Assembly: GCF_029223545.1 (NCBI RefSeq) | Contig: NZ_CP097870.1 | Coordinates: 3,100,001 to 3,164,000, forward strand | Direction of reading: 5' to 3' | DNA: 64,000 bases | Source of the DNA: Thauera sp. GDN1 | GTDB taxonomy: Bacteria > Pseudomonadota > Gammaproteobacteria > Burkholderiales > Rhodocyclaceae | Part shown: piece by piece, positions 1 through 64,000 of the stretch | Numbering within the stretch: position 1 is the first letter of the stretch | How the letters are laid out: every line of letters begins with the position of its first letter | Notes under the pieces: model-generated | What the model saw: only the letters and a program-made list of their open reading frames with translations | What the model was told of the DNA's origin: nothing | Database searches by the model: none | Program-made: the position numbers and the translations under genes

Positions 1-717
1 CGTGCGCCGCAGCACTTCGGCCAGCTCGTCGCAGGTCTCGGCGAAGGAGCGGTGGGCGCGGTCGCCGTAGGTCGACTCGACGCACAGGTAATCCGCTGCC
101 GGGATATGCACCGGGTCCTGCAGCACCGGGCGCATCGGCTGGCCGAGATCGCCCGAGGCGACCAGGCGGCGGGTGTGGCCGCGCTCCTCGACGTCGATCT
201 CGATGATCGCCGAACCGAGGATATGGCCGGCATTGCGGAAGCGGCAGCGCACGCCGGGGCCGACCTCGACCATCTCGTCGAAGGCGAGCGGGCGCAGGCG
301 TCCGAGGCTGTGGCGCGCCTGTTCGACGGTGTAGAGCGGCACGAGCTGCCCGCCGCGCCCGGCCTTGCGCGAACGCGTGCTGCGCAGGGCCCATTCCGCT
401 TCCTTTTCCTGGATGTGCGCGGAGTCCATCAGCATCACGGCGAGCAGATCGACGGTGGCGGCGGTGGCGAAGATCGGTCCCTTGTAGCCCAGCGCCACCA
501 GCCGCGGAACGAGGCCGGTATGGTCGAGATGGGCATGCGTCAGTAGCACGAAGTCGATCTCGCGCAGGTTGAAGCTCAGCGCCTCGCTGTTCTTGCGATC
601 CGCCTCGCGCCCCCCCTGGAACAGTCCGCAGTCGATCAGGAAACTGCCGCGCTCGTGGTCGACCCGCATGCATGAGCCGGTGACCTCGCCGGCGGCCCCC
701 AGAAAAGTCAGCCTCAT
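1..717 (-). CDS. MBL-fold metallo-hydrolase, beta-CASP RNase-like (3' end cut by window edge)
   Basis: The visible 239 codons are the N-terminal half of a metallo-beta-lactamase-fold hydrolase of the COG1236 type, which includes RNA-processing beta-CASP enzymes. The metal-binding motif is clear: LTHAHLDHTG at residues 59-68, with His61, His63, Asp65 and His66. A second conserved element, GHILGSA, follows about 100 residues later. The start MRLTFLGAAGEVTGS is typical of the family. The gene continues past the left edge, so the beta-CASP and C-terminal RNA-specificity regions are not seen. It is transcribed away from uspA, sharing a 114 bp intergenic region with it. Family assignment is firm. 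The substrate (RNA or other) is not known from the sequence. Confidence 0.85.
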   Translation of the reverse strand, partial: MRLTFLGAAGEVTGSCMRVDHERGSFLIDCGLFQGGREADRKNSEALSFNLREIDFVLLTHAHLDHTGLVPRLVALGYKGPIFATAATVDLLAVMLMDSAHIQEKEAEWALRSTRSRKAGRGGQLVPLYTVEQARHSLGRLRPLAFDEMVEVGPGVRCRFRNAGHILGSAIIEIDVEERGHTRRLVASGDLGQPMRPVLQDPVHIPAADYLCVESTYGDRAHRSFAETCDELAEVLRRT

Positions 718-755
718 CTCGCATCTCCAAGGATCTCGTAGGAACTTGCCGCGGT

Positions 756-799
756 TTGATCACGATCAATCATGGCAGACCGCCCCACCTCGCTATAAT
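756..799 (+). promoter_or_regulatory. FNR/ANR-type box and -10 element of uspA
   Basis: TTGATCACGATCAA at 756-769 matches the FNR-family consensus TTGAT-N4-ATCAA at every defined base. A perfect -10 hexamer TATAAT lies at 794-799, with its centre 34 bp from the centre of the box. This is close to the spacing of class II FNR-activated promoters, so oxygen-limitation-induced transcription of the downstream stress protein is likely. No good -35 element is seen, as expected for an activator-dependent promoter. Confidence 0.75.
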
Positions 800-831
800 C
801 GGATCGTGACACACAACAGGGAGCATCCGTC

Positions 832-1275
832 ATGTTCAAGCACATTCTGGTCCCGACCGATGGGTCGGCCTTGTCGGAAGGTACGGTAGCCCGGGCGGTT
901 TCCTTCGCCAAGGAGACGGGAGCCCGGATCACCTTCTTCTATGCCCAGCCCGACTTCCCGATGCCGATCTATGGCGAGGGTGCACTGATCGACCCCACGA
1001 CGCCGGAGCAGTTCTCGAAGTCCGCGGCCGCCGAGGCCGAAACCATCCTCGCCAAGGCCAAGGATGCGGCCGATGCGGCCGGTGTGGCCGCGGACAGCGA
1101 CACCGTCGTCAATGAAGTGCCCTACGAAGCCATCATCGATGCAGCCGACCGTCATGGCTGCGACCTGATCTTCATGGCCTCGCATGGACGCCGCGGCATC
1201 GCCGGCCTGCTCCTCGGCAGCGAAACGCAGAAGGTCCTGACCCACAGCAAGACGCCGGTCCTGGTGTATCGCTGA
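832..1275 (+). CDS. Universal stress protein, UspA family
   Basis: A single-domain 147-residue universal stress protein of usual length. The N-terminus (FKHILVPTDGS) is the typical first strand and nucleotide-contacting Asp region. Near the C-terminus, SHGRRGIAGLLLGS follows the ATP-binding pattern G-X2-G-X9-G(S/T), except that the first Gly is Ala (MASHG). This is common in nucleotide-binding members. The start is the ATG 832, preceded by GGGAGCATCCGTC. The gene is monocistronic: a terminator follows within 70 bp. The perfect FNR box upstream suggests induction when oxygen is low, as for many Usp proteins linked to microaerobic or anaerobic survival. The exact partner or signal is unknown. 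Confidence 0.93.
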   Translation: MFKHILVPTDGSALSEGTVARAVSFAKETGARITFFYAQPDFPMPIYGEGALIDPTTPEQFSKSAAAEAETILAKAKDAADAAGVAADSDTVVNEVPYEAIIDAADRHGCDLIFMASHGRRGIAGLLLGSETQKVLTHSKTPVLVYR

Positions 1276-1318
1276 TCGTCGGACGGTCCTGCGCCCTCGA
1301 TCGATCGGGGGAGGAAAC

Positions 1319-1346
1319 AAAACGGCCCGCATGTGCGGGCCGTTTT
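1319..1346. terminator. Bidirectional terminator between uspA and fixH
   Basis: An 11-13 bp perfect stem (AACGGCCCGCA / TGCGGGCCGTT) with a 2 nt centre is flanked by A-rich and T-rich tracts. It sits between the convergent uspA and fixH genes and can serve both strands. Confidence 0.85.
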
Positions 1347-1382
1347 CGTTGGCGGAGCGTGTTTCAGTGGCTGCGCTCGATA

Positions 1383-1892
1383 TCAGACATTCGGATCGAT
1401 CGTGATCTCCATCTCTGCAGGGAGGAATGCGGACCCGTCCATTCGCCAGCTTCGGGCCTCGTCTTCGATAACGAACAACCAGCGTCCGGTGCCGAGCGGT
1501 GCCAGCGCCGCCTCATACACACCGGCACTGCCGGCGAGCACCAGTTCCTGATCGAGGCCGCCGCGCGTCGGGTGGGCCACCGTCAGGCGGATGCGCTCGG
1601 GCAAGCGGACGGCATCCGCGGCGGAGAGTTCGATGTGGACCGATTCGCTGCGCACCCGGAGCTGGGCGCGCAGTCCCAACTCGCGGGCATGCTCGACCCG
1701 TCCGATCGTCTGCACGATCGCGCGACCTTCCTTGTAGTAGTCGTCGACCACCATGCCGTCGAAGCTCTGAACGGCGATCACCAGGGTGGCGATTCCGCCG
1801 ACGACCGCAGCCGCGGGGAAGGCGATCAGGAACCAGGGCCAGCCCTGGCGGTACCACGGTTGGCGCGGCTTCTCACTCATGCTCGTACTCAT
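1383..1892 (-). CDS. fixH: FixH family protein (cbb3 oxidase copper/assembly factor)
   Basis: A 169-residue membrane-anchored protein with one N-terminal transmembrane segment (residues 18-42) and a periplasmic beta-rich domain. The conserved VDDYYKEGRAI motif follows the anchor and is diagnostic for FixH (CcoH). FixH proteins assist maturation or stability of cbb3-type cytochrome oxidase. The gene lies 1 bp after the ccoG stop codon and is the last gene of ccoNOQP-ccoG-fixH, just ahead of a terminator. An in-frame ATG five codons downstream (MSEKPRQ) is an equally possible start. No key residue appears missing. Confidence 0.88.
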   Translation of the reverse strand: MSTSMSEKPRQPWYRQGWPWFLIAFPAAAVVGGIATLVIAVQSFDGMVVDDYYKEGRAIVQTIGRVEHARELGLRAQLRVRSESVHIELSAADAVRLPERIRLTVAHPTRGGLDQELVLAGSAGVYEAALAPLGTGRWLFVIEDEARSWRMDGSAFLPAEMEITIDPNV

Positions 1893-1893
1893 T

Positions 1894-3324
1894 TCAGCGC
1901 GGGATCAGGAAAGTGGTCTCTTCCCTGAGCGTGAGCCCGGGATCGTCTTCCGCCGTCACCTGGAAGGCGATGTTGTTGGTGCCGGGCTGACCGGAGTCGT
2001 AGGGCACCACGACCTGCAGCGTGACCGACTGGGTGGCTGCCGGCGCCACGTCGACGCGCTGCTCGCCGGCGATGCGCACCCCGGGCAGACCCGAGACCTC
2101 GAGCCGGAAGGCACGGGGCACCTCGGTCATGTTCATGACCTGGAGCTGGTAGACGTTCTCGATCAGGCCGCCCTCGACCTCGCGCCCCAGCGAGGAGCGG
2201 TCGCGGATGATGTCGACGCGCAGCGGCTCGCGTGCCGCCAGGCCCCACACGAAGCCGATGCAGATCAGCACGAGGATGGCGCCGTAGATCAGGGTCCGCG
2301 GCCGCAGCACGTGGCTGACGATCTCCTTGCGACCCCAGTGCCGCTTCATCGCGTTCTCGGTCGAATAGCGGATCAGGCCGCGCGGATAGTTCATCTTGTC
2401 CATGACCTGGTCGCAGGCATCGATGCAGGCGGCACAGCCGATGCACTCGTACTGCAGGCCCTTGCGGATGTCGATGCCCGTGGGACACACCTGCACGCAG
2501 ATGCCGCAGTCGATGCAGTCCCCCTTGCTAACGGTGCGCGGGTCGATGCCCTTCTTGCGCGTGCCGCGGGGCTCACCGCGCTCCTCGTCGTAGGTGATGA
2601 CCAGCGTGTCCGGATCGAACATGACCGCCTGGAAGCGGGCATACGGGCACATGTAGGTACACACCTGCTCGCGCATGACGCCGGCGAACAGGTAGGTGAA
2701 CGCGGAATAGAACAGGATCCAGAAGATCTCCCACGGGCCGAAGCTGAAGCTCGTCAGCGACTGCAGCAGTTCGTCGAGCGGCGAGAAATAGGCCACGAAG
2801 GTGAAGCCGGTCCATAGCGCGACGATGGCCCACGCGAGGAACTTGCCACCACGGCGCACGGCCTTCTCGGCACTCATCGGCGCCTGGTCGAGCTTCTGGC
2901 GTTTGTTGTGATCACCCTCGATCTTCTGCTCTATCCACATGAAGATCTCGGTGTAGACCGTCTGCGGGCAGGCGTAGCCGCACCACAGGCGGCCGGCGAT
3001 CGCGGTGAAGAAGAACAGCGCGTAGGCCGAGATGATCAGCAGCAGCGCGAGGAAGAAGACGTCCTGCGGCCAGAAGACCCAGCCGAAGATGTAGAACTTG
3101 CGTTCGGTGAGGTGGAACAGCACGGCCTGGCGGTCATTCCAGGTCAGCCACGGCAGTCCGTAGTAGATCAGCTGCGTGATCCACACCAGCGCCCAGCGCC
3201 AGTTGGCGAAGAGGCCGGTGACCGCGCGCACGTAGAGCTTCTTGCGGGAGGCGTAAAGCGTGTCCTCTGAGGATTCCGGGGACTTGTTCGCCGTCTTCTG
3301 CGGCGAAGGGGATGGGCTGTTCAT
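1894..3324 (-). CDS. ccoG: CcoG (RdxA/FixG), ferredoxin-like cbb3 oxidase accessory protein
   Basis: A 476-residue membrane protein with several transmembrane helices in its first half, a cytoplasmic pair of [4Fe-4S] motifs at about residues 268-307 (CIDCGICVQVCP and CIGCAACIDACD), and a C-terminal Ig-like FixG domain. CcoG acts in cbb3 oxidase biogenesis; in Rhodobacter it is a cupric reductase that supplies Cu(I). The gene is downstream of ccoP and upstream of fixH in one orientation. A 25 bp hairpin separates it from ccoP and may lower its transcription. The start at 3324 is preceded by AAAAAGG. Length and cysteines are normal for the family. Confidence 0.95.
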   Translation of the reverse strand: MNSPSPSPQKTANKSPESSEDTLYASRKKLYVRAVTGLFANWRWALVWITQLIYYGLPWLTWNDRQAVLFHLTERKFYIFGWVFWPQDVFFLALLLIISAYALFFFTAIAGRLWCGYACPQTVYTEIFMWIEQKIEGDHNKRQKLDQAPMSAEKAVRRGGKFLAWAIVALWTGFTFVAYFSPLDELLQSLTSFSFGPWEIFWILFYSAFTYLFAGVMREQVCTYMCPYARFQAVMFDPDTLVITYDEERGEPRGTRKKGIDPRTVSKGDCIDCGICVQVCPTGIDIRKGLQYECIGCAACIDACDQVMDKMNYPRGLIRYSTENAMKRHWGRKEIVSHVLRPRTLIYGAILVLICIGFVWGLAAREPLRVDIIRDRSSLGREVEGGLIENVYQLQVMNMTEVPRAFRLEVSGLPGVRIAGEQRVDVAPAATQSVTLQVVVPYDSGQPGTNNIAFQVTAEDDPGLTLREETTFLIPR

Positions 3325-3370
3325 GGCCTTTTTACCAATGAATTCTTGTTGTTATTGTTATTTTCGAAAC

Positions 3371-3395
3371 CCCGGGAGGACCCCCTCCTCCCGGG
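3371..3395 (-). terminator. Hairpin between ccoP and ccoG (possible attenuator)
   Basis: A perfect 9 bp stem CCCGGGAGG / CCTCCCGGG with a 7 nt loop lies in the 99 bp ccoP-ccoG gap, followed on the minus strand by GTTTCG. The T-tract is weak, so partial termination or mRNA processing that separates oxidase subunit from assembly-factor expression is more likely than full termination. Confidence 0.5.
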
Positions 3396-3423
3396 ATGGA
3401 ACTGCAAACTGCCGAGACTTCGA

Positions 3424-4314
3424 TTACTTCTTGCTCAGGCTGAGCACATAGGCGGCCAGGATGTGGACCTTGTCCTCGCCGAGGAACTCGCCGAATGCCG
3501 GCATCTTGTTGTTGCGCCCATGGGTGACGGTCTCGATGATGGTCGCTTCCGACGAGCCGTAGAGCCACTGGTTATTCGTCAGATCGGGCGCACCGAGCAT
3601 CGGATTGCCCTTGGCGTCGGCACCGTGGCAGGCCACGCAGTTGTTCTCGAAGGCTTCCTTGCCACGCTGGGCACGCACCGAATCGTGAGCCAGTCCGTTC
3701 ATCGAACGCACGTAGTTGGCGACGTCCTTCACGCCGTCGGCACCGAGCACCTGACCGAAGGGCGTCATGACGCCGTTACGGCCGTTGGTGATGGTCTCCT
3801 TGATGTTCTCCGGTGCGCCCCCCCACAGCCACTCGCTGTCGGTGAGGTTCGGGAAGCTCTTCGCACCCTGCGCGGCCGCGCCATGACACTGCTGGCAGTA
3901 GGTCAGGAACAGGCGCTTGCCCATGGCATTGGCCTCGGGATCGGCGGCGACGGCCATGACGTCCATCTCGCGATACTTGGCGAAGACCGGGCCGAAGCGC
4001 TCCTGGCCGGCCTTCATCTCGGCGTCGTACTGAGCCCACTGGCCACGGCTCTGGTTGGAGTTGCCGAAACCGGGATAGATCGCCAGATACGCGACCGCGA
4101 AGAAGATGGTGATCCAGAACAGGTACATCCACCAGCGCGGCAGCGGGTTGTTGTACTCGGCGAGCGTCTCGTCCCACACGTGACCGTGCAGTTCGACCGG
4201 GCCCTTCTCGCGCTTGGTCATGTTCGACACCAGCACGAACACACAGAACAGGATGGAGAGGGCCACGAGGACCATCACATACATGTTCCAGAAACCGCTG
4301 ATAAAGTCAGCCAT
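3424..4314 (-). CDS. ccoP: cbb3-type cytochrome c oxidase subunit III, diheme
   Basis: A 296-residue diheme c-type cytochrome subunit. It has two N-terminal membrane spans (about residues 9-31 and 62-80), then two cytochrome c domains with heme-binding CQQCH (140-144) and CVACH (226-230). Methionine ligands are likely in the following MTPFGQ and MPAFGE segments. It passes electrons from soluble cytochromes to CcoO. The start ATG 4314 overlaps the end of ccoQ (shared ATGGCTGA), which implies translational coupling. Longer open-frame starts upstream would read through ccoQ and lack the CcoP N-terminus. This is the fourth gene of ccoNOQP. Confidence 0.96.
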   Translation of the reverse strand: MADFISGFWNMYVMVLVALSILFCVFVLVSNMTKREKGPVELHGHVWDETLAEYNNPLPRWWMYLFWITIFFAVAYLAIYPGFGNSNQSRGQWAQYDAEMKAGQERFGPVFAKYREMDVMAVAADPEANAMGKRLFLTYCQQCHGAAAQGAKSFPNLTDSEWLWGGAPENIKETITNGRNGVMTPFGQVLGADGVKDVANYVRSMNGLAHDSVRAQRGKEAFENNCVACHGADAKGNPMLGAPDLTNNQWLYGSSEATIIETVTHGRNNKMPAFGEFLGEDKVHILAAYVLSLSKK

Positions 4315-4495
4315 TTGTTTTTCCCTCAAGGTCTTGCCGTCCGCCACGGGCCGGCAGGTCATCGTCGCTGAAAGGCAGGCGCGCCGCCGCATCGAAGCCC
4401 GCCTTCGCGTGCTTGCTGTAAGCCCATGCGCAGATGGCCAGGAAGCAGACCAAGCCAAGCACGGTGATCAGGCTCCGGATGTCGTTGATATCCAC
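4307..4495 (-). CDS. ccoQ: cbb3-type cytochrome oxidase small subunit CcoQ/FixQ
   Basis: A 62-residue single-span membrane protein (hydrophobic residues 8-25, ending in CAWAYSKHAKAGFDAAA), with the usual acidic, soluble C-terminal tail. CcoQ stabilises the cbb3 complex and affects its response to oxygen. It sits between ccoO (14 bp upstream) and ccoP (8 bp overlap). Size and position are standard. Confidence 0.93.
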   Translation of the reverse strand: MDINDIRSLITVLGLVCFLAICAWAYSKHAKAGFDAAARLPFSDDDLPARGGRQDLEGKTNG

Positions 4496-4509
4496 GGCGC
4501 GTCTCCTGA

Positions 4510-5145
4510 TTAACGGAAGTTCGAAATCGCGGTGCCGAGGCCCTGAAGGTAGGCCACGATGGCATCGAGTTCGGTCTTGCCTTCGAGCGCGGCCGGCGCG
4601 GCAGCGATCTCTTCATCGCTGTACTTGTGCAGGCCGACCTTGTTCAGCGCGCGCATCTTGTCCTGGATGTCGTCGGCCTTGACCGGACGATCGAGCCACG
4701 AGAAGGCCGGCATGTTCGACTCCGGCACCACGTCGCGCGGATTGAGCAGGTGGACACGCTGCCACTCGTCCGAGTAGCGGCCACCGACGCGAGCCAAGTC
4801 CGGGCCGGTACGCTTCGAGCCCCACTGGAACGGGTGGTCATAGACGTACTCGCCCGCCACCGAGTAGTGGCCGTAGCGCTCGGTCTCGGCGCGGAACGGA
4901 CGGATCATCTGCGAGTGGCAGTTGTAGCAACCCTCACGCACATAGATGTCGCGACCGACCAGGCGCACCGGATCGTAAGGTTTGACGTCGAGCGCATTGC
5001 CCTTGTGGTCGATCGGGGTCGTGGTCGAGTGCTGGAAGAACAGCGGCACGATTTCCACCAGACCACCCACGCTGACGGTCATCAGCGTGAGCACGATCAT
5101 CAGGAATACGTTGCGTTCGATCTTTTCGTGCTTCGATTGAGCCAT
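4510..5145 (-). CDS. ccoO: cbb3-type cytochrome c oxidase subunit II, monoheme
   Basis: A 211-residue subunit with an N-terminal membrane anchor (about residues 12-34) and one c-type heme motif CYNCH at 73-77, within the family-typical [18 protein letters not shown] methionine ligand is probable in SNMPAFSW. It lies 15 bp after ccoN. CcoO relays electrons from CcoP to the low-spin heme b of CcoN. The length matches the family. Confidence 0.97.
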
Positions 5146-5160
5146 GTTGTTTTTCTCCGA

Positions 5161-6600
5161 TCAGGCGTGGGCAGCGGCGGGTGCGAGCACCGGCGCGTCG
5201 TAGGCCTTCTGGCCGGCGATCGTCTTCACCATGTTGTAGAACATGATGAACATGCCGGTCAGGAACAGTGCGCCGCCGATGAAGCGGATGGTCCAGAACG
5301 GATAGCTTGCCTTGACGCTCTCGACGAAGGAGTAGGTCAGCGTGCCGTCCGGGTTGGTGGCGCGCCACATCAGGCCCTGCATCACACCGGAGATCCACAT
5401 CGAGGCGATGTAAAGCACGATGCCGATGGTGGCGATCCAGAAGTGGGCGTTGATCAGCTTGACGCTGTACATCTCGGTCTTGCCGTACAGGCGCGGCAGC
5501 AGGAAGTACACCGAGCCGATCGAGATCATCGCCACCCAGCCCAGCGCACCGGAGTGCACGTGGCCGACCGTCCAGTCGGTGTAGTGCGACAGCGCGTTGA
5601 CCGTCTTGATCGACATCATCGGACCTTCGAAGGTCGACATGCCGTAGAAGGACAGCGAGGTGATCAGGAACTTGAGGATCGGGTCGGTGCGCAGTTTGTG
5701 CCAGGCGCCCGACAGGGTCAGCACGCCGTTGATCATGCCGCCCCAGGACGGTGCGAGCAGGATCAGCGAGAACACCATGCCCACGGACTGGGTCCAGTCG
5801 GGCAGCGCGGTGTAGTGCAGGTGGTGCGGACCCGCCCACATGTAGGTGAAGATCAGCGCCCAGAAGTGCACCACCGACAGACGGTAGGAGTAGACCGGAC
5901 GGTCAGCCTGCTTGGGCACGAAGTAGTACATCATGCCGAGGAAGCCCGCGGTCAGGAAGAAGCCCACCGCGTTGTGGCCGTACCACCACTGCACCATCGC
6001 GTCCTGAACGCCCGCATAGGCCGAGTAGGACTTCATCGAGGTGAGCGAGACCGGGATCGCTGCGCTGTTGACGATGTGCAGCAGCGCGACGGTTAGGATG
6101 AAGCCGCCGAAGAACCAGTTCGCGACGTAGATGTGCGAGACCTTGCGCTTGGCGACGGTGCCGAAGAACACGATGGCGTAGGACACCCACACGATCGCGA
6201 TCAGGATGTCGATCGGCCACTCGAGCTCGGCGTATTCCTTCGAGCTGGTGTAGCCCAGCGGCAGGGTGATCGCGGCGAGCACGATGACCAGTTGCCAGCC
6301 CCAGAACGTGAACGCGGCCAGTCCGGGGGCGAACAGGCGAGTGTGACAGGTGCGCTGGACCACGTAGTAGGACGTGGCGAACAGCGCGCAGCCACCGAAC
6401 GCGAAGATCACGGCGTTGGTGTGCAGCGGACGGAGCCTGCCGAAGTGCAGGAATTCGTGAACGTTCAGTTCGGGCCATACGAGCTGTGCCGCGGCGATCA
6501 CGCCGACCAGCATGCCCACAATGCCCCACACCACCGTCATGATGGCGAACTGCCGCACGACTTTATAGTTATAAGTCGCTTGCGATTGCATGTGAGTCAC
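5161..6600 (-). CDS. ccoN: cbb3-type cytochrome c oxidase catalytic subunit I
   Basis: The 479-residue catalytic subunit, with about 12 transmembrane helices. Heme and copper ligands can be seen: His in [12 protein letters not shown] (low-spin heme b), [10 protein letters not shown] and the following HHLHYTA (CuB), and [14 protein letters not shown] (heme b3/b histidines). The enzyme reduces oxygen with high affinity and pumps protons in the cytoplasmic membrane. It is first in ccoNOQP and is preceded by an FNR-type box, consistent with microaerobic induction. The annotated start is ATG 6600; a second in-frame ATG three codons later is possible. Confidence 0.97.
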
Positions 6601-6665
6601 CTCTTCGTTTTAAAAACCTTGCCTGCGCAGCCCCTCGGTGGCTGGGCGTCATAAGCAGCCGACCG

Positions 6666-6706
6666 AGAATACCCCTATAGCGAGTACGCAATTTGACACA
6701 GATCAA
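6666..6706 (-). promoter_or_regulatory. FNR/ANR-type box and -10 element of ccoNOQP
   Basis: On the minus strand TTGATCTGTGTCAA (6706-6693) differs from the FNR consensus at one half-site base. TATTCT (6671-6666) lies 31 bp from the box centre, the class II spacing, and gives a start near 6659 and a leader of about 60 nt. Activation of cbb3 oxidase by FNR-type regulators at low oxygen is well known in proteobacteria. The rest of the 485 bp between ccoN and ccoS holds only the ccoS terminator and one more palindrome. Confidence 0.75.
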
Positions 6707-6913
6707 CATTGTATTGCACCCCAGCAGGGTGCGGAAGGGAAAATTGGAAGAAGTCCAAAAACGCCCGCAAACCGGCGCCATTACTGGCTTGCGCATTGCA
6801 GCAGCAGTATCGCGGCACATATCGTGATCGGCATGCGCGGGAGGAATTCGGAGCGGGGCCGCGAGGAAGCGGCGAGCGCCGCGAAGGCGGCTTGATCGGG
6901 GATGCGGGGGACG

Positions 6914-6943
6914 AAAAAAAAGGGTGCGCATGCACGCACCCCC
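6914..6943 (-). terminator. Rho-independent terminator after ccoIS
   Basis: On the minus strand a GC-rich stem (GGGTGCG / CGCACCC in plus-strand order, 6922-6941) is followed by eight U residues (plus-strand A run 6914-6921). It ends the ccoI-ccoS transcript and separates it from ccoNOQP. Confidence 0.88.
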
Positions 6944-7038
6944 AACCCCAACAGAGAGACAAAAATTCGGATCGACCATCGGCACGTCATGCCGCCTGAT
7001 CAACACGCCGCCATTTTGCCAATGCAGTCGTAGGCCAT

Positions 7039-7054
7039 GTTGACCTAGGTCAAC
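7039..7054. promoter_or_regulatory. Perfect 16 bp palindrome of FNR-like form
   Basis: GTTGACCTAGGTCAAC is a perfect inverted repeat that contains TTGAC-N4-GTCAA, an FNR-family-like box with a changed inner base in both half-sites. It lies between the ccoS stop codon and the ccoS terminator, about 385 bp upstream of the predicted ccoN start site. The function is unknown. It may bind an FNR/DNR-type regulator remotely or mark an unrecognised transcript. Confidence 0.4.
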
Positions 7055-7085
7055 CCGGCGCGAGATCACCGCCGAATCTTGTCCT

Positions 7086-7295
7086 TCACCTCTTCGGCGA
7101 GCGCTCTTCCGGTCCCGCACCGCCCTCGTTCTCCGCACGCACCGCCGGTGGTTCGTCGCGGTCGTCCATCAACAGGCGGTAGGCCGGACCTTCGAGGTCG
7201 TCGTACTGCCCGCTGCGCAGCGACCACCAGAACAGCACGCCGATCACGAACACCAGCACGATCGAGATCGGGATCAGCAGATACAGGCTTTCCAT
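7086..7295 (-). CDS. ccoS: cbb3-type cytochrome oxidase assembly protein CcoS
   Basis: A 69-residue protein with one N-terminal membrane span (residues 4-25) followed by the family motif FWWSLRSGQYDDLEGPAYR and a charged tail. CcoS is needed for insertion of cofactors into cbb3 oxidase. The gene starts 18 bp after ccoI and is followed by a terminator. Start choice and length fit the family. Confidence 0.93.
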   Translation of the reverse strand: MESLYLLIPISIVLVFVIGVLFWWSLRSGQYDDLEGPAYRLLMDDRDEPPAVRAENEGGAGPEERSPKR

Positions 7296-7313
7296 CGCAA
7301 ACTCTCCCGGCGC

Positions 7314-9809
7314 TCAGCGCGCTCCAGGCACGCGCTGCAGGCGCATCGCATTGAGCACGACCAGCAGCGAACTCGCTGCCATGCCGATGCCGGCCATCCA
7401 CGGCGTGACCAGGCCGGCCATCGCCAGCGGCACCGACGTGAAGTTGTAGGCAAAGGACCACCATAGGTTCTGGCGGATGATCCGCAGCGTCTTTCGCGAC
7501 AGATCGATCCCTCGCCCGAGGCTGGCGAGGTTCTCGTTCAGCAGCACGATGTCGGCCTGGTTGCGCGCGAGATCCGTGCCTCCGCCCATCGCTACCGAAA
7601 CGTGCGCCTGCGCGAGCACCGGCGCGTCATTGACGCCATCACCCACCATCGCGACCACCGCGTGCGCATCGCGCTGCATCGCCGAGATCGCCTCCTGCTT
7701 GCCCTGCGGACTCAGACCGCCGTGGGCGTCGTCGATGCCGAGCGCCCCGGCCACATCGGCCACCACCGCCGGCGCGTCGCCCGAGAGCACGCTCATGCCG
7801 ACCCCCTCGCCCGCCAGCCGACGCGTGAGCAGCGACGCCTCGTCGCGCAACTGGTCCGCCAGGCGGAACAGCCCGAGCCAGCCCGCACGTCCGGCAAGGC
7901 CGATCACGGTGCCGCCGCGGGCGGCAAAGGCCTCCAGCCCGACGGGCGACGCGAGCCCGGCGGCCGCCGCCACGTAATCCGGGCGGCCGATCCAGAACGG
8001 CTCGCCCTCGATCAGACCGCGCATGCCCTGCCCGGTTTCGGCCCTCACCTCCGAGGCCGTCGGCAGCGGCTGCCCGGCGCTGGCCTCGCGCAGGCCTGCG
8101 GCCAGCGGATGCTCGGAGCCCTGCTCGATCGCCGCCGCCAGCCGCAGCAGTTCGGCCTCGCCACACCCGCCCAGCACCAGGACCTCCTCCAGGCGCATGC
8201 GGCCGCGGGTCAGGGTGCCGGTCTTGTCGAACACGAACTGGTTCGCCCGTGCCAGGGTTTCGATGGCGTGGCCGCGGGTGACCAGCACCCCCATGCGGGC
8301 GAGCGCATCGGTAGCCACGGTGAGCGCGGTCGGTGTCGCCAGCGACAGCGCGCACGGGCACGCCACCACCAGCACCGACACGAACACCCACAGCGCGCGC
8401 TCCGGCTCGACCAGGTACCAGCCGATGCCGGTGAGCGCGGCAAGCACCAGCAGGGTGACGATGAAATACACCGCGACCCGGTCCGACAGCGTGGCGATGC
8501 GCGGCTTCTCGCCCGCCGCCCGCTCCATCAGGCGGCGGATGGCCGCCAGCCGGGTAGCGTCGCCGACATGCTCGACGCGCAGCAAGAGCGGCGAGGACAC
8601 GTTGATGCTGCCACCGGTCAGGCGGTCGCCGACCTGCTTGGACACCGGCAGGCTCTCGCCGGTGAGCAGCGCCTCGTTGGCCTCGCCCACCCCTTCGACG
8701 ACGACGCCATCGACCGGGATCACCTCACCCGGCCGCACGCGGACGATGTCACCGGGCACGAGCTGCGCGGTCGGCACGCGCTCCCCCGTGCCCTGCCCGG
8801 GCCAGCCCGCCAGGCGCTCGGCGAAGGAAGGCAGCGCCTTGCCCAGTTCCTCCACGCCGCGCACCGCCTTCTGGCGCGCGAGCATCTCCAGGTAGCGCCC
8901 GCCGAGCAGGAAGAACACGAACATCGTCACCGAATCGAAATACACCTCCGGCCCGTCGGTCAGCGTCGCCCACAGGCTGGCAAGGAAGGCGCTGCCGACG
9001 CCGAGCGCCACCGGCACGTCCATGCCCAGGCGGCGCAGGCGCACGTCGCGCCAGGCGCGCTGGAAGAAGGGCGCGGCCGAGTACAGCACCACCGGCAGAG
9101 TCAGCAGCAGGCTGGCCCAGCGCAGCAGCAGCTCGATGTCCCAGGTCATGTCGCCCTCGCCGGCGACATAGGCGGGGAACGCGTACATCATGACCTGCAT
9201 CATGCCGAAGCCGGCGACGAACACCCGCCACAGCATCGAGCGCCGCTCGCGGCCGGCGACCTGCTCGGAACGCTCGGCGTCGTAGGGATAGGCGCGATAG
9301 CCGATGGCCTGGATCGCGGCCAGGATGTCCGACAGCCTGATGCTGCGCTCGTCCCAGCGCACGCGCGCACGGCGGGTGGCGTAGTTGATCTGGATCGCCG
9401 ACACGCCCGGCAGGCGCGCGACGTGGTTCTCGTTGAGCCACACGCAGGCGGCGCAGGTGATGCCCTCGAGGATCAGCGAGGCCTCGCGCTCGTGCTCGCC
9501 CACCGGGCGCACGAAGCTCTTCTGGAAGTCGGGATGGTCGAAGAGGCCGAGCTCCTGCAGCTCGACCGGCATCGCCTCGCGCCGCGTCTCGGGCATGGCG
9601 TCGCGGTGGCGGTAGTAATCGACCAGGCCGTTATCGACGATGGACTGCGCGACCGCCTCGCAGCCGATGCAGCACATGCGGCGCCGGCGTCCGTCGATCT
9701 GCACGTAATGCCGTGTGTCGGGCGGGATCGGCAGGCCGCAGTGGTAGCAGTCGGTATCGGCTGCATCGTCGGCCACGGAAGCGGGCAGTTCGGCAGGAGT
9801 CATGGACAC
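7314..9809 (-). CDS. ccoI: Copper-exporting P1B-type ATPase for cbb3 oxidase assembly (CcoI/FixI)
   Basis: An 831-residue heavy-metal P-type ATPase. An N-terminal metal-binding module carries CYHCG and CCIGC, followed by an HMA domain with GITCAACVW near residue 116. The CPC membrane metal site (CPCALSLATPTA) is near residue 484, and the phosphorylation motif DKTGTLT is near residue 528. Later come GDGVNDAP and C-terminal membrane helices. In FixI/CcoI the ATPase delivers copper to the periplasmic side for CuB of CcoN. The gene pairs with ccoS and is separated from ccoNOQP by a terminator, so assembly factors and subunits are separate transcripts. Confidence 0.94.
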   Translation of the reverse strand: MSMTPAELPASVADDAADTDCYHCGLPIPPDTRHYVQIDGRRRRMCCIGCEAVAQSIVDNGLVDYYRHRDAMPETRREAMPVELQELGLFDHPDFQKSFVRPVGEHEREASLILEGITCAACVWLNENHVARLPGVSAIQINYATRRARVRWDERSIRLSDILAAIQAIGYRAYPYDAERSEQVAGRERRSMLWRVFVAGFGMMQVMMYAFPAYVAGEGDMTWDIELLLRWASLLLTLPVVLYSAAPFFQRAWRDVRLRRLGMDVPVALGVGSAFLASLWATLTDGPEVYFDSVTMFVFFLLGGRYLEMLARQKAVRGVEELGKALPSFAERLAGWPGQGTGERVPTAQLVPGDIVRVRPGEVIPVDGVVVEGVGEANEALLTGESLPVSKQVGDRLTGGSINVSSPLLLRVEHVGDATRLAAIRRLMERAAGEKPRIATLSDRVAVYFIVTLLVLAALTGIGWYLVEPERALWVFVSVLVVACPCALSLATPTALTVATDALARMGVLVTRGHAIETLARANQFVFDKTGTLTRGRMRLEEVLVLGGCGEAELLRLAAAIEQGSEHPLAAGLREASAGQPLPTASEVRAETGQGMRGLIEGEPFWIGRPDYVAAAAGLASPVGLEAFAARGGTVIGLAGRAGWLGLFRLADQLRDEASLLTRRLAGEGVGMSVLSGDAPAVVADVAGALGIDDAHGGLSPQGKQEAISAMQRDAHAVVAMVGDGVNDAPVLAQAHVSVAMGGGTDLARNQADIVLLNENLASLGRGIDLSRKTLRIIRQNLWWSFAYNFTSVPLAMAGLVTPWMAGIGMAASSLLVVLNAMRLQRVPGAR

Positions 9810-9941
9810 GAATGCAGAGCCGCCCCGGACGGCAGGACCGTTCGAGGCGGAGCGAAAGGGAGCCCGGGTTTTAGCACATTTCGCCGGCAGCGGCTATTGC
9901 GCTGCAGCATCGGCCACTGTGCCGACCCGACTCCGATCGTG

Positions 9942-9958
9942 ATCGGGCGACGCCCGAT
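9942..9958. repeat. Short hairpin between SDR gene and ccoI
   Basis: ATCGGGCG A CGCCCGAT forms an 8 bp inverted repeat just after the SDR stop codon. There is no U-tract on the minus strand, so it is at best a weak terminator or 3' end stabiliser. Nothing else is seen in the 153 bp gap. Confidence 0.4.
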
Positions 9959-9962
9959 ACGA

Positions 9963-10730
9963 TTACTTGGCGGCCATCCGGATCGCGCCGTCGAGGCGGA
10001 TCACCTCGCCGTTCAGGTAGGGGTTCTCGACGATGTGGCGGACCAGGCCGGCGAACTCGGCCGGCTTGCCCAGGCGCGAGGGGAAGGGAACCATCTTACC
10101 GAGTGCATCCTGCACGTCCTGCGGCATGCCCATCAGCATCGGCGTTTCCATGATCCCGGGCGCGATCGCCATCACGCGGATGCCGTAGCGCGCCAGCTCG
10201 CGCGCCACCGGCAGCGTCAGCCCGACCACACCGGCCTTGGACGAGGCGTAGCCGGCCTGGCCGATCTGGCCGTCGAAGGCCGCGACCGAGGCGGTGTTGA
10301 CGATCACGCCGCGCTCGCCGCCAGCATCCGGCTCGGCCTTGCTCATCACGTCGGCGGCCAGGCGCAGCATGTTGAAGGTGCCGATCAGGTTGATCGACAC
10401 GGTACGCGCAAAGCTCTCCAGCCGGTGCGGCGCCTCGCGGCCGACGATCTTCTCCGCCGGCGCGACGCCGGCGCAGTTGACCAGACCGCTCAGACGGCCG
10501 AAACGGCTCACGGCCAGGTCGATCGCCGCCTTGCCGCTGTCGGCATCGGTGACGTCGGTAAGCGCAAACACGGCCGCCGCGCCGAGCTCGGCCGCCAGCG
10601 CCTCGCCAGCCTCACGATTGACGTCGGCGAGCACGACCTTGGCCCCCGCCTCGACCAACATGCGCGCGGTGGCTGCGCCCAACCCCGAGCCACCACCCGT
10701 CACCACGAAAACACCATTCTCGATCTGCAT
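9963..10730 (-). CDS. SDR family dehydrogenase, 3-hydroxyacyl-CoA dehydrogenase type 2-like
   Basis: A 255-residue classical short-chain dehydrogenase. The Rossmann motif TGGGSGLG is at residues 11-18, the NAG-type motif NCAG at 85-88, and the catalytic Ser148, Tyr161 and Lys165 (YASSK) are intact. The sequence resembles the HSD17B10/3-hydroxyacyl-CoA dehydrogenase branch, which oxidises 3-hydroxyacyl-CoA in fatty-acid or branched-chain degradation. The start is [14 protein letters not shown] at 10730, behind GGGAGTTCG; an upstream in-frame ATG would add 14 atypical residues. A large palindromic operator lies 57 bp upstream, suggesting a catabolic repressor. It is monocistronic. The substrate is inferred from similarity only. 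Confidence 0.85.
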
Positions 10731-10786
10731 TCGAACTCCCTCCCAGGACAGACACGTCGCCGCACGCGGCATCGGCGCGAACCTTA

Positions 10787-10810
10787 GTTCGCGTTTACGT
10801 AAACGTCAAC
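10787..10810 (-). promoter_or_regulatory. Operator palindrome upstream of the SDR gene
   Basis: CGTTTACGTAAACG (10792-10805) is a perfect 14 bp palindrome. It is extended by outer matching GTT/AAC triplets to a 24 bp inverted repeat. Its form resembles operators of regulators of fatty-acid or branched-chain amino-acid catabolism in proteobacteria (LiuR or FadP types). The regulator is not encoded nearby. Placement upstream of a 3-hydroxyacyl-CoA-dehydrogenase-like gene fits that role. The regulator identity is inferred. Confidence 0.6.
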
Positions 10811-10826
10811 TTCAAGCCAAACCGCA

Positions 10827-10868
10827 GGTGTCCGGACAAGCCCCCAAGCAACCTGCCGCACGGACACC
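10827..10868 (-). terminator. Hairpin downstream of the GcvR-like gene
   Basis: GGTGTCCG (10827-10834) and CGGACACC (10861-10868) form an 8 bp stem with a long loop, followed on the minus strand by TGCGGTTTGG. It is a possible weak terminator for the ACT-domain gene before the SDR operator. Confidence 0.4.
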
Positions 10869-10900
10869 ACGGCGGTGGGTCTGGCGGCCCGGAGCGGAAT

Positions 10901-11440
10901 TCAGGCCGTCGCCCCCGCCACCGGCGTCTCGTCCAGCGCCAGATCGACCATCAGCTCGTTGGCCAGCGCTTCCAGGTCGGCGCCGATGCGCGCCAGATCG
11001 GCGGCAAGCGGCACCGACAGCTCGGCGCGCGCCCTGAACAGGACCTCGCCGCTCATCGACGCGCTCTCGCACGCCGTCTCCAGCGCCTTGATGCTGACCC
11101 CGTGACGGGCCAGGACGGTCGAGATCTCGCGCACGATCCCCGGCCGGTCGTGGCCCACCAGATCGAGGCACACCCGCCGCACATCGGCGGCCGCCGGCTC
11201 GCCACCACGCGCGATCGCCACGCGCAAGCCTTCGGACTCCAGCCCGCGCAGCGCGGCCTCCAGCGTATCGAAAGCCGCGTCGTCGACCTCTAGCCGCACC
11301 ACGCCGGCGAACTGGCCAGCCAGCTGGGTCAGGCGGCTCTCCATCCAGTTGGCGCCACACTGGCTTGCGCGCGCGGAAATCGCGCTGACCAGACCGGGCC
11401 GATCCGGCCCGACGAGGGTGAGAATCAGGGATGTCTTCAT
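10901..11440 (-). CDS. ACT-domain protein, glycine cleavage system repressor GcvR-like
   Basis: A 179-residue protein made of two ACT domains, about residues 1-80 and 88-170. Each starts with the ligand-loop pattern (LVGPDRPGLV and LVGHDRPGIV). This two-ACT layout without a DNA-binding domain is that of GcvR, which in E. coli modulates GcvA in response to glycine. No gcv genes are in the window, so the regulatory target here is unknown. The start chosen is MKTSLIL at 11440, the family-typical N-terminus; an upstream ATG would add nine residues. The gene is alone between the SDR gene and a divergent small gene. Confidence 0.8.
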   Translation of the reverse strand: MKTSLILTLVGPDRPGLVSAISARASQCGANWMESRLTQLAGQFAGVVRLEVDDAAFDTLEAALRGLESEGLRVAIARGGEPAAADVRRVCLDLVGHDRPGIVREISTVLARHGVSIKALETACESASMSGEVLFRARAELSVPLAADLARIGADLEALANELMVDLALDETPVAGATA

Positions 11441-11614
11441 GTTCGCGCTCCCGAGTGGGCAAGCCATGCCCGACCATCCCGATGCAAGACTTTCTGCGCG
11501 GGATCAAAAGGCACGTGCCACCACCTTGCGATAATAGAAACAGGGAATGACACGATAACGCACACACCCGGCAAAGGGGAGAATACCGCCGTGGTGATAA
11601 CGAGGAGGAGCCCG

Positions 11615-11857
11615 ATGAAACTGCCCCGCTTCCATGCCCAGAAGGCGGACGGCCTGTACCAGCCGATTCCCTTCCTGTTCGTGACCGAACGCATGTGTCG
11701 CGAGATCCTCGCCGAACGCGAGGAAATCATGAACGCAATGCCGGCGGCCATGCGCAGTCGCCAGCAGGCATTGTTCGCCCGTTACGATCCGAGTGTCAGC
11801 GCGGAAGCATTCAACGGATTGCTGAACATGTTCGACGGCCGGCCGGCCGATGCCTGA
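11615..11857 (+). CDS. Small conserved-looking protein of unknown function
   Basis: An 80-residue soluble protein, not recognised. It starts MKLPRFHAQKADGLYQ behind a strong ribosome binding site (GAGGAGGAGCCCG). It has an alpha-helical middle part (VTERMCREILAEREEIMNAMP) and a C-terminal FNGLLNMFDGRP. A strong terminator follows at once, which supports a real monocistronic gene. GATAAT at 11529-11534 could be its -10 element. No signal peptide or membrane segment is visible. The earlier in-frame GTG/ATG lacks a binding site. Function cannot be assigned. Confidence 0.7.
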   Translation: MKLPRFHAQKADGLYQPIPFLFVTERMCREILAEREEIMNAMPAAMRSRQQALFARYDPSVSAEAFNGLLNMFDGRPADA

Positions 11858-11867
11858 CGCCGCAACG

Positions 11868-11899
11868 AAAAAGGCCAGTCCCGATGGACTGGCCTTTTT
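11868..11899 (+). terminator. Strong rho-independent terminator
   Basis: The stem GGCCAGTCC / GGACTGGCC with loop CGAT is flanked by AAAAA and TTTTT. It lies between the small unknown gene (plus) and tRNA-Thr (minus), and can work in both directions. Confidence 0.93.
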
Positions 11900-11911
11900 C
11901 GTTGAAACAGA

Positions 11912-11987
11912 TGGTGCCGGAGAAGAGACTCGAACTCCCGACCTTCGCATTACGAATGCGCTGCTCTACCAACTGAGCTACACCGGC
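11912..11987 (-). tRNA. tRNA-Thr (anticodon CGT)
   Basis: A 76 nt tRNA with an acceptor stem GCCGG.../...CCGGC, D-arm AGCTCAGTTGGTAGAGC, anticodon loop TTCGTAA (anticodon CGT, reading ACG), and T-arm GTTCGAGTC. The CCA end is encoded. The sequence closely follows the proteobacterial tRNA-Thr(CGT) pattern. Confidence 0.96.
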
Positions 11988-11998
11988 TGAGGGCGCGG

Positions 11999-12028
11999 AT
12001 ATTACCCCATGCGCCTAGCCCGCAGCAA
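11999..12028 (-). promoter_or_regulatory. Promoter of tRNA-Thr
   Basis: On the minus strand TTGCTG (12028-12023) and TAATAT (12004-11999) are 18 bp apart. The predicted start falls a few nucleotides upstream of the mature tRNA 5' end. Confidence 0.65.
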
Positions 12029-12163
12029 CCATCGCGCGGCGTTTTCTCGGCGGCCCGGGAGAATAAGAAAAACTTTGCGCGCAATCTACTTTTCCGTATG
12101 AGACTCCGCTAGAATCCGGCCCAATCCAGGGCGGAGGAGACAAGCCCGATTACAGAACGCAGC

Positions 12164-12190
12164 GCCGCGGGGGACGACCTCCCCCGCGGC
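12164..12190 (+). other. Strong GC hairpin in the leader of the TauE-like gene
   Basis: An 11 bp perfect stem (GCCGCGGGGGA / TCCCCCGCGGC) with loop CGACC lies 82 bp before the TauE-like start. A TAGAAT -10 candidate (12110-12115) and a GGAGGAGACA motif (12133-12142) precede it. There is no U-tract. It may be a leader structure, but no known riboswitch class is recognised. The remainder of the 284 bp region holds only the tRNA promoter. Confidence 0.45.
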
Positions 12191-12271
12191 AGCCGCGCCA
12201 CAGAATCCCCGGTGCGCCGCAGTCATTGCCGCCCGTTCGCCGCATCGTCCCCCTGCATTCACTCCGCTCCC

Positions 12272-13054
12272 ATGTTCGGCCTGGACCTTTTCGAGATCGC
12301 CCTGATCGGCGCCGCAGCCTTTGCCGCAGGCGCGGTCAATTCGGTCGCCGGCGGCGGCACCTTCTTCTCCTTCCCCGCCCTGCTCGCGGTCGGCGTCCCC
12401 CCGGTGGTCGCCAACGCCAGCAACTCGGTATCCCTGTGGCCGGGCAGCCTGGCCGGCGCGTGGGCCTTCCGCCGCGAGCTGATGCGTTTTTCCGGAAGTC
12501 TGCCGATCCTCTCGGTGGTGGCCTTCATCGGCGGCATCGCCGGCGGCCTGCTGCTGCTCGCGACCTCGAACGCCGCCTTCGCCCGGCTGATCCCCTGGCT
12601 GCTGCTGGTCGCCACCGTGCTGTTCGCCTTCAGCGCGCAGATTTCCGCCCTGGTCAAGAAATGGAAACCGACGCCCGACGGCATGGACGAGCGCCACATC
12701 GGACCCGGCGGCTACCTGTTCCAGCTCGTCGTCTCGGTGTACGGCGGCTTCTTCGGCGCCGGCATGGGCATCCTGATGATCGCCGCGCTCGCCATCCAGG
12801 GCTTCAAGGACGTGCATGAGATCAACGCGCTGAAGAACTGGCTGTCGGCGGTGATCTACAGCGTCGCGGTCGGCACCTTCGTGATCGCCAACGCCGTGTC
12901 CTGGCCGCACACACTGGTGATGCTGGTCACCGCCACCGTGGGTGGCTATTGGGGCGCGGCCATGGCGCGCAAGCTGCCGGCCATCTGGCTGCGGCGCTTC
13001 ATCATCACCGTCGGTGGTCTGCTGACGCTTTACTACTTCGGCAAGACGCTCTGA
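12272..13054 (+). CDS. TauE/SafE (TSUP) family membrane permease
   Basis: A 260-residue integral membrane protein with about seven to eight hydrophobic segments and the two family repeats. The first repeat begins with the diagnostic AAFAAGAVNSVAGGGTFFSFP, and the second contains YGGFFGAGMGILMI. TSUP proteins export sulfite, sulfoacetate or other small anions. Given the sox genes 15 kb away, sulfite export is possible but not shown. The start MFGLDLFEI at 12272 is chosen because the open frame upstream is Pro/Cys-rich and unlike the family. It is followed after 5 bp by a DMT transporter gene, so they likely form an operon. Confidence 0.85.
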   Translation: MFGLDLFEIALIGAAAFAAGAVNSVAGGGTFFSFPALLAVGVPPVVANASNSVSLWPGSLAGAWAFRRELMRFSGSLPILSVVAFIGGIAGGLLLLATSNAAFARLIPWLLLVATVLFAFSAQISALVKKWKPTPDGMDERHIGPGGYLFQLVVSVYGGFFGAGMGILMIAALAIQGFKDVHEINALKNWLSAVIYSVAVGTFVIANAVSWPHTLVMLVTATVGGYWGAAMARKLPAIWLRRFIITVGGLLTLYYFGKTL

Positions 13055-13059
13055 GCGCC

Positions 13060-14031
13060 ATGCTCGCCGGCCTGTCCGCCGCGCTCGGCGCCGGCCTGCT
13101 GTGGGGCCTGGTGTTCCTGACCCCGCTGGTGCTCCACGACTACCCGGGCTTCATGCTGGCCGTCGGCCGCTACCTGGCCTTCGGCGTGCTGGCCGTCGGC
13201 CTCGCCTGGTTCGACCGCAGCGCGCTCGCCCAGCTCGATCGCGCCGACTGGATCGAGGCCGCCAAGCTCGCGCTGATCGGCAACCTCCTCTACTACGCCG
13301 CCCTGGCGAGCGCGATCCAGCTCGCCGGCGCCCCGGTGCCGACCCTGATCATCGGCACGCTGCCGGTGGTGATCGCGGTGAGCGCCAACCTGCTCGACCG
13401 CCGTCGCGGCAGCGGCGAGGACAGCGCGCCATGGATCCGCCTCGCCCTGCCGCTCGCGCTGATCCTCGCCGGCCTGCTGGTGGTGCACGCCGACGCCGGC
13501 ACGCACGCCGCGACCGCCACCGCCGGCGACTACCTCCTCGGCCTCGCCTTCGCGCTCTGCGCGTTGGCGTGCTGGACCTGGTACCCGATCCGCAACAGCC
13601 GCTGGCTGCGCGCGCGCGGCCCCGGCCTGGCGCGCGCGTGGGCGACCGCGCAGGGCCTGGCGACGCTGCCGGTGGCGATCATCGCGGGCCTGGGCTACGG
13701 CCTGTGGGACGACATGGCGGCGAGCGGCGGCGCCGGCTTCGAGTGGCCGCTCGGTCCCCGGCCGCTGCTGTTCGTGCTGATGTGCCTGCTGCTCGGCCTG
13801 GCCGCATCCTGGCTCGGCACCCTGCTGTGGAACCAGGCCAGCCACCTGCTGCCCGCCGCCCTCGTCGGCCAGCTGATCGTGTTCGAGACCCTCGCCGCCC
13901 TGCTCTACGCCTTCATCTGGTACGGTCGCTGGCCGGCCTTGGCCGAGGCCGCCGGCATCGTCCTGCTGATCCTGGGCGTGATCGGTGGCGTGAGCGTGTT
14001 CCGCCGCGCACCGGAATCGCCGGGCAGCTGA
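13060..14031 (+). CDS. EamA/DMT family transporter
   Basis: A 323-residue protein with about ten predicted transmembrane helices arranged as two EamA repeats. It starts MLAGLSAALGAGLLWGLVFLTP, a typical first helix of the drug/metabolite transporter superfamily. The start ATG 13060 follows the TauE-like stop by 5 bp. The middle contains a longer hydrophilic-to-hydrophobic stretch (LLDRRRGSGEDSAPW) between helices. Substrates of such exporters range from amino acids to metabolites; none can be chosen here. The C-terminus ends in a short RRAPESPGS tail. Confidence 0.85.
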   Translation: MLAGLSAALGAGLLWGLVFLTPLVLHDYPGFMLAVGRYLAFGVLAVGLAWFDRSALAQLDRADWIEAAKLALIGNLLYYAALASAIQLAGAPVPTLIIGTLPVVIAVSANLLDRRRGSGEDSAPWIRLALPLALILAGLLVVHADAGTHAATATAGDYLLGLAFALCALACWTWYPIRNSRWLRARGPGLARAWATAQGLATLPVAIIAGLGYGLWDDMAASGGAGFEWPLGPRPLLFVLMCLLLGLAASWLGTLLWNQASHLLPAALVGQLIVFETLAALLYAFIWYGRWPALAEAAGIVLLILGVIGGVSVFRRAPESPGS

Positions 14032-14132
14032 GGCCGCTCAGCTGCCACAGCAGGCATGCGGCACGCGATGGGCGCTATCATGTCGCCTCTTTTGCACTGC
14101 AGCACCAGCACCCGGAAATCCGCTCCCGACCC

Positions 14133-15068
14133 ATGGACCAGCTGACCCAGATCATCCTCCAGGCCGGCCGCTCGGCGGTCGAGCTCTCGCTCTTCGTACT
14201 GCTGCCGATCATGGTGGTGATGCTGTCGCTGATGCGCCTGCTCGAGGCGCGCGGCGTGCTCGACTGGGTCGTGGCCCGGCTCGCACCGCTGCTGCGCCCG
14301 GCCGGGCTCACCGGCCTGGGCGTGTTCGCCGCGCTGCAGATCAACCTGGTGAGCTTCGCCGCACCGATGGCGACGCTGACGATGATGGAAGGGCGCGGCG
14401 CCTCCGACCGCCACCTCGCCGCCACGCTGGCGATGGTGATGGCGATGGCGCAGGCCAACGTGACCTTCCCGATGGCGGCGATGGGACTGGCCTTCGGGCC
14501 GGCGCTGCTGCTGTCGCTGGTCGGCGGCATCGCCGCGGCGGCCACCACCTACCACCTCTTCGGCCGCGGCCTGTCGAGCGCGGAGGCGCCGATGGACGAG
14601 ACCCTGCACCACCGCGTCGCCGACGACGCCAAGGGCGTGCTCGACGTCATCAACCGCGCCGGCGCCGAGGCCTTCAAGATCTCGGTCGGCGCCATACCGA
14701 TGCTGGTGCTGGCGCTGGTGGCGGTGATGGCGCTGCGCGCGAGCGGCGGCATCGACCTGCTGACCGGCCTGCTCACCCCGCTGCTGCGCGCCTTCGACCT
14801 CGACCCCGCGCTGATCCTGCTGACGCTGACCAAGTACATCGCCGGCGGCACCGCGATGATGGGGGTGATGGACGAGATGCTGAAGGCCGGCACGACCACC
14901 GTCGATACGCTCAACGCCAGCGCCGGCTTCCTGATCCACCCCTTCGACGTCGCCGGGGTGGCGGTGCTGATCTCGGCCGGGCGTCGGGTGGCCGCGGTGT
15001 GGAAGCCGGCGGCGCTCGGCGCGGTGGTCGGCATCGTGGTGCGGACCGTGGGCCACGGGCTGCTGTAA
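14133..15068 (+). CDS. Nucleoside-recognition (Gate) domain membrane protein
   Basis: A 311-residue membrane protein with two Gate-type halves. The first is at about residues 18-130, with QINLVSFAAPMATLTMM. The second is at about residues 175-300, with AFKISVGAIPMLVLALV and LTKYIAGGTAMMGVM. Such proteins resemble spore maturation A/B and the transmembrane core of nucleoside transporters; their function in Gram-negative bacteria is not settled. The start ATG 14133 (MDQLTQIILQAGR) is 101 bp after the DMT gene. It is followed by lrgA-like and lrgB-like genes, so a role in small-molecule transport is likely. Confidence 0.75.
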   Translation: MDQLTQIILQAGRSAVELSLFVLLPIMVVMLSLMRLLEARGVLDWVVARLAPLLRPAGLTGLGVFAALQINLVSFAAPMATLTMMEGRGASDRHLAATLAMVMAMAQANVTFPMAAMGLAFGPALLLSLVGGIAAAATTYHLFGRGLSSAEAPMDETLHHRVADDAKGVLDVINRAGAEAFKISVGAIPMLVLALVAVMALRASGGIDLLTGLLTPLLRAFDLDPALILLTLTKYIAGGTAMMGVMDEMLKAGTTTVDTLNASAGFLIHPFDVAGVAVLISAGRRVAAVWKPAALGAVVGIVVRTVGHGLL

Positions 15069-15106
15069 GCTCGCTCCACCCCGTCACACGCCACCGGTCC
15101 TCCGCC

Positions 15107-15472
15107 ATGATCGCTGCCCTGACCCTGCTCCTCGTGTTCCAACTCGCCGGCGAGGTCATCGCCCGCGCGCTCGCCCTGCCGGTACCCGGCCCGGTGATCG
15201 GCATGGCCCTGCTGTTCCTCGCCCTGATGCTTCGCGGCGGGCCGGGCGAGGATCTGCGCCAGACCTCCGGACAGCTGCTGCAGCATTTGTCGCTGCTGTT
15301 CGTGCCCGCTGGCACCGGCATCGTGATCTATGGCGACCGCATCGCCGCCGAATGGCTGCCGCTGTTGGTGGCGCTGTTCCTCAGCACCTTCCTCGCCCTC
15401 GCGGTGACCGCGCTGGTGCTCAAGGCGCTGATCGGCAAGCGGCCCAAAACGCCGACGGGAGACGGCCGATGA
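15107..15472 (+). CDS. CidA/LrgA family protein
   Basis: A 121-residue membrane protein with four hydrophobic segments and the signature PVPGPVIGMALLFLALM and LLFVPAGTGIVIYGD. It overlaps the LrgB-like gene by four bases (ATGA), the standard arrangement of a two-component LrgAB/CidAB system. This family was first described as holin-like and is now also linked to pyruvate uptake in several bacteria. The start ATG 15107 was chosen because upstream sequence encodes an Arg/Gly-rich non-family extension. The length is normal. Confidence 0.9.
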   Translation: MIAALTLLLVFQLAGEVIARALALPVPGPVIGMALLFLALMLRGGPGEDLRQTSGQLLQHLSLLFVPAGTGIVIYGDRIAAEWLPLLVALFLSTFLALAVTALVLKALIGKRPKTPTGDGR

Positions 15473-16203
15473 ATCCGAACCTCGAGGAAATCTGGGTCTA
15501 TCTGTCGACCTCCCCGCTGCTCGGGCTGACGCTGACCCTGCTCGCCTACCAGGCGGCGTTCTGGGTCTACAAGCGCTGCGGCTTCCATCCGCTCGCCAAC
15601 CCGGTGCTGATCAGCGTCGCCATCCTCGCCAGCCTGCTGCTCGCCACCGACACGCCCTACCAGACCTATTTCGACGGCGCGCAGTTCGTGCACTTCCTGC
15701 TCGGCCCCGCCACCGTGGCGCTGGCGATCCCGCTCCATGCGCAATGGCCACGACTGAAGGCGATGGCCGGGCCGCTGACGATCGCGCTCGTCGCCGGCTC
15801 GCTGACCGCGGCGCTGTCGGCCTGGGCCCTCGGCGCCCTGCTCGGCGGCAGCCGCGAGTCGCTGATGTCGCTCGCCCCCAAGAGCGTGACCACGCCGATC
15901 GCGATGGGCGTCGCCGAACGCATCGGCGGCCTGCCCTCGCTGACCGCGGTGCTGGTGATCAGCACCGGCATCATCGGCGCCGTGTTCGCGCGCAGCATCT
16001 ACCGCTGGCTGCGCATCGACGACCACGCCGTGCGCGGCTTCGCGATCGGCATCGCCTCGCACGGCATCGGCACCGCGCGCGCCTTCCAGGTCAGCGAACA
16101 GGCGGGCGCCTTCGCCGCGCTGGCGATGGGACTGAACGGTCTGCTCACCGCGCTGTCCCTGCCGTGGATCATGCCCTGGGTGGAACGGCTGTTCGCAGGC
16201 TGA
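15469..16203 (+). CDS. LrgB/CidB family membrane protein
   Basis: A 244-residue membrane protein with the LrgB signature LAPKSVTTPIAMGVAERIGG and the later GFAIGIASHGIGTARAFQ. It shares an ATGA overlap with the LrgA-like gene and is its partner. The pair probably forms a membrane complex for small organic acids such as pyruvate, or affects cell wall lysis control. The window offers no regulator such as lytST beside it. Length and motifs are intact. Confidence 0.92.
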   Translation: MNPNLEEIWVYLSTSPLLGLTLTLLAYQAAFWVYKRCGFHPLANPVLISVAILASLLLATDTPYQTYFDGAQFVHFLLGPATVALAIPLHAQWPRLKAMAGPLTIALVAGSLTAALSAWALGALLGGSRESLMSLAPKSVTTPIAMGVAERIGGLPSLTAVLVISTGIIGAVFARSIYRWLRIDDHAVRGFAIGIASHGIGTARAFQVSEQAGAFAALAMGLNGLLTALSLPWIMPWVERLFAG

Positions 16204-16280
16204 AGCGGGCCCGCACGCACGCTGCCGCCAGAACGATCAGAACCCGACCCGACACGACCCGACGACGAGGGGCCGACCGA

Positions 16281-17906
16281 GTGCCGAACGCAATCTACCG
16301 CTGGATCGACCGCAACCTGCTCGAGCTCGGCCGCGAGATGCGGCTCTCCTACCTGCCGCCGCTGATGGTGTATTGCGCGGCGGGCGTGTCCGGCCTCACC
16401 GGCATCGTCGGCACCTTCTTCGTCAAGGACTACCTCGGTCTTTCGGCGGCCTTCCTCGCCGCACTCGGCTTCTGGGCCGGCATCCCGTGGGCGCTGAAGA
16501 TGCCGATCGGCCACCTGGTCGACCTGATGTGGCGGCACAAGGCGGGGCTGGTCTACCTCGGCGCCGGCCTGATCGCCGCCAGCCTGCTGATCATGATCGG
16601 GCTGATCGGCAGCCCGGACGCGATGCGCGCGGTGATGCCGATCGAGGCCTGGTTCGTGCTGTCGGTGCTGCTGTCGCCGGTGGGCTACGTGATGCAGGAC
16701 GCGGTGGCCGACGCGATGACGGTGGAGGCGGTGCCGCGCCTGGATGCGCGCGGCGAAGCCATTCCCGCCGAAACCGTGCGCCTGATGCACACCACCATGC
16801 AGATGCTCGGCCGGGTGGCGATCATCGGCGGCACGGTGCTGGTCTCGCTTGCCAACGTGGCGATGTTCCAGGGCTCGGAGAACCTGCCGGAAGCCGACAA
16901 GGTCGCGATCTACCTGCGCATCTACGAGCTCGCGCTGATCATCCCGCTGCTGTCGGTGAGCGGCGTGCTGTTCGGCGGCCTCCTCAAGCGCCGCGAGGCG
17001 AAGCGGCTCATCGCGCTCGGGCGCAGCCGCGCAGAGATCGACCGCCTGCTCCACGACCCGGAAGAAAAGACCGCGCCCAACTGGTGGATCCTCGGCGGCA
17101 GCGCGGTGTTCGTCGCGCTCACCATCGGCATCGGCCTGTCGGGCATCCAGTACGGCCAGGAGATCATCTTCGCCACCTCGTTCGCGATCATCGGCTTCAT
17201 GATCAGCCGCCTGCTGCGCGAGCTCTCGCCCGAGGCCGCGCGCACCCTGCTCGGCACGGTGATCATCATCTTCGCATTCCGCGCCCTGCCCGGCCCCGGC
17301 GCCGGGGCGAGCTGGTGGATGATCGACGAGCTCGGCTTCGACCAGAGCTTCCTGTCGCGGCTGGACCTCATCACCAGCACGCTGACGCTCGCCGGGCTGT
17401 TCCTGTTCCGCCGCTTCATGGCCGAGAAGTCGATCGCGCAGATCGTGATCTTCCTCACCGTCGCCGCCACCGCGCTGTCGCTGCCGATCATCGGCATGTT
17501 CCACGGCCTGCACGAATGGACCGCGGCGCACACCGGCGGCGTGGTGGACGCGCGCTTCATCGCCATCGCCAACACCGCGCTCGAGTCGCCGCTCGGCCAG
17601 GTGTCGATGGTGCCGATGCTGGCCTGGATCGCCAACTCCGCGCCGCCGCACCTGAAGGCGACCTTCTTCGCGGTGATGGCCTCCTTCACCAACCTCGCGC
17701 TCTCGGCCTCGCAGCTCGGCACCAAGTACCTCAACCAGATCTACACGATCGCGCGCGAGGTCAAGGATGCCGCCACCGGCGCCATCGCCACGCCGGCCGA
17801 CTACGGCGAGCTCGGCACACTGCTCGTGACCGTGACGCTGCTCGGGCTCGCACTGCCGCTGGCGGCGATCCTGCTCACCCGCCTGACCGGACTGCGCAGC
17901 GCCTGA
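16281..17906 (+). CDS. MFS-type membrane protein, possibly folate-biopterin transporter (BT1) family
   Basis: A 541-residue polytopic membrane protein with about twelve hydrophobic segments. The N-terminal part (YLGLSAAFLAALGFWAGIPWALKMPIGHLVDL) resembles the first helices of BT1/folate-biopterin transporters and related MFS proteins. A long soluble loop (about residues 235-270) separates the two halves. The GTG start at 16281 follows a GAGGGG ribosome binding site; the frame upstream lies in lrgB shadow sequence. It is last in the plus-strand run of transport genes, 77 bp after lrgB. The substrate is unknown, and the family assignment is moderate. Confidence 0.65.
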   Translation: MPNAIYRWIDRNLLELGREMRLSYLPPLMVYCAAGVSGLTGIVGTFFVKDYLGLSAAFLAALGFWAGIPWALKMPIGHLVDLMWRHKAGLVYLGAGLIAASLLIMIGLIGSPDAMRAVMPIEAWFVLSVLLSPVGYVMQDAVADAMTVEAVPRLDARGEAIPAETVRLMHTTMQMLGRVAIIGGTVLVSLANVAMFQGSENLPEADKVAIYLRIYELALIIPLLSVSGVLFGGLLKRREAKRLIALGRSRAEIDRLLHDPEEKTAPNWWILGGSAVFVALTIGIGLSGIQYGQEIIFATSFAIIGFMISRLLRELSPEAARTLLGTVIIIFAFRALPGPGAGASWWMIDELGFDQSFLSRLDLITSTLTLAGLFLFRRFMAEKSIAQIVIFLTVAATALSLPIIGMFHGLHEWTAAHTGGVVDARFIAIANTALESPLGQVSMVPMLAWIANSAPPHLKATFFAVMASFTNLALSASQLGTKYLNQIYTIAREVKDAATGAIATPADYGELGTLLVTVTLLGLALPLAAILLTRLTGLRSA

Positions 17907-18013
17907 ACACGCGCGACGCCGCCGGCGCGCGCCCGCGGAGTTGATCTGTCGCATTGTCTTCCGCCGGCAGCAGGCGGACACTTGAGGGCATTCAACCCTC
18001 AGCGAGGATCACC

Positions 18014-20071
18014 ATGACACCCAGCTCGGTACACGACATCCGCAACCTCGCCCTGCTCGGCCACGCCGGCAGCGGCAAGACCACGCTGGTCGAGGCCCTG
18101 CTCGCCGCCGCCGGCGAGATCGGCGCCGCGGGCAGCGTCGAGCGCGGCGACACCGTCGCCGACTTCGACCCGCAGGAGAAGGCGATGGGTCACTCGCTGC
18201 ACGCCGCGCTGGTGCATCTGGAGTGGGCCGGGCACTGGATCAACCTCCTCGACACCCCGGGCCTGCCCGACCTCACCGGGCGCGCCCTGGTCGCGCTGCC
18301 GGCGGCCGACACCGCGGTCGTGGTGATCAACGCCGCGGCCGGCATCGAGAGCGGCACGCGGCGCATGATGGACGCCGCGAAGGGCAAGTGCCGGATGGTC
18401 GTGGTCAACAAGATCGACGCCGCCGGTGCCGACCACGGCGCACTGATGGACGCGATCACCGCCACCTTCGGTCGCGAATGCCTGCCGATCAACCTGCCCG
18501 CGGCCGACGGCAGCCGCGTCGTCGACTGCTTCTTCGCACCGGACAACGCCGCCGCCACCGCCTTCTCCAGCCCCTCGGCCGCCCACGACGCGATCGTCGA
18601 CCAGGTCGTCGAGCTCGACGAGGAACTGATGGCGAAGTACCTCGAGCAGGGCGAGTCGCTCGACCCCGAGCAGCTCCACGCGCCCTTCGAGCAGGCCCTG
18701 CGCGAAGCTCACCTGGTGCCGGTGTGCTTCGTGTCCGCACGCACCGGCGCCGGCGTGCGCGAGCTGCTCGACATCCTCGGCAGGCTCGCACCCGACCCCA
18801 CCGAGGCCAACGCCCCCGCCTTCCTGAAGGGCGAGGGCGCCGCAGCCGAGCCGGTGGAGGTGGCGCTCGACTCCGAGCGCCATGTGGTCGCCCACGTCTT
18901 CCAGATCGCCAACGACCCCTATCGCGGCAAGCTCGGCCTGTTCCGCGTCCATCAGGGCCAGGTCACGCCCAACTCGCAGCTCTACATCGGCGACGGCCGC
19001 AAGCCCTTCAAGGTCGCCCACCTGCTGCGCATGCAGGGCAAGAACGCGGTCGAGACCACGCTCGCCGTGCCCGGCGACCTGTGTGCGGTCGCCCGCGTGG
19101 ACGAGATCCAGCGCGACTCGGTGCTGCACGACTCGCATGACGAGGACTTCTACCACCTCGCCCCCGCCGCCTGGCCGCAGCCGGTGTTCGGGCTCGCGCT
19201 GATGACGCGCAAGCCGGCCGACGAGCAGAAGCTGTCCGAGGCGCTCGCGCGCCTGACCGAGGAAGACCCCTGCCTCGAGGTCAGTTTCGATGCGCGCCAC
19301 CGCCGCACCGTGGTACGCGGGCTGGGCGAGCAGCACCTGAAGATCGTGCTCGAGGAGCTCGCCACGCGCTGGAACCTGCAGCTCGACACCGCCACGCCGA
19401 GCATCCCCTACCGCGAGACGATCACCGTCGTCGCCGAGGCGCGTTACCGCCACAAGAAGCAGAGCGGCGGTGCCGGGCAGTTCGGCGAGGTCGCGCTGCG
19501 CGTCGAACCGCTGCCGCGCGGCGCCGGCATCGAGCTGGGCGACGAGGTCAAGGGCGGCACCATCCCGACCAACTTCATGCCCGCGGTCGAGAAGGGCGTG
19601 CGCCAGGCGCTCGCCGAGGGCGCGCTCGCCGGCTTCCCGCTGCAGGATGTGCGCGTCGTGATCACCGACGGCAAGCATCACGCGGTGGATTCGAACGAGG
19701 TTTCCTTCGTCACCGCCGGTCGTCATGCGCTGGTCGAGGCGGTGCTTGCCGCCCGCCCGATCGTGCTCGAGCCGCTGCTCGACGTGCAGGTGAAGGTGGC
19801 CGACGCGCTGTTCGGCGAGGTGAGTGCGGAACTGGCCGGCCGTCGCGGCCGGCTCACCGCGACCGACAGTCCGGCACCGGGTTGGACACTGATCTCGGCG
19901 CGCGTGCCGATGGCGGCGCTGGAAGGCTTCGAGAGCCGGCTGAAGGCGATCTGCGCCGGCGAGAGCGAGTTCGTGCTCGAAGCCGGCGGGCACGAGCCGG
20001 CGCCGCAGGACGTACAATCCGAGCTCGCCCGCGTCCATGCCAGTGGCGGCAACGGCAACGGCGCACACTGA
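18014..20071 (+). CDS. Elongation factor G-like protein (EF-G paralogue)
   Basis: A 685-residue translational GTPase with the five-domain EF-G layout. G1 is GHAGSGKT (residues 16-23), G3 is DTPG, and G4 is NKID. Domain IV contains the family GQFGEV-type segment (AGQFGEVALRVEP), and the C-terminal domain V is present. It is shorter than the main EF-G and diverges in the switch regions, as in the EF-G2/'elongation factor G-like' group. It is not near str-operon genes such as rpsL or tufA, so it is likely a second copy. The start MTPSSVHDIRN follows CGAGGATCACC, preceded by a small hairpin (17983-18001). Its exact role, translocation or recycling, is uncertain. Confidence 0.85.
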   Translation: MTPSSVHDIRNLALLGHAGSGKTTLVEALLAAAGEIGAAGSVERGDTVADFDPQEKAMGHSLHAALVHLEWAGHWINLLDTPGLPDLTGRALVALPAADTAVVVINAAAGIESGTRRMMDAAKGKCRMVVVNKIDAAGADHGALMDAITATFGRECLPINLPAADGSRVVDCFFAPDNAAATAFSSPSAAHDAIVDQVVELDEELMAKYLEQGESLDPEQLHAPFEQALREAHLVPVCFVSARTGAGVRELLDILGRLAPDPTEANAPAFLKGEGAAAEPVEVALDSERHVVAHVFQIANDPYRGKLGLFRVHQGQVTPNSQLYIGDGRKPFKVAHLLRMQGKNAVETTLAVPGDLCAVARVDEIQRDSVLHDSHDEDFYHLAPAAWPQPVFGLALMTRKPADEQKLSEALARLTEEDPCLEVSFDARHRRTVVRGLGEQHLKIVLEELATRWNLQLDTATPSIPYRETITVVAEARYRHKKQSGGAGQFGEVALRVEPLPRGAGIELGDEVKGGTIPTNFMPAVEKGVRQALAEGALAGFPLQDVRVVITDGKHHAVDSNEVSFVTAGRHALVEAVLAARPIVLEPLLDVQVKVADALFGEVSAELAGRRGRLTATDSPAPGWTLISARVPMAALEGFESRLKAICAGESEFVLEAGGHEPAPQDVQSELARVHASGGNGNGAH

Positions 20072-20118
20072 ACGCCGTCGCGGCCCGGTCCCGAGCGGCC
20101 GGGCCGCTGTCCCTGTCC

Positions 20119-20385
20119 ATGCCGATGAAGCTCGATGATCGCCAGCGCGCCTACTGGCGCCGCAACCTGACCCTGACCCTGACGCTGCTCAGCGTCTGGT
20201 TCGGCGTGACCTTTATCGGCGGCTATTACGCCAGCGAGCTCAACACGCTGAGCTTCCTGGGTTTCCCGCTGGGCTTCTACCTGTTCGCCCAGGGCTCCCT
20301 GCTGATCTACCTGCTGATCATCGTGATCTACGTGTTCGTGATGAATCGTCTCGACCGCAAGTACCGGCACGACGGACGATTCTGA
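20119..20385 (+). CDS. DUF4212 protein, sodium:solute symporter small subunit-like (orphan copy)
   Basis: An 88-residue protein with two transmembrane helices (about residues 17-38 and 55-77). The family pattern is clear: YWRRNLTLTLTLL, WFGVTFIGGYYA, GFPLGFYLFAQGSLLIYLLIIVIYVF, and the terminal MNRLDRKY. Such proteins normally lie directly upstream of a VC_2705-type sodium:solute symporter. Here it follows the EF-G-like gene by 47 bp on the plus strand and faces a minus-strand gene, with no symporter after it. A second DUF4212 gene with its symporter lies 2.5 kb away on the other strand. ATG 20125 is an alternative start; neither start has a clear binding site. Confidence 0.8.
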   Translation: MPMKLDDRQRAYWRRNLTLTLTLLSVWFGVTFIGGYYASELNTLSFLGFPLGFYLFAQGSLLIYLLIIVIYVFVMNRLDRKYRHDGRF

Positions 20386-20442
20386 GACGTCCTTTGGCAC
20401 CGCGCGCGGGAGGCACGTCTCGCGCCGACACCGGTCGCGGCC

Positions 20443-20826
20443 TCATTTCTGCGCCGTCGGCCCCGCCTCCTCGAGCTTCTTGCGCTTGGGCACGATCGGG
20501 TGCGCATGGCGGCCGAGCGCGAAATCGAGGAAGAACTTCATCCAGATCGTCACCCCCGCGGTCGCCGTCCACGCGTCGAAATCCATGCTGCCGGTGACGA
20601 TGCCGAAGATCGTGAACAGGATCACCACCCCGCCGATCAGGTTGATGGCGAGCGTGAAGGGAGCGTAGCGCGCCGGGTTGGGCGGCGGCATGCCGCGCTT
20701 GAGTGCCACCTCGGAAAAGTCGCGCTTGAACAGGATCCTCCACGCACGCCGGAACCAGAAGAAGGCGATCGGGAACAGGGCGAGGAACAGGATCCAGTTC
20801 AGGGCAATGCTGGCATTGAAGATCAT
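20443..20826 (-). CDS. Small membrane protein of unknown function
   Basis: A 127-residue protein with clear hydrophobic segments at about residues 6-25 and 57-80, and a third weaker one at 84-105. It ends in a basic, charged tail (PIVPKRKKLEEAGPTAQK). Not recognised. It lies directly after the terminator of the symporter operon on the same strand and converges with the orphan DUF4212 gene. The start MIFNASIALNW is the first ATG of the frame. No catalytic motif is visible. Its presence as an uninterrupted, hydrophobic, similarly GC-rich frame supports a real gene. Confidence 0.7.
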   Translation of the reverse strand: MIFNASIALNWILFLALFPIAFFWFRRAWRILFKRDFSEVALKRGMPPPNPARYAPFTLAINLIGGVVILFTIFGIVTGSMDFDAWTATAGVTIWMKFFLDFALGRHAHPIVPKRKKLEEAGPTAQK

Positions 20827-20875
20827 TTGCTACTCCGCTGGACGCGGCAGAACCCGCAGTCGGGAAGGTGCCACA

Positions 20876-20909
20876 AAAGAAAAGCCCCGCCAATGCAGCC
20901 GGCGGGGCT
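20876..20909 (-). terminator. Terminator of the DUF4212-symporter operon
   Basis: The stem AGCCCCGCC / GGCGGGGCT (20883-20909) is followed on the minus strand by TTTTCTTTTG (20876-20882 region). It lies 59 bp after the symporter stop codon. Confidence 0.85.
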
Positions 20910-20967
20910 CCGGTCGCATCACCCGGCCGGAACGCACCGGGTGACGCAGCCCATTCGACAATCGGGC

Positions 20968-22825
20968 TTAGTGGGCACCATCCACCAGCTTCGAACCGCG
21001 CGGGATGCGCACCGACTCGACCATGTGCTGGATGTGCTCGGGCGGCTCCTTGGTCACCTTGTCGACCGCGAAGGCGACGATGAAGTTGAAGATCGCACCG
21101 ACCGCACCGAAGGCTTCCGGCGTGATGCCGAAGAAGCTGTTCGCACCACCGATCAGGTCGACGTACTCGGTGCCCTTGATGAAGAACAGGCCCTTGTGAG
21201 CGAACACGTAGAACAGGGTGATGAACAGACCTGCCAGCATGCCGGCGATGGCGCCTTCCTTGTTCATCTTCTTGGAGAAGATGCCCATCATGATCGCCGG
21301 GAACAGCGACGAGGCGGCAATACCGAAGGCCAGCGCGACCGTACCGGCAGCGAAGCCCGGCGGGTTCAGGCCGAGGTAGCCCGCGATCACGATGGCGACC
21401 GCCATCGAGATCTTGCCCGCGAGCAGCTCGTTCTTGTCGCTGATGTTCGGGTTGAACACACCCTTCACCAGGTCATGCGAGACCGCGGACGAGATCGCCA
21501 TCAGCAGGCCGGCAGCGGTCGACAGCGCGGCAGCCAGACCACCGGCAGCCACCAGCGCGATCACCCAGTTCGGCAGCAGCGCGATTTCGGGGTTCGCCAT
21601 CACGATGATGTCGGCGTTCACCGTCAGCTCGTTGCCCTTCCAGCCTGCAGCCTCGGCCTTGGCCTTGGCATCGGCGCTCTTGCTCTTGTCGTTGTAGTAC
21701 TGGATGCGGCCGTCGCCATTCTTGTCCTCGAACTTCAGCAGGCCGGTCTTTTCCCAGCGCTTCATCCATTCCGGACGCTGCTCGTACTGCAGGCTGTTTT
21801 CGGTCGCGTACAGGTCGGCGTTCGCCTTCACCTTCTCCGGATTGACGACCAGGTTGCCGGCGGCAGTGGTCTCGAGGCCGACGGCCTGGTTCACCGTGGC
21901 GTGCAGGTTCAGCTTGGCCATCGCGGCAACGGCCGGCGCGGTGGTGTACAGCAGGGCGATGAAGACCAGTGCCCAACCCGCGGAGCTGCGCGCATCCTTC
22001 ACCGTCGGCACGGTGAAGAATCGCATGATGACGTGCGGCAGACCCGCGGTACCGATCATCAGCGACAGCGTATACATGAACATGTTGAGCATGCTGCCCG
22101 GCATCGAGGTGGTGTACTGGTCGAAGCCGAGATCCTTGACCACCAGGTCGAGCTTGGCCAGCAGCGTGGTCTCGGTGCCCGAAATGTTCGAGCCCAGGCC
22201 GAGCTGCGGCAGCGGGTTGCCGGTGAGTTGCAGGCGAGATGAAGATCGCCGGCACCAGGTAGGCGGCGATCAGCACGATGTACTGCGCGACCTGGGTGTA
22301 GGTGATGCCCTTCATGCCGCCGAACACCGCGTACATGAACACGATCGCCATGCCGATGTAGATGCCGGTGTCGCTCGACACGCCGAGGAAGCGCGAGAAC
22401 GCGACGCCGACGCCGGTCATCTGGCCGATGATGTAGGTCAGCGACGCGGTCAGCAGGCACACCACCGCCACGGTCGACGCGGTCTTCGAGTAGAAGCGGT
22501 CGCCGATGAACTGCGGCACGGTGAACTTGCCGAACTTGCGCAGGTACGGTGCCAGCAGCATCGCCAGCAGCACATAGCCGCCGGTCCAGCCCATCAGGAA
22601 CAGGCCGCCGCCGTAACCCATGTTGGCGATGAGGCCGGCCATGGAGATGAAGGACGCTGCCGACATCCAGTCGGCCGCAGTGGCCATGCCGTTGGTGATC
22701 GGGTGCACGCTGCCGCCCGCGGCATAGAACTCGCTGGTGCTGCCGGCGCGCGCCCAGATGGCGATGCCGATGTACAGCGCGAAGGACGCGCCGACCACCA
22801 GATAGGTGATGGTTTGAAGATCCAT
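20968..22825 (-). pseudogene. Sodium:solute symporter (VC_2705 subfamily), frameshifted
   Basis: The reading frame starts [20 protein letters not shown] at 22825 and runs through typical SSS helices to YLVPAIFIS. It then continues in another frame as [14 protein letters not shown] up to KLVDGAH at 20968. One extra G in the plus-strand GG at 22233-22234 explains the break; without it the protein would be 618 residues. The family transports small carboxylates with sodium, paired with a DUF4212 subunit encoded 13 bp upstream. A large hydrophilic insertion holds an EF-hand-like loop [12 protein letters not shown] (21691-21726). The change may be a sequencing error, since both halves are otherwise intact and conserved, or a recent inactivation. 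Confidence 0.85.
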
Positions 22826-22838
22826 GTGTCTCCCCTCG

Positions 22839-23093
22839 TTATTCTTCGTGAACGTCGAACTGACGGTCGATGTCGCCCATCTTCTTCGCGTACCAGAAGA
22901 TCAGCGCGATGAAGATGTAGATCGATCCCTGGTGGGCGAACCAGAAGCCGAGCGGATAGCCTCCCAACGAGATGCTGTTGAGGGCAGGCGCGAAGAGGAT
23001 GCCGGCGCCGAACGAGACCACGAACCATATGACAAGGATCTTGGTCAGCAGGCTCAGTACCGTTCCCCAGTACGTCTTGCTGTTGTTTTCCAT
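22839..23093 (-). CDS. DUF4212 protein, putative sodium:solute symporter small subunit
   Basis: An 84-residue protein with two membrane helices (about residues 10-31 and 46-68). The conserved [17 protein letters not shown] and [19 protein letters not shown] segments identify the DUF4212/TIGR03647 family. It ends 13 bp before the symporter start, in the usual order small subunit then symporter. The ribosome binding site GAGGAGAC is followed by ATGATG; the second ATG (23093) has better spacing, and the first (23096) adds one Met. Its binding site matches the C-rich loop of the sRNA candidate near 60.2 kb over nine bases. Confidence 0.88.
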
Positions 23094-23244
23094 CATGTCT
23101 CCTCGATTTGTTTGAAACACCGCCGTCGCGTGAACGCGGGAGGAACAGTCCCGCTCATGCAAAGGTGGGCGAATTATAGAAACATCACTCTTACTTATCG
23201 CTTACAGCGCCTTACAGAAAGCTGAACGCGCCGCGCCAGGCACG

Positions 23245-23280
23245 AAAAAGCCCGCCGGCTCCGGTCGGAGCGGGCGGGCT
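23245..23280 (-). terminator. Rho-independent terminator of icd
   Basis: The stem AGCCCGCC / GGGCGGGCT with an internal GGCTCC/GGAGC pairing is followed on the minus strand by TTTTTCGTG. It lies 50 bp downstream of the icd stop. Confidence 0.9.
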
Positions 23281-23329
23281 GTGGACGGCGCCGCGGCAGG
23301 CGCGCGCCCGCCGGCGATCGCGACCTCGG

Positions 23330-24574
<1,245 letters not shown>

Positions 24575-24842
24575 GTCTGCTCCCTCGCTCGATGTCCGCG
24601 GATGAGTTCCGCGGATCAGGTGTGGATGAACTGCCACGGGAACGCTCGTCCTGCGACGAACGGGAGGGCTGCGACGGCGTATCGGGCGCACCGCAACCCC
24701 GTACCGAGCGGCGATTATCCCCCAAAGGCCGGCATGCCGAAACGATGCGGCGCAGCATGGCCGCCTCGGCGCCGGTGTTAAGATCCGGGCGTTTTCCGCC
24801 GCGACCGAGGCGCATGCGGCAGGCCCCTTGCGGAGGTGCTCG

Positions 24843-26612
24843 ATGGACGTGCAATTGGGAGAGAACCCGGTCGCGCATGCGATCGCGCAGGCCCTGGTGG
24901 AGGGCTTCAACAAGCACTACCGCATCTTCCGCGACACCTCGCGCCGGGCCAAGGAGCTGTTCGAGGCGGCGCACTGGCAGAAGCAGCTCGATGCGGTGCG
25001 CGAGCGCGTGCAGTTCTACGACGACCGCGTCGACGAGACCGTGGCGCGCCTGCACGACGAGTTCGACGCCGACGCGCTCGACGACATCACCTGGCAGCAG
25101 GTCAAGCTCCAGTTCATCGGCATGCTGATCAACCACCGCCAGCCCGAGCTCGCCGAGACCTTCTTCAACTCGGTCACGACCAGGATCCTGCACCGCAGCT
25201 ACTTCAACAACGACTACCTGTTCGCGCGCCCGGCGATCTCCACCGAATACATCGAGGCCTATCCGCCGGTGTATTCGAGCTACTACCCGCGCGACCGCGG
25301 CCTGCGCACCACCATCCGCCGCATCGTCGAGGACTTCGACTGGCAGCGCAGCTTCGAGGATCTCGATCGCGACGTCGACCTCCTGATGCGCGCCACCCTC
25401 GCCCACCTTGGCGAATGGCCGCAGATGGAGGTCAATTGCCAGATCCAGGTGCTGTACTCGGCCTTCTACCGCAACAAGACCGCCTACATCATCGGCAAGA
25501 CGGTCAACGGCTACCAGGAATACCCGTTCGCGATCGCCGTGCGCCACAACGCACGCGGCCAGCTCTACCTCGACACCGTGCTGCTCGACCCCTGGCGCAT
25601 CTCGGTGCTGTTCTCGCTGTCGCGCGCCTATTTCCTGGTCGACATGGAGGTGCCCTCGGGCTACGTGCAGTTCCTGCGCTCGGTCATGCCCAACAAGCCG
25701 CGGAGCGAGCTGTACACCATGCTCGGCCTGGGCAAGCAGGGCAAGACGATGTTCTTCCGCGACCTGGTGGCCCACCTGCGCCACTCCAACGACCAGTTCA
25801 TCGTCGCGCCGGGCATCCGCGGGCTGGTGATGCTGGTATTCACGCTGCCGTCCTTCCCCTACGTGTTCAAGGTCATCAAGGACGTGTTCGGCGCCGCGAA
25901 GAACATGGACCGCGCCACGGTCAAGCGCAAGTACCTGATGGTCAAGCACGTCGATCGCGTCGGGCGCATGGCGGACACGCTGGAGTTCTCCTACGCCGCG
26001 CTGCCGCTGTCGCGCTTCCACCCCGAGCTGCTGGAGGAGCTGCGCACGCTGGCGCCGTCAGCGTTCGAGATCGACGCCGACAAGCTGATCATCAAGCACC
26101 TGTACATCGAGCGCCGCATGACCCCGCTCAACCTCCACCTCGAGAAGGCCGACGACGCCGAGACCGAGGCCGCGGTCAGGGAATACGGCAACGCCATCCG
26201 CGAACTGGCGATCGCCAACATCTTCCCCGGCGACATGCTGTGGAAGAACTTCGGAGTGACGCGCTACGGGCGGGTCGTGTTCTACGACTACGACGAGATC
26301 GAGTACATGACCGACATGAACTTCCGCGCCATCCCGCCCGCGCCCTACGAGGAGATGGAGCTGGCGGCCGAGCCGTGGTACTCGGCGGGGCCGATGGACG
26401 TGTTCCCGGAGGAGTTCGCCACCTTCCTGCTCGGCGTGCCGCGGGTGCGCAAGGCCTTCCTCAGGTACCACCGCGACCTGCTCTCGCCCGGCTTCTGGCA
26501 GCAGGCGCAGCAACGCATCCGTGAGGGCTACGTGGAGGACTTCTTCCCCTATCCGGAGGAGCTGCGCTTCTGCAATCTGTTCCCGCAAGCCGCAAGCACG
26601 GGCGCGCCCTGA
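24843..26612 (+). CDS. aceK: Isocitrate dehydrogenase kinase/phosphatase
   Basis: A 589-residue bifunctional enzyme of usual length, which phosphorylates and dephosphorylates Icd to send isocitrate to the glyoxylate shunt. The ATP-loop region [27 protein letters not shown] and the catalytic segment [31 protein letters not shown] are present, including the DYDE metal site. The start ATG 24843 sits 7 bp after GGAGG; an upstream in-frame TTG is less likely. The gene is divergent from icd, its substrate protein, rather than in an aceBAK operon. TAAGAT (24779-24784) may be its -10 element. Confidence 0.96.
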
Positions 26613-26618
26613 AACGGC

Positions 26619-26657
26619 GAGGCCCGCCACCATGCTCGACACATGGCGGCGGGCCTC
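26619..26657. terminator. Long hairpin between convergent aceK and soxB
   Basis: GAGGCCCGCC...CCATG pairs with CATGG...GGCGGGCCTC (loop CTCGACA), giving about 15 bp of stem in the 66 bp between the aceK and soxB stop codons. There is no clear U-tract on either strand. It is still the only candidate transcription end for both genes. Confidence 0.6.
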
Positions 26658-26678
26658 ATCGACACGCAGACCGCAGGC

Positions 26679-28403
26679 TCAGATCGCGACGCCCGGGTTG
26701 CCGTCCATGCCCTTGAGCGTCGGCAGGTTGAGCGTGCGCTGGGTGATCACCTTCTGGCTGCGCAGGTAGTTGGCGACCACGTCCCACACCGCCGGACCGG
26801 AGTCCTTCGCCTCTTCCGACACCGGCGCCCAACCGGCGACCTTGTAGGTCTTGTTCGGCTCGATGCGCTTGCCCTTGAGCATCATGTTGTCGATGCGCCT
26901 GCCCATCGCGGCGTTGGGATCGCAGGTGTACTGCAGGCCGCCCACGCGCACCATGTCGCCGCCCTGCTGGTAATAGGGATCGGGGTTGAACAGGTTGTCG
27001 GCCACGTCCTCGAGCACGGTCTTGATCATCTCGCCGCTCATCTCGGTGAGCGTGGTCCACGGATAGGTGATCGCGGTCTGGTCGAGCAGATGCTCCATGG
27101 TGATGGTGTCGCCCGGCAGCAGCGAGGTGCCCCAGCGGAAGCCGGGCGAGAAGGCGATCTCGGCGTCCTTCTCGGCGATCAGCGCATCGACGATGAGCTG
27201 GTCCCACGAGCCGTTGAAGTTGCCGCGGCGATACAGCAGGCCCTCGGTGACGGCGAGCTTCTCGGTGAGCTTCTCGAGGAAGGGGGCGCGCGTCCTGTCG
27301 ATGAAGGCGGCCATCTCCGGGTCGGCGGGCAGCAGGTTGGAGAACACCGGCAGCAGCTTGTAGCGGAAATCCGCCACCTTGCCGTTCCTGACCTCGAAGT
27401 CCATCACGCCGAGGAACTTGCCGTTGGAACCGGCGTTGGTCACCAGGGTCTTGCCGCCGGCGTTCTCGACCACCGTCGGCGCAGGCATGCCGTCGTGGGT
27501 ATGGCCGCCGAAGATGGCGTCGATGCCGGTGACGCGGCTGGCCATCTTGAGGTCGACGTCCATGCCGTTGTGCGACAGCACGACCACGACCTGGGCGCCC
27601 TCGGCGCGCGCGGCGTCCACCGCCTGCTGCATCTCCTCGTCGCGGATGCCGAAGCTCCAGTCCGGGGTCTGCCAGCGCGGGTTGGCGATCGGGGTGTAGG
27701 GGAAGGCCTGGCCGACGATGGCGACCGGCACGCCGTTGATGTTCTTGATGACGTAGGGCTTGAAGACCGGATCCTCGAAGTCGGTGGTCTTCACGTTCTG
27801 GGCGACGATGTCGATCTTGCCCGCGAAGTCCTTCTCCTCGATCTCCTTGACGCGGTCGGCGCCGTAGCTCGACTCCCAGTGCAGGGTCATGACGTCCACG
27901 CCGAGCAGCTTGCAGGCATCGACCATGTCCTGGGCGTTGGTCCACAGCGCGGTACCCGATCCCTGCCAGGTGTCGCCGCCGTCGAGCAGCAGCGCGCCGG
28001 GACGGCTGGCCTTCATCTTCTTGACCAGGGTGGACAGGTGGGCGAAGCCGCCGACCTTGCCGTAGGTCTTCGCCGCCTCGACGAAGTCGAGATAGGTGAA
28101 GGCGTGCGCCTCGAGACTGCCCGGCCTGATGCCGAAGTGCTTGAGGAAGCCGTCGCCGACGATGTGCGGCGCGTTGCCGCGCATGCTGCCGACGCCGAGG
28201 TTGACGTTGGGCTCGCGGAAGTAGATCGGCAGCAACTGCGCATGGCAGTCGGTCATGTGCAGCAGGCTGACGTTGCCGAAGGGCGGCAGGTCGTAGAGCG
28301 CCTCGGCGGCCTTCTCGGCGCGGGCGAAGTTCGAGTGCAGCGTCATGCCACCGGCCGCCGCAACGGCAAGCATCTGCATGAATTCACGACGATTCATCGA
28401 CAT
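26679..28403 (-). CDS. soxB: Thiosulfohydrolase SoxB
   Basis: A 574-residue periplasmic di-manganese enzyme that hydrolyses the sulfone from the SoxY-bound cysteine adduct to release sulfate. A Tat-type N-terminus (MNRREFMQMLAVAAAGG) is followed by a 5'-nucleotidase-like catalytic domain with DCHAQLLP, GGDTWQGS, LSHNGMD and GGHTHDGMP, then the C-terminal substrate domain. It is the last gene of soxCDYZAXB, after a hairpin-containing 120 bp gap that could separate its expression. The start is MSMNRRE at 28403, or two codons later at MNRRE. All metal-site residues expected by motif are present. Confidence 0.96.
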   Translation of the reverse strand: MSMNRREFMQMLAVAAAGGMTLHSNFARAEKAAEALYDLPPFGNVSLLHMTDCHAQLLPIYFREPNVNLGVGSMRGNAPHIVGDGFLKHFGIRPGSLEAHAFTYLDFVEAAKTYGKVGGFAHLSTLVKKMKASRPGALLLDGGDTWQGSGTALWTNAQDMVDACKLLGVDVMTLHWESSYGADRVKEIEEKDFAGKIDIVAQNVKTTDFEDPVFKPYVIKNINGVPVAIVGQAFPYTPIANPRWQTPDWSFGIRDEEMQQAVDAARAEGAQVVVVLSHNGMDVDLKMASRVTGIDAIFGGHTHDGMPAPTVVENAGGKTLVTNAGSNGKFLGVMDFEVRNGKVADFRYKLLPVFSNLLPADPEMAAFIDRTRAPFLEKLTEKLAVTEGLLYRRGNFNGSWDQLIVDALIAEKDAEIAFSPGFRWGTSLLPGDTITMEHLLDQTAITYPWTTLTEMSGEMIKTVLEDVADNLFNPDPYYQQGGDMVRVGGLQYTCDPNAAMGRRIDNMMLKGKRIEPNKTYKVAGWAPVSEEAKDSGPAVWDVVANYLRSQKVITQRTLNLPTLKGMDGNPGVAI

Positions 28404-28473
28404 GGGAAAACCCTTTGCATGAACGGGAGCGCGGACGTGGCAGACCCTCCCTGCCGCACTCGGGATGAAACAA

Positions 28474-28499
28474 GGGCCCGGGGCCGAGGCCGCGGGCCC
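28474..28499 (-). other. GC-rich hairpin between soxX and soxB
   Basis: GGGCCCG / CGGGCCC with an inner GGCC/GGCC pairing is followed on the minus strand by TTGTTTC. It may act as a partial terminator or mRNA stabiliser within the sox operon. Confidence 0.5.
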
Positions 28500-28523
28500 G
28501 TGTGGACCGCCTTCAGGCGGGAC

Positions 28524-29123
28524 TTACTGGTTGACCGGGGAGGCGGGATCGAACAGGTAGGCCATCACGTGGCGGATCTGCTCTTCGGTGAGGATGCCCC
28601 CGAAGCCGTTGCGCGGCATGTCGCTGCACGCGTTGTAGGCCTTGGAGTTCCACAGCTTGCCCCAGGTGTACTTCACGACCTCTTCCGAGTTGCCGCGCAG
28701 CTTGGCATAGCCCTCGAGGCTGGGGCCGATGGTGCCTTCGGAGACTTCCTTCGGGTCCATCGCATGGCAGTTGTAGCAGCCGCCGCCGTTGTTGTCGGGC
28801 GTCTTGTCGGTCCAGGTCAGGCCGCGACCGCTGATCGCGATCTTCTGCCCTTCCTTCCAGTCGCCACCGGTGAAGTTGCCGTCGGCCGGCCACTTGATCG
28901 TGGCCATTTCCGCGGCCTCGAGCTTCTTCATGGTTTCGGCGTCGGGCGGCGTCAGGCCGGAGCAGGCCTTCTGGACCGCGTCCTGCTTCTGGCGATCGAT
29001 GCTGGCGATGCCGTTGGCCTTGAACGAGCTCACCATCATCTGCTCGACCTTGGTCTGCAGTTCGTCGGCCTGTGCGACGGAGACACCCAGCGCGAGCGGC
29101 AGGGCAAGGAACAGTTTCTTCAT
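28524..29123 (-). CDS. soxX: Sulfur-oxidation c-type cytochrome SoxX
   Basis: A 199-residue periplasmic monoheme cytochrome. A signal peptide ends near VAQA-DE (residue 19). The N-terminal extension (residues 20-90) is followed by a cytochrome c domain with CYNCH at 116-120, and a likely Met ligand in CSDMPRNGFGGIL. It forms the SoxAX complex that joins thiosulfate to the SoxY cysteine. The gene starts 13 bp after soxA. Ending in EEQIRHVMAYLFDPASPVNQ is typical of SoxX. Confidence 0.93.
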   Translation of the reverse strand: MKKLFLALPLALGVSVAQADELQTKVEQMMVSSFKANGIASIDRQKQDAVQKACSGLTPPDAETMKKLEAAEMATIKWPADGNFTGGDWKEGQKIAISGRGLTWTDKTPDNNGGGCYNCHAMDPKEVSEGTIGPSLEGYAKLRGNSEEVVKYTWGKLWNSKAYNACSDMPRNGFGGILTEEQIRHVMAYLFDPASPVNQ

Positions 29124-29136
29124 GTGGTCTTCTCCC

Positions 29137-29940
29137 TCAGCGCTTCACGCCCGGCCACTGGGCCTCGGCACCGTTGCCCTTGCCTGCCATGAACACCGAC
29201 AAGGCGATCGTCACATCCGACCCGAACACCGGCTCGGCCGTGCGCTGCTGGCGGAAGCAATCCCACAGGCGATGCTGCATGGTCCAGAACTGGGAGTTCG
29301 ACACGCGATAGGCCGGCCACGAGCCCCAGCCTGCCGCCGCGCCTTCGGGCTTGGTGATGTTGGGCAGCTGGGTGGCGCGGATGCGCTTGTCGTCCTGGCT
29401 GTGGCAGGACGAACAGGCGAAGTCCATGGCCCCGGTGCGGTAATGGAAGACGCGCTCGCCCATGTCGTACATCTCCTTCACCTTGGGATGCGACAGGTCG
29501 ACCGCGATCGGCTTGCCCTTGGAGTGCGTGACCACGTAGGCCACCAGCGCCGCGAGCTTGGCGCGCTCGCCCTTGCCGAAGCTGCCGCCGATGATCTCCG
29601 CCGACGGAATGCCCTGCTGGGTTTCCATGCAGTGCATCAGGCGGGATTCGAGGTCCTGCACCTTGTCGGTGTCGGCGAAATGGCGCGGCAGCTGCGCGGC
29701 CGCCCCTTCGACGACGCCCGGCCCGAGGCCGAGGTCGCACTGCTCGAGCGTGGCGTTCTTAGGGCCGCGCGCGGTGCGCCACAGCTCCTCGCCTTCCATC
29801 TCGAACAGCTCGGCCGGGTTGCCGTCGGCGAGCATCTCGCGATAGGCGTCGAAGTTGAGCTCATCGTCCGCCGCGGTCGCCAGCGGAGCGGTCAGCGCGA
29901 TCGCGGCGCCGAGCGCGGTGAGCAGTAGTTGTTTTTTCAT
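29137..29940 (-). CDS. soxA: Sulfur-oxidation c-type cytochrome SoxA (monoheme form)
   Basis: A 267-residue periplasmic protein, signal peptide ending near ATAA (residue 24). One heme motif, CSSCH at 176-180, is followed by the conserved active-site Cys228 in RLWDCFRQQR, which is the thiosulfate-handling heme ligand of SoxA. The N-terminal heme site of diheme SoxA is replaced by Cys68 and Cys104, which probably form a disulfide, as in monoheme types. It partners with SoxX encoded directly downstream. A 113 bp gap with a hairpin separates it from soxZ. Confidence 0.94.
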   Translation of the reverse strand: MKKQLLLTALGAAIALTAPLATAADDELNFDAYREMLADGNPAELFEMEGEELWRTARGPKNATLEQCDLGLGPGVVEGAAAQLPRHFADTDKVQDLESRLMHCMETQQGIPSAEIIGGSFGKGERAKLAALVAYVVTHSKGKPIAVDLSHPKVKEMYDMGERVFHYRTGAMDFACSSCHSQDDKRIRATQLPNITKPEGAAAGWGSWPAYRVSNSQFWTMQHRLWDCFRQQRTAEPVFGSDVTIALSVFMAGKGNGAEAQWPGVKR

Positions 29941-30013
29941 CGTCTCTCCTCCAGGGGGTCGCGTCCCTGCTGCCTGCGTTCATGGGATGTCGACACATCC
30001 CGCATCCTTCGTC

Positions 30014-30048
30014 CGCTCCGGCCCGGGTCCGCGACACGAGCCGGAGCG
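30014..30048 (-). other. Hairpin between soxZ and soxA
   Basis: A perfect 9 bp stem CGCTCCGGC (30014-30022) / GCCGGAGCG (30040-30048) lies in the 113 bp soxZ-soxA gap. There is no U-tract. It is likely a processing or stability element in the sox mRNA. Confidence 0.45.
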
Positions 30049-30053
30049 CGGCG

Positions 30054-30365
30054 TCAGGCGATCTGGACTTCGTCGGTACGGGTGTCGCCCTTGTTGTCCA
30101 CCCAGCTCACCACGAGCTTGTCGCCCTTTGCGCCGCCGTTGAACTTGAAGGCGAGGTAGGGGTTGGTGGACACGGAGGGGCCGAACTCGGCGCTGAGCAC
30201 GAGCTTGTCGTTGTGCTTGGCGGTCAGCTCGGTGATGAAGTGGGCCGGGATCACCGCGCCGGCGGAATCCTTGCGCTGGCCGGTTTCCATGACGTGGGAC
30301 ATCAGCACGCGGACTTCGGTGACGCCATCCTTGGCGGCGGCGCGAATGCGCATCGGGCTTGCCAT
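30054..30365 (-). CDS. soxZ: Thiosulfate-oxidation carrier complex protein SoxZ
   Basis: A 103-residue Ig-like protein without its own signal peptide, exported as a complex with SoxY. Family segments are visible: MRIRAAAKDGVTEVRVLMSH, HFITELTAK and GDKLVVSWVDNKGDTRTDE. SoxZ supports the SoxY carrier to which sulfur intermediates are bound. It lies 30 bp after soxY. Length and sequence are typical. Confidence 0.95.
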   Translation of the reverse strand: MASPMRIRAAAKDGVTEVRVLMSHVMETGQRKDSAGAVIPAHFITELTAKHNDKLVLSAEFGPSVSTNPYLAFKFNGGAKGDKLVVSWVDNKGDTRTDEVQIA

Positions 30366-30395
30366 AGTGTTTATCTCCTTGATCTTGTTGCCGGA

Positions 30396-30863
30396 TCAGC
30401 CGCCGCAGCCGCCGAGGGTGACCTTGACTTCCTTCTTGGCCATGTAGAACTTGCCGTCGGCCTTGACCATCGCATAGACGTCGGAGGTCTGGCCCATCTT
30501 CACCCGCGTCTGCACGTCGGCGACGGTGCCTTCGGGCAGGTTGAAGGTGGCGGCGACCATGTTCGGGTTCTTCTCGATCATGATCACGATCTGCTCGGTC
30601 TTGGGCAGCTTGCTGACCACGCCCACCGGCACCACGGCGCCGTTTTCGGCGATGTCCGGCGCGGTGATCACCACGTCGGCGCTCTCGGCCGGCTTGCCGG
30701 CACTGAAGGCGGCGAACGCGGCGTCCATGTTCTTGGCCTCGAACGCGGTCTGGTTCCAGGCCGCATTCGCCATTTCCGGCTTGATCATGCCGGCCGCAGC
30801 CAGCAGACCGAGCACGCCCAGGCCGCCGCCGGCTTTCAGGGTATCCCTGCGTTGATGGTTCAT
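30396..30863 (-). CDS. soxY: Thiosulfate-oxidation carrier protein SoxY
   Basis: A 155-residue Tat-exported carrier (MNHQRRDTLKAGGGLG at the N-terminus) ending in the diagnostic flexible arm GGCGG, with Cys153 as the covalent sulfur carrier. It works with SoxZ and is loaded by SoxAX, cleaved by SoxB and oxidised by SoxCD. The gene lies 22 bp after soxD and precedes soxZ. The last five residues are intact, so it is predicted active. Confidence 0.96.
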   Translation of the reverse strand: MNHQRRDTLKAGGGLGVLGLLAAAGMIKPEMANAAWNQTAFEAKNMDAAFAAFSAGKPAESADVVITAPDIAENGAVVPVGVVSKLPKTEQIVIMIEKNPNMVAATFNLPEGTVADVQTRVKMGQTSDVYAMVKADGKFYMAKKEVKVTLGGCGG

Positions 30864-30885
30864 CCCGTCTCTCCTTGTTTAGGTG

Positions 30886-31950
30886 TTACTGCGCTTTCGC
30901 GCCTTCCAGAATCCACTTGACGAGTTGCGCGAGTTCCTCGTCCTTTAGGTGGCCTTGCGGCGGCATCGGCACCGCGCCCCAGACCCCCTGACCACCGGCC
31001 TTCACCTTGGCGATGAGTCCGGCTTCGGCATCCGCCTGCCCCTGATACTTTTGTGCAATTTCATTGTACCCGGGGCCGACGAGCTTGTTCGCCACGCCGT
31101 GGCAGGCCATGCAGCCCTTGGCGTTGGCGAGGGCGAGCGTCGCCGCGGCGCCCGCGGCCGGCTGCGCAGCCGCGGCCTCGGCCGGCGCACCCGTCGGCTT
31201 GCCGCGGGTCTGGCCGACCGGACGGTTCTGCTCGGCGAGGTTGCCATGGGCGTCCTGCGCGTAGTCGGGCAGCGCCGACGCGATCTCCACTTCCTTCTTG
31301 CAGTCCTTCATGCACGCCACGTTCTTGACGTCGGGCGTGCCGCCGTTGCCGATGCCGCCCTTGGCCTGCGACGCGCCCGGCCACATGCCGTGGTCGGTGG
31401 TCATGCCGTTGCGGTTGGGCATGCGCGCCTGAACCTCCTGGATGTTCTCGTCGCTCAGCTCGAAATCGGCCGGGACGACCTCCGCCAGGTTCAGAAGGTA
31501 GGCGAGGATCGCATAAACCTCGTCGGGTTTCAGCGATTTTGGCGCCGTCCAGGGCATCGCGCGCTGGATGTAGTCGAACAGGGTCGACACCGTCGGCACC
31601 TTCATCAGCGTCGTGCGCTGGGGGAAGGATCCGGTCACCAGCGCCGCCACCCGGCCGGTCTCGATGTCCTTCTGCGTGGTGCCACCGACGAGCGGCGTGA
31701 ACACCTCGTTGGATTCGCCGAACACGCCGTGACAGCTGGCGCAGTGCGTTTCCCACAGCGCCATGCCGTCATCGACATTGCCCCTGCCCTTGGGCAGGCC
31801 GGCGAAATCCGGACGCACGTCGATGTCCCAGGCCTTCACCTCGGCAGGCGTGGCTTCGCGACCGACGCCGGGATAGCGCTCCCAGGCCGCGGCCGAGGTC
31901 GCTGCGCCGGCGACGAGCAGCGCGATCAGCGTCTTAGAGAACCTGGACAT
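30886..31950 (-). CDS. soxD: Diheme cytochrome c SoxD of sulfane dehydrogenase
   Basis: A 354-residue periplasmic diheme cytochrome. A signal peptide covers about residues 1-22. The first heme motif CASCH is at 70-74 and the second, CMACH, at 280-284 in a C-terminal cytochrome domain after an Ala/Pro-rich linker (about 252-272). A CMKDC pair at 213-217 lies between. It takes electrons from the SoxC molybdenum centre. Its start overlaps the soxC end by 17 nt, implying coupled translation. The added C-terminal cytochrome domain is found in the longer SoxD type. Confidence 0.94.
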   Translation of the reverse strand: MSRFSKTLIALLVAGAATSAAAWERYPGVGREATPAEVKAWDIDVRPDFAGLPKGRGNVDDGMALWETHCASCHGVFGESNEVFTPLVGGTTQKDIETGRVAALVTGSFPQRTTLMKVPTVSTLFDYIQRAMPWTAPKSLKPDEVYAILAYLLNLAEVVPADFELSDENIQEVQARMPNRNGMTTDHGMWPGASQAKGGIGNGGTPDVKNVACMKDCKKEVEIASALPDYAQDAHGNLAEQNRPVGQTRGKPTGAPAEAAAAQPAAGAAATLALANAKGCMACHGVANKLVGPGYNEIAQKYQGQADAEAGLIAKVKAGGQGVWGAVPMPPQGHLKDEELAQLVKWILEGAKAQ

Positions 31951-33271
31951 TGCTCACCTCCCCGGACTCGACCACCTTCCAGGACTGGATGGCGTTGTTG
32001 TGATAGATGGACTTGGTGCCACGCGCGGCGCGCAGCTGGCCGTAGGTGGGCTGCACGTAACCGGTCTCGTCGACCGCACGCGACTGCAGGATCGCCGGCT
32101 TGCCGTCCCACACCCAGTCGATGTTGAAGCGTGTCACCGCCTTCGACAGCACCGGAGTCTCCAGGCGTGCCTGACGCCAGTTGATGCCGCCGTCGGTCGA
32201 CACATCGACCCGGGTGACCTTGCCGCGGCCCGACCAGGCCATGCCGGAGATGTTGTAGAAGCCCTTGTCGAGCAGCAGCTGTCCGCCCGAAGGGGTGGTG
32301 ATGACCGACTTGCACTCCTGGATCGAGGTGTATTGACGGTGCTGGCCATCGGGCATGAGGTCCATGTAATGAACGGCCTCGTCCTTGGCGCCCCAGGGCT
32401 TGTCACCCACCTCGATGCGGCGCAGCCACTTCACCCAGCTCACCCCCTGCACGCCCGGCACCACCAGGCGCAGCGGGTAGCCGTTCTCGGGGCGCAGCAT
32501 CTCGCCGTTCATGCCGTAGGCCACCAGCACCTCGCCCGATTCGATCATCTCCATCGGGATGGTGCGCGTCATCGACGAACCGTCGGCGCCTTCGGCGAGC
32601 ACGAAGCGGCCCTTCTTGTAGTCCGCGCCGCACATGTCGAGGATGTCCTTCAACGGCACGCCGGTGAATTCGGAACAGGACAGCATGCCGTGCGAGTACT
32701 GCACGGTGGGCACCGCGACGTTGCCCCACTCCATGCCGGTGTTGGCGCCGCACTCGATGAAGTGGATGCGCGACACCGAGGGCAGACGCATCAGGTCGTC
32801 CATGGTGAACACGGCGTTGGTCTTGACCATGCCGTTGATCATCAGGCGGTGCTTCGACGGATCGACGTCGTGCCAGCCCTGGTGGTGGCGCTCGAAGTGC
32901 AGGCCCGAGGGCGTGATGATGCCGAACAGGCCCTGCAGCGGCGTGAACGCCACCGACGAGCCGCCGACCCGGGTCAGGCCCGGGCTCTCGCGGCGCTGCA
33001 GGCCGCGCTCGTATTTCGACGGCATGCCGTACGGGTTCGCAGCGACCGGCAGGCCGAGCGTGGTGGACCACTGCGGCAGTTCCAGGATCGCAGGATCCCC
33101 CTCCACCGCGGCGCGCGCAACCGCAGGGGCGGCCATCGCCGCCGAAGCGGTCAGGAACGCCTTGCGCAGGAAATCCCGCCGTCCATCCTTGACCGCGGCG
33201 ATCTGCTCGTCGGTCAGGAAGTTTTCCGGCGCCGGCCTGACCCGGCCGGGCCGGGCATCGATCATCGCCAT
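31934..33271 (-). CDS. soxC: Sulfane dehydrogenase molybdopterin subunit SoxC
   Basis: A 445-residue Tat-exported (RRDFLRKAFLTASAA, residues 31-45) molybdenum enzyme of the sulfite oxidase family. The Mo-ligating Cys is probably Cys174 in FIECGANTGMEW. The dimerisation domain follows, with STDGGINWRQARL. With SoxD it oxidises the SoxY-bound sulfane sulfur, so thiosulfate can go fully to sulfate without sulfur globules. The start ATG 33271 is preceded by GAGGGGAGACAAGGC. It is the first structural gene after soxR. The longer open frame upstream would run through soxR. Confidence 0.95.
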   Translation of the reverse strand: MAMIDARPGRVRPAPENFLTDEQIAAVKDGRRDFLRKAFLTASAAMAAPAVARAAVEGDPAILELPQWSTTLGLPVAANPYGMPSKYERGLQRRESPGLTRVGGSSVAFTPLQGLFGIITPSGLHFERHHQGWHDVDPSKHRLMINGMVKTNAVFTMDDLMRLPSVSRIHFIECGANTGMEWGNVAVPTVQYSHGMLSCSEFTGVPLKDILDMCGADYKKGRFVLAEGADGSSMTRTIPMEMIESGEVLVAYGMNGEMLRPENGYPLRLVVPGVQGVSWVKWLRRIEVGDKPWGAKDEAVHYMDLMPDGQHRQYTSIQECKSVITTPSGGQLLLDKGFYNISGMAWSGRGKVTRVDVSTDGGINWRQARLETPVLSKAVTRFNIDWVWDGKPAILQSRAVDETGYVQPTYGQLRAARGTKSIYHNNAIQSWKVVESGEVSNVQVL

Positions 33272-33309
33272 GCCTTGTCTCCCCTCTTTACTTTCAAAGC
33301 ACAAAAAAA

Positions 33310-33663
33310 TCAGTCTTCGTGATCCGCATCGTCGTCGTGCTTCAGCAACCCGGTCTCGGGTGCGCTGAGGTGCTCGCGGGATGCGATGCGCACGCACACG
33401 GTCCGGCACAGTTCGGTGAAGTTCGGATCGACCAGGCGGTAGATCACCTGCGCCCCGTCCCGCCGCCGCCCGACAACGCCCGCGCGGTACAACATGTTCA
33501 GATGCCGCGAGGCGTTGGCCTGGTTCAGCCCGGACGCCTCCACCACCTCGTTCACCGAGCGCTCGCCATCGCACAGGCAGTGCATGATCTTCAGGCGCGA
33601 AGGCTCGGAAAGCAGGCTGAAATACTCGGCAGCGCTTTCGAAGACCTTCTCCAGCTCGTCCAT
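33310..33663 (-). CDS. soxR: ArsR-family regulator SoxR of sulfur oxidation
   Basis: A 117-residue winged-helix repressor. The helix-turn-helix is at about residues 33-58 (RSVNEVVEASGLNQANASRHLNML). Four cysteines (Cys29, Cys31, Cys86, Cys90) fall in two places where thiol-sensing SoxR/BigR/SqrR-type ArsR proteins carry their sulfur-reactive cysteines. This suggests a sensor of sulfane sulfur rather than metal. The start MDELEKVFESAAEYF is behind AAAGGGGCTGAT. It heads the sox operon, with two palindromes just upstream, one inside the predicted promoter, which indicates autorepression. It is not the [2Fe-2S] SoxR of E. coli. Confidence 0.88.
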   Translation of the reverse strand: MDELEKVFESAAEYFSLLSEPSRLKIMHCLCDGERSVNEVVEASGLNQANASRHLNMLYRAGVVGRRRDGAQVIYRLVDPNFTELCRTVCVRIASREHLSAPETGLLKHDDDADHED

Positions 33664-33688
33664 ATCAGCCCCTTTGATCCGCTCATTT

Positions 33689-33702
33689 TTGATCTGAATC
33701 AA
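33689..33702 (-). promoter_or_regulatory. Perfect FNR/ANR box over the predicted sox start site
   Basis: TTGATCTGAATCAA matches TTGAT-N4-ATCAA fully. Its centre coincides with the predicted sox transcription start near 33695, so binding would block the soxR-CDYZAXB promoter. For the divergent fcc promoter the box is about 38 bp upstream of the start, close to an activating position. Confidence 0.65.
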
Positions 33703-33730
33703 ATCTAAAACTATAGAATCATATAGTCAA
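33702..33730 (-). promoter_or_regulatory. Predicted sox operon promoter
   Basis: On the minus strand TTGACT (33730-33725) and TAGATT (33707-33702) are separated by exactly 17 bp. The start would fall near 33695, giving a leader of about 30 nt before soxR. On the plus strand, TATAGT (33722-33727) may be the -10 of fccAB. Confidence 0.6.
33710..33727. promoter_or_regulatory. Putative SoxR operator within the sox promoter spacer
   Basis: ACTATA-N6-TATAGT is a perfect 18 bp interrupted palindrome, the form bound by ArsR-family repressors. It occupies the spacer between the predicted -35 and -10 of the sox operon and overlaps the possible fcc -10. Confidence 0.65.
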
Positions 33731-33746
33731 GCACTAATATTTGTGC
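33731..33746. promoter_or_regulatory. Second palindrome, two helical turns from the first
   Basis: GCAC-T-AATATT-T-GTGC is a 16 bp inverted repeat with one mismatch pair. Its centre is 20 bp from the centre of the first operator, so two dimers could bind the same DNA face. Confidence 0.5.
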
Positions 33747-33921
33747 CCTGCAGCAACCTGCATGCCAACAGGAAGTCGGATCGGACGGAAGCACGGCGCA
33801 GGGTCGTTTGCGCCCCATGCGCGGGCTATACTCGTGCCCTGCATCGGTCGCAGAGATTCCGGACGACTCCCTCGGTGCGCGTCCACGTCCCTTCGCCACA
33901 TCCAGGAAGAGGAGCACAACA

Positions 33922-34221
33922 GTGAAGCTGAACATCGCCATCGCCGCGTTCGGCATCGCCGGCCTCGTCGGCGCCGCCCACGCGCAGGACCCCAATCTCG
34001 CGCGCAACCTCGCGGCGACCTGCGCCAACTGTCACGGGACCAACGGCAAGAGCCTGGGCGGCATGGAGTCGCTCGCCGGCGAGCCGAAGGAAAAGCTGCT
34101 GCAGAAGCTCGCCGACTACCGTTCGGGCGACAAGCCGGCGACGATCATGCACCAGATCGTCGTCGGCTATACCGACGAGCAGCTCGACCTGATCACCACC
34201 TGGTTCGCCGCACAGAAATGA
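33922..34221 (+). CDS. fccA: Small c-type cytochrome, sulfide dehydrogenase heme subunit (FccA/SoxE-like)
   Basis: A 99-residue periplasmic monoheme cytochrome. A signal peptide ends near AHA-QDP (residue 21). The heme motif CANCH is at 34-38. It starts with GTG at 33922 behind AGGAAGAGGAGC; upstream ATGs have no family sequence. It shares an ATGA junction or a short gap with the FccB gene, and probably carries electrons from its flavin. It is smaller than the diheme FccA of Allochromatium, so it resembles the single-heme SoxE/FccA form. It is divergent from soxR. Confidence 0.85.
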   Translation: MKLNIAIAAFGIAGLVGAAHAQDPNLARNLAATCANCHGTNGKSLGGMESLAGEPKEKLLQKLADYRSGDKPATIMHQIVVGYTDEQLDLITTWFAAQK

Positions 34222-34238
34222 CGACGGAGACGAGCAAG

Positions 34239-35519
34239 ATGCTGAATCGACGCGATTTCCTCAAATCGGCGGCGGTCGCCGCGGCCGGCACCGGCGCCCT
34301 CCCCGGCCTCATCGGCAACGCCATGGCCGCCACTGCGAAGGCGCGCCACCACGTCGTCATCGTCGGCGGCGGCTACGGCGGCGCCACCGCGGCCAAGTAC
34401 CTGCGCATGTGGGGCAAGGGCGCGGTGGACGTCACGCTGATCGAGCGCAACACCAGCTTCGTGTCCTGCCCGATCTCCAACCTCGTCATCGGCGGCGTCA
34501 AGCAGATCGAGGACATCACGGTCAGCTACGACAACCTGAAGTCGAAGTGGGGGGTGAAGCTGATCACCGACGAGGCGACCGCGATCGACCTCGACAAGAA
34601 GACCGTCACCACCGCCAAGCACGGGGCGATCGCTTGGGATCGCCTGATCCTGTCGCCCGGCATCGATCTGCTGCCCGGCCGCATCGGCGGACTGGAAGGC
34701 AACCAGGAACGCATCCCGCACGCGTGGAAGGCCGGGCCGCAGACCGTGCTGCTGCGCAAGCAGCTCGAGGCCATGCCCGACGGCGGCGTGTTCGCGATGC
34801 ACATCCCGCGCGCGCCCTACCGCTGCCCGCCCGGCCCCTACGAGCGCGCCTGCCTGGTCGCCAACTACCTGCGCGAAGCCAAGCCGAAGTCGAAGGTGCT
34901 GGTGCTCGATGCCAACGGCGAGATCCAGTCGAAGAAGGCCCTGTTCACCCAGGCCTTCGAGCGCTACGGTGCGCTGATCGAATACGTGCCCAACAGCGCG
35001 CTGCAGAGCGTGGACGCCACCACGCTGACCGCCGAGCTCGAGTTCGACTCGATCAAGGCCGACGTGCTGAACGTGATCCCGCCGATGCGTGCCGGCAACA
35101 TCGCGGCCACCACCGGCCTGCCGCTGGTCAACGACGCCTGGGTCGACGTCGACTGGCTGACGCTCGAGGCCAAGGGCCTGCCCGGCGTGCACGTCCTCGG
35201 CGACGCGCTGTTCCCCGCGCCGGCGATGCCGAAGTCGGGCCACATGGCGAACCAGCACGCCAAGGTGGCCGCGGCCGCGATCCTCAACCTGTTCGAAGGC
35301 CTGCCGCCCAACCCGACGCCGGTGGTCATGAACACCTGCTACAGCTTCGTGGACAGCAAGAACGTGATCCACGTCGCCTCGGTGCACCAGTTCGACGCCG
35401 CGAAGAAGCAGCCGATGCCGGTCGAGGGCGCGGGCGGGGTGTCGGCGATGGCCAACGACCTCGAAGGCAAGTCCGCGCTGGCCTGGGCGCGCAACATCTG
35501 GGCCGACATGCTGGCCTGA
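34239..35519 (+). CDS. fccB: Flavocytochrome c sulfide dehydrogenase flavoprotein
   Basis: A 426-residue Tat-exported FAD protein (MLNRRDFLKSAAVAAAG). The dinucleotide fold VVIVGGGYGGATAAKYL follows. Cys77 in NTSFVSCPISN corresponds to the Cys that binds FAD covalently in FccB. The redox cysteines are likely those in YRCPPGPYERAC and MNTCYSF. It oxidises sulfide and passes electrons to the small cytochrome encoded just before. ATG 34218, which overlaps the fccA stop as ATGA, is an alternative start giving seven more residues; 34239 has a GGAG at 9 bp and a tighter Tat signal. A terminator follows. Confidence 0.93.
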   Translation: MLNRRDFLKSAAVAAAGTGALPGLIGNAMAATAKARHHVVIVGGGYGGATAAKYLRMWGKGAVDVTLIERNTSFVSCPISNLVIGGVKQIEDITVSYDNLKSKWGVKLITDEATAIDLDKKTVTTAKHGAIAWDRLILSPGIDLLPGRIGGLEGNQERIPHAWKAGPQTVLLRKQLEAMPDGGVFAMHIPRAPYRCPPGPYERACLVANYLREAKPKSKVLVLDANGEIQSKKALFTQAFERYGALIEYVPNSALQSVDATTLTAELEFDSIKADVLNVIPPMRAGNIAATTGLPLVNDAWVDVDWLTLEAKGLPGVHVLGDALFPAPAMPKSGHMANQHAKVAAAAILNLFEGLPPNPTPVVMNTCYSFVDSKNVIHVASVHQFDAAKKQPMPVEGAGGVSAMANDLEGKSALAWARNIWADMLA

Positions 35520-35540
35520 TCCGCATCGCCAGGCCATGAA

Positions 35541-35565
35541 AAACGGGGTCCTTGCGACCCCGTTT
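35541..35565 (+). terminator. Terminator of fccAB
   Basis: The stem AAACGGGGTC / GACCCCGTTT with loop CTTGC is followed by CCCTTTC. It sits between fccB and the convergent cytochrome c4 gene and may serve both. Confidence 0.88.
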
Positions 35566-35617
35566 CCCTTTCTTCCCGCGGGACATGCCCCACGAGTCGA
35601 TGCGGTCGAAGCTGCCG

Positions 35618-36238
35618 TCAGTCGAGCGTGCTGATGTAGAGCGCGACCGCCTTGACCTCGAGCTCGGAGAGCTTGGAGGCGATCGAGTGCATGATCTCGT
35701 TGTCGTTGGTGCGCGCGCGGGTGTTGAAGGACTTCAGCTGCGCCTCGATGTAGCGCGGCACCTGCCCGGCCAGGCGCGGCAACTGCTCGGTACCGAGGCC
35801 CTTGTCGCCATGACAGCCGGCGCAGGCCGCCACACCCGAATACTCGTTGCCGCGATGGAAGACGAAACGGCCGACTGCGGCCAGCTCCGCGTCGCGCGCC
35901 TCGCGCGGCTTGGTGGGCTTCTGCTCGAAATAGACGCCGAGTGCGACCATCTCCTCCGGAGTCAGGTCCTGCGCCATGCCGTTCATGGTGTCGCTCTTGC
36001 GCCGGCCAGACTTGAAGTCCCCGAGCTGCTTGGCGATGTACTGATGATGCTGCCCGGCCAGGCGCGGATACAGCGGCGACGAGCTGTCGCCGTCCGGCCC
36101 GTGACACAGCGCACAGCGCCCGCCGCTGATCTCGGCAGCGCGTGCCAGATCGACCTTCGGCAGTTCCGCCGCGGCGGCAACCAGGGGCAGGCCGAAGCCC
36201 GCCGCACACAGCAGGATCAGTCTGTTCCAAGCCTTCAT
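35618..36238 (-). CDS. Diheme cytochrome c4
   Basis: A 206-residue periplasmic protein of two similar cytochrome c domains. The signal peptide ends near residue 24 (VAAAA-ELP). Heme motifs are CALCH (42-46) and CAGCH (139-143). Each domain repeats PRLAGQ...YI..QL..F and a following M residue for heme ligation (TMNGMAQDL, IMHSIA). Cytochrome c4 is a known electron donor to cbb3 oxidases in several beta- and gammaproteobacteria. Next to fccAB and near sox, it is a likely link between sulfur oxidation and the oxidase in this window. It is monocistronic, converging on fccB. Confidence 0.93.
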   Translation of the reverse strand: MKAWNRLILLCAAGFGLPLVAAAAELPKVDLARAAEISGGRCALCHGPDGDSSSPLYPRLAGQHHQYIAKQLGDFKSGRRKSDTMNGMAQDLTPEEMVALGVYFEQKPTKPREARDAELAAVGRFVFHRGNEYSGVAACAGCHGDKGLGTEQLPRLAGQVPRYIEAQLKSFNTRARTNDNEIMHSIASKLSELEVKAVALYISTLD

Positions 36239-36378
36239 CTACACCTCCCGTTCGCGCTGGCGCGTATCGTCAATCGTCATCACCCAGCGCGGGATTATAG
36301 GAATCCTCGCCTGGCCTGAACAGGATCCAGCCTCGGGCGACGACCCCGCGCACACCGTCGGTGCGCGCGCGCAGCCGC

Positions 36379-36813
36379 TCAGCCCCCGTCCGCCCAGCCG
36401 AGCTCCAGCACCCAGGGCGGATCGCCCGCCTCCAGCGCGGCCCGGACATAGGCCACCGTATCCGCCGGCAACGCGCGGCGATCGTGCCACTCCAGACGGT
36501 CGCACTTGGCGGGCTCGAGGATGCGCGGCTCGCCCGCGAAGCGTTCGGCACGGACGAAGAAGTCGATGCGATTGGTATCCGACCGCCGATGCACGACGCC
36601 CATGAACACCAGGTCCGACGACTCCACCTCCAGCCCCGTTTCCTCGCGCAGTTCGCGCCGCGCCGCCATCCGCACCGATTCGCCCGGTTCCACATGCCCG
36701 CCCGGCAGGCTGTACAGCCCGTCGAAGAAGCCGGTGCCCGCCCGCCGCATCAACAGCAGCCGGCCGTCGCGCTCGCACAGCACATGCACGCCGGTCGGGA
36801 TGCCGACATGCAT
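36379..36813 (-). CDS. Nudix hydrolase
   Basis: A 144-residue Nudix enzyme. The Nudix box GX5EX7REUXEEXGU is complete at residues 39-61 (GHVEPGESV...RELREETGL). It hydrolyses a nucleoside diphosphate derivative; which one is not evident. The start ATG 36813 overlaps the dut stop codon by one base (TGATG), so it is translationally coupled to dUTPase. This suggests a shared nucleotide-sanitising role. The C-terminal part (LEPAKCDRLEWHDRRALP) matches MutT/NUDT-like proteins. Confidence 0.9.
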   Translation of the reverse strand: MHVGIPTGVHVLCERDGRLLLMRRAGTGFFDGLYSLPGGHVEPGESVRMAARRELREETGLEVESSDLVFMGVVHRRSDTNRIDFFVRAERFAGEPRILEPAKCDRLEWHDRRALPADTVAYVRAALEAGDPPWVLELGWADGG

Positions 36814-37262
36814 CAGTGCTTGCCCGTGCTGCCGAACCCGTCCGCACCGCGCGTGCTCGCGTCGAAGCTGTCCACGAGGTTGAAGCCGACCTGCAGCACC
36901 GGCACCACCACCAGTTGCGCGATGCGCTCCATCGGCTGGATGGTGAAGCTCGCCCGCCCCCGGTTCCACACCGACACGAAGATCTGGCCCTGGTAGTCGG
37001 AGTCGATCAGGCCGACCAGATTGCCCAGCACGATGCCATGCTTGTGGCCCAGACCCGAGCGCGGGAGCACCATCGCCGCCAGCCCGGGGTCGGCCAGATG
37101 GATGGCCAGGCCGCTCGGGATCAGCGTGGTCTCGCCAGGGTGAAGCGTGATCGGTCCCGGCAGGCAGGCGCGCAGGTCCAGCCCGGCAGCGCCCTCGGTG
37201 GCATAGGCCGGCGGATGGGTCTTCAGGCGCTCGTCGAGCAGCCTGACGTCGATTCGGTGCAT
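36813..37262 (-). CDS. dut: dUTP diphosphatase
   Basis: A 149-residue trimeric dUTPase. It hydrolyses dUTP to dUMP and pyrophosphate. The five family motifs are present: [41 protein letters not shown] and the C-terminal [11 protein letters not shown] arm. The start is [13 protein letters not shown] at 37262. It lies 88 bp after coaBC on the same strand, the common coaBC-dut order, and overlaps the Nudix gene. Confidence 0.96.
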
Positions 37263-37350
37263 CTCGGTTCTCCCCGTGCGCCCGCCGCATGGCAGCGGCG
37301 GACGACATCATTGCGTTTCGTCCTCGTGCGGCCGGCGCGAATACCGCCGC

Positions 37351-38538
37351 TCAATCGCCCAGCAGCCGCGCCAGGTGGGCGACGATGCCCTGCGCGACCT
37401 CGGCCTTGGGCGCGCGCGGCAAGGGATGGCGACCGGCATCGTCGTACAGGATCACGGTGTTGTCGTCGCCGCCCATGCCGTCGCTGACCAGGTTGCCGAC
37501 CAGCATGGGCAGGCGCTTGTTGCGCCGCTTGCCCTCGGCATAGGCATCGAGATCGCGGCTTTCCGCGGCGAAGCCGACGCAGAAGGGCGCGTCTTCGCGC
37601 GCAGCCACCTCGGCCAGGATGTCCGGATTGGGCGTCAGCGACAGGGTCAGCGTACCCGCGGATTTTTTCAGCTTGTGTTCCGCCGCTTCCAGCGGTCGGT
37701 AATCGGCCACCGCCGCCACGCCGATGAACACCTGCGCGCCGGGCAGCGCGTCGAGCACCGCCGCACGCATCTGCAGCGCGCTCGCGACCGGCACGCAGCG
37801 CACGTCCGCCGGCACCGGCAGGCTCACCGGCCCGCTGACCAGCACCACCTCCGCCCCGGCCTGCGCGCAGGCCCGCGCCAGCGCATAGCCCATCTTGCCC
37901 GAGCTGATGTTGGTGATGCCGCGCACCGGGTCGATCGCCTCGAAGGTCGGCCCCGCGGTCATCACCACCTTGCGCCCGGCGAGCAGCTTGGGCACGAAGA
38001 AGCCCTCCAGCCGCTCGAGCAGCTCTTCCGGCTCGAGCATGCGCCCCATGCCGACCTCGCCGCAGGCCTGGTCGCCGGCGGCCGGGCCGAACACCGTGAC
38101 GCCGTCCGCGCGGATCAGCCCGAGGTTGCGCTGCGTCGGCGGCGCCTCCCACATCTGGCGGTTCATCGCCGGCGCCACGATCAGCGGCACGTCGCGCGCG
38201 AGGCACAGCGTGCTCAGCAGGTCGTCCGCCCGCCCCTGCGCCAGGCGGGCGAGGAAATCGGCGGTGGCCGGCGCGACCAGGATGGCGTCGGCGTCACGCC
38301 CGAGGTCGATGTGCGCCATGTTGTTCGGCATGCGCGCATCCCACAGGTCGGTCCACACGGTGTTGCCCGACAGCGCCTGGAAGGTGACCGGCGTGATGAA
38401 GCGCGCACCGCCCTCGCTCAGCACCACATGCACGTCGGCGCCGGCCTTGACCAGCAGGCGGACCAGCTCCGCCGCCTTGTAGGCCGCGATGCCGCCACTG
38501 ACTCCGAGAACAATCCTGCGACCCTTCAACACGCTCAT
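37351..38538 (-). CDS. coaBC: Bifunctional phosphopantothenoylcysteine decarboxylase/synthase
   Basis: A 395-residue two-domain enzyme of coenzyme A synthesis. The N-terminal CoaC flavoprotein domain has GVSGGIAAYKAAEL and the PAMNRQMW substrate motif. The C-terminal CoaB domain (from about residue 185) has AGPTFEAIDPVRGITNISSGKMGYALA and NKRLPMLVGN. The start chosen is ATG 38538 (MSVLKGRRIVLGVSGG); GTG 38547 in frame is possible. It is divergent from radC and upstream of dut, the usual order in proteobacteria. Confidence 0.96.
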   Translation of the reverse strand: MSVLKGRRIVLGVSGGIAAYKAAELVRLLVKAGADVHVVLSEGGARFITPVTFQALSGNTVWTDLWDARMPNNMAHIDLGRDADAILVAPATADFLARLAQGRADDLLSTLCLARDVPLIVAPAMNRQMWEAPPTQRNLGLIRADGVTVFGPAAGDQACGEVGMGRMLEPEELLERLEGFFVPKLLAGRKVVMTAGPTFEAIDPVRGITNISSGKMGYALARACAQAGAEVVLVSGPVSLPVPADVRCVPVASALQMRAAVLDALPGAQVFIGVAAVADYRPLEAAEHKLKKSAGTLTLSLTPNPDILAEVAAREDAPFCVGFAAESRDLDAYAEGKRRNKRLPMLVGNLVSDGMGGDDNTVILYDDAGRHPLPRAPKAEVAQGIVAHLARLLGD

Positions 38539-38614
38539 GACAATCACTTATACTCGGCAGATGATGCCATTCAAATAAAAGCGCGCACTGCGCGCGCGAG
38601 GAGCCCTGCACATC

Positions 38615-39292
38615 ATGGCGATCACCGACTGGCCGGCGGACGAGCGTCCGCGCGAGAAACTGCTTACACGCGGCGCGGCCGCACTTTCGGACGCGGAGCT
38701 GCTGGCGATCTTCCTGCGCGTCGGCATCCGCGGCCACAGCGCGGTCGATCTGGCACGCGCCCTGCTGTCACGCTTCGGCAGCCTGACCCACATGTGCAAC
38801 GCCGGCGCGGACGACTTCGCCGCCGTCCCCGGCATGGGACCGGCCAAGTATGCCCAACTGCAGGCGGTCATGGAACTGTCGCGGCGCGCACTGCGCGAGA
38901 CCCTGCAGGAGCGGCCGCTGTTCGATGCGCCCCAGGTCGTGCGCGACTGGCTGCGCCTGCACCTCGGCCACCTGCCGCACGAGACCTTCTGCGTGCTGCT
39001 GCTCGATGCCCGTCACTGCCTGATCGCAGCTGAGGATCTGTTCCGCGGCACGCTCACGCAGACCTCGGTCTATCCGCGCGAGGTGGTCAAGCTCGCCCTC
39101 GCTCACAACGCCGCAGCGGTGATCTTCGCCCACAACCACCCCTCGGGCGCCGCGGAGCCGAGCACCGCCGACGAGATGCTCACCCGCGCCCTGAAGGACG
39201 CGCTCAACCTTGTAGACGTGCGCGTACTCGACCACTTCGTGGTGCCGGCACACGGCTCTCCGGTATCATTCGCAGAACGCGGACTGCTTTGA
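38615..39292 (+). CDS. radC: RadC family JAMM/MPN-domain protein
   Basis: A 225-residue protein with an N-terminal helix-hairpin-helix part ([15 protein letters not shown] near residues 68-82) and a C-terminal JAMM/MPN domain with the zinc motif [14 protein letters not shown]. The biochemical role of RadC remains unclear; the old DNA repair assignment came from an unrelated mutation. The start follows GAGGAGCCCTGCACATC. It is divergent from coaBC. TATACT at 38549-38554 may be the -10 element. It is followed by ribosomal genes rpmB and rpmG, a conserved order in proteobacteria. Confidence 0.93.
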
Positions 39293-39408
39293 AGCACCGC
39301 CGCCGGCCATCGGCCCGACGCGCGAATCGGAGCGCGGGGCTTGCCATGGGCCGGACTCATGCATTATCCTCTTCCGTTTTCCGCAATCAGAATTCCCTGG
39401 AGCATCGT

Positions 39409-39645
39409 ATGGCTCGCGTCTGCCAAGTGACCGGTAAAGCACCGATGGTGGGAAATAATGTTTCCCACGCAAACAACAAGACCAAGCGTCGTTTCCTGCC
39501 CAACCTGCAGAGCCGCCGCTTCTGGAGCGAAGGCGAGAACCGCTGGATCCGCCTGCGCGTGTCCAACGCCGGTCTGCGCACGATCGACAAGAAAGGCATC
39601 GACGTCGTCCTTGCCGAGCTTCGCGCCCGCGGCGAGAAGCTGTAA
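39409..39645 (+). CDS. rpmB: 50S ribosomal protein L28
   Basis: A 78-residue ribosomal protein with the typical start [29 protein letters not shown] and [18 protein letters not shown]. It lies 25 bp upstream of rpmG in the usual rpmBG operon. The start follows CCTGGAGCATCGT. The zinc-type cysteines are reduced to one (Cys5), as common in proteobacteria. Confidence 0.97.
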
Positions 39646-39670
39646 GCAACCGCACTGAACGGAGAACGCC

Positions 39671-39838
39671 ATGGCCAAGGGCATTCGCGAAAAGATCAAG
39701 CTGGAGTCGACCGCAGGCACGGGTCACTTCTACACCACCTCGAAGAACAAGCGCACCACGCCTGAAAAGCTCGAGTTCAACAAGTACGATCCGGTCGCGC
39801 GCAAGCACGTGCCGTACAAGGAAGTCAAGCTGAAGTAA
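39671..39838 (+). CDS. rpmG: 50S ribosomal protein L33
   Basis: A 55-residue basic protein starting [20 protein letters not shown] and ending in [10 protein letters not shown]. This is the zinc-free (C-) form of L33, since none of the four cysteines of the zinc form is present. The start is 8 bp after GGAG. It is the second gene of rpmBG and is followed by a structured region. Confidence 0.96.
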
Positions 39839-39867
39839 TCCTGCCGGTCCGGAACCCGAGTCCGGTC

Positions 39868-39890
39868 ACTGGCTGCGACGAGCAGCCAGT
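39868..39890 (+). other. Hairpin downstream of rpmG
   Basis: A perfect 9 bp stem ACTGGCTGC / GCAGCCAGT with loop GACGA lies 29 bp after the rpmG stop. It has no T-tract and is likely a 3' UTR structure. Confidence 0.5.
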
Positions 39891-39945
39891 CAAGCAGGCA
39901 AGGCGCATGTCCTGGTGCGAATCCGGGGCAGAGTGCAGCAGCAAT

Positions 39946-40001
39946 GCTCCAGAAAACGAGAAGGCCATCAGTTCGCTGATGGCCTTCTCGTTTTCTGGAG
40001 C
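39946..40001. terminator. Long perfect inverted repeat with UUCG loop (bidirectional terminator)
   Basis: A 26 bp perfect stem closes on the tetraloop TTCG (39972-39975). The stem contains GAAAACGAG / CTCGTTTTC, so the A-tract and T-tract of a standard terminator are part of it. It lies between rpmG (plus) and cspA (minus) and can end both transcripts. It is much longer than the other terminators here. Confidence 0.85.
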
Positions 40002-40075
40002 CCGATGTGCCTGGAGCACCCTTCTTCACCGTCGCGTGCCGGAGCCGGCGACGCGACGGTCCGCACCGATGGACG

Positions 40076-40279
40076 TCAGGCGCGCTGGATGTTCGAGGCC
40101 TGCTTGCCCTTGGGACCCTGGGTCACCTCGAAGGAGACCTTCTCGCCTTCCTTCAGGCTCTTGAACCCGCTCATGTTGATGGCGGAGAAATGTGCGAACA
40201 GGTCCTCGCTTCCATCATCGGGCGTGATGAAACCGAATCCCTTGGAATCGTTGAACCACTTCACGGTACCAGTTGCCAT
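40076..40279 (-). CDS. Cold-shock protein, CspA family
   Basis: A 67-residue single cold-shock domain with RNP1-like KGFGFI and RNP2-like DLFAHFS. It binds single-stranded nucleic acid and acts as an RNA chaperone. The start [11 protein letters not shown] at 40279 is family-typical; an in-frame ATG six codons upstream is less likely. A predicted promoter places its 5' UTR at about 127 nt, a length common in cold-regulated csp mRNAs. Confidence 0.95.
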
Positions 40280-40412
40280 ATTGCTTGGATCCTTCAAGGT
40301 TGCTTGTTACGCCGCGACAGGGACACTGCCGCAGTGGCTGTGGGCGCTGACCGGGACATGGACCACCTCCGGTAACCCCTCGGGATCAAGCTCGAGCCGG
40401 CGCACGCCCTAG

Positions 40413-40441
40413 CTTTTACGCATTCGCCGATGCAGCGTCAA
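40413..40441 (-). promoter_or_regulatory. Predicted cspA-type promoter
   Basis: On the minus strand TTGACG (40441-40436) and TAAAAG (40418-40413) are 17 bp apart. The start would be near 40406, leaving an untranslated leader of about 127 nt before the cold-shock gene. The rest of the 389 bp cspA-clpS region shows no gene. Confidence 0.6.
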
Positions 40442-40634
40442 CGACCTTTTTGCGCGCGTTCTTGGCGCACCGCAACACCCGAAGCACATAAAAAGCCACC
40501 CACTTTTCCACAATCCCGCCAGCCGCGCGGACTCCGGCCTTTTCTGCAGCGCACGAAGCGCAAACCCATACCGAGTGGCACATTTGCACGTCGATGCACG
40601 CGCAAACGGCGCTTCCGGCCCGCTCCACGGTGTG

Positions 40635-40662
40635 TTGCACTATGCTTCGACTTCATTAGAAT
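40635..40662 (+). promoter_or_regulatory. Predicted clpS promoter
   Basis: TTGCAC (40635-40640) and TAGAAT (40657-40662) are 16 bp apart. The predicted start is at or next to the clpS ATG (40669), and no Shine-Dalgarno sequence lies before that ATG, so the mRNA may be leaderless. Confidence 0.5.
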
Positions 40663-40668
40663 GATTTT

Positions 40669-40977
40669 ATGGGCACCAGAAAACAAGACGATCTGGTACT
40701 GGAAGCACAGCGGACACGCACCCGGCCGCCACCCCTGTACAAGGTCCTGCTATTGAACGACGACTACACACCGATGGATTTCGTGATCGTCGTGCTGCAG
40801 AAATATTTCGGCATGGACCGCGAACGTGCCACGCGGGTCATGCTCCAAGTCCACAGAGAGGGCATGGGGGTATGCGGCGTCTTTCCCAGGGACATCGCCA
40901 CGACCAAGGTTGAGCAGGTCACCTCGTTTGCTCGTCAGCATCAACATCCGCTGGCATGCGTGATGGAGGAAAACTGA
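40669..40977 (+). CDS. clpS: ATP-dependent Clp protease adaptor ClpS
   Basis: A 102-residue adaptor that brings N-degron substrates to ClpA. The substrate-pocket motif [17 protein letters not shown] and later [22 protein letters not shown] are family hallmarks. The clpA start follows the stop codon with no gap. No ribosome binding site is seen before the ATG. The length is normal. Confidence 0.96.
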
Positions 40978-43251
<2,274 letters not shown>

Positions 43252-43286
43252 TCGACCGTCGCCGGACGGCTTCCGGCGCACACGGG

Positions 43287-43323
43287 AAACGGCATGTCCG
43301 CAAGACGGGACATGCCGTTTTTC
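43287..43323 (+). terminator. Terminator of clpSA
   Basis: The stem AAACGGCATGTCC / GGACATGCCGTTT with loop GCAAGACG is followed by TTTC. It lies 36 bp after the clpA stop codon. Confidence 0.92.
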
Positions 43324-43438
43324 ATTGCGGCCACGCGTCCGCCGGCTCACCCGCCGTGGGCGCGCCGGCGGCGCGGTCGTTTATCATGCCGCCTCCCGCG
43401 CCGCCCTTACGGCGCATCAAGTTCATCGAGGAGACGCC

Positions 43439-43918
43439 ATGACCATCCAGACCGCCGACCTGTGCGACGCTCATGAAGACAAACTCGCCGTCGTCGCCCC
43501 CATGTTCGCCAGCTACGGCGGACGCCCGGCCTTCGGCGGGCCGATCTCGACGCTGAAAATCTTCGAGGACAACTCCTTCGTGCGCAAGGCGCTGGAAAGC
43601 GCCGGCAGGGGCCGTGTGCTGGTGATCGACGGCGGCGCCTCGATGCGCTGCGCCCTGGTCGGCGACCAGCTCGCCGAGCTCGCCGTCAGGAACGGCTGGG
43701 CCGGCATCGTCGTCTACGGCTGCATCCGCGACTCGAAGGCGATCGGCGAGATGGACCTCGGCGTGTTCGCGCTCGGGACCCACCCGAAGAAGACGGTCAA
43801 GCGCAACGTCGGCGAGGTCGACGTGCCGCTCGCCTTCGGTGGCGTCACCTTCCACCCCGGCCACTACCTCTATGCCGACGAGGATGGCGTGGTGGTGAGT
43901 GCGACAGCCCTGCTCTGA
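43439..43918 (+). CDS. rraA: RraA family protein (RNase E regulator-like)
   Basis: A 159-residue protein of the RraA fold. Family sequences include [70 protein letters not shown] and [21 protein letters not shown]. coli RraA binds and inhibits RNase E. Related proteins are 4-hydroxy-4-methyl-2-oxoglutarate aldolases, and the residues needed for both overlap, so either activity is possible. The start ATG 43439 follows GAGGAGACGCC. It stands alone between clpA and the aceA regulatory region. Confidence 0.9.
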
Positions 43919-44087
43919 CGAGCCACCGGCATCCCGCCGCACCGATTCACTGCCCGCGGCGGGAGGCCCAAGCACGGCAGCCCATGTCCAGGTGCAATGC
44001 AGCACACCCGCGACCCGATGTCGTTTCACAAAGCTCGATCGCGTTTCGCATCACAAAAACAAGAACGCAAGCCATTGTTTTAACGTC

Positions 44088-44117
44088 ATAAGATTTTTTC
44101 TTATATCTTATATAAGA
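44088..44117 (+). promoter_or_regulatory. Operator array upstream of isocitrate lyase
   Basis: Four copies of the half-site TCTTAT/ATAAGA occur within 30 bp: ATAAGA (44088-44093), TCTTAT (44099-44104), TCTTAT (44106-44111) and ATAAGA (44112-44117). The last two form the perfect palindrome TCTTATATAAGA. The array is AT-rich in an otherwise GC-rich region and probably overlaps the promoter (TTGTTT at 44075). The rest of the 345 bp gap between rraA and aceA holds no gene. Confidence 0.6.
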
Positions 44118-44263
44118 CATCTTGCTGCTATGCGGAATGCCCCCTATACTTCCTTCCCATCTGCAGCGCCTTTCTCCCTCGAAGAAGCTGCAGCGGAACA
44201 CCGCGACGGACGCCTGAGCCAGCCGCGATGGTTGACACCCTTCTGCATTGAAAAGGACGAATC

Positions 44264-45577
44264 ATGACCCTGACCCGCGAACAGCAAATCGCCGCTCTGG
44301 AAAAAGACTGGGCCGAGAATCCCCGTTGGAAAGGCATCAAGCGTGGTTACTCCGCCGCTGACGTGGTTCGCCTGCGTGGCAGCCTGCAGCCCGAGTACAC
44401 CCTGGCTCAGCGCGGCGCCAAGCTGCTGTGGGAGCGTGTCAACGGCGGCGCCAAGAAGGGTTATGTGAACGCCTTCGGCGCGATCACCGCCGGTCAGGCG
44501 ATGCAGCAGGCCAAGGCCGGCCTGGAAGCGGTGTATCTGTCCGGCTGGCAGGTCGCCGCCGACGGCAACACCTCCGAGACCATGTACCCCGACCAGTCGC
44601 TGTACGCCTACGACTCGGTGCCGACCATGGTGCGCCGCATCAACAACACCTTCAAGCGCGCCGACGAGATCCAGTGGTCGCGCGGCATCAACCCGGGCGA
44701 CAAGGAATTCATCGACTACTTCCTGCCCATCGTCGCCGACGCCGAGGCCGGTTTCGGTGGCGTGCTGAACGCCTTCGAGCTGATGAAGAACATGATCGCC
44801 GCCGGTGCCGCCGGTGTGCACTTCGAAGACCAGCTGGCTGCCGTGAAGAAGTGCGGCCACATGGGTGGCAAGGTGCTGGTTCCGACCCAGGAAGCGATCG
44901 AGAAGCTGATCTCGGCCCGCTTCGCCTCCGACGTCATGGGCGTTCCGACGCTGATCCTCGCCCGGACCGACGCCGAAGCCGCCAACCTGCTGACCTCGGA
45001 CCACGACGCCAACGACAAGCCGTTCTGCACCGGCGAGCGTACCCAGGAAGGCTTCTACCGCGTCAAGAACGGCCTCGAGCAGGCCATCAGCCGCGGTGTC
45101 GCCTACGCCCCCTACGCCGATCTGGTGTGGTGCGAGACCGGCACGCCCGACCTCGGCTTCGCCCGCGAGTTCGCGCAGGCCGTGCATGCAGCCTGCCCGG
45201 GCAAGCTGCTGTCGTACAACTGCTCGCCGTCCTTCAACTGGAAGAAGAACCTCGACGACGCCACCATCGCCAGGTTCCAGGACGAGCTGTCGGCGCTGGG
45301 TTACAAGTACCAGTTCATCACCCTGGCCGGCATCCACATCAACTGGTTCAACACCTTCAAGTTCGCCCACGCCTACGCCCGCGGCGAAGGCATGAAGCAC
45401 TACACCGAGATGGTGCAGGAACCGGAATTCGCCGCGCGCGAGCAGGGCTACACCTTCGTGTCGCACCAGCAGGAAGTCGGCGCCGGCTACTTCGACGACG
45501 TGACCACCGTGATCCAGGGCGGCTCGTCCTCGGTGAAGGCCCTGACCGGTTCGACCGAAGAAGAGCAGTTCCACTAA
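44264..45577 (+). CDS. aceA: Isocitrate lyase
   Basis: A 437-residue enzyme that splits isocitrate into succinate and glyoxylate, the first step of the glyoxylate shunt. The catalytic [13 protein letters not shown] is present (Cys197, His199), together with [10 protein letters not shown] and NCSPSFNW. It starts [16 protein letters not shown] behind AAAAGGACGAATC. It is monocistronic with a terminator 38 bp after the stop. Malate synthase is not in the window. With Icd and AceK it indicates growth on acetate or other C2 units. Confidence 0.97.
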
Positions 45578-45614
45578 GAGACTGCGTCCCCCGACAACAG
45601 GGGGAGGAGACAGG

Positions 45615-45639
45615 AAGGCCACCCCTCGGGGTGGCCTTT
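45615..45639 (+). terminator. Terminator of aceA
   Basis: The stem AAGGCCACCCC / GGGGTGGCCTT with a very short loop is followed by TCTCG, between aceA and the convergent Spy-like gene. Confidence 0.85.
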
Positions 45640-45703
45640 CTCGTCGACCCGGTGAGCTGTGGCGGTGGCCGTCCAGGCGGCCCCGCCTCCTGGCGGGATC
45701 CGG

Positions 45704-46261
45704 TCAGCCGCGGCCCGGTCCCATGCCGCTGCCGTCGCGCGGGCCGCCGCCCATGCCGCCATGCATGCCGTGCCCACCCTGGCCGCCGCGCGGCCCCATC
45801 TTCTGGAACTCGGCATCGAACACCGTCTTCTGCGCATCGCTCAGCGTGGCGTAGAAGCTCTCGACCGACTTGCGCGCTTCGGCCATCTCGGCCTGGCGCA
45901 GCTTGCTCATCTCCTCCATGCGCTGCATGCGCTCGATCGCGGTCTTCGGCTGGCCCGCCGCGCGACGCTCGGCCATCGTGGTGGCCATGCGCTCGGCGCG
46001 CGCCTTCATGTCGGCCTTGAAGGTCTCGAAGGCGGGCTTCTGCTCCGCGCTCAGCGCCAGCGCGAGCTCCAGGCGGGCCATGTGCAGCTCGGCGCGCTCG
46101 GCCATCTTCGCCTTCATCTGCTCGGGCTCCATCTGCGACCAGCCGGCCTTGCCGCCGCGCGGACCGTCGCAGTGACCGCCCCAGGCCAGCGCTGCGGTGC
46201 TGCCGATGGCCCCGGTGGCGATGACGGCGGCGGCGATCGAGGTCTTGATCCAGTTTTTCAT
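45704..46261 (-). CDS. Spy/CpxP family periplasmic protein
   Basis: A 185-residue exported protein. The signal peptide (MKNWIKTSIAAAVIATG) ends near residue 26 (ALAW). The mature part is helical, Met-, Glu- and Arg-rich, with LTXXQ-like elements (LALSAEQKPAFETF and ATLSDAQKTVFD) typical of Spy/CpxP chaperones and metal-stress sensors. It ends in a Gly/His/Met-rich tail (GGHGMHGGMGGG) that could bind metal ions. It is divergent from an OmpR-type regulator with 194 bp between, so it is a plausible target of that two-component system. Confidence 0.85.
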   Translation of the reverse strand: MKNWIKTSIAAAVIATGAIGSTAALAWGGHCDGPRGGKAGWSQMEPEQMKAKMAERAELHMARLELALALSAEQKPAFETFKADMKARAERMATTMAERRAAGQPKTAIERMQRMEEMSKLRQAEMAEARKSVESFYATLSDAQKTVFDAEFQKMGPRGGQGGHGMHGGMGGGPRDGSGMGPGRG

Positions 46262-46455
46262 GATGAACTCCTGTCGGTTGGATTCCGTGTTGCCCGTCCG
46301 TTCGGGCGACGGAGCCATTACAGCACCGCGATGTAAGCGCGGTTTGTCTGCACGGCGGTGTTTTGCTGCCCCATGTCTCCCCGCCGCCCGCAGATACGCT
46401 GGGATACAAAACCCCCGCGCCCTGCCCTTAAGATGCGGGCCATGGAGAGCCGCTC

Positions 46456-47223
46456 ATGAACCATTCCGCCGACCACATCCTGATCGTCGACGACGATCGC
46501 GACATCCGCCAGCTGCTCGCCGACTACCTCGAGAAGCAGGGCCTGCGCTGCACCACCGCGGCCGACGGCCGCGAGATGAAGGCCGCGCTCGAGCAGCACC
46601 GCATCGACCTGATCGTGCTCGACGTGATGATGCCGGGCGAGGACGGCCTCACCCTGTGCCGCAACCTGCGCGCCAGCGGCAGCGCGCACGCCAACACCCC
46701 GATCCTGATGCTGACCGCGCGCGGCGAGGACATGGACCGCATCATCGGCCTCGAGATGGGCGCAGACGACTACCTGCCCAAGCCCTTCGTGCCGCGCGAA
46801 CTCTTCGCCCGCATCCGCGCGGTGCTGCGCCGCACCCGCGCACTGCCGCCCAACCTCGATGCCGCGCCGCCCGCCAATGCGCGCGAGCTGCGCTTCGCCA
46901 ACTGGCGGCTGGACACCGTCAACCGTCATCTGCTCGCCGAGGACGGCAGCGTGGTCGCACTCTCGGGCGCCGAGTACCGCATGCTGAGCGTATTCCTTTC
47001 GCATCCGCAGAAGGTGTTGTCGCGCGACCAGCTGATGGAGCTGACCCAGGGCCGCGAGGCCGACGTCTTCGACCGCTCGATCGACCTGCTGGTGAGCCGC
47101 CTGCGCCAGCGCCTCGGCGACAACGCGCGCGAATCCATGATCATCAAGACCGTGCGCAACGAAGGCTACGTGCTCGCCGCGGACGTCAGCGTGGTCGCCC
47201 CGGAAGGGAGCGCCGGCGGATGA
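46456..47223 (+). CDS. OmpR-family response regulator
   Basis: A 255-residue response regulator. The receiver domain (residues 5-120) has the acidic pocket DDD (12-14), phosphoacceptor Asp56 in LIVLDVMMPGEDG, and Lys in LPKPF. The winged-helix DNA-binding domain (about 150-240) ends with RLRQRLGDNARESMIIKTVRNEGYVL. It overlaps the histidine kinase gene by four bases (ATGA). Sequence resembles the OmpR/RstA branch. The divergent Spy/CpxP-like gene suggests an envelope or metal stress function, which is inference from position. Confidence 0.9.
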   Translation: MNHSADHILIVDDDRDIRQLLADYLEKQGLRCTTAADGREMKAALEQHRIDLIVLDVMMPGEDGLTLCRNLRASGSAHANTPILMLTARGEDMDRIIGLEMGADDYLPKPFVPRELFARIRAVLRRTRALPPNLDAAPPANARELRFANWRLDTVNRHLLAEDGSVVALSGAEYRMLSVFLSHPQKVLSRDQLMELTQGREADVFDRSIDLLVSRLRQRLGDNARESMIIKTVRNEGYVLAADVSVVAPEGSAGG

Positions 47224-48551
47224 GGCTGACCCTGCCGCGCGTGCTGATCCCGCGCAGCCTGTTCGCCCGCCTGATGCTGATCTGGCTGCTCGGCATGGCG
47301 CTGGTGCTGGCAGTCAGCCTGGCGCTGTTCGTCGCCGAACGCGAGCGCATCGGGCGCAGCGCGCTGTTCGAGGGCGTCGCGCAGGAGATCGCCGCCGCAG
47401 CGGAACTGCTCGACAGCATGTCGCCGCCCGAGCGCGAACGCTGGATCGACGAGATCGGACGCCGCCGGCTGCGCCTGAGCCTGCGCCCGCCACGGGAACA
47501 CCTGCGCCCGCTCGCACCGGACCACCCCCTGCAGGCCGCGCTGCGCGAAGCCATGCCGCAGCGCGCCGCCACGCTGTACACCCACCCGCGCGGCGACCGC
47601 CCGCACCCGGTCCTGCTGATCGTGCTGCCGCTCGCCGACGGTACGCCGCTGCAGGTGCGCCTGCCCGGCATCCCGCCCGTTCCGGGCCTGGCGCCGCACC
47701 AGCCCGGGCCCTTCTTCGCCGCCCTCGCAGCGCTCGTGCTCGGCGTCGGACTGCTGACCTGGATCGCGGTGCGGGTCGCCACCCGGCCGCTGTCGCGCAT
47801 GGCGGCCGCCGCACGCGCGCTCGGCGAGGATCCCGGGCGCGCGCCGATGGACACCGCCGGCCCCACCGAGGTCGCCCAGGCGGCGGCCGCCTTCAACCAG
47901 ATGCAGCGCCGCATCGGCGAGCACGTCACCGAGCGCACCCGCATCCTCGCCGCGATCTCGCACGACCTGCAGACGCCGATCACCCGCCTGCGCCTGCGCG
48001 CCGAGCTGGTCGATGACGAGGCGCTGCGCGCCCGCATCCAGTCCGACCTCGATGCCATGCAGGGGCTGGTCAAGGAAGGCCTGGCCTACGCTCGCAGCCT
48101 GGACGAGCGCAGCCCGGTCCAGACGATCGAGCTCGGCCCGCTGCTGCAGGCGCTGGCGCAGGATGCGCACGACATGGGGTGGACGGTGCGCGTGGCAGAG
48201 GACGCCCACGGCCGGGTCATGGGCCGCCCCGCGGCGCTGCGCCGGGCCTTGTGGAACCTGATCGAGAACGGCGTCAAGTTCGGCGGCGAAGTGGACATCG
48301 AGCTGGCGCCCACGACCGACGGCTTCGAGATCCGCATCCGCGACCATGGCCCGGGGCTGGCGGACGAGGAACAGGAAAAGGTGTTCGAGCCCTTCTACCG
48401 CACCGAGTCCTCGCGCAGCCGCGAGACCGGCGGCACCGGCCTCGGCCTGGCGATCACGCGCAACCTGCTGCGCAGCCAGGACGCCGCGGTGAGCCTGCGC
48501 AATCACCCCGCAGGCGGGCTGGTGGCCATCGTCGCGCTGCGCGGTCGATAG
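47220..48551 (+). CDS. Sensor histidine kinase, EnvZ-like
   Basis: A 443-residue membrane kinase. Transmembrane segments are at about residues 14-36 and 160-182, enclosing a periplasmic domain of about 125 residues rich in Arg and Pro. A HAMP region follows, then the H-box ISHDLQTPITRLRLRAEL (His near 248), N-box NLIENGVKFG, DHGPGLADEEQEKVFEPFYR and GGTGLGLAI. It forms a two-component pair with the overlapping regulator gene. Its 3' end overlaps the convergent glpD gene by 49 nt. The ligand is unknown. Confidence 0.9.
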   Translation: MRLTLPRVLIPRSLFARLMLIWLLGMALVLAVSLALFVAERERIGRSALFEGVAQEIAAAAELLDSMSPPERERWIDEIGRRRLRLSLRPPREHLRPLAPDHPLQAALREAMPQRAATLYTHPRGDRPHPVLLIVLPLADGTPLQVRLPGIPPVPGLAPHQPGPFFAALAALVLGVGLLTWIAVRVATRPLSRMAAAARALGEDPGRAPMDTAGPTEVAQAAAAFNQMQRRIGEHVTERTRILAAISHDLQTPITRLRLRAELVDDEALRARIQSDLDAMQGLVKEGLAYARSLDERSPVQTIELGPLLQALAQDAHDMGWTVRVAEDAHGRVMGRPAALRRALWNLIENGVKFGGEVDIELAPTTDGFEIRIRDHGPGLADEEQEKVFEPFYRTESSRSRETGGTGLGLAITRNLLRSQDAAVSLRNHPAGGLVAIVALRGR

Positions 48552-50052
48552 CGCTCCGCGAGCGCGACGAAGGCCGCGACCTCGGCCGCCTCGCGCGCGG
48601 ACGACCAGCCCAGTTCGTGCGCGAGGATGCCCGCTACCGCCGGCGCCGCTGCCGCGGCCAGCGCGGCATCGAGGAACAGCGCCCGGCTGCGGCGCGCGAG
48701 CACGTCCTCCACGGTGAGCGCGAAGGCCTCGCGCACCGCCCGCCGCACGTCCCTCGCGGTCGGCAGCAGCCCCCCGCAGGGCAGCTCGGGCAGCAGCGGC
48801 TCGCCCCCCGGGTCGGCTTCATCCGCGCCCCCCGGAGCCGCGTCGAGCATCAGCGTCGCGGTGGGCGAGGGCCGCCGCGCGCAGCCCGCGACCGACTCGG
48901 CGGCATCGATCGCATCCTCGGCCATGCAGCGGTAAGTCGTCCATTTGCCGCCCATCACGCTGACCAGGCCCTGCGCCGAGACCTCGACCCGGTGCTCGCG
49001 CGAAAGCCGCCGCGTCATGCCCGCCCCGTCGCCATCCAGCAGCGGCCGCAGCCCGGCGAACACGCTGCGCACGTCGGCCGGCAGCGGCGGGCGGCGCAGC
49101 CATTGCGCGGCCGTCGACAGCAGGAAGTCGAGTTCGCCCGCGAGCGCCTCGGGCTCCGCCGGCAGGTCGCTGCGCGGGGTGTCGGTGGTACCGATCAGCA
49201 GCTTGCCGAGCCAGGGAATCATGAACAGCACCCGGCCGTCCGCGGTACGCGGCACCAGCAGGGCATCGCCGCCGGGCAGGAAGTCGCCATCCACCACCAG
49301 GTGCACACCCTGGCTCGGACGTAGCCGCGGCACGGCGCCCGGGTCGGCGAGCCGGCGCACGGCGTCGCTCCAGACACCGGCGGCATTGACCACGCTGCGC
49401 GCGCCGATCGCCCATTCGTGCCCGGACTCCGCATCCCGCACGCGGACGCCGTGCACCCGCCCCCCCTCCACCATCAGTCCGACCAGCGCGCAGTGGTTCA
49501 GCACCAGCGCGCCCAGCCGGTTCGCCGTCCGCGCCAGGGCGAGCGCGAGTCCGGCATCGTCGAACTGCGCGTCCCAGTAGGCCACCCCGCCCGCGAGTCC
49601 TTCGTCGCACAGCCCCGGCAGCGCTGCATTGAGGCCGGCCGGATCCAGCGTGATGCTGGACTCGATCCGCCCCGCGCCGGCCAGGCGGTCGTAGAAGCCC
49701 AGCCCGAGCCGCAGCATGGCGCGCTCGCAGCGGCTGCGGGCGGGCACGACGAAGCGTAGCGGATGCACCAGCGCCGACGCGTTGCGGAGCAGGTGCGCGC
49801 GCTCGATCAGGGCCTCGCGCACCAGGCCGAGCCGGCCCTGCGCCAGATAGCGCACCCCGCCGTGGATCAGCTTGGTCGAGCGCGAGCTGGTACCGGCGGC
49901 GAAATCGCGTGCCTCGACCAGCAGCACGGAGTGACCACGCGCCGCCGCGTCGACCGCACAGCCCAGCCCGGTCGCCCCGCCGCCGACGATCACGAAGTCC
50001 CATGCCGGCGTCGCCGACAGGCGTGCGAGCAGCGCATCGCGGCCCAGCGGAT

Positions 50053-50056
<4 letters not shown>
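48503..50056 (-). CDS. glpD: Aerobic glycerol-3-phosphate dehydrogenase
   Basis: A 517-residue FAD enzyme that oxidises glycerol 3-phosphate to dihydroxyacetone phosphate and feeds the quinone pool. The N-terminal FAD fold [22 protein letters not shown] and the family motif [15 protein letters not shown] are clear. The C-terminal GlpD domain is present and ends in SPPAG. It shares an ATGA overlap with glpK upstream. Its last 49 nt overlap the end of the kinase gene on the other strand. The C-terminus is Ala-rich and slightly longer than in E. coli. Confidence 0.94.
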
Positions 50057-51546
<1,490 letters not shown>

Positions 51547-51685
51547 GTTGCCTCCACGGGACCGGGGAAGGAGGAGCACAGCCTACCGCCAATCCCGTCC
51601 CCGGCCCAGCCCGGGAACACGCCAACCCGCATGCGCCGCGATGTGGTTCAATGCGCATCCGTATCGTTGCAATGCAGCAAGCACC

Positions 51686-52528
51686 ATGCCCGCCTTCTGG
51701 ATGATCGTCTCCTGCCTCCTGTTCGCCTGCATGGGCGTATGCGTGAAGCTGGCGTCGTCCGTGTTCTCGACCGGCGAGATCGTGTTCTGGCGCGGCCTCG
51801 TGAGCATGCTGATGATGGCCGGGCTGGCGCTGAGCCGCGGCATCGGGCTGAGCACACCGCACTGGCGCATGCACCTGTCGCGCAGCATCTCGGGCTCGAC
51901 CGCGCTGGTGTGCTACTTCTTCGCCATCGGCGCGCTGCCGCTGGCGACCGCGGTCACGCTCAACTACACCTCACCGCTCTTCCTCGCCCTGCTGCTCGCG
52001 CTCGTCATGGGCGAGCGCCTGAACGCGCTCGCTTCCGGCGCGGTGCTGATGGGCTTCGCCGGCGTCGTCCTGCTGCTGCGCCCGACGCTGCAGCCGGAGC
52101 AATGGCTGGGCGCGGCCGTCGGCCTCGGTTCGGGGGCGCTGGCGAGCCTGGCCTACCTCAGTCTGCGCGAGCTCGGCCGCAAGGGTGAACCCGAAGTGCG
52201 CACCGTGTTCTGGTTCTCGCTGATGACCACCGTGATCGGCCTGGCCTGGAGCGTGTTCGGCGAGCTCCACCTGCCGGATCTGCGCCAGCTCGCCACCTTG
52301 CTCGGCGTCGGCCTGTTCGGCGGCCTCGCCCAGCTCGCGATGACGCGCTCCTACCGCTACGGCCGCACCGTGGTATCCGCCAACCTGAGCTATGCGACGG
52401 TGGTGTTCGCGAGCCTGTTCGGCATGCTGCTGTGGGACGAGATCATGCCGGCGAGCGCCTGGCTGGCGGTCGCGCTGATCGTCGCCGGCGCCATCCTCGT
52501 CTCGCTGAGCACGCGCAAGACGGCGTGA
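51686..52528 (+). CDS. EamA/DMT family transporter
   Basis: A 280-residue protein with ten predicted membrane helices and two EamA repeats. It contains FWMIVSCLLFACMGVCVKLAS, the STALVCYFFAIGALPLATAVTLNYTSPLF segment and a second-half FGGLAQLAMTRSYRYG. It resembles RhaT/YdcZ-like exporters; substrate unknown. The start MPAFWMIV at 51686 is chosen because the frame upstream encodes Arg/Pro-rich sequence in the intergenic region. It is a single gene followed by a SpoIIAA-like gene after 109 bp. Confidence 0.85.
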   Translation: MPAFWMIVSCLLFACMGVCVKLASSVFSTGEIVFWRGLVSMLMMAGLALSRGIGLSTPHWRMHLSRSISGSTALVCYFFAIGALPLATAVTLNYTSPLFLALLLALVMGERLNALASGAVLMGFAGVVLLLRPTLQPEQWLGAAVGLGSGALASLAYLSLRELGRKGEPEVRTVFWFSLMTTVIGLAWSVFGELHLPDLRQLATLLGVGLFGGLAQLAMTRSYRYGRTVVSANLSYATVVFASLFGMLLWDEIMPASAWLAVALIVAGAILVSLSTRKTA

Positions 52529-52637
52529 GCCGGCACCGGCCCGGCCGGCGGCACGGCCCTGCGGGCTCGGCGCAATTGAGCCGGACCGGCGTCCGGACTA
52601 TAGTTGCTGCATCCCGGCCCATTCCATGGAGGCTGTC

Positions 52638-53006
52638 ATGATCAGCATCGAGAACACCGAGAAGATGGTCGCCGTCGCCGTGTTCGGCGAATTCACCCTG
52701 GCCGATTACAAGGAATTCGAGGATGTGGTGAATTACCACATCCAGTTCGAAGGCACGGTCGACCTGCTCTTCGACCTGCGCCAGATGGTCGGCTTCACGC
52801 TCGACGTGGCCTGGGAGGAGATCAAGTTCTCGCGCCAACACGCTGGCGACTTCCGCCGCATCGCGGTGCTGACCGAAGACCAGTGGCTGACCTGGAGCGC
52901 CTGGGTGTCGCAACTGTTCGTCAATGCCGAGGTCCGGGTCTTCGACGACGAGGACGAGGCCCGTGCCTGGCTCGCCGCCGACGAGGCGGCCGAGACGGCA
53001 CAGTGA
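52638..53006 (+). CDS. SpoIIAA-like (STAS-fold) protein
   Basis: A 122-residue soluble protein of the SpoIIAA-like (PF11964-type) group. Recognisable parts are MISIENTEKMVAVAVFGEFTLADYKEFED, the beta strand VDLLFDLRQMVGF, and a C-terminal FDDEDEARAWLAAD. The group is widespread in bacteria, with a lipid-binding or anti-anti-sigma-like fold but no defined role. The start ATG 52638 follows GGAGGCTGTC; an earlier ATG at 52626 overlaps this binding site. It precedes the sulfurtransferase gene by 24 bp, so they may be co-transcribed. Confidence 0.75.
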   Translation: MISIENTEKMVAVAVFGEFTLADYKEFEDVVNYHIQFEGTVDLLFDLRQMVGFTLDVAWEEIKFSRQHAGDFRRIAVLTEDQWLTWSAWVSQLFVNAEVRVFDDEDEARAWLAADEAAETAQ

Positions 53007-53030
53007 GCATGCACGCCTGAGCGTGCGCTC

Positions 53031-53885
53031 ATGAGCGCTTCCTATTCGACGCTGATCGGCGCGCTGGAGCTGGCGCAGCGCATCCACGATCCGGACTGGA
53101 TCGTGATCGACTGCCGCTTCGACCTCGCCGATCCGGCCTTCGGTCGCCAGGCCTATGCGGCCGGCCATCTGCCCGGTGCATTCTTCCTCGACCTCGACGA
53201 GGACCTCTCGGGCGTGAAGACGGGCAGCAACGGCCGCCATCCCCTGCCCGATCCGGCGCGGCTCGCCGCGCGCCTGGCGGGCTGCGGCGTAGGCAACCAC
53301 GCCCAGGTGGTCGCCTACGATGACGCCGGCGGCATGTTCGCCGCGCGCCTGTGGTGGCTGTTGCGCTGGTTCGGCCATCATCGGGTCGCGGTGCTCGACG
53401 GCGGCCTGCAGGCCTGGCTGGCGGCGGGACAGGCGCTCGACGACACCGAGCCGGAACCCCGGTCCGCCACCTACACGCTGGCGCTGCGCGCCGACCGCGT
53501 CGATGCGCAGTACGTGCGTCAGCACCTGGGGCAGCCCGACATGGTGCTGATCGATGCCCGCAGCCCGGACCGCTTCCGCGGCGAGAACGAAGTGCTGGAC
53601 CCGGTCGGTGGACACATCCCGGGCGCGATCAACCGCTTCTTCCGCGACAACCTCGACGCCCATGGCTGCTTCAAGCAGGCCTCGGTGCTGCGTGAGGAGT
53701 TCGGCGCACTGCTCGGCGCGCACAGCCCGCGTCAGGTGATTCACCAGTGCGGCTCGGGCGTCACGGCGTGCGTGAATGCACTGGCGATGGAGGCGGCCGG
53801 GCTGACCGGCTCCCGGCTTTACGCCGGCTCGTGGAGCGAATGGTGCGCCGACCCGTCGCGACCGGTGGCGCGCGGTCCGGCATAA
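53031..53885 (+). CDS. sseA: Sulfurtransferase with tandem rhodanese domains
   Basis: A 284-residue protein of two rhodanese domains. The N-terminal domain (about residues 10-130) is inactive, lacking Cys. The C-terminal one (about 160-280) has the active loop CGSGVTA with Cys240. The CGSGVTA loop points to a 3-mercaptopyruvate sulfurtransferase-like enzyme rather than thiosulfate-specific rhodanese. It transfers sulfane sulfur to cyanide or thiols in the cytoplasm. It may help handle reactive sulfur from the sox/fcc pathway, but that is inference. It converges on murI. Confidence 0.9.
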   Translation: MSASYSTLIGALELAQRIHDPDWIVIDCRFDLADPAFGRQAYAAGHLPGAFFLDLDEDLSGVKTGSNGRHPLPDPARLAARLAGCGVGNHAQVVAYDDAGGMFAARLWWLLRWFGHHRVAVLDGGLQAWLAAGQALDDTEPEPRSATYTLALRADRVDAQYVRQHLGQPDMVLIDARSPDRFRGENEVLDPVGGHIPGAINRFFRDNLDAHGCFKQASVLREEFGALLGAHSPRQVIHQCGSGVTACVNALAMEAAGLTGSRLYAGSWSEWCADPSRPVARGPA

Positions 53886-53999
53886 GGGCCGGCGGGAAAG
53901 GATTCCACGAGCGCAGTCCGGCACGCGCAGCGGCAGGGATGCAAGAGGGATCGGCCGGCCGCTCGCTGCAGATGTGCTTCCAGCGCAGCCCGCGGCGCC

Positions 54000-54809
<810 letters not shown>

Positions 54810-54840
54810 CGCCCGGCCTCGCTGTGACAAGGGCAAGAGT

Positions 54841-56040
54841 TCAAAGCAGCACCACCGAAGCGAACTTGCGCTTGCCCACCTGCAGCACCACGGTCTCGCC
54901 GGCACGCAGCACGAGGCCCTTGTCCTCGGCGCGCTCGCCATCGATGCGCACCCCGCCCTGCTCGATCATCCGCATCGCTTCCGAGGTGGTGCCGGTGAGG
55001 CCGGCCTGCTTGAGCACCTGGAACAGCGGCAGTCCGTCGGCGCCGACGTTCACATTGACCTGCGGGATGTCGTCCGGGATCGCGTTGCGCTGGAAGCGCG
55101 CCTCGAAGTCGGCGAGTGCTTCTTCCGCCGCGCGCCGGCCGTGGAAGCGGGCGACGAACTCCTGCGCCAGCATCACCTTGACGTCGCGCGGGTTGCGCCC
55201 GCCTTCCACGTCGGCGCGCAGTTGCGCGATCTCGGCGGTGGAGCGGAAGGACAGCAGCTCGTAGTAGCGCCACATCAGGGTGTCTGACACCGACATGGTC
55301 TTGCCGAAGATCTCCTTCGCCGGCTCGGCGATGCCGATGTAGTTACCGAGCGACTTCGACATCTTGTTCACGCCGTCGAGGCCCTCGAGCAGCGGCACCA
55401 TGACCACGCACTGCGGCTCCTGGCCGTAGTGCTTCTGCAGCTCGCGGCCCATCAGCAGGTTGAAGCGCTGGTCGGTGCCGCCGAGCTCGACGTCGGCCTT
55501 CATCGCCACCGAGTCGTAGCCCTGGCAAAGCGGGTAGAGGAACTCGTGGATCGCGATCGGCTGGTTGTTGCCGTAGCGCTTCGCGAAGTCGTCGCGCTCG
55601 AGCATGCGCGCCACGGTCTGCTGCGAGGCCAGGCGGATCATCCCCGCCGAGCCGAGGTCGTTCATCCAGGCCGAGTTGAAGCAGATCTCGGTCTTCTCCG
55701 GGTCGAGGATCTTGAACACCTGGTCCTGATACGTCTTCGCGTTCTCCATGATCTGCTCGCGCGAAAGCGGCGGGCGGGTGGTGTTCTTGCCGCTGGGGTC
55801 GCCGATCATGCCGGTGAAGTCGCCGATCAGGAACTGGATCTGATGCCCGAGCTCCTGGAAGTGGCGCATCTTGTTGATCAGCACGGTGTGACCGAGATGC
55901 AGATCGGGTGCGGTGGGGTCGAAGCCGGCCTTCACCCGCAGCGGGCGGCCACGCTTGAGTTTCTCGACCAGCTCGGCCTCGATCAGCAGGGCGTCGGTGC
56001 CGCGCTTGATCAGGTCGATCGCCGCCTGGACATCAGTCAT
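54841..56040 (-). CDS. tyrS: Tyrosyl-tRNA synthetase
   Basis: A 399-residue class I aminoacyl-tRNA synthetase. The HIGH-type motif is HLGH (48-51, in [13 protein letters not shown]) and the KMSKS motif is in [17 protein letters not shown]-terminal S4 RNA-binding domain (from about residue 335) is present. The sequence is of the TyrRZ/TyrS2 type ([13 protein letters not shown]). It is divergent from the M23 peptidase gene, a common arrangement in beta- and gammaproteobacteria. Confidence 0.96.
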
Positions 56041-56130
56041 TCAATTTCTCCAAAAATACCTTCCCGATCAGGGGAATAACTTTGCTACACTTCCGCAAAT
56101 TTTTTTCACCCATTCCAGCCCCCCGAGCTC

Positions 56131-57456
56131 ATGCAGGCCAGAAAGACCCGAATTCTAGCCGATCTGCCGGCCCGTCTCCTCTCCCGCCCGCGCACCTGGA
56201 TCGCCGCCGGCGTGACCGGCGTGTCGCTGATGGGCGTGGTGGCCGCCACCGCCGTCGCACCCGACACCGCCCCCGCCGACATCCCGTTCGCGCGCGTGGT
56301 CGAAACCCTGCCCGTGCCGGCGGCGAGCATCGCCGTCGAGGAAGCGGCCCTCCCCTTCGTCCACACCGAGCGCATTCAGGCCGGTGACACCCTGCAGGCC
56401 ATCTTCAATCGCCTGCGCATCGACGACGCCGAGGCGCTCGCCCATCTGAGCGACGCCGACGCCGGCAAGCAGGCCATCCGCCAGCTCCGTGCCGGCCGTT
56501 CGGTCACCGCGGTGGTGTCTCCCGAGGGCAGGGTCATGTCGTTCACGCTGCCGATCGGCAACACCGCCGAGCGCGTCGTGCTCGAGCGCGGGGAATCCGG
56601 TCTCGCGCTGCGCGAGGCGCCCAGCGCGACGCAGACGAAGATGGTGGAGATGCGCTCGGGCACGATCACCAGCTCGCTGTTCGGTGCCACCGACGCCGCC
56701 GGCCTGCCCGACGACGTCGCCACCCAGCTCGCCACGATCTTCGGCACCTGGATCGACTTCCACAGCGACCTGCGCAAGGGCGATCGCTTCAACGTCGTCT
56801 ACGAGGCCATTTACGAGGACGGCAACCCGGTCAGCGCCGGCCGCATCCTGGCTGCGGAGTTCATCAACAACGGCGAACGCCACGCCGTGGTGCTGTACCG
56901 CGGCCCCAGCGGCAAGGAGCAGTACTACAGCGATGACGGCGAGAGCCTGCAGCAGGGTTTCCTGCGCTCGCCGCTGCCGTTCTCGCGTGTCAGCTCCAAC
57001 TTCGGCCGCCGCGTGCACCCGGTCCACGGCGGCTGGCGCGACCACAACGGCACCGACTTCGCCGCCCCGGTCGGCACGCCGATCATGGCCACGTCGGACG
57101 GTACGATCGAATTCATCGGCACCCAGCGCGGCTTCGGCAACCTGATCGTGCTCAAGCACCGCAACGACATCACCACCCACTACGCCCACCTCAACGGCTT
57201 CGCCAAGGGCCTCGGCAAGGGCCAGAGCATCAGCCAGGGCGACGTGATCGGCTACGTGGGCTGCACCGGCTGGTGCACCGGCCCGCACCTGCACTACGAG
57301 GTGCACCTGAAGAAGGTGCCGGCCAATCCGATGACCGTCGCCTTGCCGATGGCGGATTCCTTCAACGACAAGGAGCTCGCCAAGTTCAGGCGCGACACCG
57401 CCCACCTGCGCCAGCGCTTCGCGCTGCTCAACTACGAGCTCGCCAGCGCGAACTGA
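56131..57456 (+). CDS. M23 family murein endopeptidase with OapA/LysM-like domain
   Basis: A 441-residue envelope protein. An N-terminal membrane anchor (about residues 22-44) is followed by an OapA/LysM-like segment (HTERIQAGDTLQAIFNRLRI) and a C-terminal M23 peptidase domain. Zinc ligands are His305 and Asp309 (DHNGTDFAAP) and His388 in HLHYE. It likely cleaves peptidoglycan cross-links like MepM. It is divergent from tyrS and followed by erpA. The anmK gene that often lies between the M23 and erpA genes in related bacteria is absent here. Confidence 0.93.
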   Translation: MQARKTRILADLPARLLSRPRTWIAAGVTGVSLMGVVAATAVAPDTAPADIPFARVVETLPVPAASIAVEEAALPFVHTERIQAGDTLQAIFNRLRIDDAEALAHLSDADAGKQAIRQLRAGRSVTAVVSPEGRVMSFTLPIGNTAERVVLERGESGLALREAPSATQTKMVEMRSGTITSSLFGATDAAGLPDDVATQLATIFGTWIDFHSDLRKGDRFNVVYEAIYEDGNPVSAGRILAAEFINNGERHAVVLYRGPSGKEQYYSDDGESLQQGFLRSPLPFSRVSSNFGRRVHPVHGGWRDHNGTDFAAPVGTPIMATSDGTIEFIGTQRGFGNLIVLKHRNDITTHYAHLNGFAKGLGKGQSISQGDVIGYVGCTGWCTGPHLHYEVHLKKVPANPMTVALPMADSFNDKELAKFRRDTAHLRQRFALLNYELASAN

Positions 57457-57481
57457 GCGCATCGCGCGGAACATGCAAAAC

Positions 57482-57510
57482 AAACGGGGCGCCGAAGCGC
57501 CCCGTTTTTC
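57482..57510. terminator. Terminator between M23 peptidase gene and erpA
   Basis: The stem AAACGGGGCGC / GCGCCCCGTTT with loop CGAA is followed by TTC. It lies between convergent genes and probably works in both directions. Confidence 0.92.
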
Positions 57511-57531
57511 ATTGCCGCCCTGACTGACGCG

Positions 57532-57882
57532 TCAGGCCGAGAACGACGAGCCGCAGCCGCAGGTGCTGGTCGCGTTCGGATTGCGAATCACGAACTGCGA
57601 GCCTTCCAGGCCTTCGGTGTAGTCGATCTCGGCGCCCAGCAGATACTGGTAGCTCATCGGATCGACCAGCAGCATCACGCCGTTCTTCTCGAACGTGGTG
57701 TCGTCCTCGTTCACTTCCTCATCGAAAGTGAAGCCGTACTGGAAGCCCGAGCAGCCGCCGCCCGACACGAAGACGCGCAGTTTGAGCTCGGGGTTGCCTT
57801 CCTCTTCGATCAGCTCGCGAACCTTGTTCGCGGCGCTGTCGGTAAAGACCAGGATATCGGGGGTTGCGACTTCTGCGCTCAT
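57532..57882 (-). CDS. erpA: Iron-sulfur cluster insertion protein ErpA
   Basis: A 116-residue A-type Fe-S carrier. Cysteines are Cys44 ([11 protein letters not shown]) and the C-terminal CGC pair (Cys108, Cys110). It delivers Fe-S clusters to target proteins in the cytoplasm. The start [17 protein letters not shown] follows AGAGGAGAAAAC. It is followed downstream by the M23 terminator and preceded by argC on the same strand (94 bp). Confidence 0.95.
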
Positions 57883-57976
57883 GTTTTCTCCTCTGTAGGG
57901 GCGTGGTGCCACGGATGATGCGCCGTCCGCGGCCCAACCGTCAAAATCGGATCGTCGTCCGTGCTGCAAGTTCCCG

Positions 57977-59014
57977 TCAGGGGCTGACCGGAACGATGTC
58001 CAGGCCGGCTTCCTCGTCGAAGCCGAACATGATGTTGAGGTTCTGGATCGCCTGGCCGGCGGCACCCTTGACGAGGTTGTCGATCACCGACAGCACGACC
58101 ACGGTGTCGCCGCCCTGCGGACGGTGAACCGCGATGCGGCAAAGGTTGGACGCCCGTACCGAGCGCGTCTCGGGGTGGCTGCCCGCCGGCATCACGTCCA
58201 CAAAGGCCTCGCCCGCGTAGCGCTTCTCATAGAGCCCCTGCAGGTCGGAGGCGTCGACACCCGGTTTCAGACGACCGTAGAGCGTGGCATGGATGCCGCG
58301 GATCATCGGCGTCAGGTGCGGCACGAAGGTCAGCCCGACCTGCCGCCCCGCCGCGAGCGACAGCCCCTGGCGGATCTCGGGCAGGTGGCGGTGACCCGGC
58401 ACACCGTAGGCCTTGAAGCTGTCCGCGGCCTCGGGCAGCAGGGTATGCACCTCGGCCTTGCGGCCGGCACCCGACACGCCCGATTTGGCGTCCGCGATCA
58501 GGTGCTCGGTGTCGATCAGGCCGGCCTCGACCAGCGGCAGGAAGCCGAGCTGGACTGCGGTCGGATAGCAGCCCGGGTTGGCGAGCACGCGCGCGCTGCG
58601 GATCTGCGCGCGATTGACCTCGGGCAGGCCGTACACCGCCTCGGCTACGAGCTCGGGCGCGGCGTGCTCCATGCCGTACCACTTCTGCCACTCGGCAACA
58701 TCGCGGATGCGGAAGTCGGCGGCGAGGTCGATGACGCGCACCCCGGCGGCGACGAGCTCCGCAGCCTGCTTCATCGCGATGCCGTTGGGCGTGGCGAAGA
58801 AGACCGCATCGCAGTTCTCGAGCGCGGCGTCCTGCGGCGTGACGAACTTCAGGTTCACCCGCTTGCGCAGGCTGGGGAACATGTCCGACACCGCCATGCC
58901 CGCCTCGCCACGCGAGGTGATGGCGGTCAGCTCGACGTCGGGGTGACGCGCCAGCAGACGCAGCAGCTCGACGCCGGTGTATCCGGTCCCGCCTACAACT
59001 CCAACCTTGATCAT
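57977..59014 (-). CDS. argC: N-acetyl-gamma-glutamyl-phosphate reductase
   Basis: A 345-residue enzyme of arginine synthesis that reduces N-acetylglutamyl phosphate with NADPH. The Rossmann motif [15 protein letters not shown] and the catalytic [12 protein letters not shown] are clear, along with GHRHLPEI. The length is that of the long (type I) form. It lies downstream of rpsI on the same strand, separated by a terminator. This rplM-rpsI-argC-erpA order is common in betaproteobacteria. Confidence 0.96.
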
Positions 59015-59156
59015 GCTTGTTCCTCGCAGCGAAAGACTGAGGCGATGATTATCTCATCATCGGCGGACGCGGGCGCTTAACAAGGCGTTACCGCCGGGGC
59101 GAGCGACCGATGCGCATGCGCACGCACACGCGTTGCGACTGCCGTCCGAAAGCACG

Positions 59157-59179
59157 AAAGCCGCCCCATGGGGCGGCTT
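59157..59179 (-). terminator. Terminator of rplM-rpsI
   Basis: The stem GCCGCCCC / GGGGCGGC with adjacent A/T pairs (AAAGCC...GGCTT) lies 27 bp after the rpsI stop. The minus-strand tail is TTTCG. Confidence 0.8.
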
Positions 59180-59205
59180 CGCGGATACTGCAGCGAGCGC
59201 GAAGA

Positions 59206-59598
59206 TCAGCGCTTCGAGAACTGCTTGGCGCGGCGGGCCTTGCGCAGACCGACCTTCTTGCGCTCGACTTCACGGGCATCGCGGGTCACGAAGCCGGCGG
59301 CACGCAGCTCGCCCTTGAGCTCGGCGTTGTAGTCCACCAGCGCGCGGGTGATGCCGTGACGCACGGCGCCGGCCTGGCCGGACTCGCCGCCACCGACGAC
59401 GTTGACCATGATGTCGAACTTGCCTTCGTTGCCGGTCAGGACCAGCGGCTGACGCACGATCATGCGGCCGGTCTCACGGGAGAAGAACTCGTCGACCGGC
59501 TTGCCGTTGACGACGATGTTGCCGGTGCCCGGCTTGATGAACACGCGAGCGACCGCAGTCTTGCGGCGGCCGGTACCGTAGTTGTAAGTGACAGCCAT
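59206..59598 (-). CDS. rpsI: 30S ribosomal protein S9
   Basis: A 130-residue ribosomal protein starting [20 protein letters not shown] and ending in the conserved [11 protein letters not shown] tail that reaches the decoding centre. It lies 12 bp after rplM in the standard L13-S9 operon. Confidence 0.98.
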
Positions 59599-59610
59599 CT
59601 ATCGGCTCCT

Positions 59611-60039
59611 TCAGATCTCGAGAACTTGCGGCTGCTGAGCGGTGTGCGGATGCGACGGACCCGCGTAGCACTTCAGCTTCTTCAGCATGGCGTAGCCCAG
59701 CGGGCCCTTCGGCAGCATGCCCTTCACCGCCTTCTCGAGCACACGCTCGGGGAAGCGCTGCTGGAGCTTGGTGAAGTTGGTTTCGTAGATACCGCCCGGG
59801 TAGCCCGAGTGACGGTAGTACTTCTTGTCCTGCGCCTTGTTACCGGTCACGCGCAGCTTGTCGACGTTGACCACGACGATGAAGTCGCCGGTATCGACGT
59901 GCGGAGTGTAGATGGCCTTGTGCTTGCCACGGAGGCGGCGGGCGACTTCGGCGGCGAGACGGCCAAGCACCTTGTCCGTGCCGTCGACAACGAACCAGTC
60001 GCGCTTGACCTCGTGCGGCTTGGCGGAAAACGTCTTCAT
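59611..60039 (-). CDS. rplM: 50S ribosomal protein L13
   Basis: A 142-residue ribosomal protein with [37 protein letters not shown] and the HSGYPGG motif. It is the first gene of rplM-rpsI. A good promoter lies 58-87 bp upstream, so the operon does not depend on the transcript predicted further upstream. Confidence 0.98.
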
Positions 60040-60096
60040 GTGAATCCTCGATCTTTGTCGGGCCGTAACAGATGGCCGTCAAACGGAAAGCTCGCA

Positions 60097-60126
60097 ATCC
60101 TACGACCAACACCCCGACTGTGTCAA
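60097..60126 (-). promoter_or_regulatory. Promoter of rplM-rpsI
   Basis: On the minus strand a consensus -35 TTGACA (60126-60121) and -10 TAGGAT (60102-60097) are 18 bp apart. The start near 60090 gives a leader of about 50 nt before rplM. Confidence 0.75.
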
Positions 60127-60165
60127 TCACAGGATTACGATGGCGAATGTTCGCGTGCGAAAGGC

Positions 60166-60285
60166 AAAAAAAACGCAGTCCGACCGGACTGCGTTAAATC
60201 CACACCAAAGGAGGAGGGTGGAGGAGACACCATTTGGATCGGCACAAGCTCATGGACTTCAACAGCTGCGTCTGCGATCCGACTG
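60166..60285 (-). ncRNA. Candidate small RNA with C-rich anti-Shine-Dalgarno loop
   Basis: An RNA of about 120 nt is predicted between its own promoter (60292-60320) and a strong terminator (stem ACGCAGTCC / GGACTGCGT at 60173-60194, then eight U). GGATCG and CGATCC can form a long-range 5' stem. CCAAA (60232-60236) and TTTGG (60206-60210) can close a loop that exposes TGTCTCCTCCACCC and TCCTCC, perfect complements of GGAGGAGACA-type ribosome binding sites. No convincing protein frame is present. C-rich-loop sRNAs that block translation are known in Neisseria and alphaproteobacteria. The rplM operon has a separate promoter, so this is not simply its leader. Expression is not proven. Confidence 0.6.
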
Positions 60286-60291
60286 AGACGA

Positions 60292-60320
60292 ATTATGCAG
60301 AGCCGGGCAGCCTGCTGCAA
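60292..60320 (-). promoter_or_regulatory. Promoter of the sRNA candidate
   Basis: On the minus strand TTGCAG (60320-60315) and CATAAT (60297-60292) are exactly 17 bp apart. The -10 matches consensus at five of six bases and the -35 at three. AT-rich sequence lies upstream. Confidence 0.6.
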
Positions 60321-60666
60321 CAGTTTTTTGTGCGCCGCAGAACGAAAGATTTGATTTATTGATCAGCTTTGTTTATTAGCTTTCAGCGTTTTGATTTATC
60401 TCAATTTTCAGCCCAGCTCACACCCTCCTCCCATGCCTCAGGGCGCCATTCTGATAAGCAGCGCACATCGATATTGTGCACCGCATCACTACGCCCCCGT
60501 ATCGAACCCTGCCCTCCGGTTCACGAACGCCCGCCTCCACCCGACTGCCAGCCCATGCGGACCGACCCCGAATCGGGGCGCGCTCGTCGCAGCGATGTCG
60601 CGCTGCGGTAACATCCGCCCCTCGACGAACGAACATCGACGGGGCCACCCCGGGGAGCAGACAGGA
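60321..60666. other. Intergenic region between sRNA promoter and OsmC gene
   Basis: About 345 bp without a convincing gene. The left part is AT-rich and contains TTGATTTATCTCAA (60391-60404), an FNR-like box with one mismatch, about 112 bp upstream of the predicted sRNA start and 263 bp upstream of the OsmC start. The right part is GC-rich with no clear promoter. Confidence 0.5.
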
Positions 60667-61086
60667 ATGGAATGCACGATCAAATGGCTGGACGGGATGA
60701 GCTTCATCGCCGAGACCGGCACCGGACACCTGGTCGCGATGGACGGTGCGCCGGACGCCGGCGGCCGCAACCTGGCGCCGCGGCCGATGGAACTGATGCT
60801 GGCCGGCGCGGGTGGATGCACCGCCTTCGACGTCGTGCTGATCCTCAAGCGCGGGCGTCACGACGTGCGCGGCTGCAGCGTGCGCCTCGTGGCCGAACGC
60901 GCCGACACCGACCCCAAGGTATTCACCCGCATCCGCTTCATCTACACCATCACCGGACGCAAGCTGAAGCGCGAGGCGGTCGAGCGCGCGGTGCATCTGT
61001 CGGCCGAGAAGTACTGCTCGGCCTCGATCATGCTCGCCAAGACCGCCGAGATCAGCCACGAGGTGGAGCTGGTCGACGCCGACTGA
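60667..61086 (+). CDS. OsmC family protein
   Basis: A 139-residue OsmC/Ohr-fold protein. The two redox cysteines are Cys51 (GAGGCTAFDVVLIL) and Cys117 (KYCSASIM). OsmC-type enzymes reduce organic peroxides; this YhfA-like branch is less well characterised. The start MECTIKWLDGMSF follows AGACAGGA. It is a single gene, convergent with the coq7 operon. The longer upstream frame encodes no family sequence. Confidence 0.9.
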   Translation: MECTIKWLDGMSFIAETGTGHLVAMDGAPDAGGRNLAPRPMELMLAGAGGCTAFDVVLILKRGRHDVRGCSVRLVAERADTDPKVFTRIRFIYTITGRKLKREAVERAVHLSAEKYCSASIMLAKTAEISHEVELVDAD

Positions 61087-61117
61087 GCGCGACTGTCGCA
61101 AGCGGCGGGCGGCGCGC

Positions 61118-61738
61118 TCAGATCCGGTAGGTGACGGTGGTCATCACCCGCGCAGCGAGCTTCATCAGCCCCCTGGCCGGGGCGGGCAGTTCATGCGCAC
61201 CGAGACGCACCGCGGTCTCGGCATGCTCGGCTTCGTCCGCCTTCATCTGCTCGACGATGGCGCGCGAGCGCTGGTCGGCGGCCGGCAGCGTGCCGAGGTG
61301 GCTCTTAAGATGCTGTTCCACCTGACGCTCGGTCTCGGCGAGGAAGCCGAGGTTCCAGCGCTCGCCGAAGCGCCCGGCGAGCATGCCGATGGCCAGCGCC
61401 CCGCCATACCAGAGCGGGTTGAGCAGGCTCTTGCGTCCGCCCAGTTCGGCGATGCGACGCTCGGTCCATGCCAGGTGCTCGGTTTCCTCCTGCGAGGCCT
61501 GGCGCAGCGTGTCGCGGATCGCCGGGTCGCCCGACATGATCGACTGCCCCTGGTAAAGGGCCTGCGCGCACACCTCCCCCACATGGTTGACCCGCATCAG
61601 CGCCGCGGCATGGGCGCGCTCGGCGTCACTCAGCGCGGCATCGGGTACGTCTTCCCCGGGTACCGGACGGACGCTGCGCGCGGGAGCGAAGACGGTGCGC
61701 AGCGCCTTGTCGAACTCGACGATGGCCTGATCGATCAT
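61118..61738 (-). CDS. coq7: Ubiquinone biosynthesis hydroxylase Coq7
   Basis: A 206-residue di-iron carboxylate monooxygenase that hydroxylates demethoxyubiquinol (C-6). Two ferritin-like repeats supply ligands: [22 protein letters not shown], the later VEQHLKSHL and DEAEHAETA. It is the type found in betaproteobacteria in place of UbiF. Its ATG overlaps the stop codon of the CNP1-like gene by one base (TAATG). It is the last gene of the Fe-S/DUF3501/CNP1/coq7 run. Confidence 0.94.
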
Positions 61739-62286
61739 TATCGACCTCCGTAGGGATGGCTGAGGTCGCGCCGCTGCTGGAGGAGCTGCAGCGCGTGCTT
61801 GCGGTCGCGCGGACCCGCCGGGCCATCGCAGAAATAGTCCCAGGCGAGCGCCGCGCGCGGCCGGTTGTAGGTGTTGTCGCCGATCGGCTGCCAGTCGCTG
61901 TTCTTCATCGCCACCCAGCTGCCATCCTTGCGGCCGCTGGCGTAGATGCGGCGCTCGCCGGTGGCGCAGCGGATGCCTTCGAAGGTCACGTTCTCGGCGC
62001 CGCCGGGCGTACGCACCACCAGCGTGTAGCGGACCACGCCGTCCTCGCCGACGCTGACGCTGCCCTCATCGACGAAGAACGCATTGGGGGACGGCGAGCC
62101 GATGTCGAACGCGCGCAGCCCCGCTTCCTGCGGCGCCGGCGGCATGGCCGCCTCGACCTCCTTCCAGTCGGGATCGGCATCGACGAGCAGGCCCGCGGAT
62201 GCCGACATGGAAAAAGACGCGAGGGCCACGAGGCCCCCGCACAGACATTGCCTGAGGATCGGGTTCAAGAAAGCAAATCTCCGCAC
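61738..62286 (-). CDS. CNP1-like family exported protein
   Basis: A 182-residue protein with an N-terminal signal sequence (about residues 1-31, ...SMSASAGL). The mature part contains family features [33 protein letters not shown] and an NSDWQPI segment. CNP1-like proteins, first noted in Neisseria and other betaproteobacteria, have no known function. It overlaps the DUF3501 gene by 22 nt and coq7 by one, so its expression is coupled to both. Confidence 0.8.
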
Positions 62287-62848
62287 AGCGACTGCCGTAC
62301 CGTCTCCGGCACGACATCGACCGTGACCGTGTAGTTGGGATGATCGACCCCCGCCGCAAGCGCCGCCCCCGCCTTCAGCGCCGCCACGCGGGCAGGGCCG
62401 AGCTCGAAGCGCAGGAAATGCACCGACGAGGTCTTTTCGGCATTTTCGCGCTCGAGGTCCTCGTCCGCAATGGCGAAGACCGGCTCGAAGCCCGCCACCC
62501 GCACCCAGACGCGGTCCTCGATGCCGATCAGGCGCGCCAGCCAGGCCTTGCGCTCGGCCTCGTCGGGAAACTCGATCAGCATCGTCGCCTTCCAGTTCCG
62601 GCCGTCGGGCACCAGCGGATTGTATGCGTCGAGCTCGTCCTGGATGCCGGCTTCCTCGAAGGTGCGCTCGATGCGCAGCATCTCCTGGATCTGGTAGCGG
62701 ATGGTGAGCTCGTCCTCGAAAACCAGGGTCACGCTGGGGCCGAGCGCGAGCGTGCGCGTCTTCTTGTGCGCGATCACCCGCGCGCGGAAGGCCGCGCGCT
62801 CGCGGGCGTAATGCTCCAGGCTCAGCAGGCTGTCGCGTGCGATCGCGC

Positions 62849-62852
<4 letters not shown>
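62265..62852 (-). CDS. DUF3501 family protein
   Basis: A 195-residue soluble protein with the family pattern ITRDSLLSLEHY-like start (SAIARDSLLSLEHYARER), IRYQIQEMLRIERTFEE, DAYNPLVPDGRNWKATMLIEFPD and HFLRFEL. The function is unknown. DUF3501 genes usually follow a large (Fe-S)-binding oxidoreductase and often rubrerythrin, which is the case here (ATGA overlap). Its ribosome binding site TGGAGGAGACAC is complementary over 12 bases to the loop of the sRNA candidate near 60.2 kb. Confidence 0.9.

Positions 62853-64000
<1,148 letters not shown>

Follow-up and report, generated by a model that had tools for sequence, protein, structure and literature searches.

A conserved PhaR-type operator upstream of the RF02278 anti-Shine-Dalgarno sRNA near rplM in Thauera suggests a possible link between carbon storage and translation control

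Rfam family RF02278 (“Betaproteobacteria toxic sRNA”) comprises the “double-hairpin RNAs” ncS03, ncS05, ncS27 and ncS62 of Burkholderia cenocepacia and Hsnc59, 63, 86 and 107 of Herbaspirillum, which share two hairpins, CU-rich stretches complementary to ribosome-binding sites (RBSs) and a terminator. Overexpression of ncS27 slows growth and its silencing speeds growth; in the portions of the literature available, inhibition on overexpression is reported for Burkholderia members, but not for S17S in exponential growth. ncS03, ncS05 and ncS27 were up-regulated in glucose medium (8.0-, 6.9- and 4.3-fold respectively; ncS62 is not in the table), but biofilm and starvation raise the Burkholderia copies as well. 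The accessible text of PMC5688073 states that the regulator of their accumulation is unknown.

S17 of Bordetella pertussis, as described in the available sections of PMC11722255, is transcribed as a long form (S17L, 190 nt), whose start lies 7 bp downstream of the promoter, and is then cut with the help of RNase E. It represses BP2158 by pairing with the RBS, as demonstrated with compensatory mutants, and had no effect on two other candidate targets tested; its level follows Bvg, and the authors postulate a repressor of the S17 promoter. The Neisseria RNAs NmsRA/B and NgncR_162/163 (RF02877) are sibling sRNAs with anti-Shine-Dalgarno sequences, whose likeness to the RF02278 RNAs was already noted in PMC5688073; the gonococcal pair controls branched-chain amino-acid uptake (accessible text of PMC9973317), and the NmsRs are reported in the sections available to be under RelA, unlike the PhaR control proposed below. 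Sinorhizobium MmgR sets a precedent for PhaR repression of an sRNA, with a PhaR (AniA) site in its promoter (available parts of PMC12542648 and PMC8401924), but it belongs to another RNA family and class, and it lowers phasins. The alphaproteobacterial ar14 (RF02344) has a similar layout of C-rich loop and terminator.

An additional RF02278 RNA is encoded in the 64,000-nt stretch of the Thauera sp. GDN1 genome analysed here (the window). The minus strand upstream of rplM matched the model over its full length (positions 1-64 of 64) with 65.3 bits in cmscan, against a cut-off of 50 (Table 1), and sequence and predicted fold presented the family traits: two hairpins, the second being the intrinsic terminator, and unpaired RBS-complementary stretches. 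Membership of NmsRb or ar14 was rejected, both models scoring under their gathering cut-offs (31.8 vs. 52 and 20.3 vs. 58.8 bits). The RNA is an anti-Shine-Dalgarno RNA with a gene separate from rplM, and a member of a known family in which ncS27 and S17 have already been studied. The initial annotation had proposed a candidate anti-Shine-Dalgarno sRNA here and recommended a search of Rfam; the proposal was supported, but that search places the RNA above the RF02278 cut-off, so it is not a new candidate. The annotation had missed the name of the family as well as the conserved operator of PhaR type. Resemblance to S17 extended to the coq7 neighbour, the 17-bp promoter spacing, Sites 1 and 2, and GU-GU at the 5' end of the short form, while the predicted primary transcript is shorter than S17L and the other flanking gene differs. 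Its GGUGU resembles the S17 cleavage sequence and is a candidate for RNase E processing.

Table 1. Features of the sRNA locus and its surroundings in the window
Feature	Position	Strand	Basis or remark
RF02278 match	60165..60229	-	covariance model; counterpart of the processed short form of S17/ncS27
Predicted primary transcript, about 120 nt	60166..60285	-	5' end inferred from the -10
Invariant 31-nt core UGUCUCCUCCACCCUCCUCCUUUGGUGUGGA, with both anti-Shine-Dalgarno stretches	60199..60229	-	alignment
GGUGU, candidate cleavage site	60228..60232	-	inferred from likeness to the S17 GU/GU site (cut between GU and GU)
Intrinsic terminator, 10-pair stem (60172-60195) and eight U	60166..60195	-	stem covaries in relatives
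-35 TTGCAG	60315..60320	-	sequence and comparison; 17-bp spacer to the -10
-10 CATAAT	60292..60297	-	sequence and comparison
PhaR-type operator GTTCTGCGGCGCACAAA, 1 mismatch of 17 to YTKNTGCRNYGCANMAR	60327..60343	-	6 bp upstream of the -35
Second, weaker PhaR-type box, 2 mismatches	60473..60489	-	sequence
rplM (ribosomal protein L13)	59611..60039	-	
rplM promoter TTGACA-18-TAGGAT, separate	60097..60126	-	promoter scan
osmC-like gene, conserved divergent neighbour	60667..61086	+	
coq7, conserved neighbour, as for Bordetella S17	61118..61738	-	
Candidate target site TGGAGGAGACA in the RBS of the DUF3501 gene (62265-62852)	62855..62865	-	pattern and duplex energy

The promoter that the initial annotation had read on the minus strand (TTGCAG-17-CATAAT, 60320-60292) was recovered. 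Among linked relatives (copies sharing the neighbourhood described below), a promoter could be called in 43, and 35 of these have the 17-bp spacer. It matches the consensus at 8 of 12 positions and was absent from the output of the promoter scan, which gave the rplM promoter alone; its support is therefore comparative. The same applies to the terminator with eight U, since the terminator scan found 2 sites against a mean of 2.0 in shuffles: it rests on conservation, with 6 pairs of its stem showing pair-keeping changes on both sides. The fold of the 65-nt core was far more stable than expected (z = -6.1; none of 200 shuffles equal). The annotated C-rich loop was present and conserved, but the CCAAA/TTTGG stem suggested to hold it gave way in the predicted fold to UCCACC/GGU.GUGGA, which closes a loop with CUCCUCCUU and leaves UGUCUCC single-stranded 5' of the stem.

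Matches to RF02278 (E <= 0.001) were found in 58 of 61 genomes drawn from the bacterial family of the source genome, above the Rfam cut-off in 44. A copy lay less than 400 nt upstream of rplM and on its strand in 38 of the 61 (two of them, G032 and G027, under the cut-off), and 1.8 kb from rplM in one further genome. Linkage to osmC and coq7 was broader than linkage to rplM, being kept where rplM is not adjacent (L003, L004, L022 and L091), and at two more loci (L017 and L089) osmC alone stood beside the sRNA, again with rplM not adjacent. The order-level draw gave a match in 67 of 100 genomes (42 above the cut-off), and in 36 of the 56 followed a copy had osmC, coq7 or rplM in the surrounding stretch. 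At class level 24 of 94 genomes had a match, with only the window's own genome above the cut-off, so that this sample contributed little. A search of plasmids with a Paraburkholderia copy gave no match.

Thirty-one contiguous nucleotides (60199-60229) were invariant in 39 aligned linked copies, a set chosen by the 9-nt motif TCTCCTCC[AT] that omits 5 of the 44 distinct linked copies (L055, L062, L066, L089 and L091). Because this sequence never varies in the set, the core hairpin offers no covariation evidence. Loss of the C-rich loop and terminator in relatives would have refuted the initial annotation, and both were kept. Bordetella S17 adjoins coq7 (accessible text of PMC11722255), and Burkholderia ncS27 adjoins BCAL3348a, while the list of ribosomal protein genes in the available part of PMC5688073 includes BCAL3348; given these shared neighbourhoods, the window copy is probably the ortholog of both, a judgement made from gene order rather than from their DNA.

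Two promoter layouts were distinguished: the linked copies mostly had about 40-65 nt from the -10 to the core, and most unlinked copies started close to the core. The source genome has one copy of each, the window copy and a second one (C1:3256234-3256302) that follows phaC.

Upstream of the sRNA promoter lies a sequence close to the Ralstonia eutropha PhaR consensus YTKNTGCRNYGCANMAR, deduced from published sites in the available text of PMC12849132. This consensus was fixed beforehand and searched for in the 160 nt upstream of each copy, allowing at most 2 mismatches. Of the 44 linked copies, 42 had the box, against none when the sequence was reversed (dinucleotide shuffles: mean 2.4, maximum 7); of the 25 unlinked copies, 20 had it, against 3 on reversal (shuffles: mean 1.05, maximum 4). 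Random 160-nt windows from the same loci matched in 2.6% and 3.6%, and the terminator side of linked copies in 6 of 44. Its position was also constrained: of the 42 linked copies for which both a promoter and a box were called, 24, the window copy among them, had the box ending exactly 6 bp before the -35, and 7 had it overlapping the -35 by a fixed amount. Seven matches with at most 1 mismatch occur in the 64-kb window, so that a single box is weak evidence, and the case for an operator is carried by position and conservation. Boxes in the next 160 nt upstream (160-320 nt from the core; 25 of 44 linked copies) suggest second operators.

Confinement of the box to the short unlinked copies was considered and rejected. 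This impression came from the first 60 nt upstream, where a box with at most 2 mismatches was found in 17 of 24 unlinked vs. 1 of 45 linked rows, a misleading view because in linked copies the box mostly lies about 80-110 nt upstream of the core. A contig scan for the box core followed, after a gap of 20-28 nt, by the sRNA 5' end returned at least 120 loci. In the 80 loci listed, 51 matches showed the strict shape of the sRNA, and 49 of these had a gap of 26 or 27; they came from Zoogloea, Azoarcus, Aromatoleum, Thauera, Ralstonia, Paraburkholderia and others. The remaining 38 matches listed comprised further sRNA copies with other loops (including Cupriavidus, gap 24) and matches with scattered gaps in unrelated phyla.

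The regulator itself is encoded in the source genome (phaR; PF07879, E = 1.2e-29) and in 69 of the 100 order-level genomes. At order level, counting copies of at least 40 bits, a boxed copy was found in 27 of 33 genomes with phaR vs. 1 of 15 without (Fisher p = 1e-6; the genomes are related, and p values here and below serve as guides). By copy the figures were 29 of 52 boxed in phaR genomes vs. 1 of 22 in the others (1 and 0 respectively in the reversed control), and 35 of 67 vs. 1 of 25 when the score limit was lifted; a few of the boxes counted at order level are not at a promoter-like distance. Just 11 of the 36 unlinked copies in order-level phaR genomes were boxed. Within the bacterial family phaR is present in 59 of 61 genomes, so its presence tells us little there. 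The source genome contains 12 exact consensus sites vs. 0 for the reversed pattern; among the ten inspected, one is at the second sRNA promoter and one at a phasin gene, and others, identified by protein starts alone, stand before fabI, thiolase and panB genes. A close match also precedes phaB-phaR (phaB likewise named from its protein start). A neighbourhood of PHA genes was rejected as an explanation of the unlinked copies, only 6 of 84 boxed loci having a PHA-protein match.

Three matches resembling RF02278 but under the cut-off (33-40 bits; L341 in G174, L326 in G220 and L337 in G226) are located some 0.7-0.95 kb from phaR and are oriented away from it. Copies in genomes lacking phaR often have a different motif, like ATATTAGATAATTCTAATA, over the -10 (L259, L281, L293, L294, L296, L298, L299, L302 and others), where a different regulator may have taken over.

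Repression of this sRNA by PhaR, relieved when PHB granules titrate PhaR, with a filled store then curbing uptake, is the account that we favour, with moderate confidence for the reading as a whole. The alternative with most to recommend it, which is possible although we consider it rather doubtful, is that the box is read by another regulator or that PhaR activates the sRNA. The location of the box upstream of the -35 in linked copies would suit an activator as well, PhaR activates phaP3 in R. eutropha (available text of PMC12849132), and genomes lacking phaR retain the sRNA behind a different upstream sequence. On the other hand, the motif tested was the PhaR consensus set in advance, boxed copies track the presence of phaR, the same motif precedes the phasin and phaB-phaR genes of the source genome, and in unlinked copies the box overlaps the -35, as suits repression.

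Constitutive or growth-rate-controlled expression of the sRNA, with the box serving something else such as osmC, appears improbable: divergent osmC does share the intergenic region with the box, but the spacing of the box to the sRNA -35 is fixed, and the 20 boxed copies among the 25 unlinked ones have no osmC beside them. A leader or attenuator of rplM would account for an RNA upstream of rplM, on its strand and with a terminator at its end, but is very improbable, since a -35-like TTGAC followed the terminator in all 37 copies near rplM, the sRNA stands beside osmC-coq7 at loci that do not contain rplM (L003, L004 and L091), and unlinked copies exist; the initial annotation had argued against a simple ribosomal leader from the separate rplM promoter, which the promoter scan found again at 60097-60126, and its argument was borne out. 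That the stretch encodes a small protein, as a 19-codon ATG frame running into the core of the window copy and a putative 32-residue frame noted for S17 (accessible text of PMC11722255) might hint, deserves hardly any credence, because the ATG-started frames into the core (29 of 44 copies) are spread over all three frames (16, 13 and 12) and not conserved, in line with the earlier view that the roughly 120 nt hold no credible protein, and not one of the 31 core bases varies, even at third codon positions.

Candidate targets were sought among RBSs of the source genome. The pattern TGGAGGAGACN(2-10)ATG occurred three times (reversed pattern 0), and two of the three occurrences were gene starts, those of a periplasmic binding protein (PF13458, which we read as LivK-like) and of the DUF3501 gene (PF12007). 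Computed duplexes with the sRNA reached -20.5 and -23.7 kcal/mol (LivK-like and DUF3501 respectively), compared with -10.6 and -11.5 kcal/mol for the 16S tail. At least 8 contiguous matches to Site 1 were found in the LivK-like RBS of 22 of 30 loci from the bacterial family, counting as misses two rows (L364 and L381) that look misassigned, while none of the rplM, rpsI, coq7 and argC RBSs (120, 104, 49 and 69 distinct) reached 8. Where GGAGGA precedes the ATG in the loci compared, the bases directly following it were GAC in 17 of 26 LivK-like genes (the source genome's own gene, the seed, among the 17) vs. 3 of 46 other genes, from which the pattern-selected DUF3501 gene was removed (p = 1.6e-7). 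As GAC is outside the stretch that pairs with 16S rRNA, this extension fits selection for pairing with the sRNA. The LivK-like gene, on this comparison of sequences, retains complementarity beyond the Shine-Dalgarno core and provides one conserved candidate target site. The mRNAs for phasin, phaB and phaR were rejected as targets, having no more than 7 contiguous matches to Site 1; unlike those lowered by MmgR, the phasins of the source genome had RBSs with at most 6 such matches. A gene for a protein with a cysteine-rich domain (PF02754) overlaps the start of the DUF3501 gene, both lying within 62265-63991 on the minus strand; the RBS of the latter is a strong candidate target.

The circuit that we infer would work as follows. 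The sRNA would be transcribed from its own promoter, and processing of the primary RNA would probably leave an RNA of about 65 nt, which would pair through UGUCUCCUCC and the CUCCUCC loop with RBSs and lower the translation of transporter and catabolic genes. Free PhaR would most likely repress the sRNA through the PhaR-type operator; PHB granules would draw PhaR away, as PhaR quits the phaP1 promoter for PHB granules (available sections of PMC12849132), and the sRNA would be induced, so that a full carbon store would raise the sRNA and limit further uptake and growth. The sign of the PhaR effect is the weakest step, since PhaR both represses and activates, phaP3 being among the genes it activates. 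The conserved likeness to an operator suggests, short of proof, that through this site a full carbon store may lead the cell to reduce nutrient uptake. For the order as a whole, we put it at slightly better than even that control of the “toxic” anti-Shine-Dalgarno sRNAs by the PHB-storage sensor PhaR is ancestral and that they act as carbon-satiety RNAs, reducing amino-acid and carbon uptake as granules fill, with other promoter elements where phaR is absent.

The family was already known, and its control is what the operator would explain, if it is one. A PhaR-type operator, unlike in the window copy, is not mentioned for RF02278 members in the literature to the extent available, and no report of PhaR control of the family was found in a literature search or in the accessible text of PMC8401924, PMC9049629, PMC10987360 and PMC11332829 (Kimelman 2012 and the 2019 NcS27 paper were outside the scope). 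The link between operator and sRNA is apparently new, although figure S3 of PMC5688073 shows an upstream motif common to three copies and the box may be drawn there. A 2021 review, in its accessible text, says of Cupriavidus necator that the role of riboregulation in PHB synthesis “remains undeciphered”. A true PhaR operator would join carbon storage and translation control in one testable circuit, in genera used in bioplastic production and aromatic degradation.

Other observations concerned further copies and the 5' part of the RNA. NmsR-like copies with TTTCTCCTCTATTTCTCCTTTGTAGA were seen at L311 (G245), L318 (G184), L320 (G228), L334 (G196, two copies), L336 (G179) and L338 (G225); five of these six genomes also have a further RF02278 copy, and the NmsR type looks like a paralog reaching beyond one lineage. 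In G184 and G228 the motif resembling ATATTAGATAATTCTAATA is likewise found upstream of the NmsR-like copies. The 5' part of linked copies (60230-60285 in the window; L029, L043 and L048 among the relatives) showed a predicted stem just before the presumed cleavage site despite differing sequence, and consensus folding of this part from the automatic alignment gave no pairs. At L085 (G044), in Aromatoleum tolulyticum (L178) and in Azoarcus sp. Aa7 (L182), four or five boxed copies of the sRNA are clustered in a region of a few kb.
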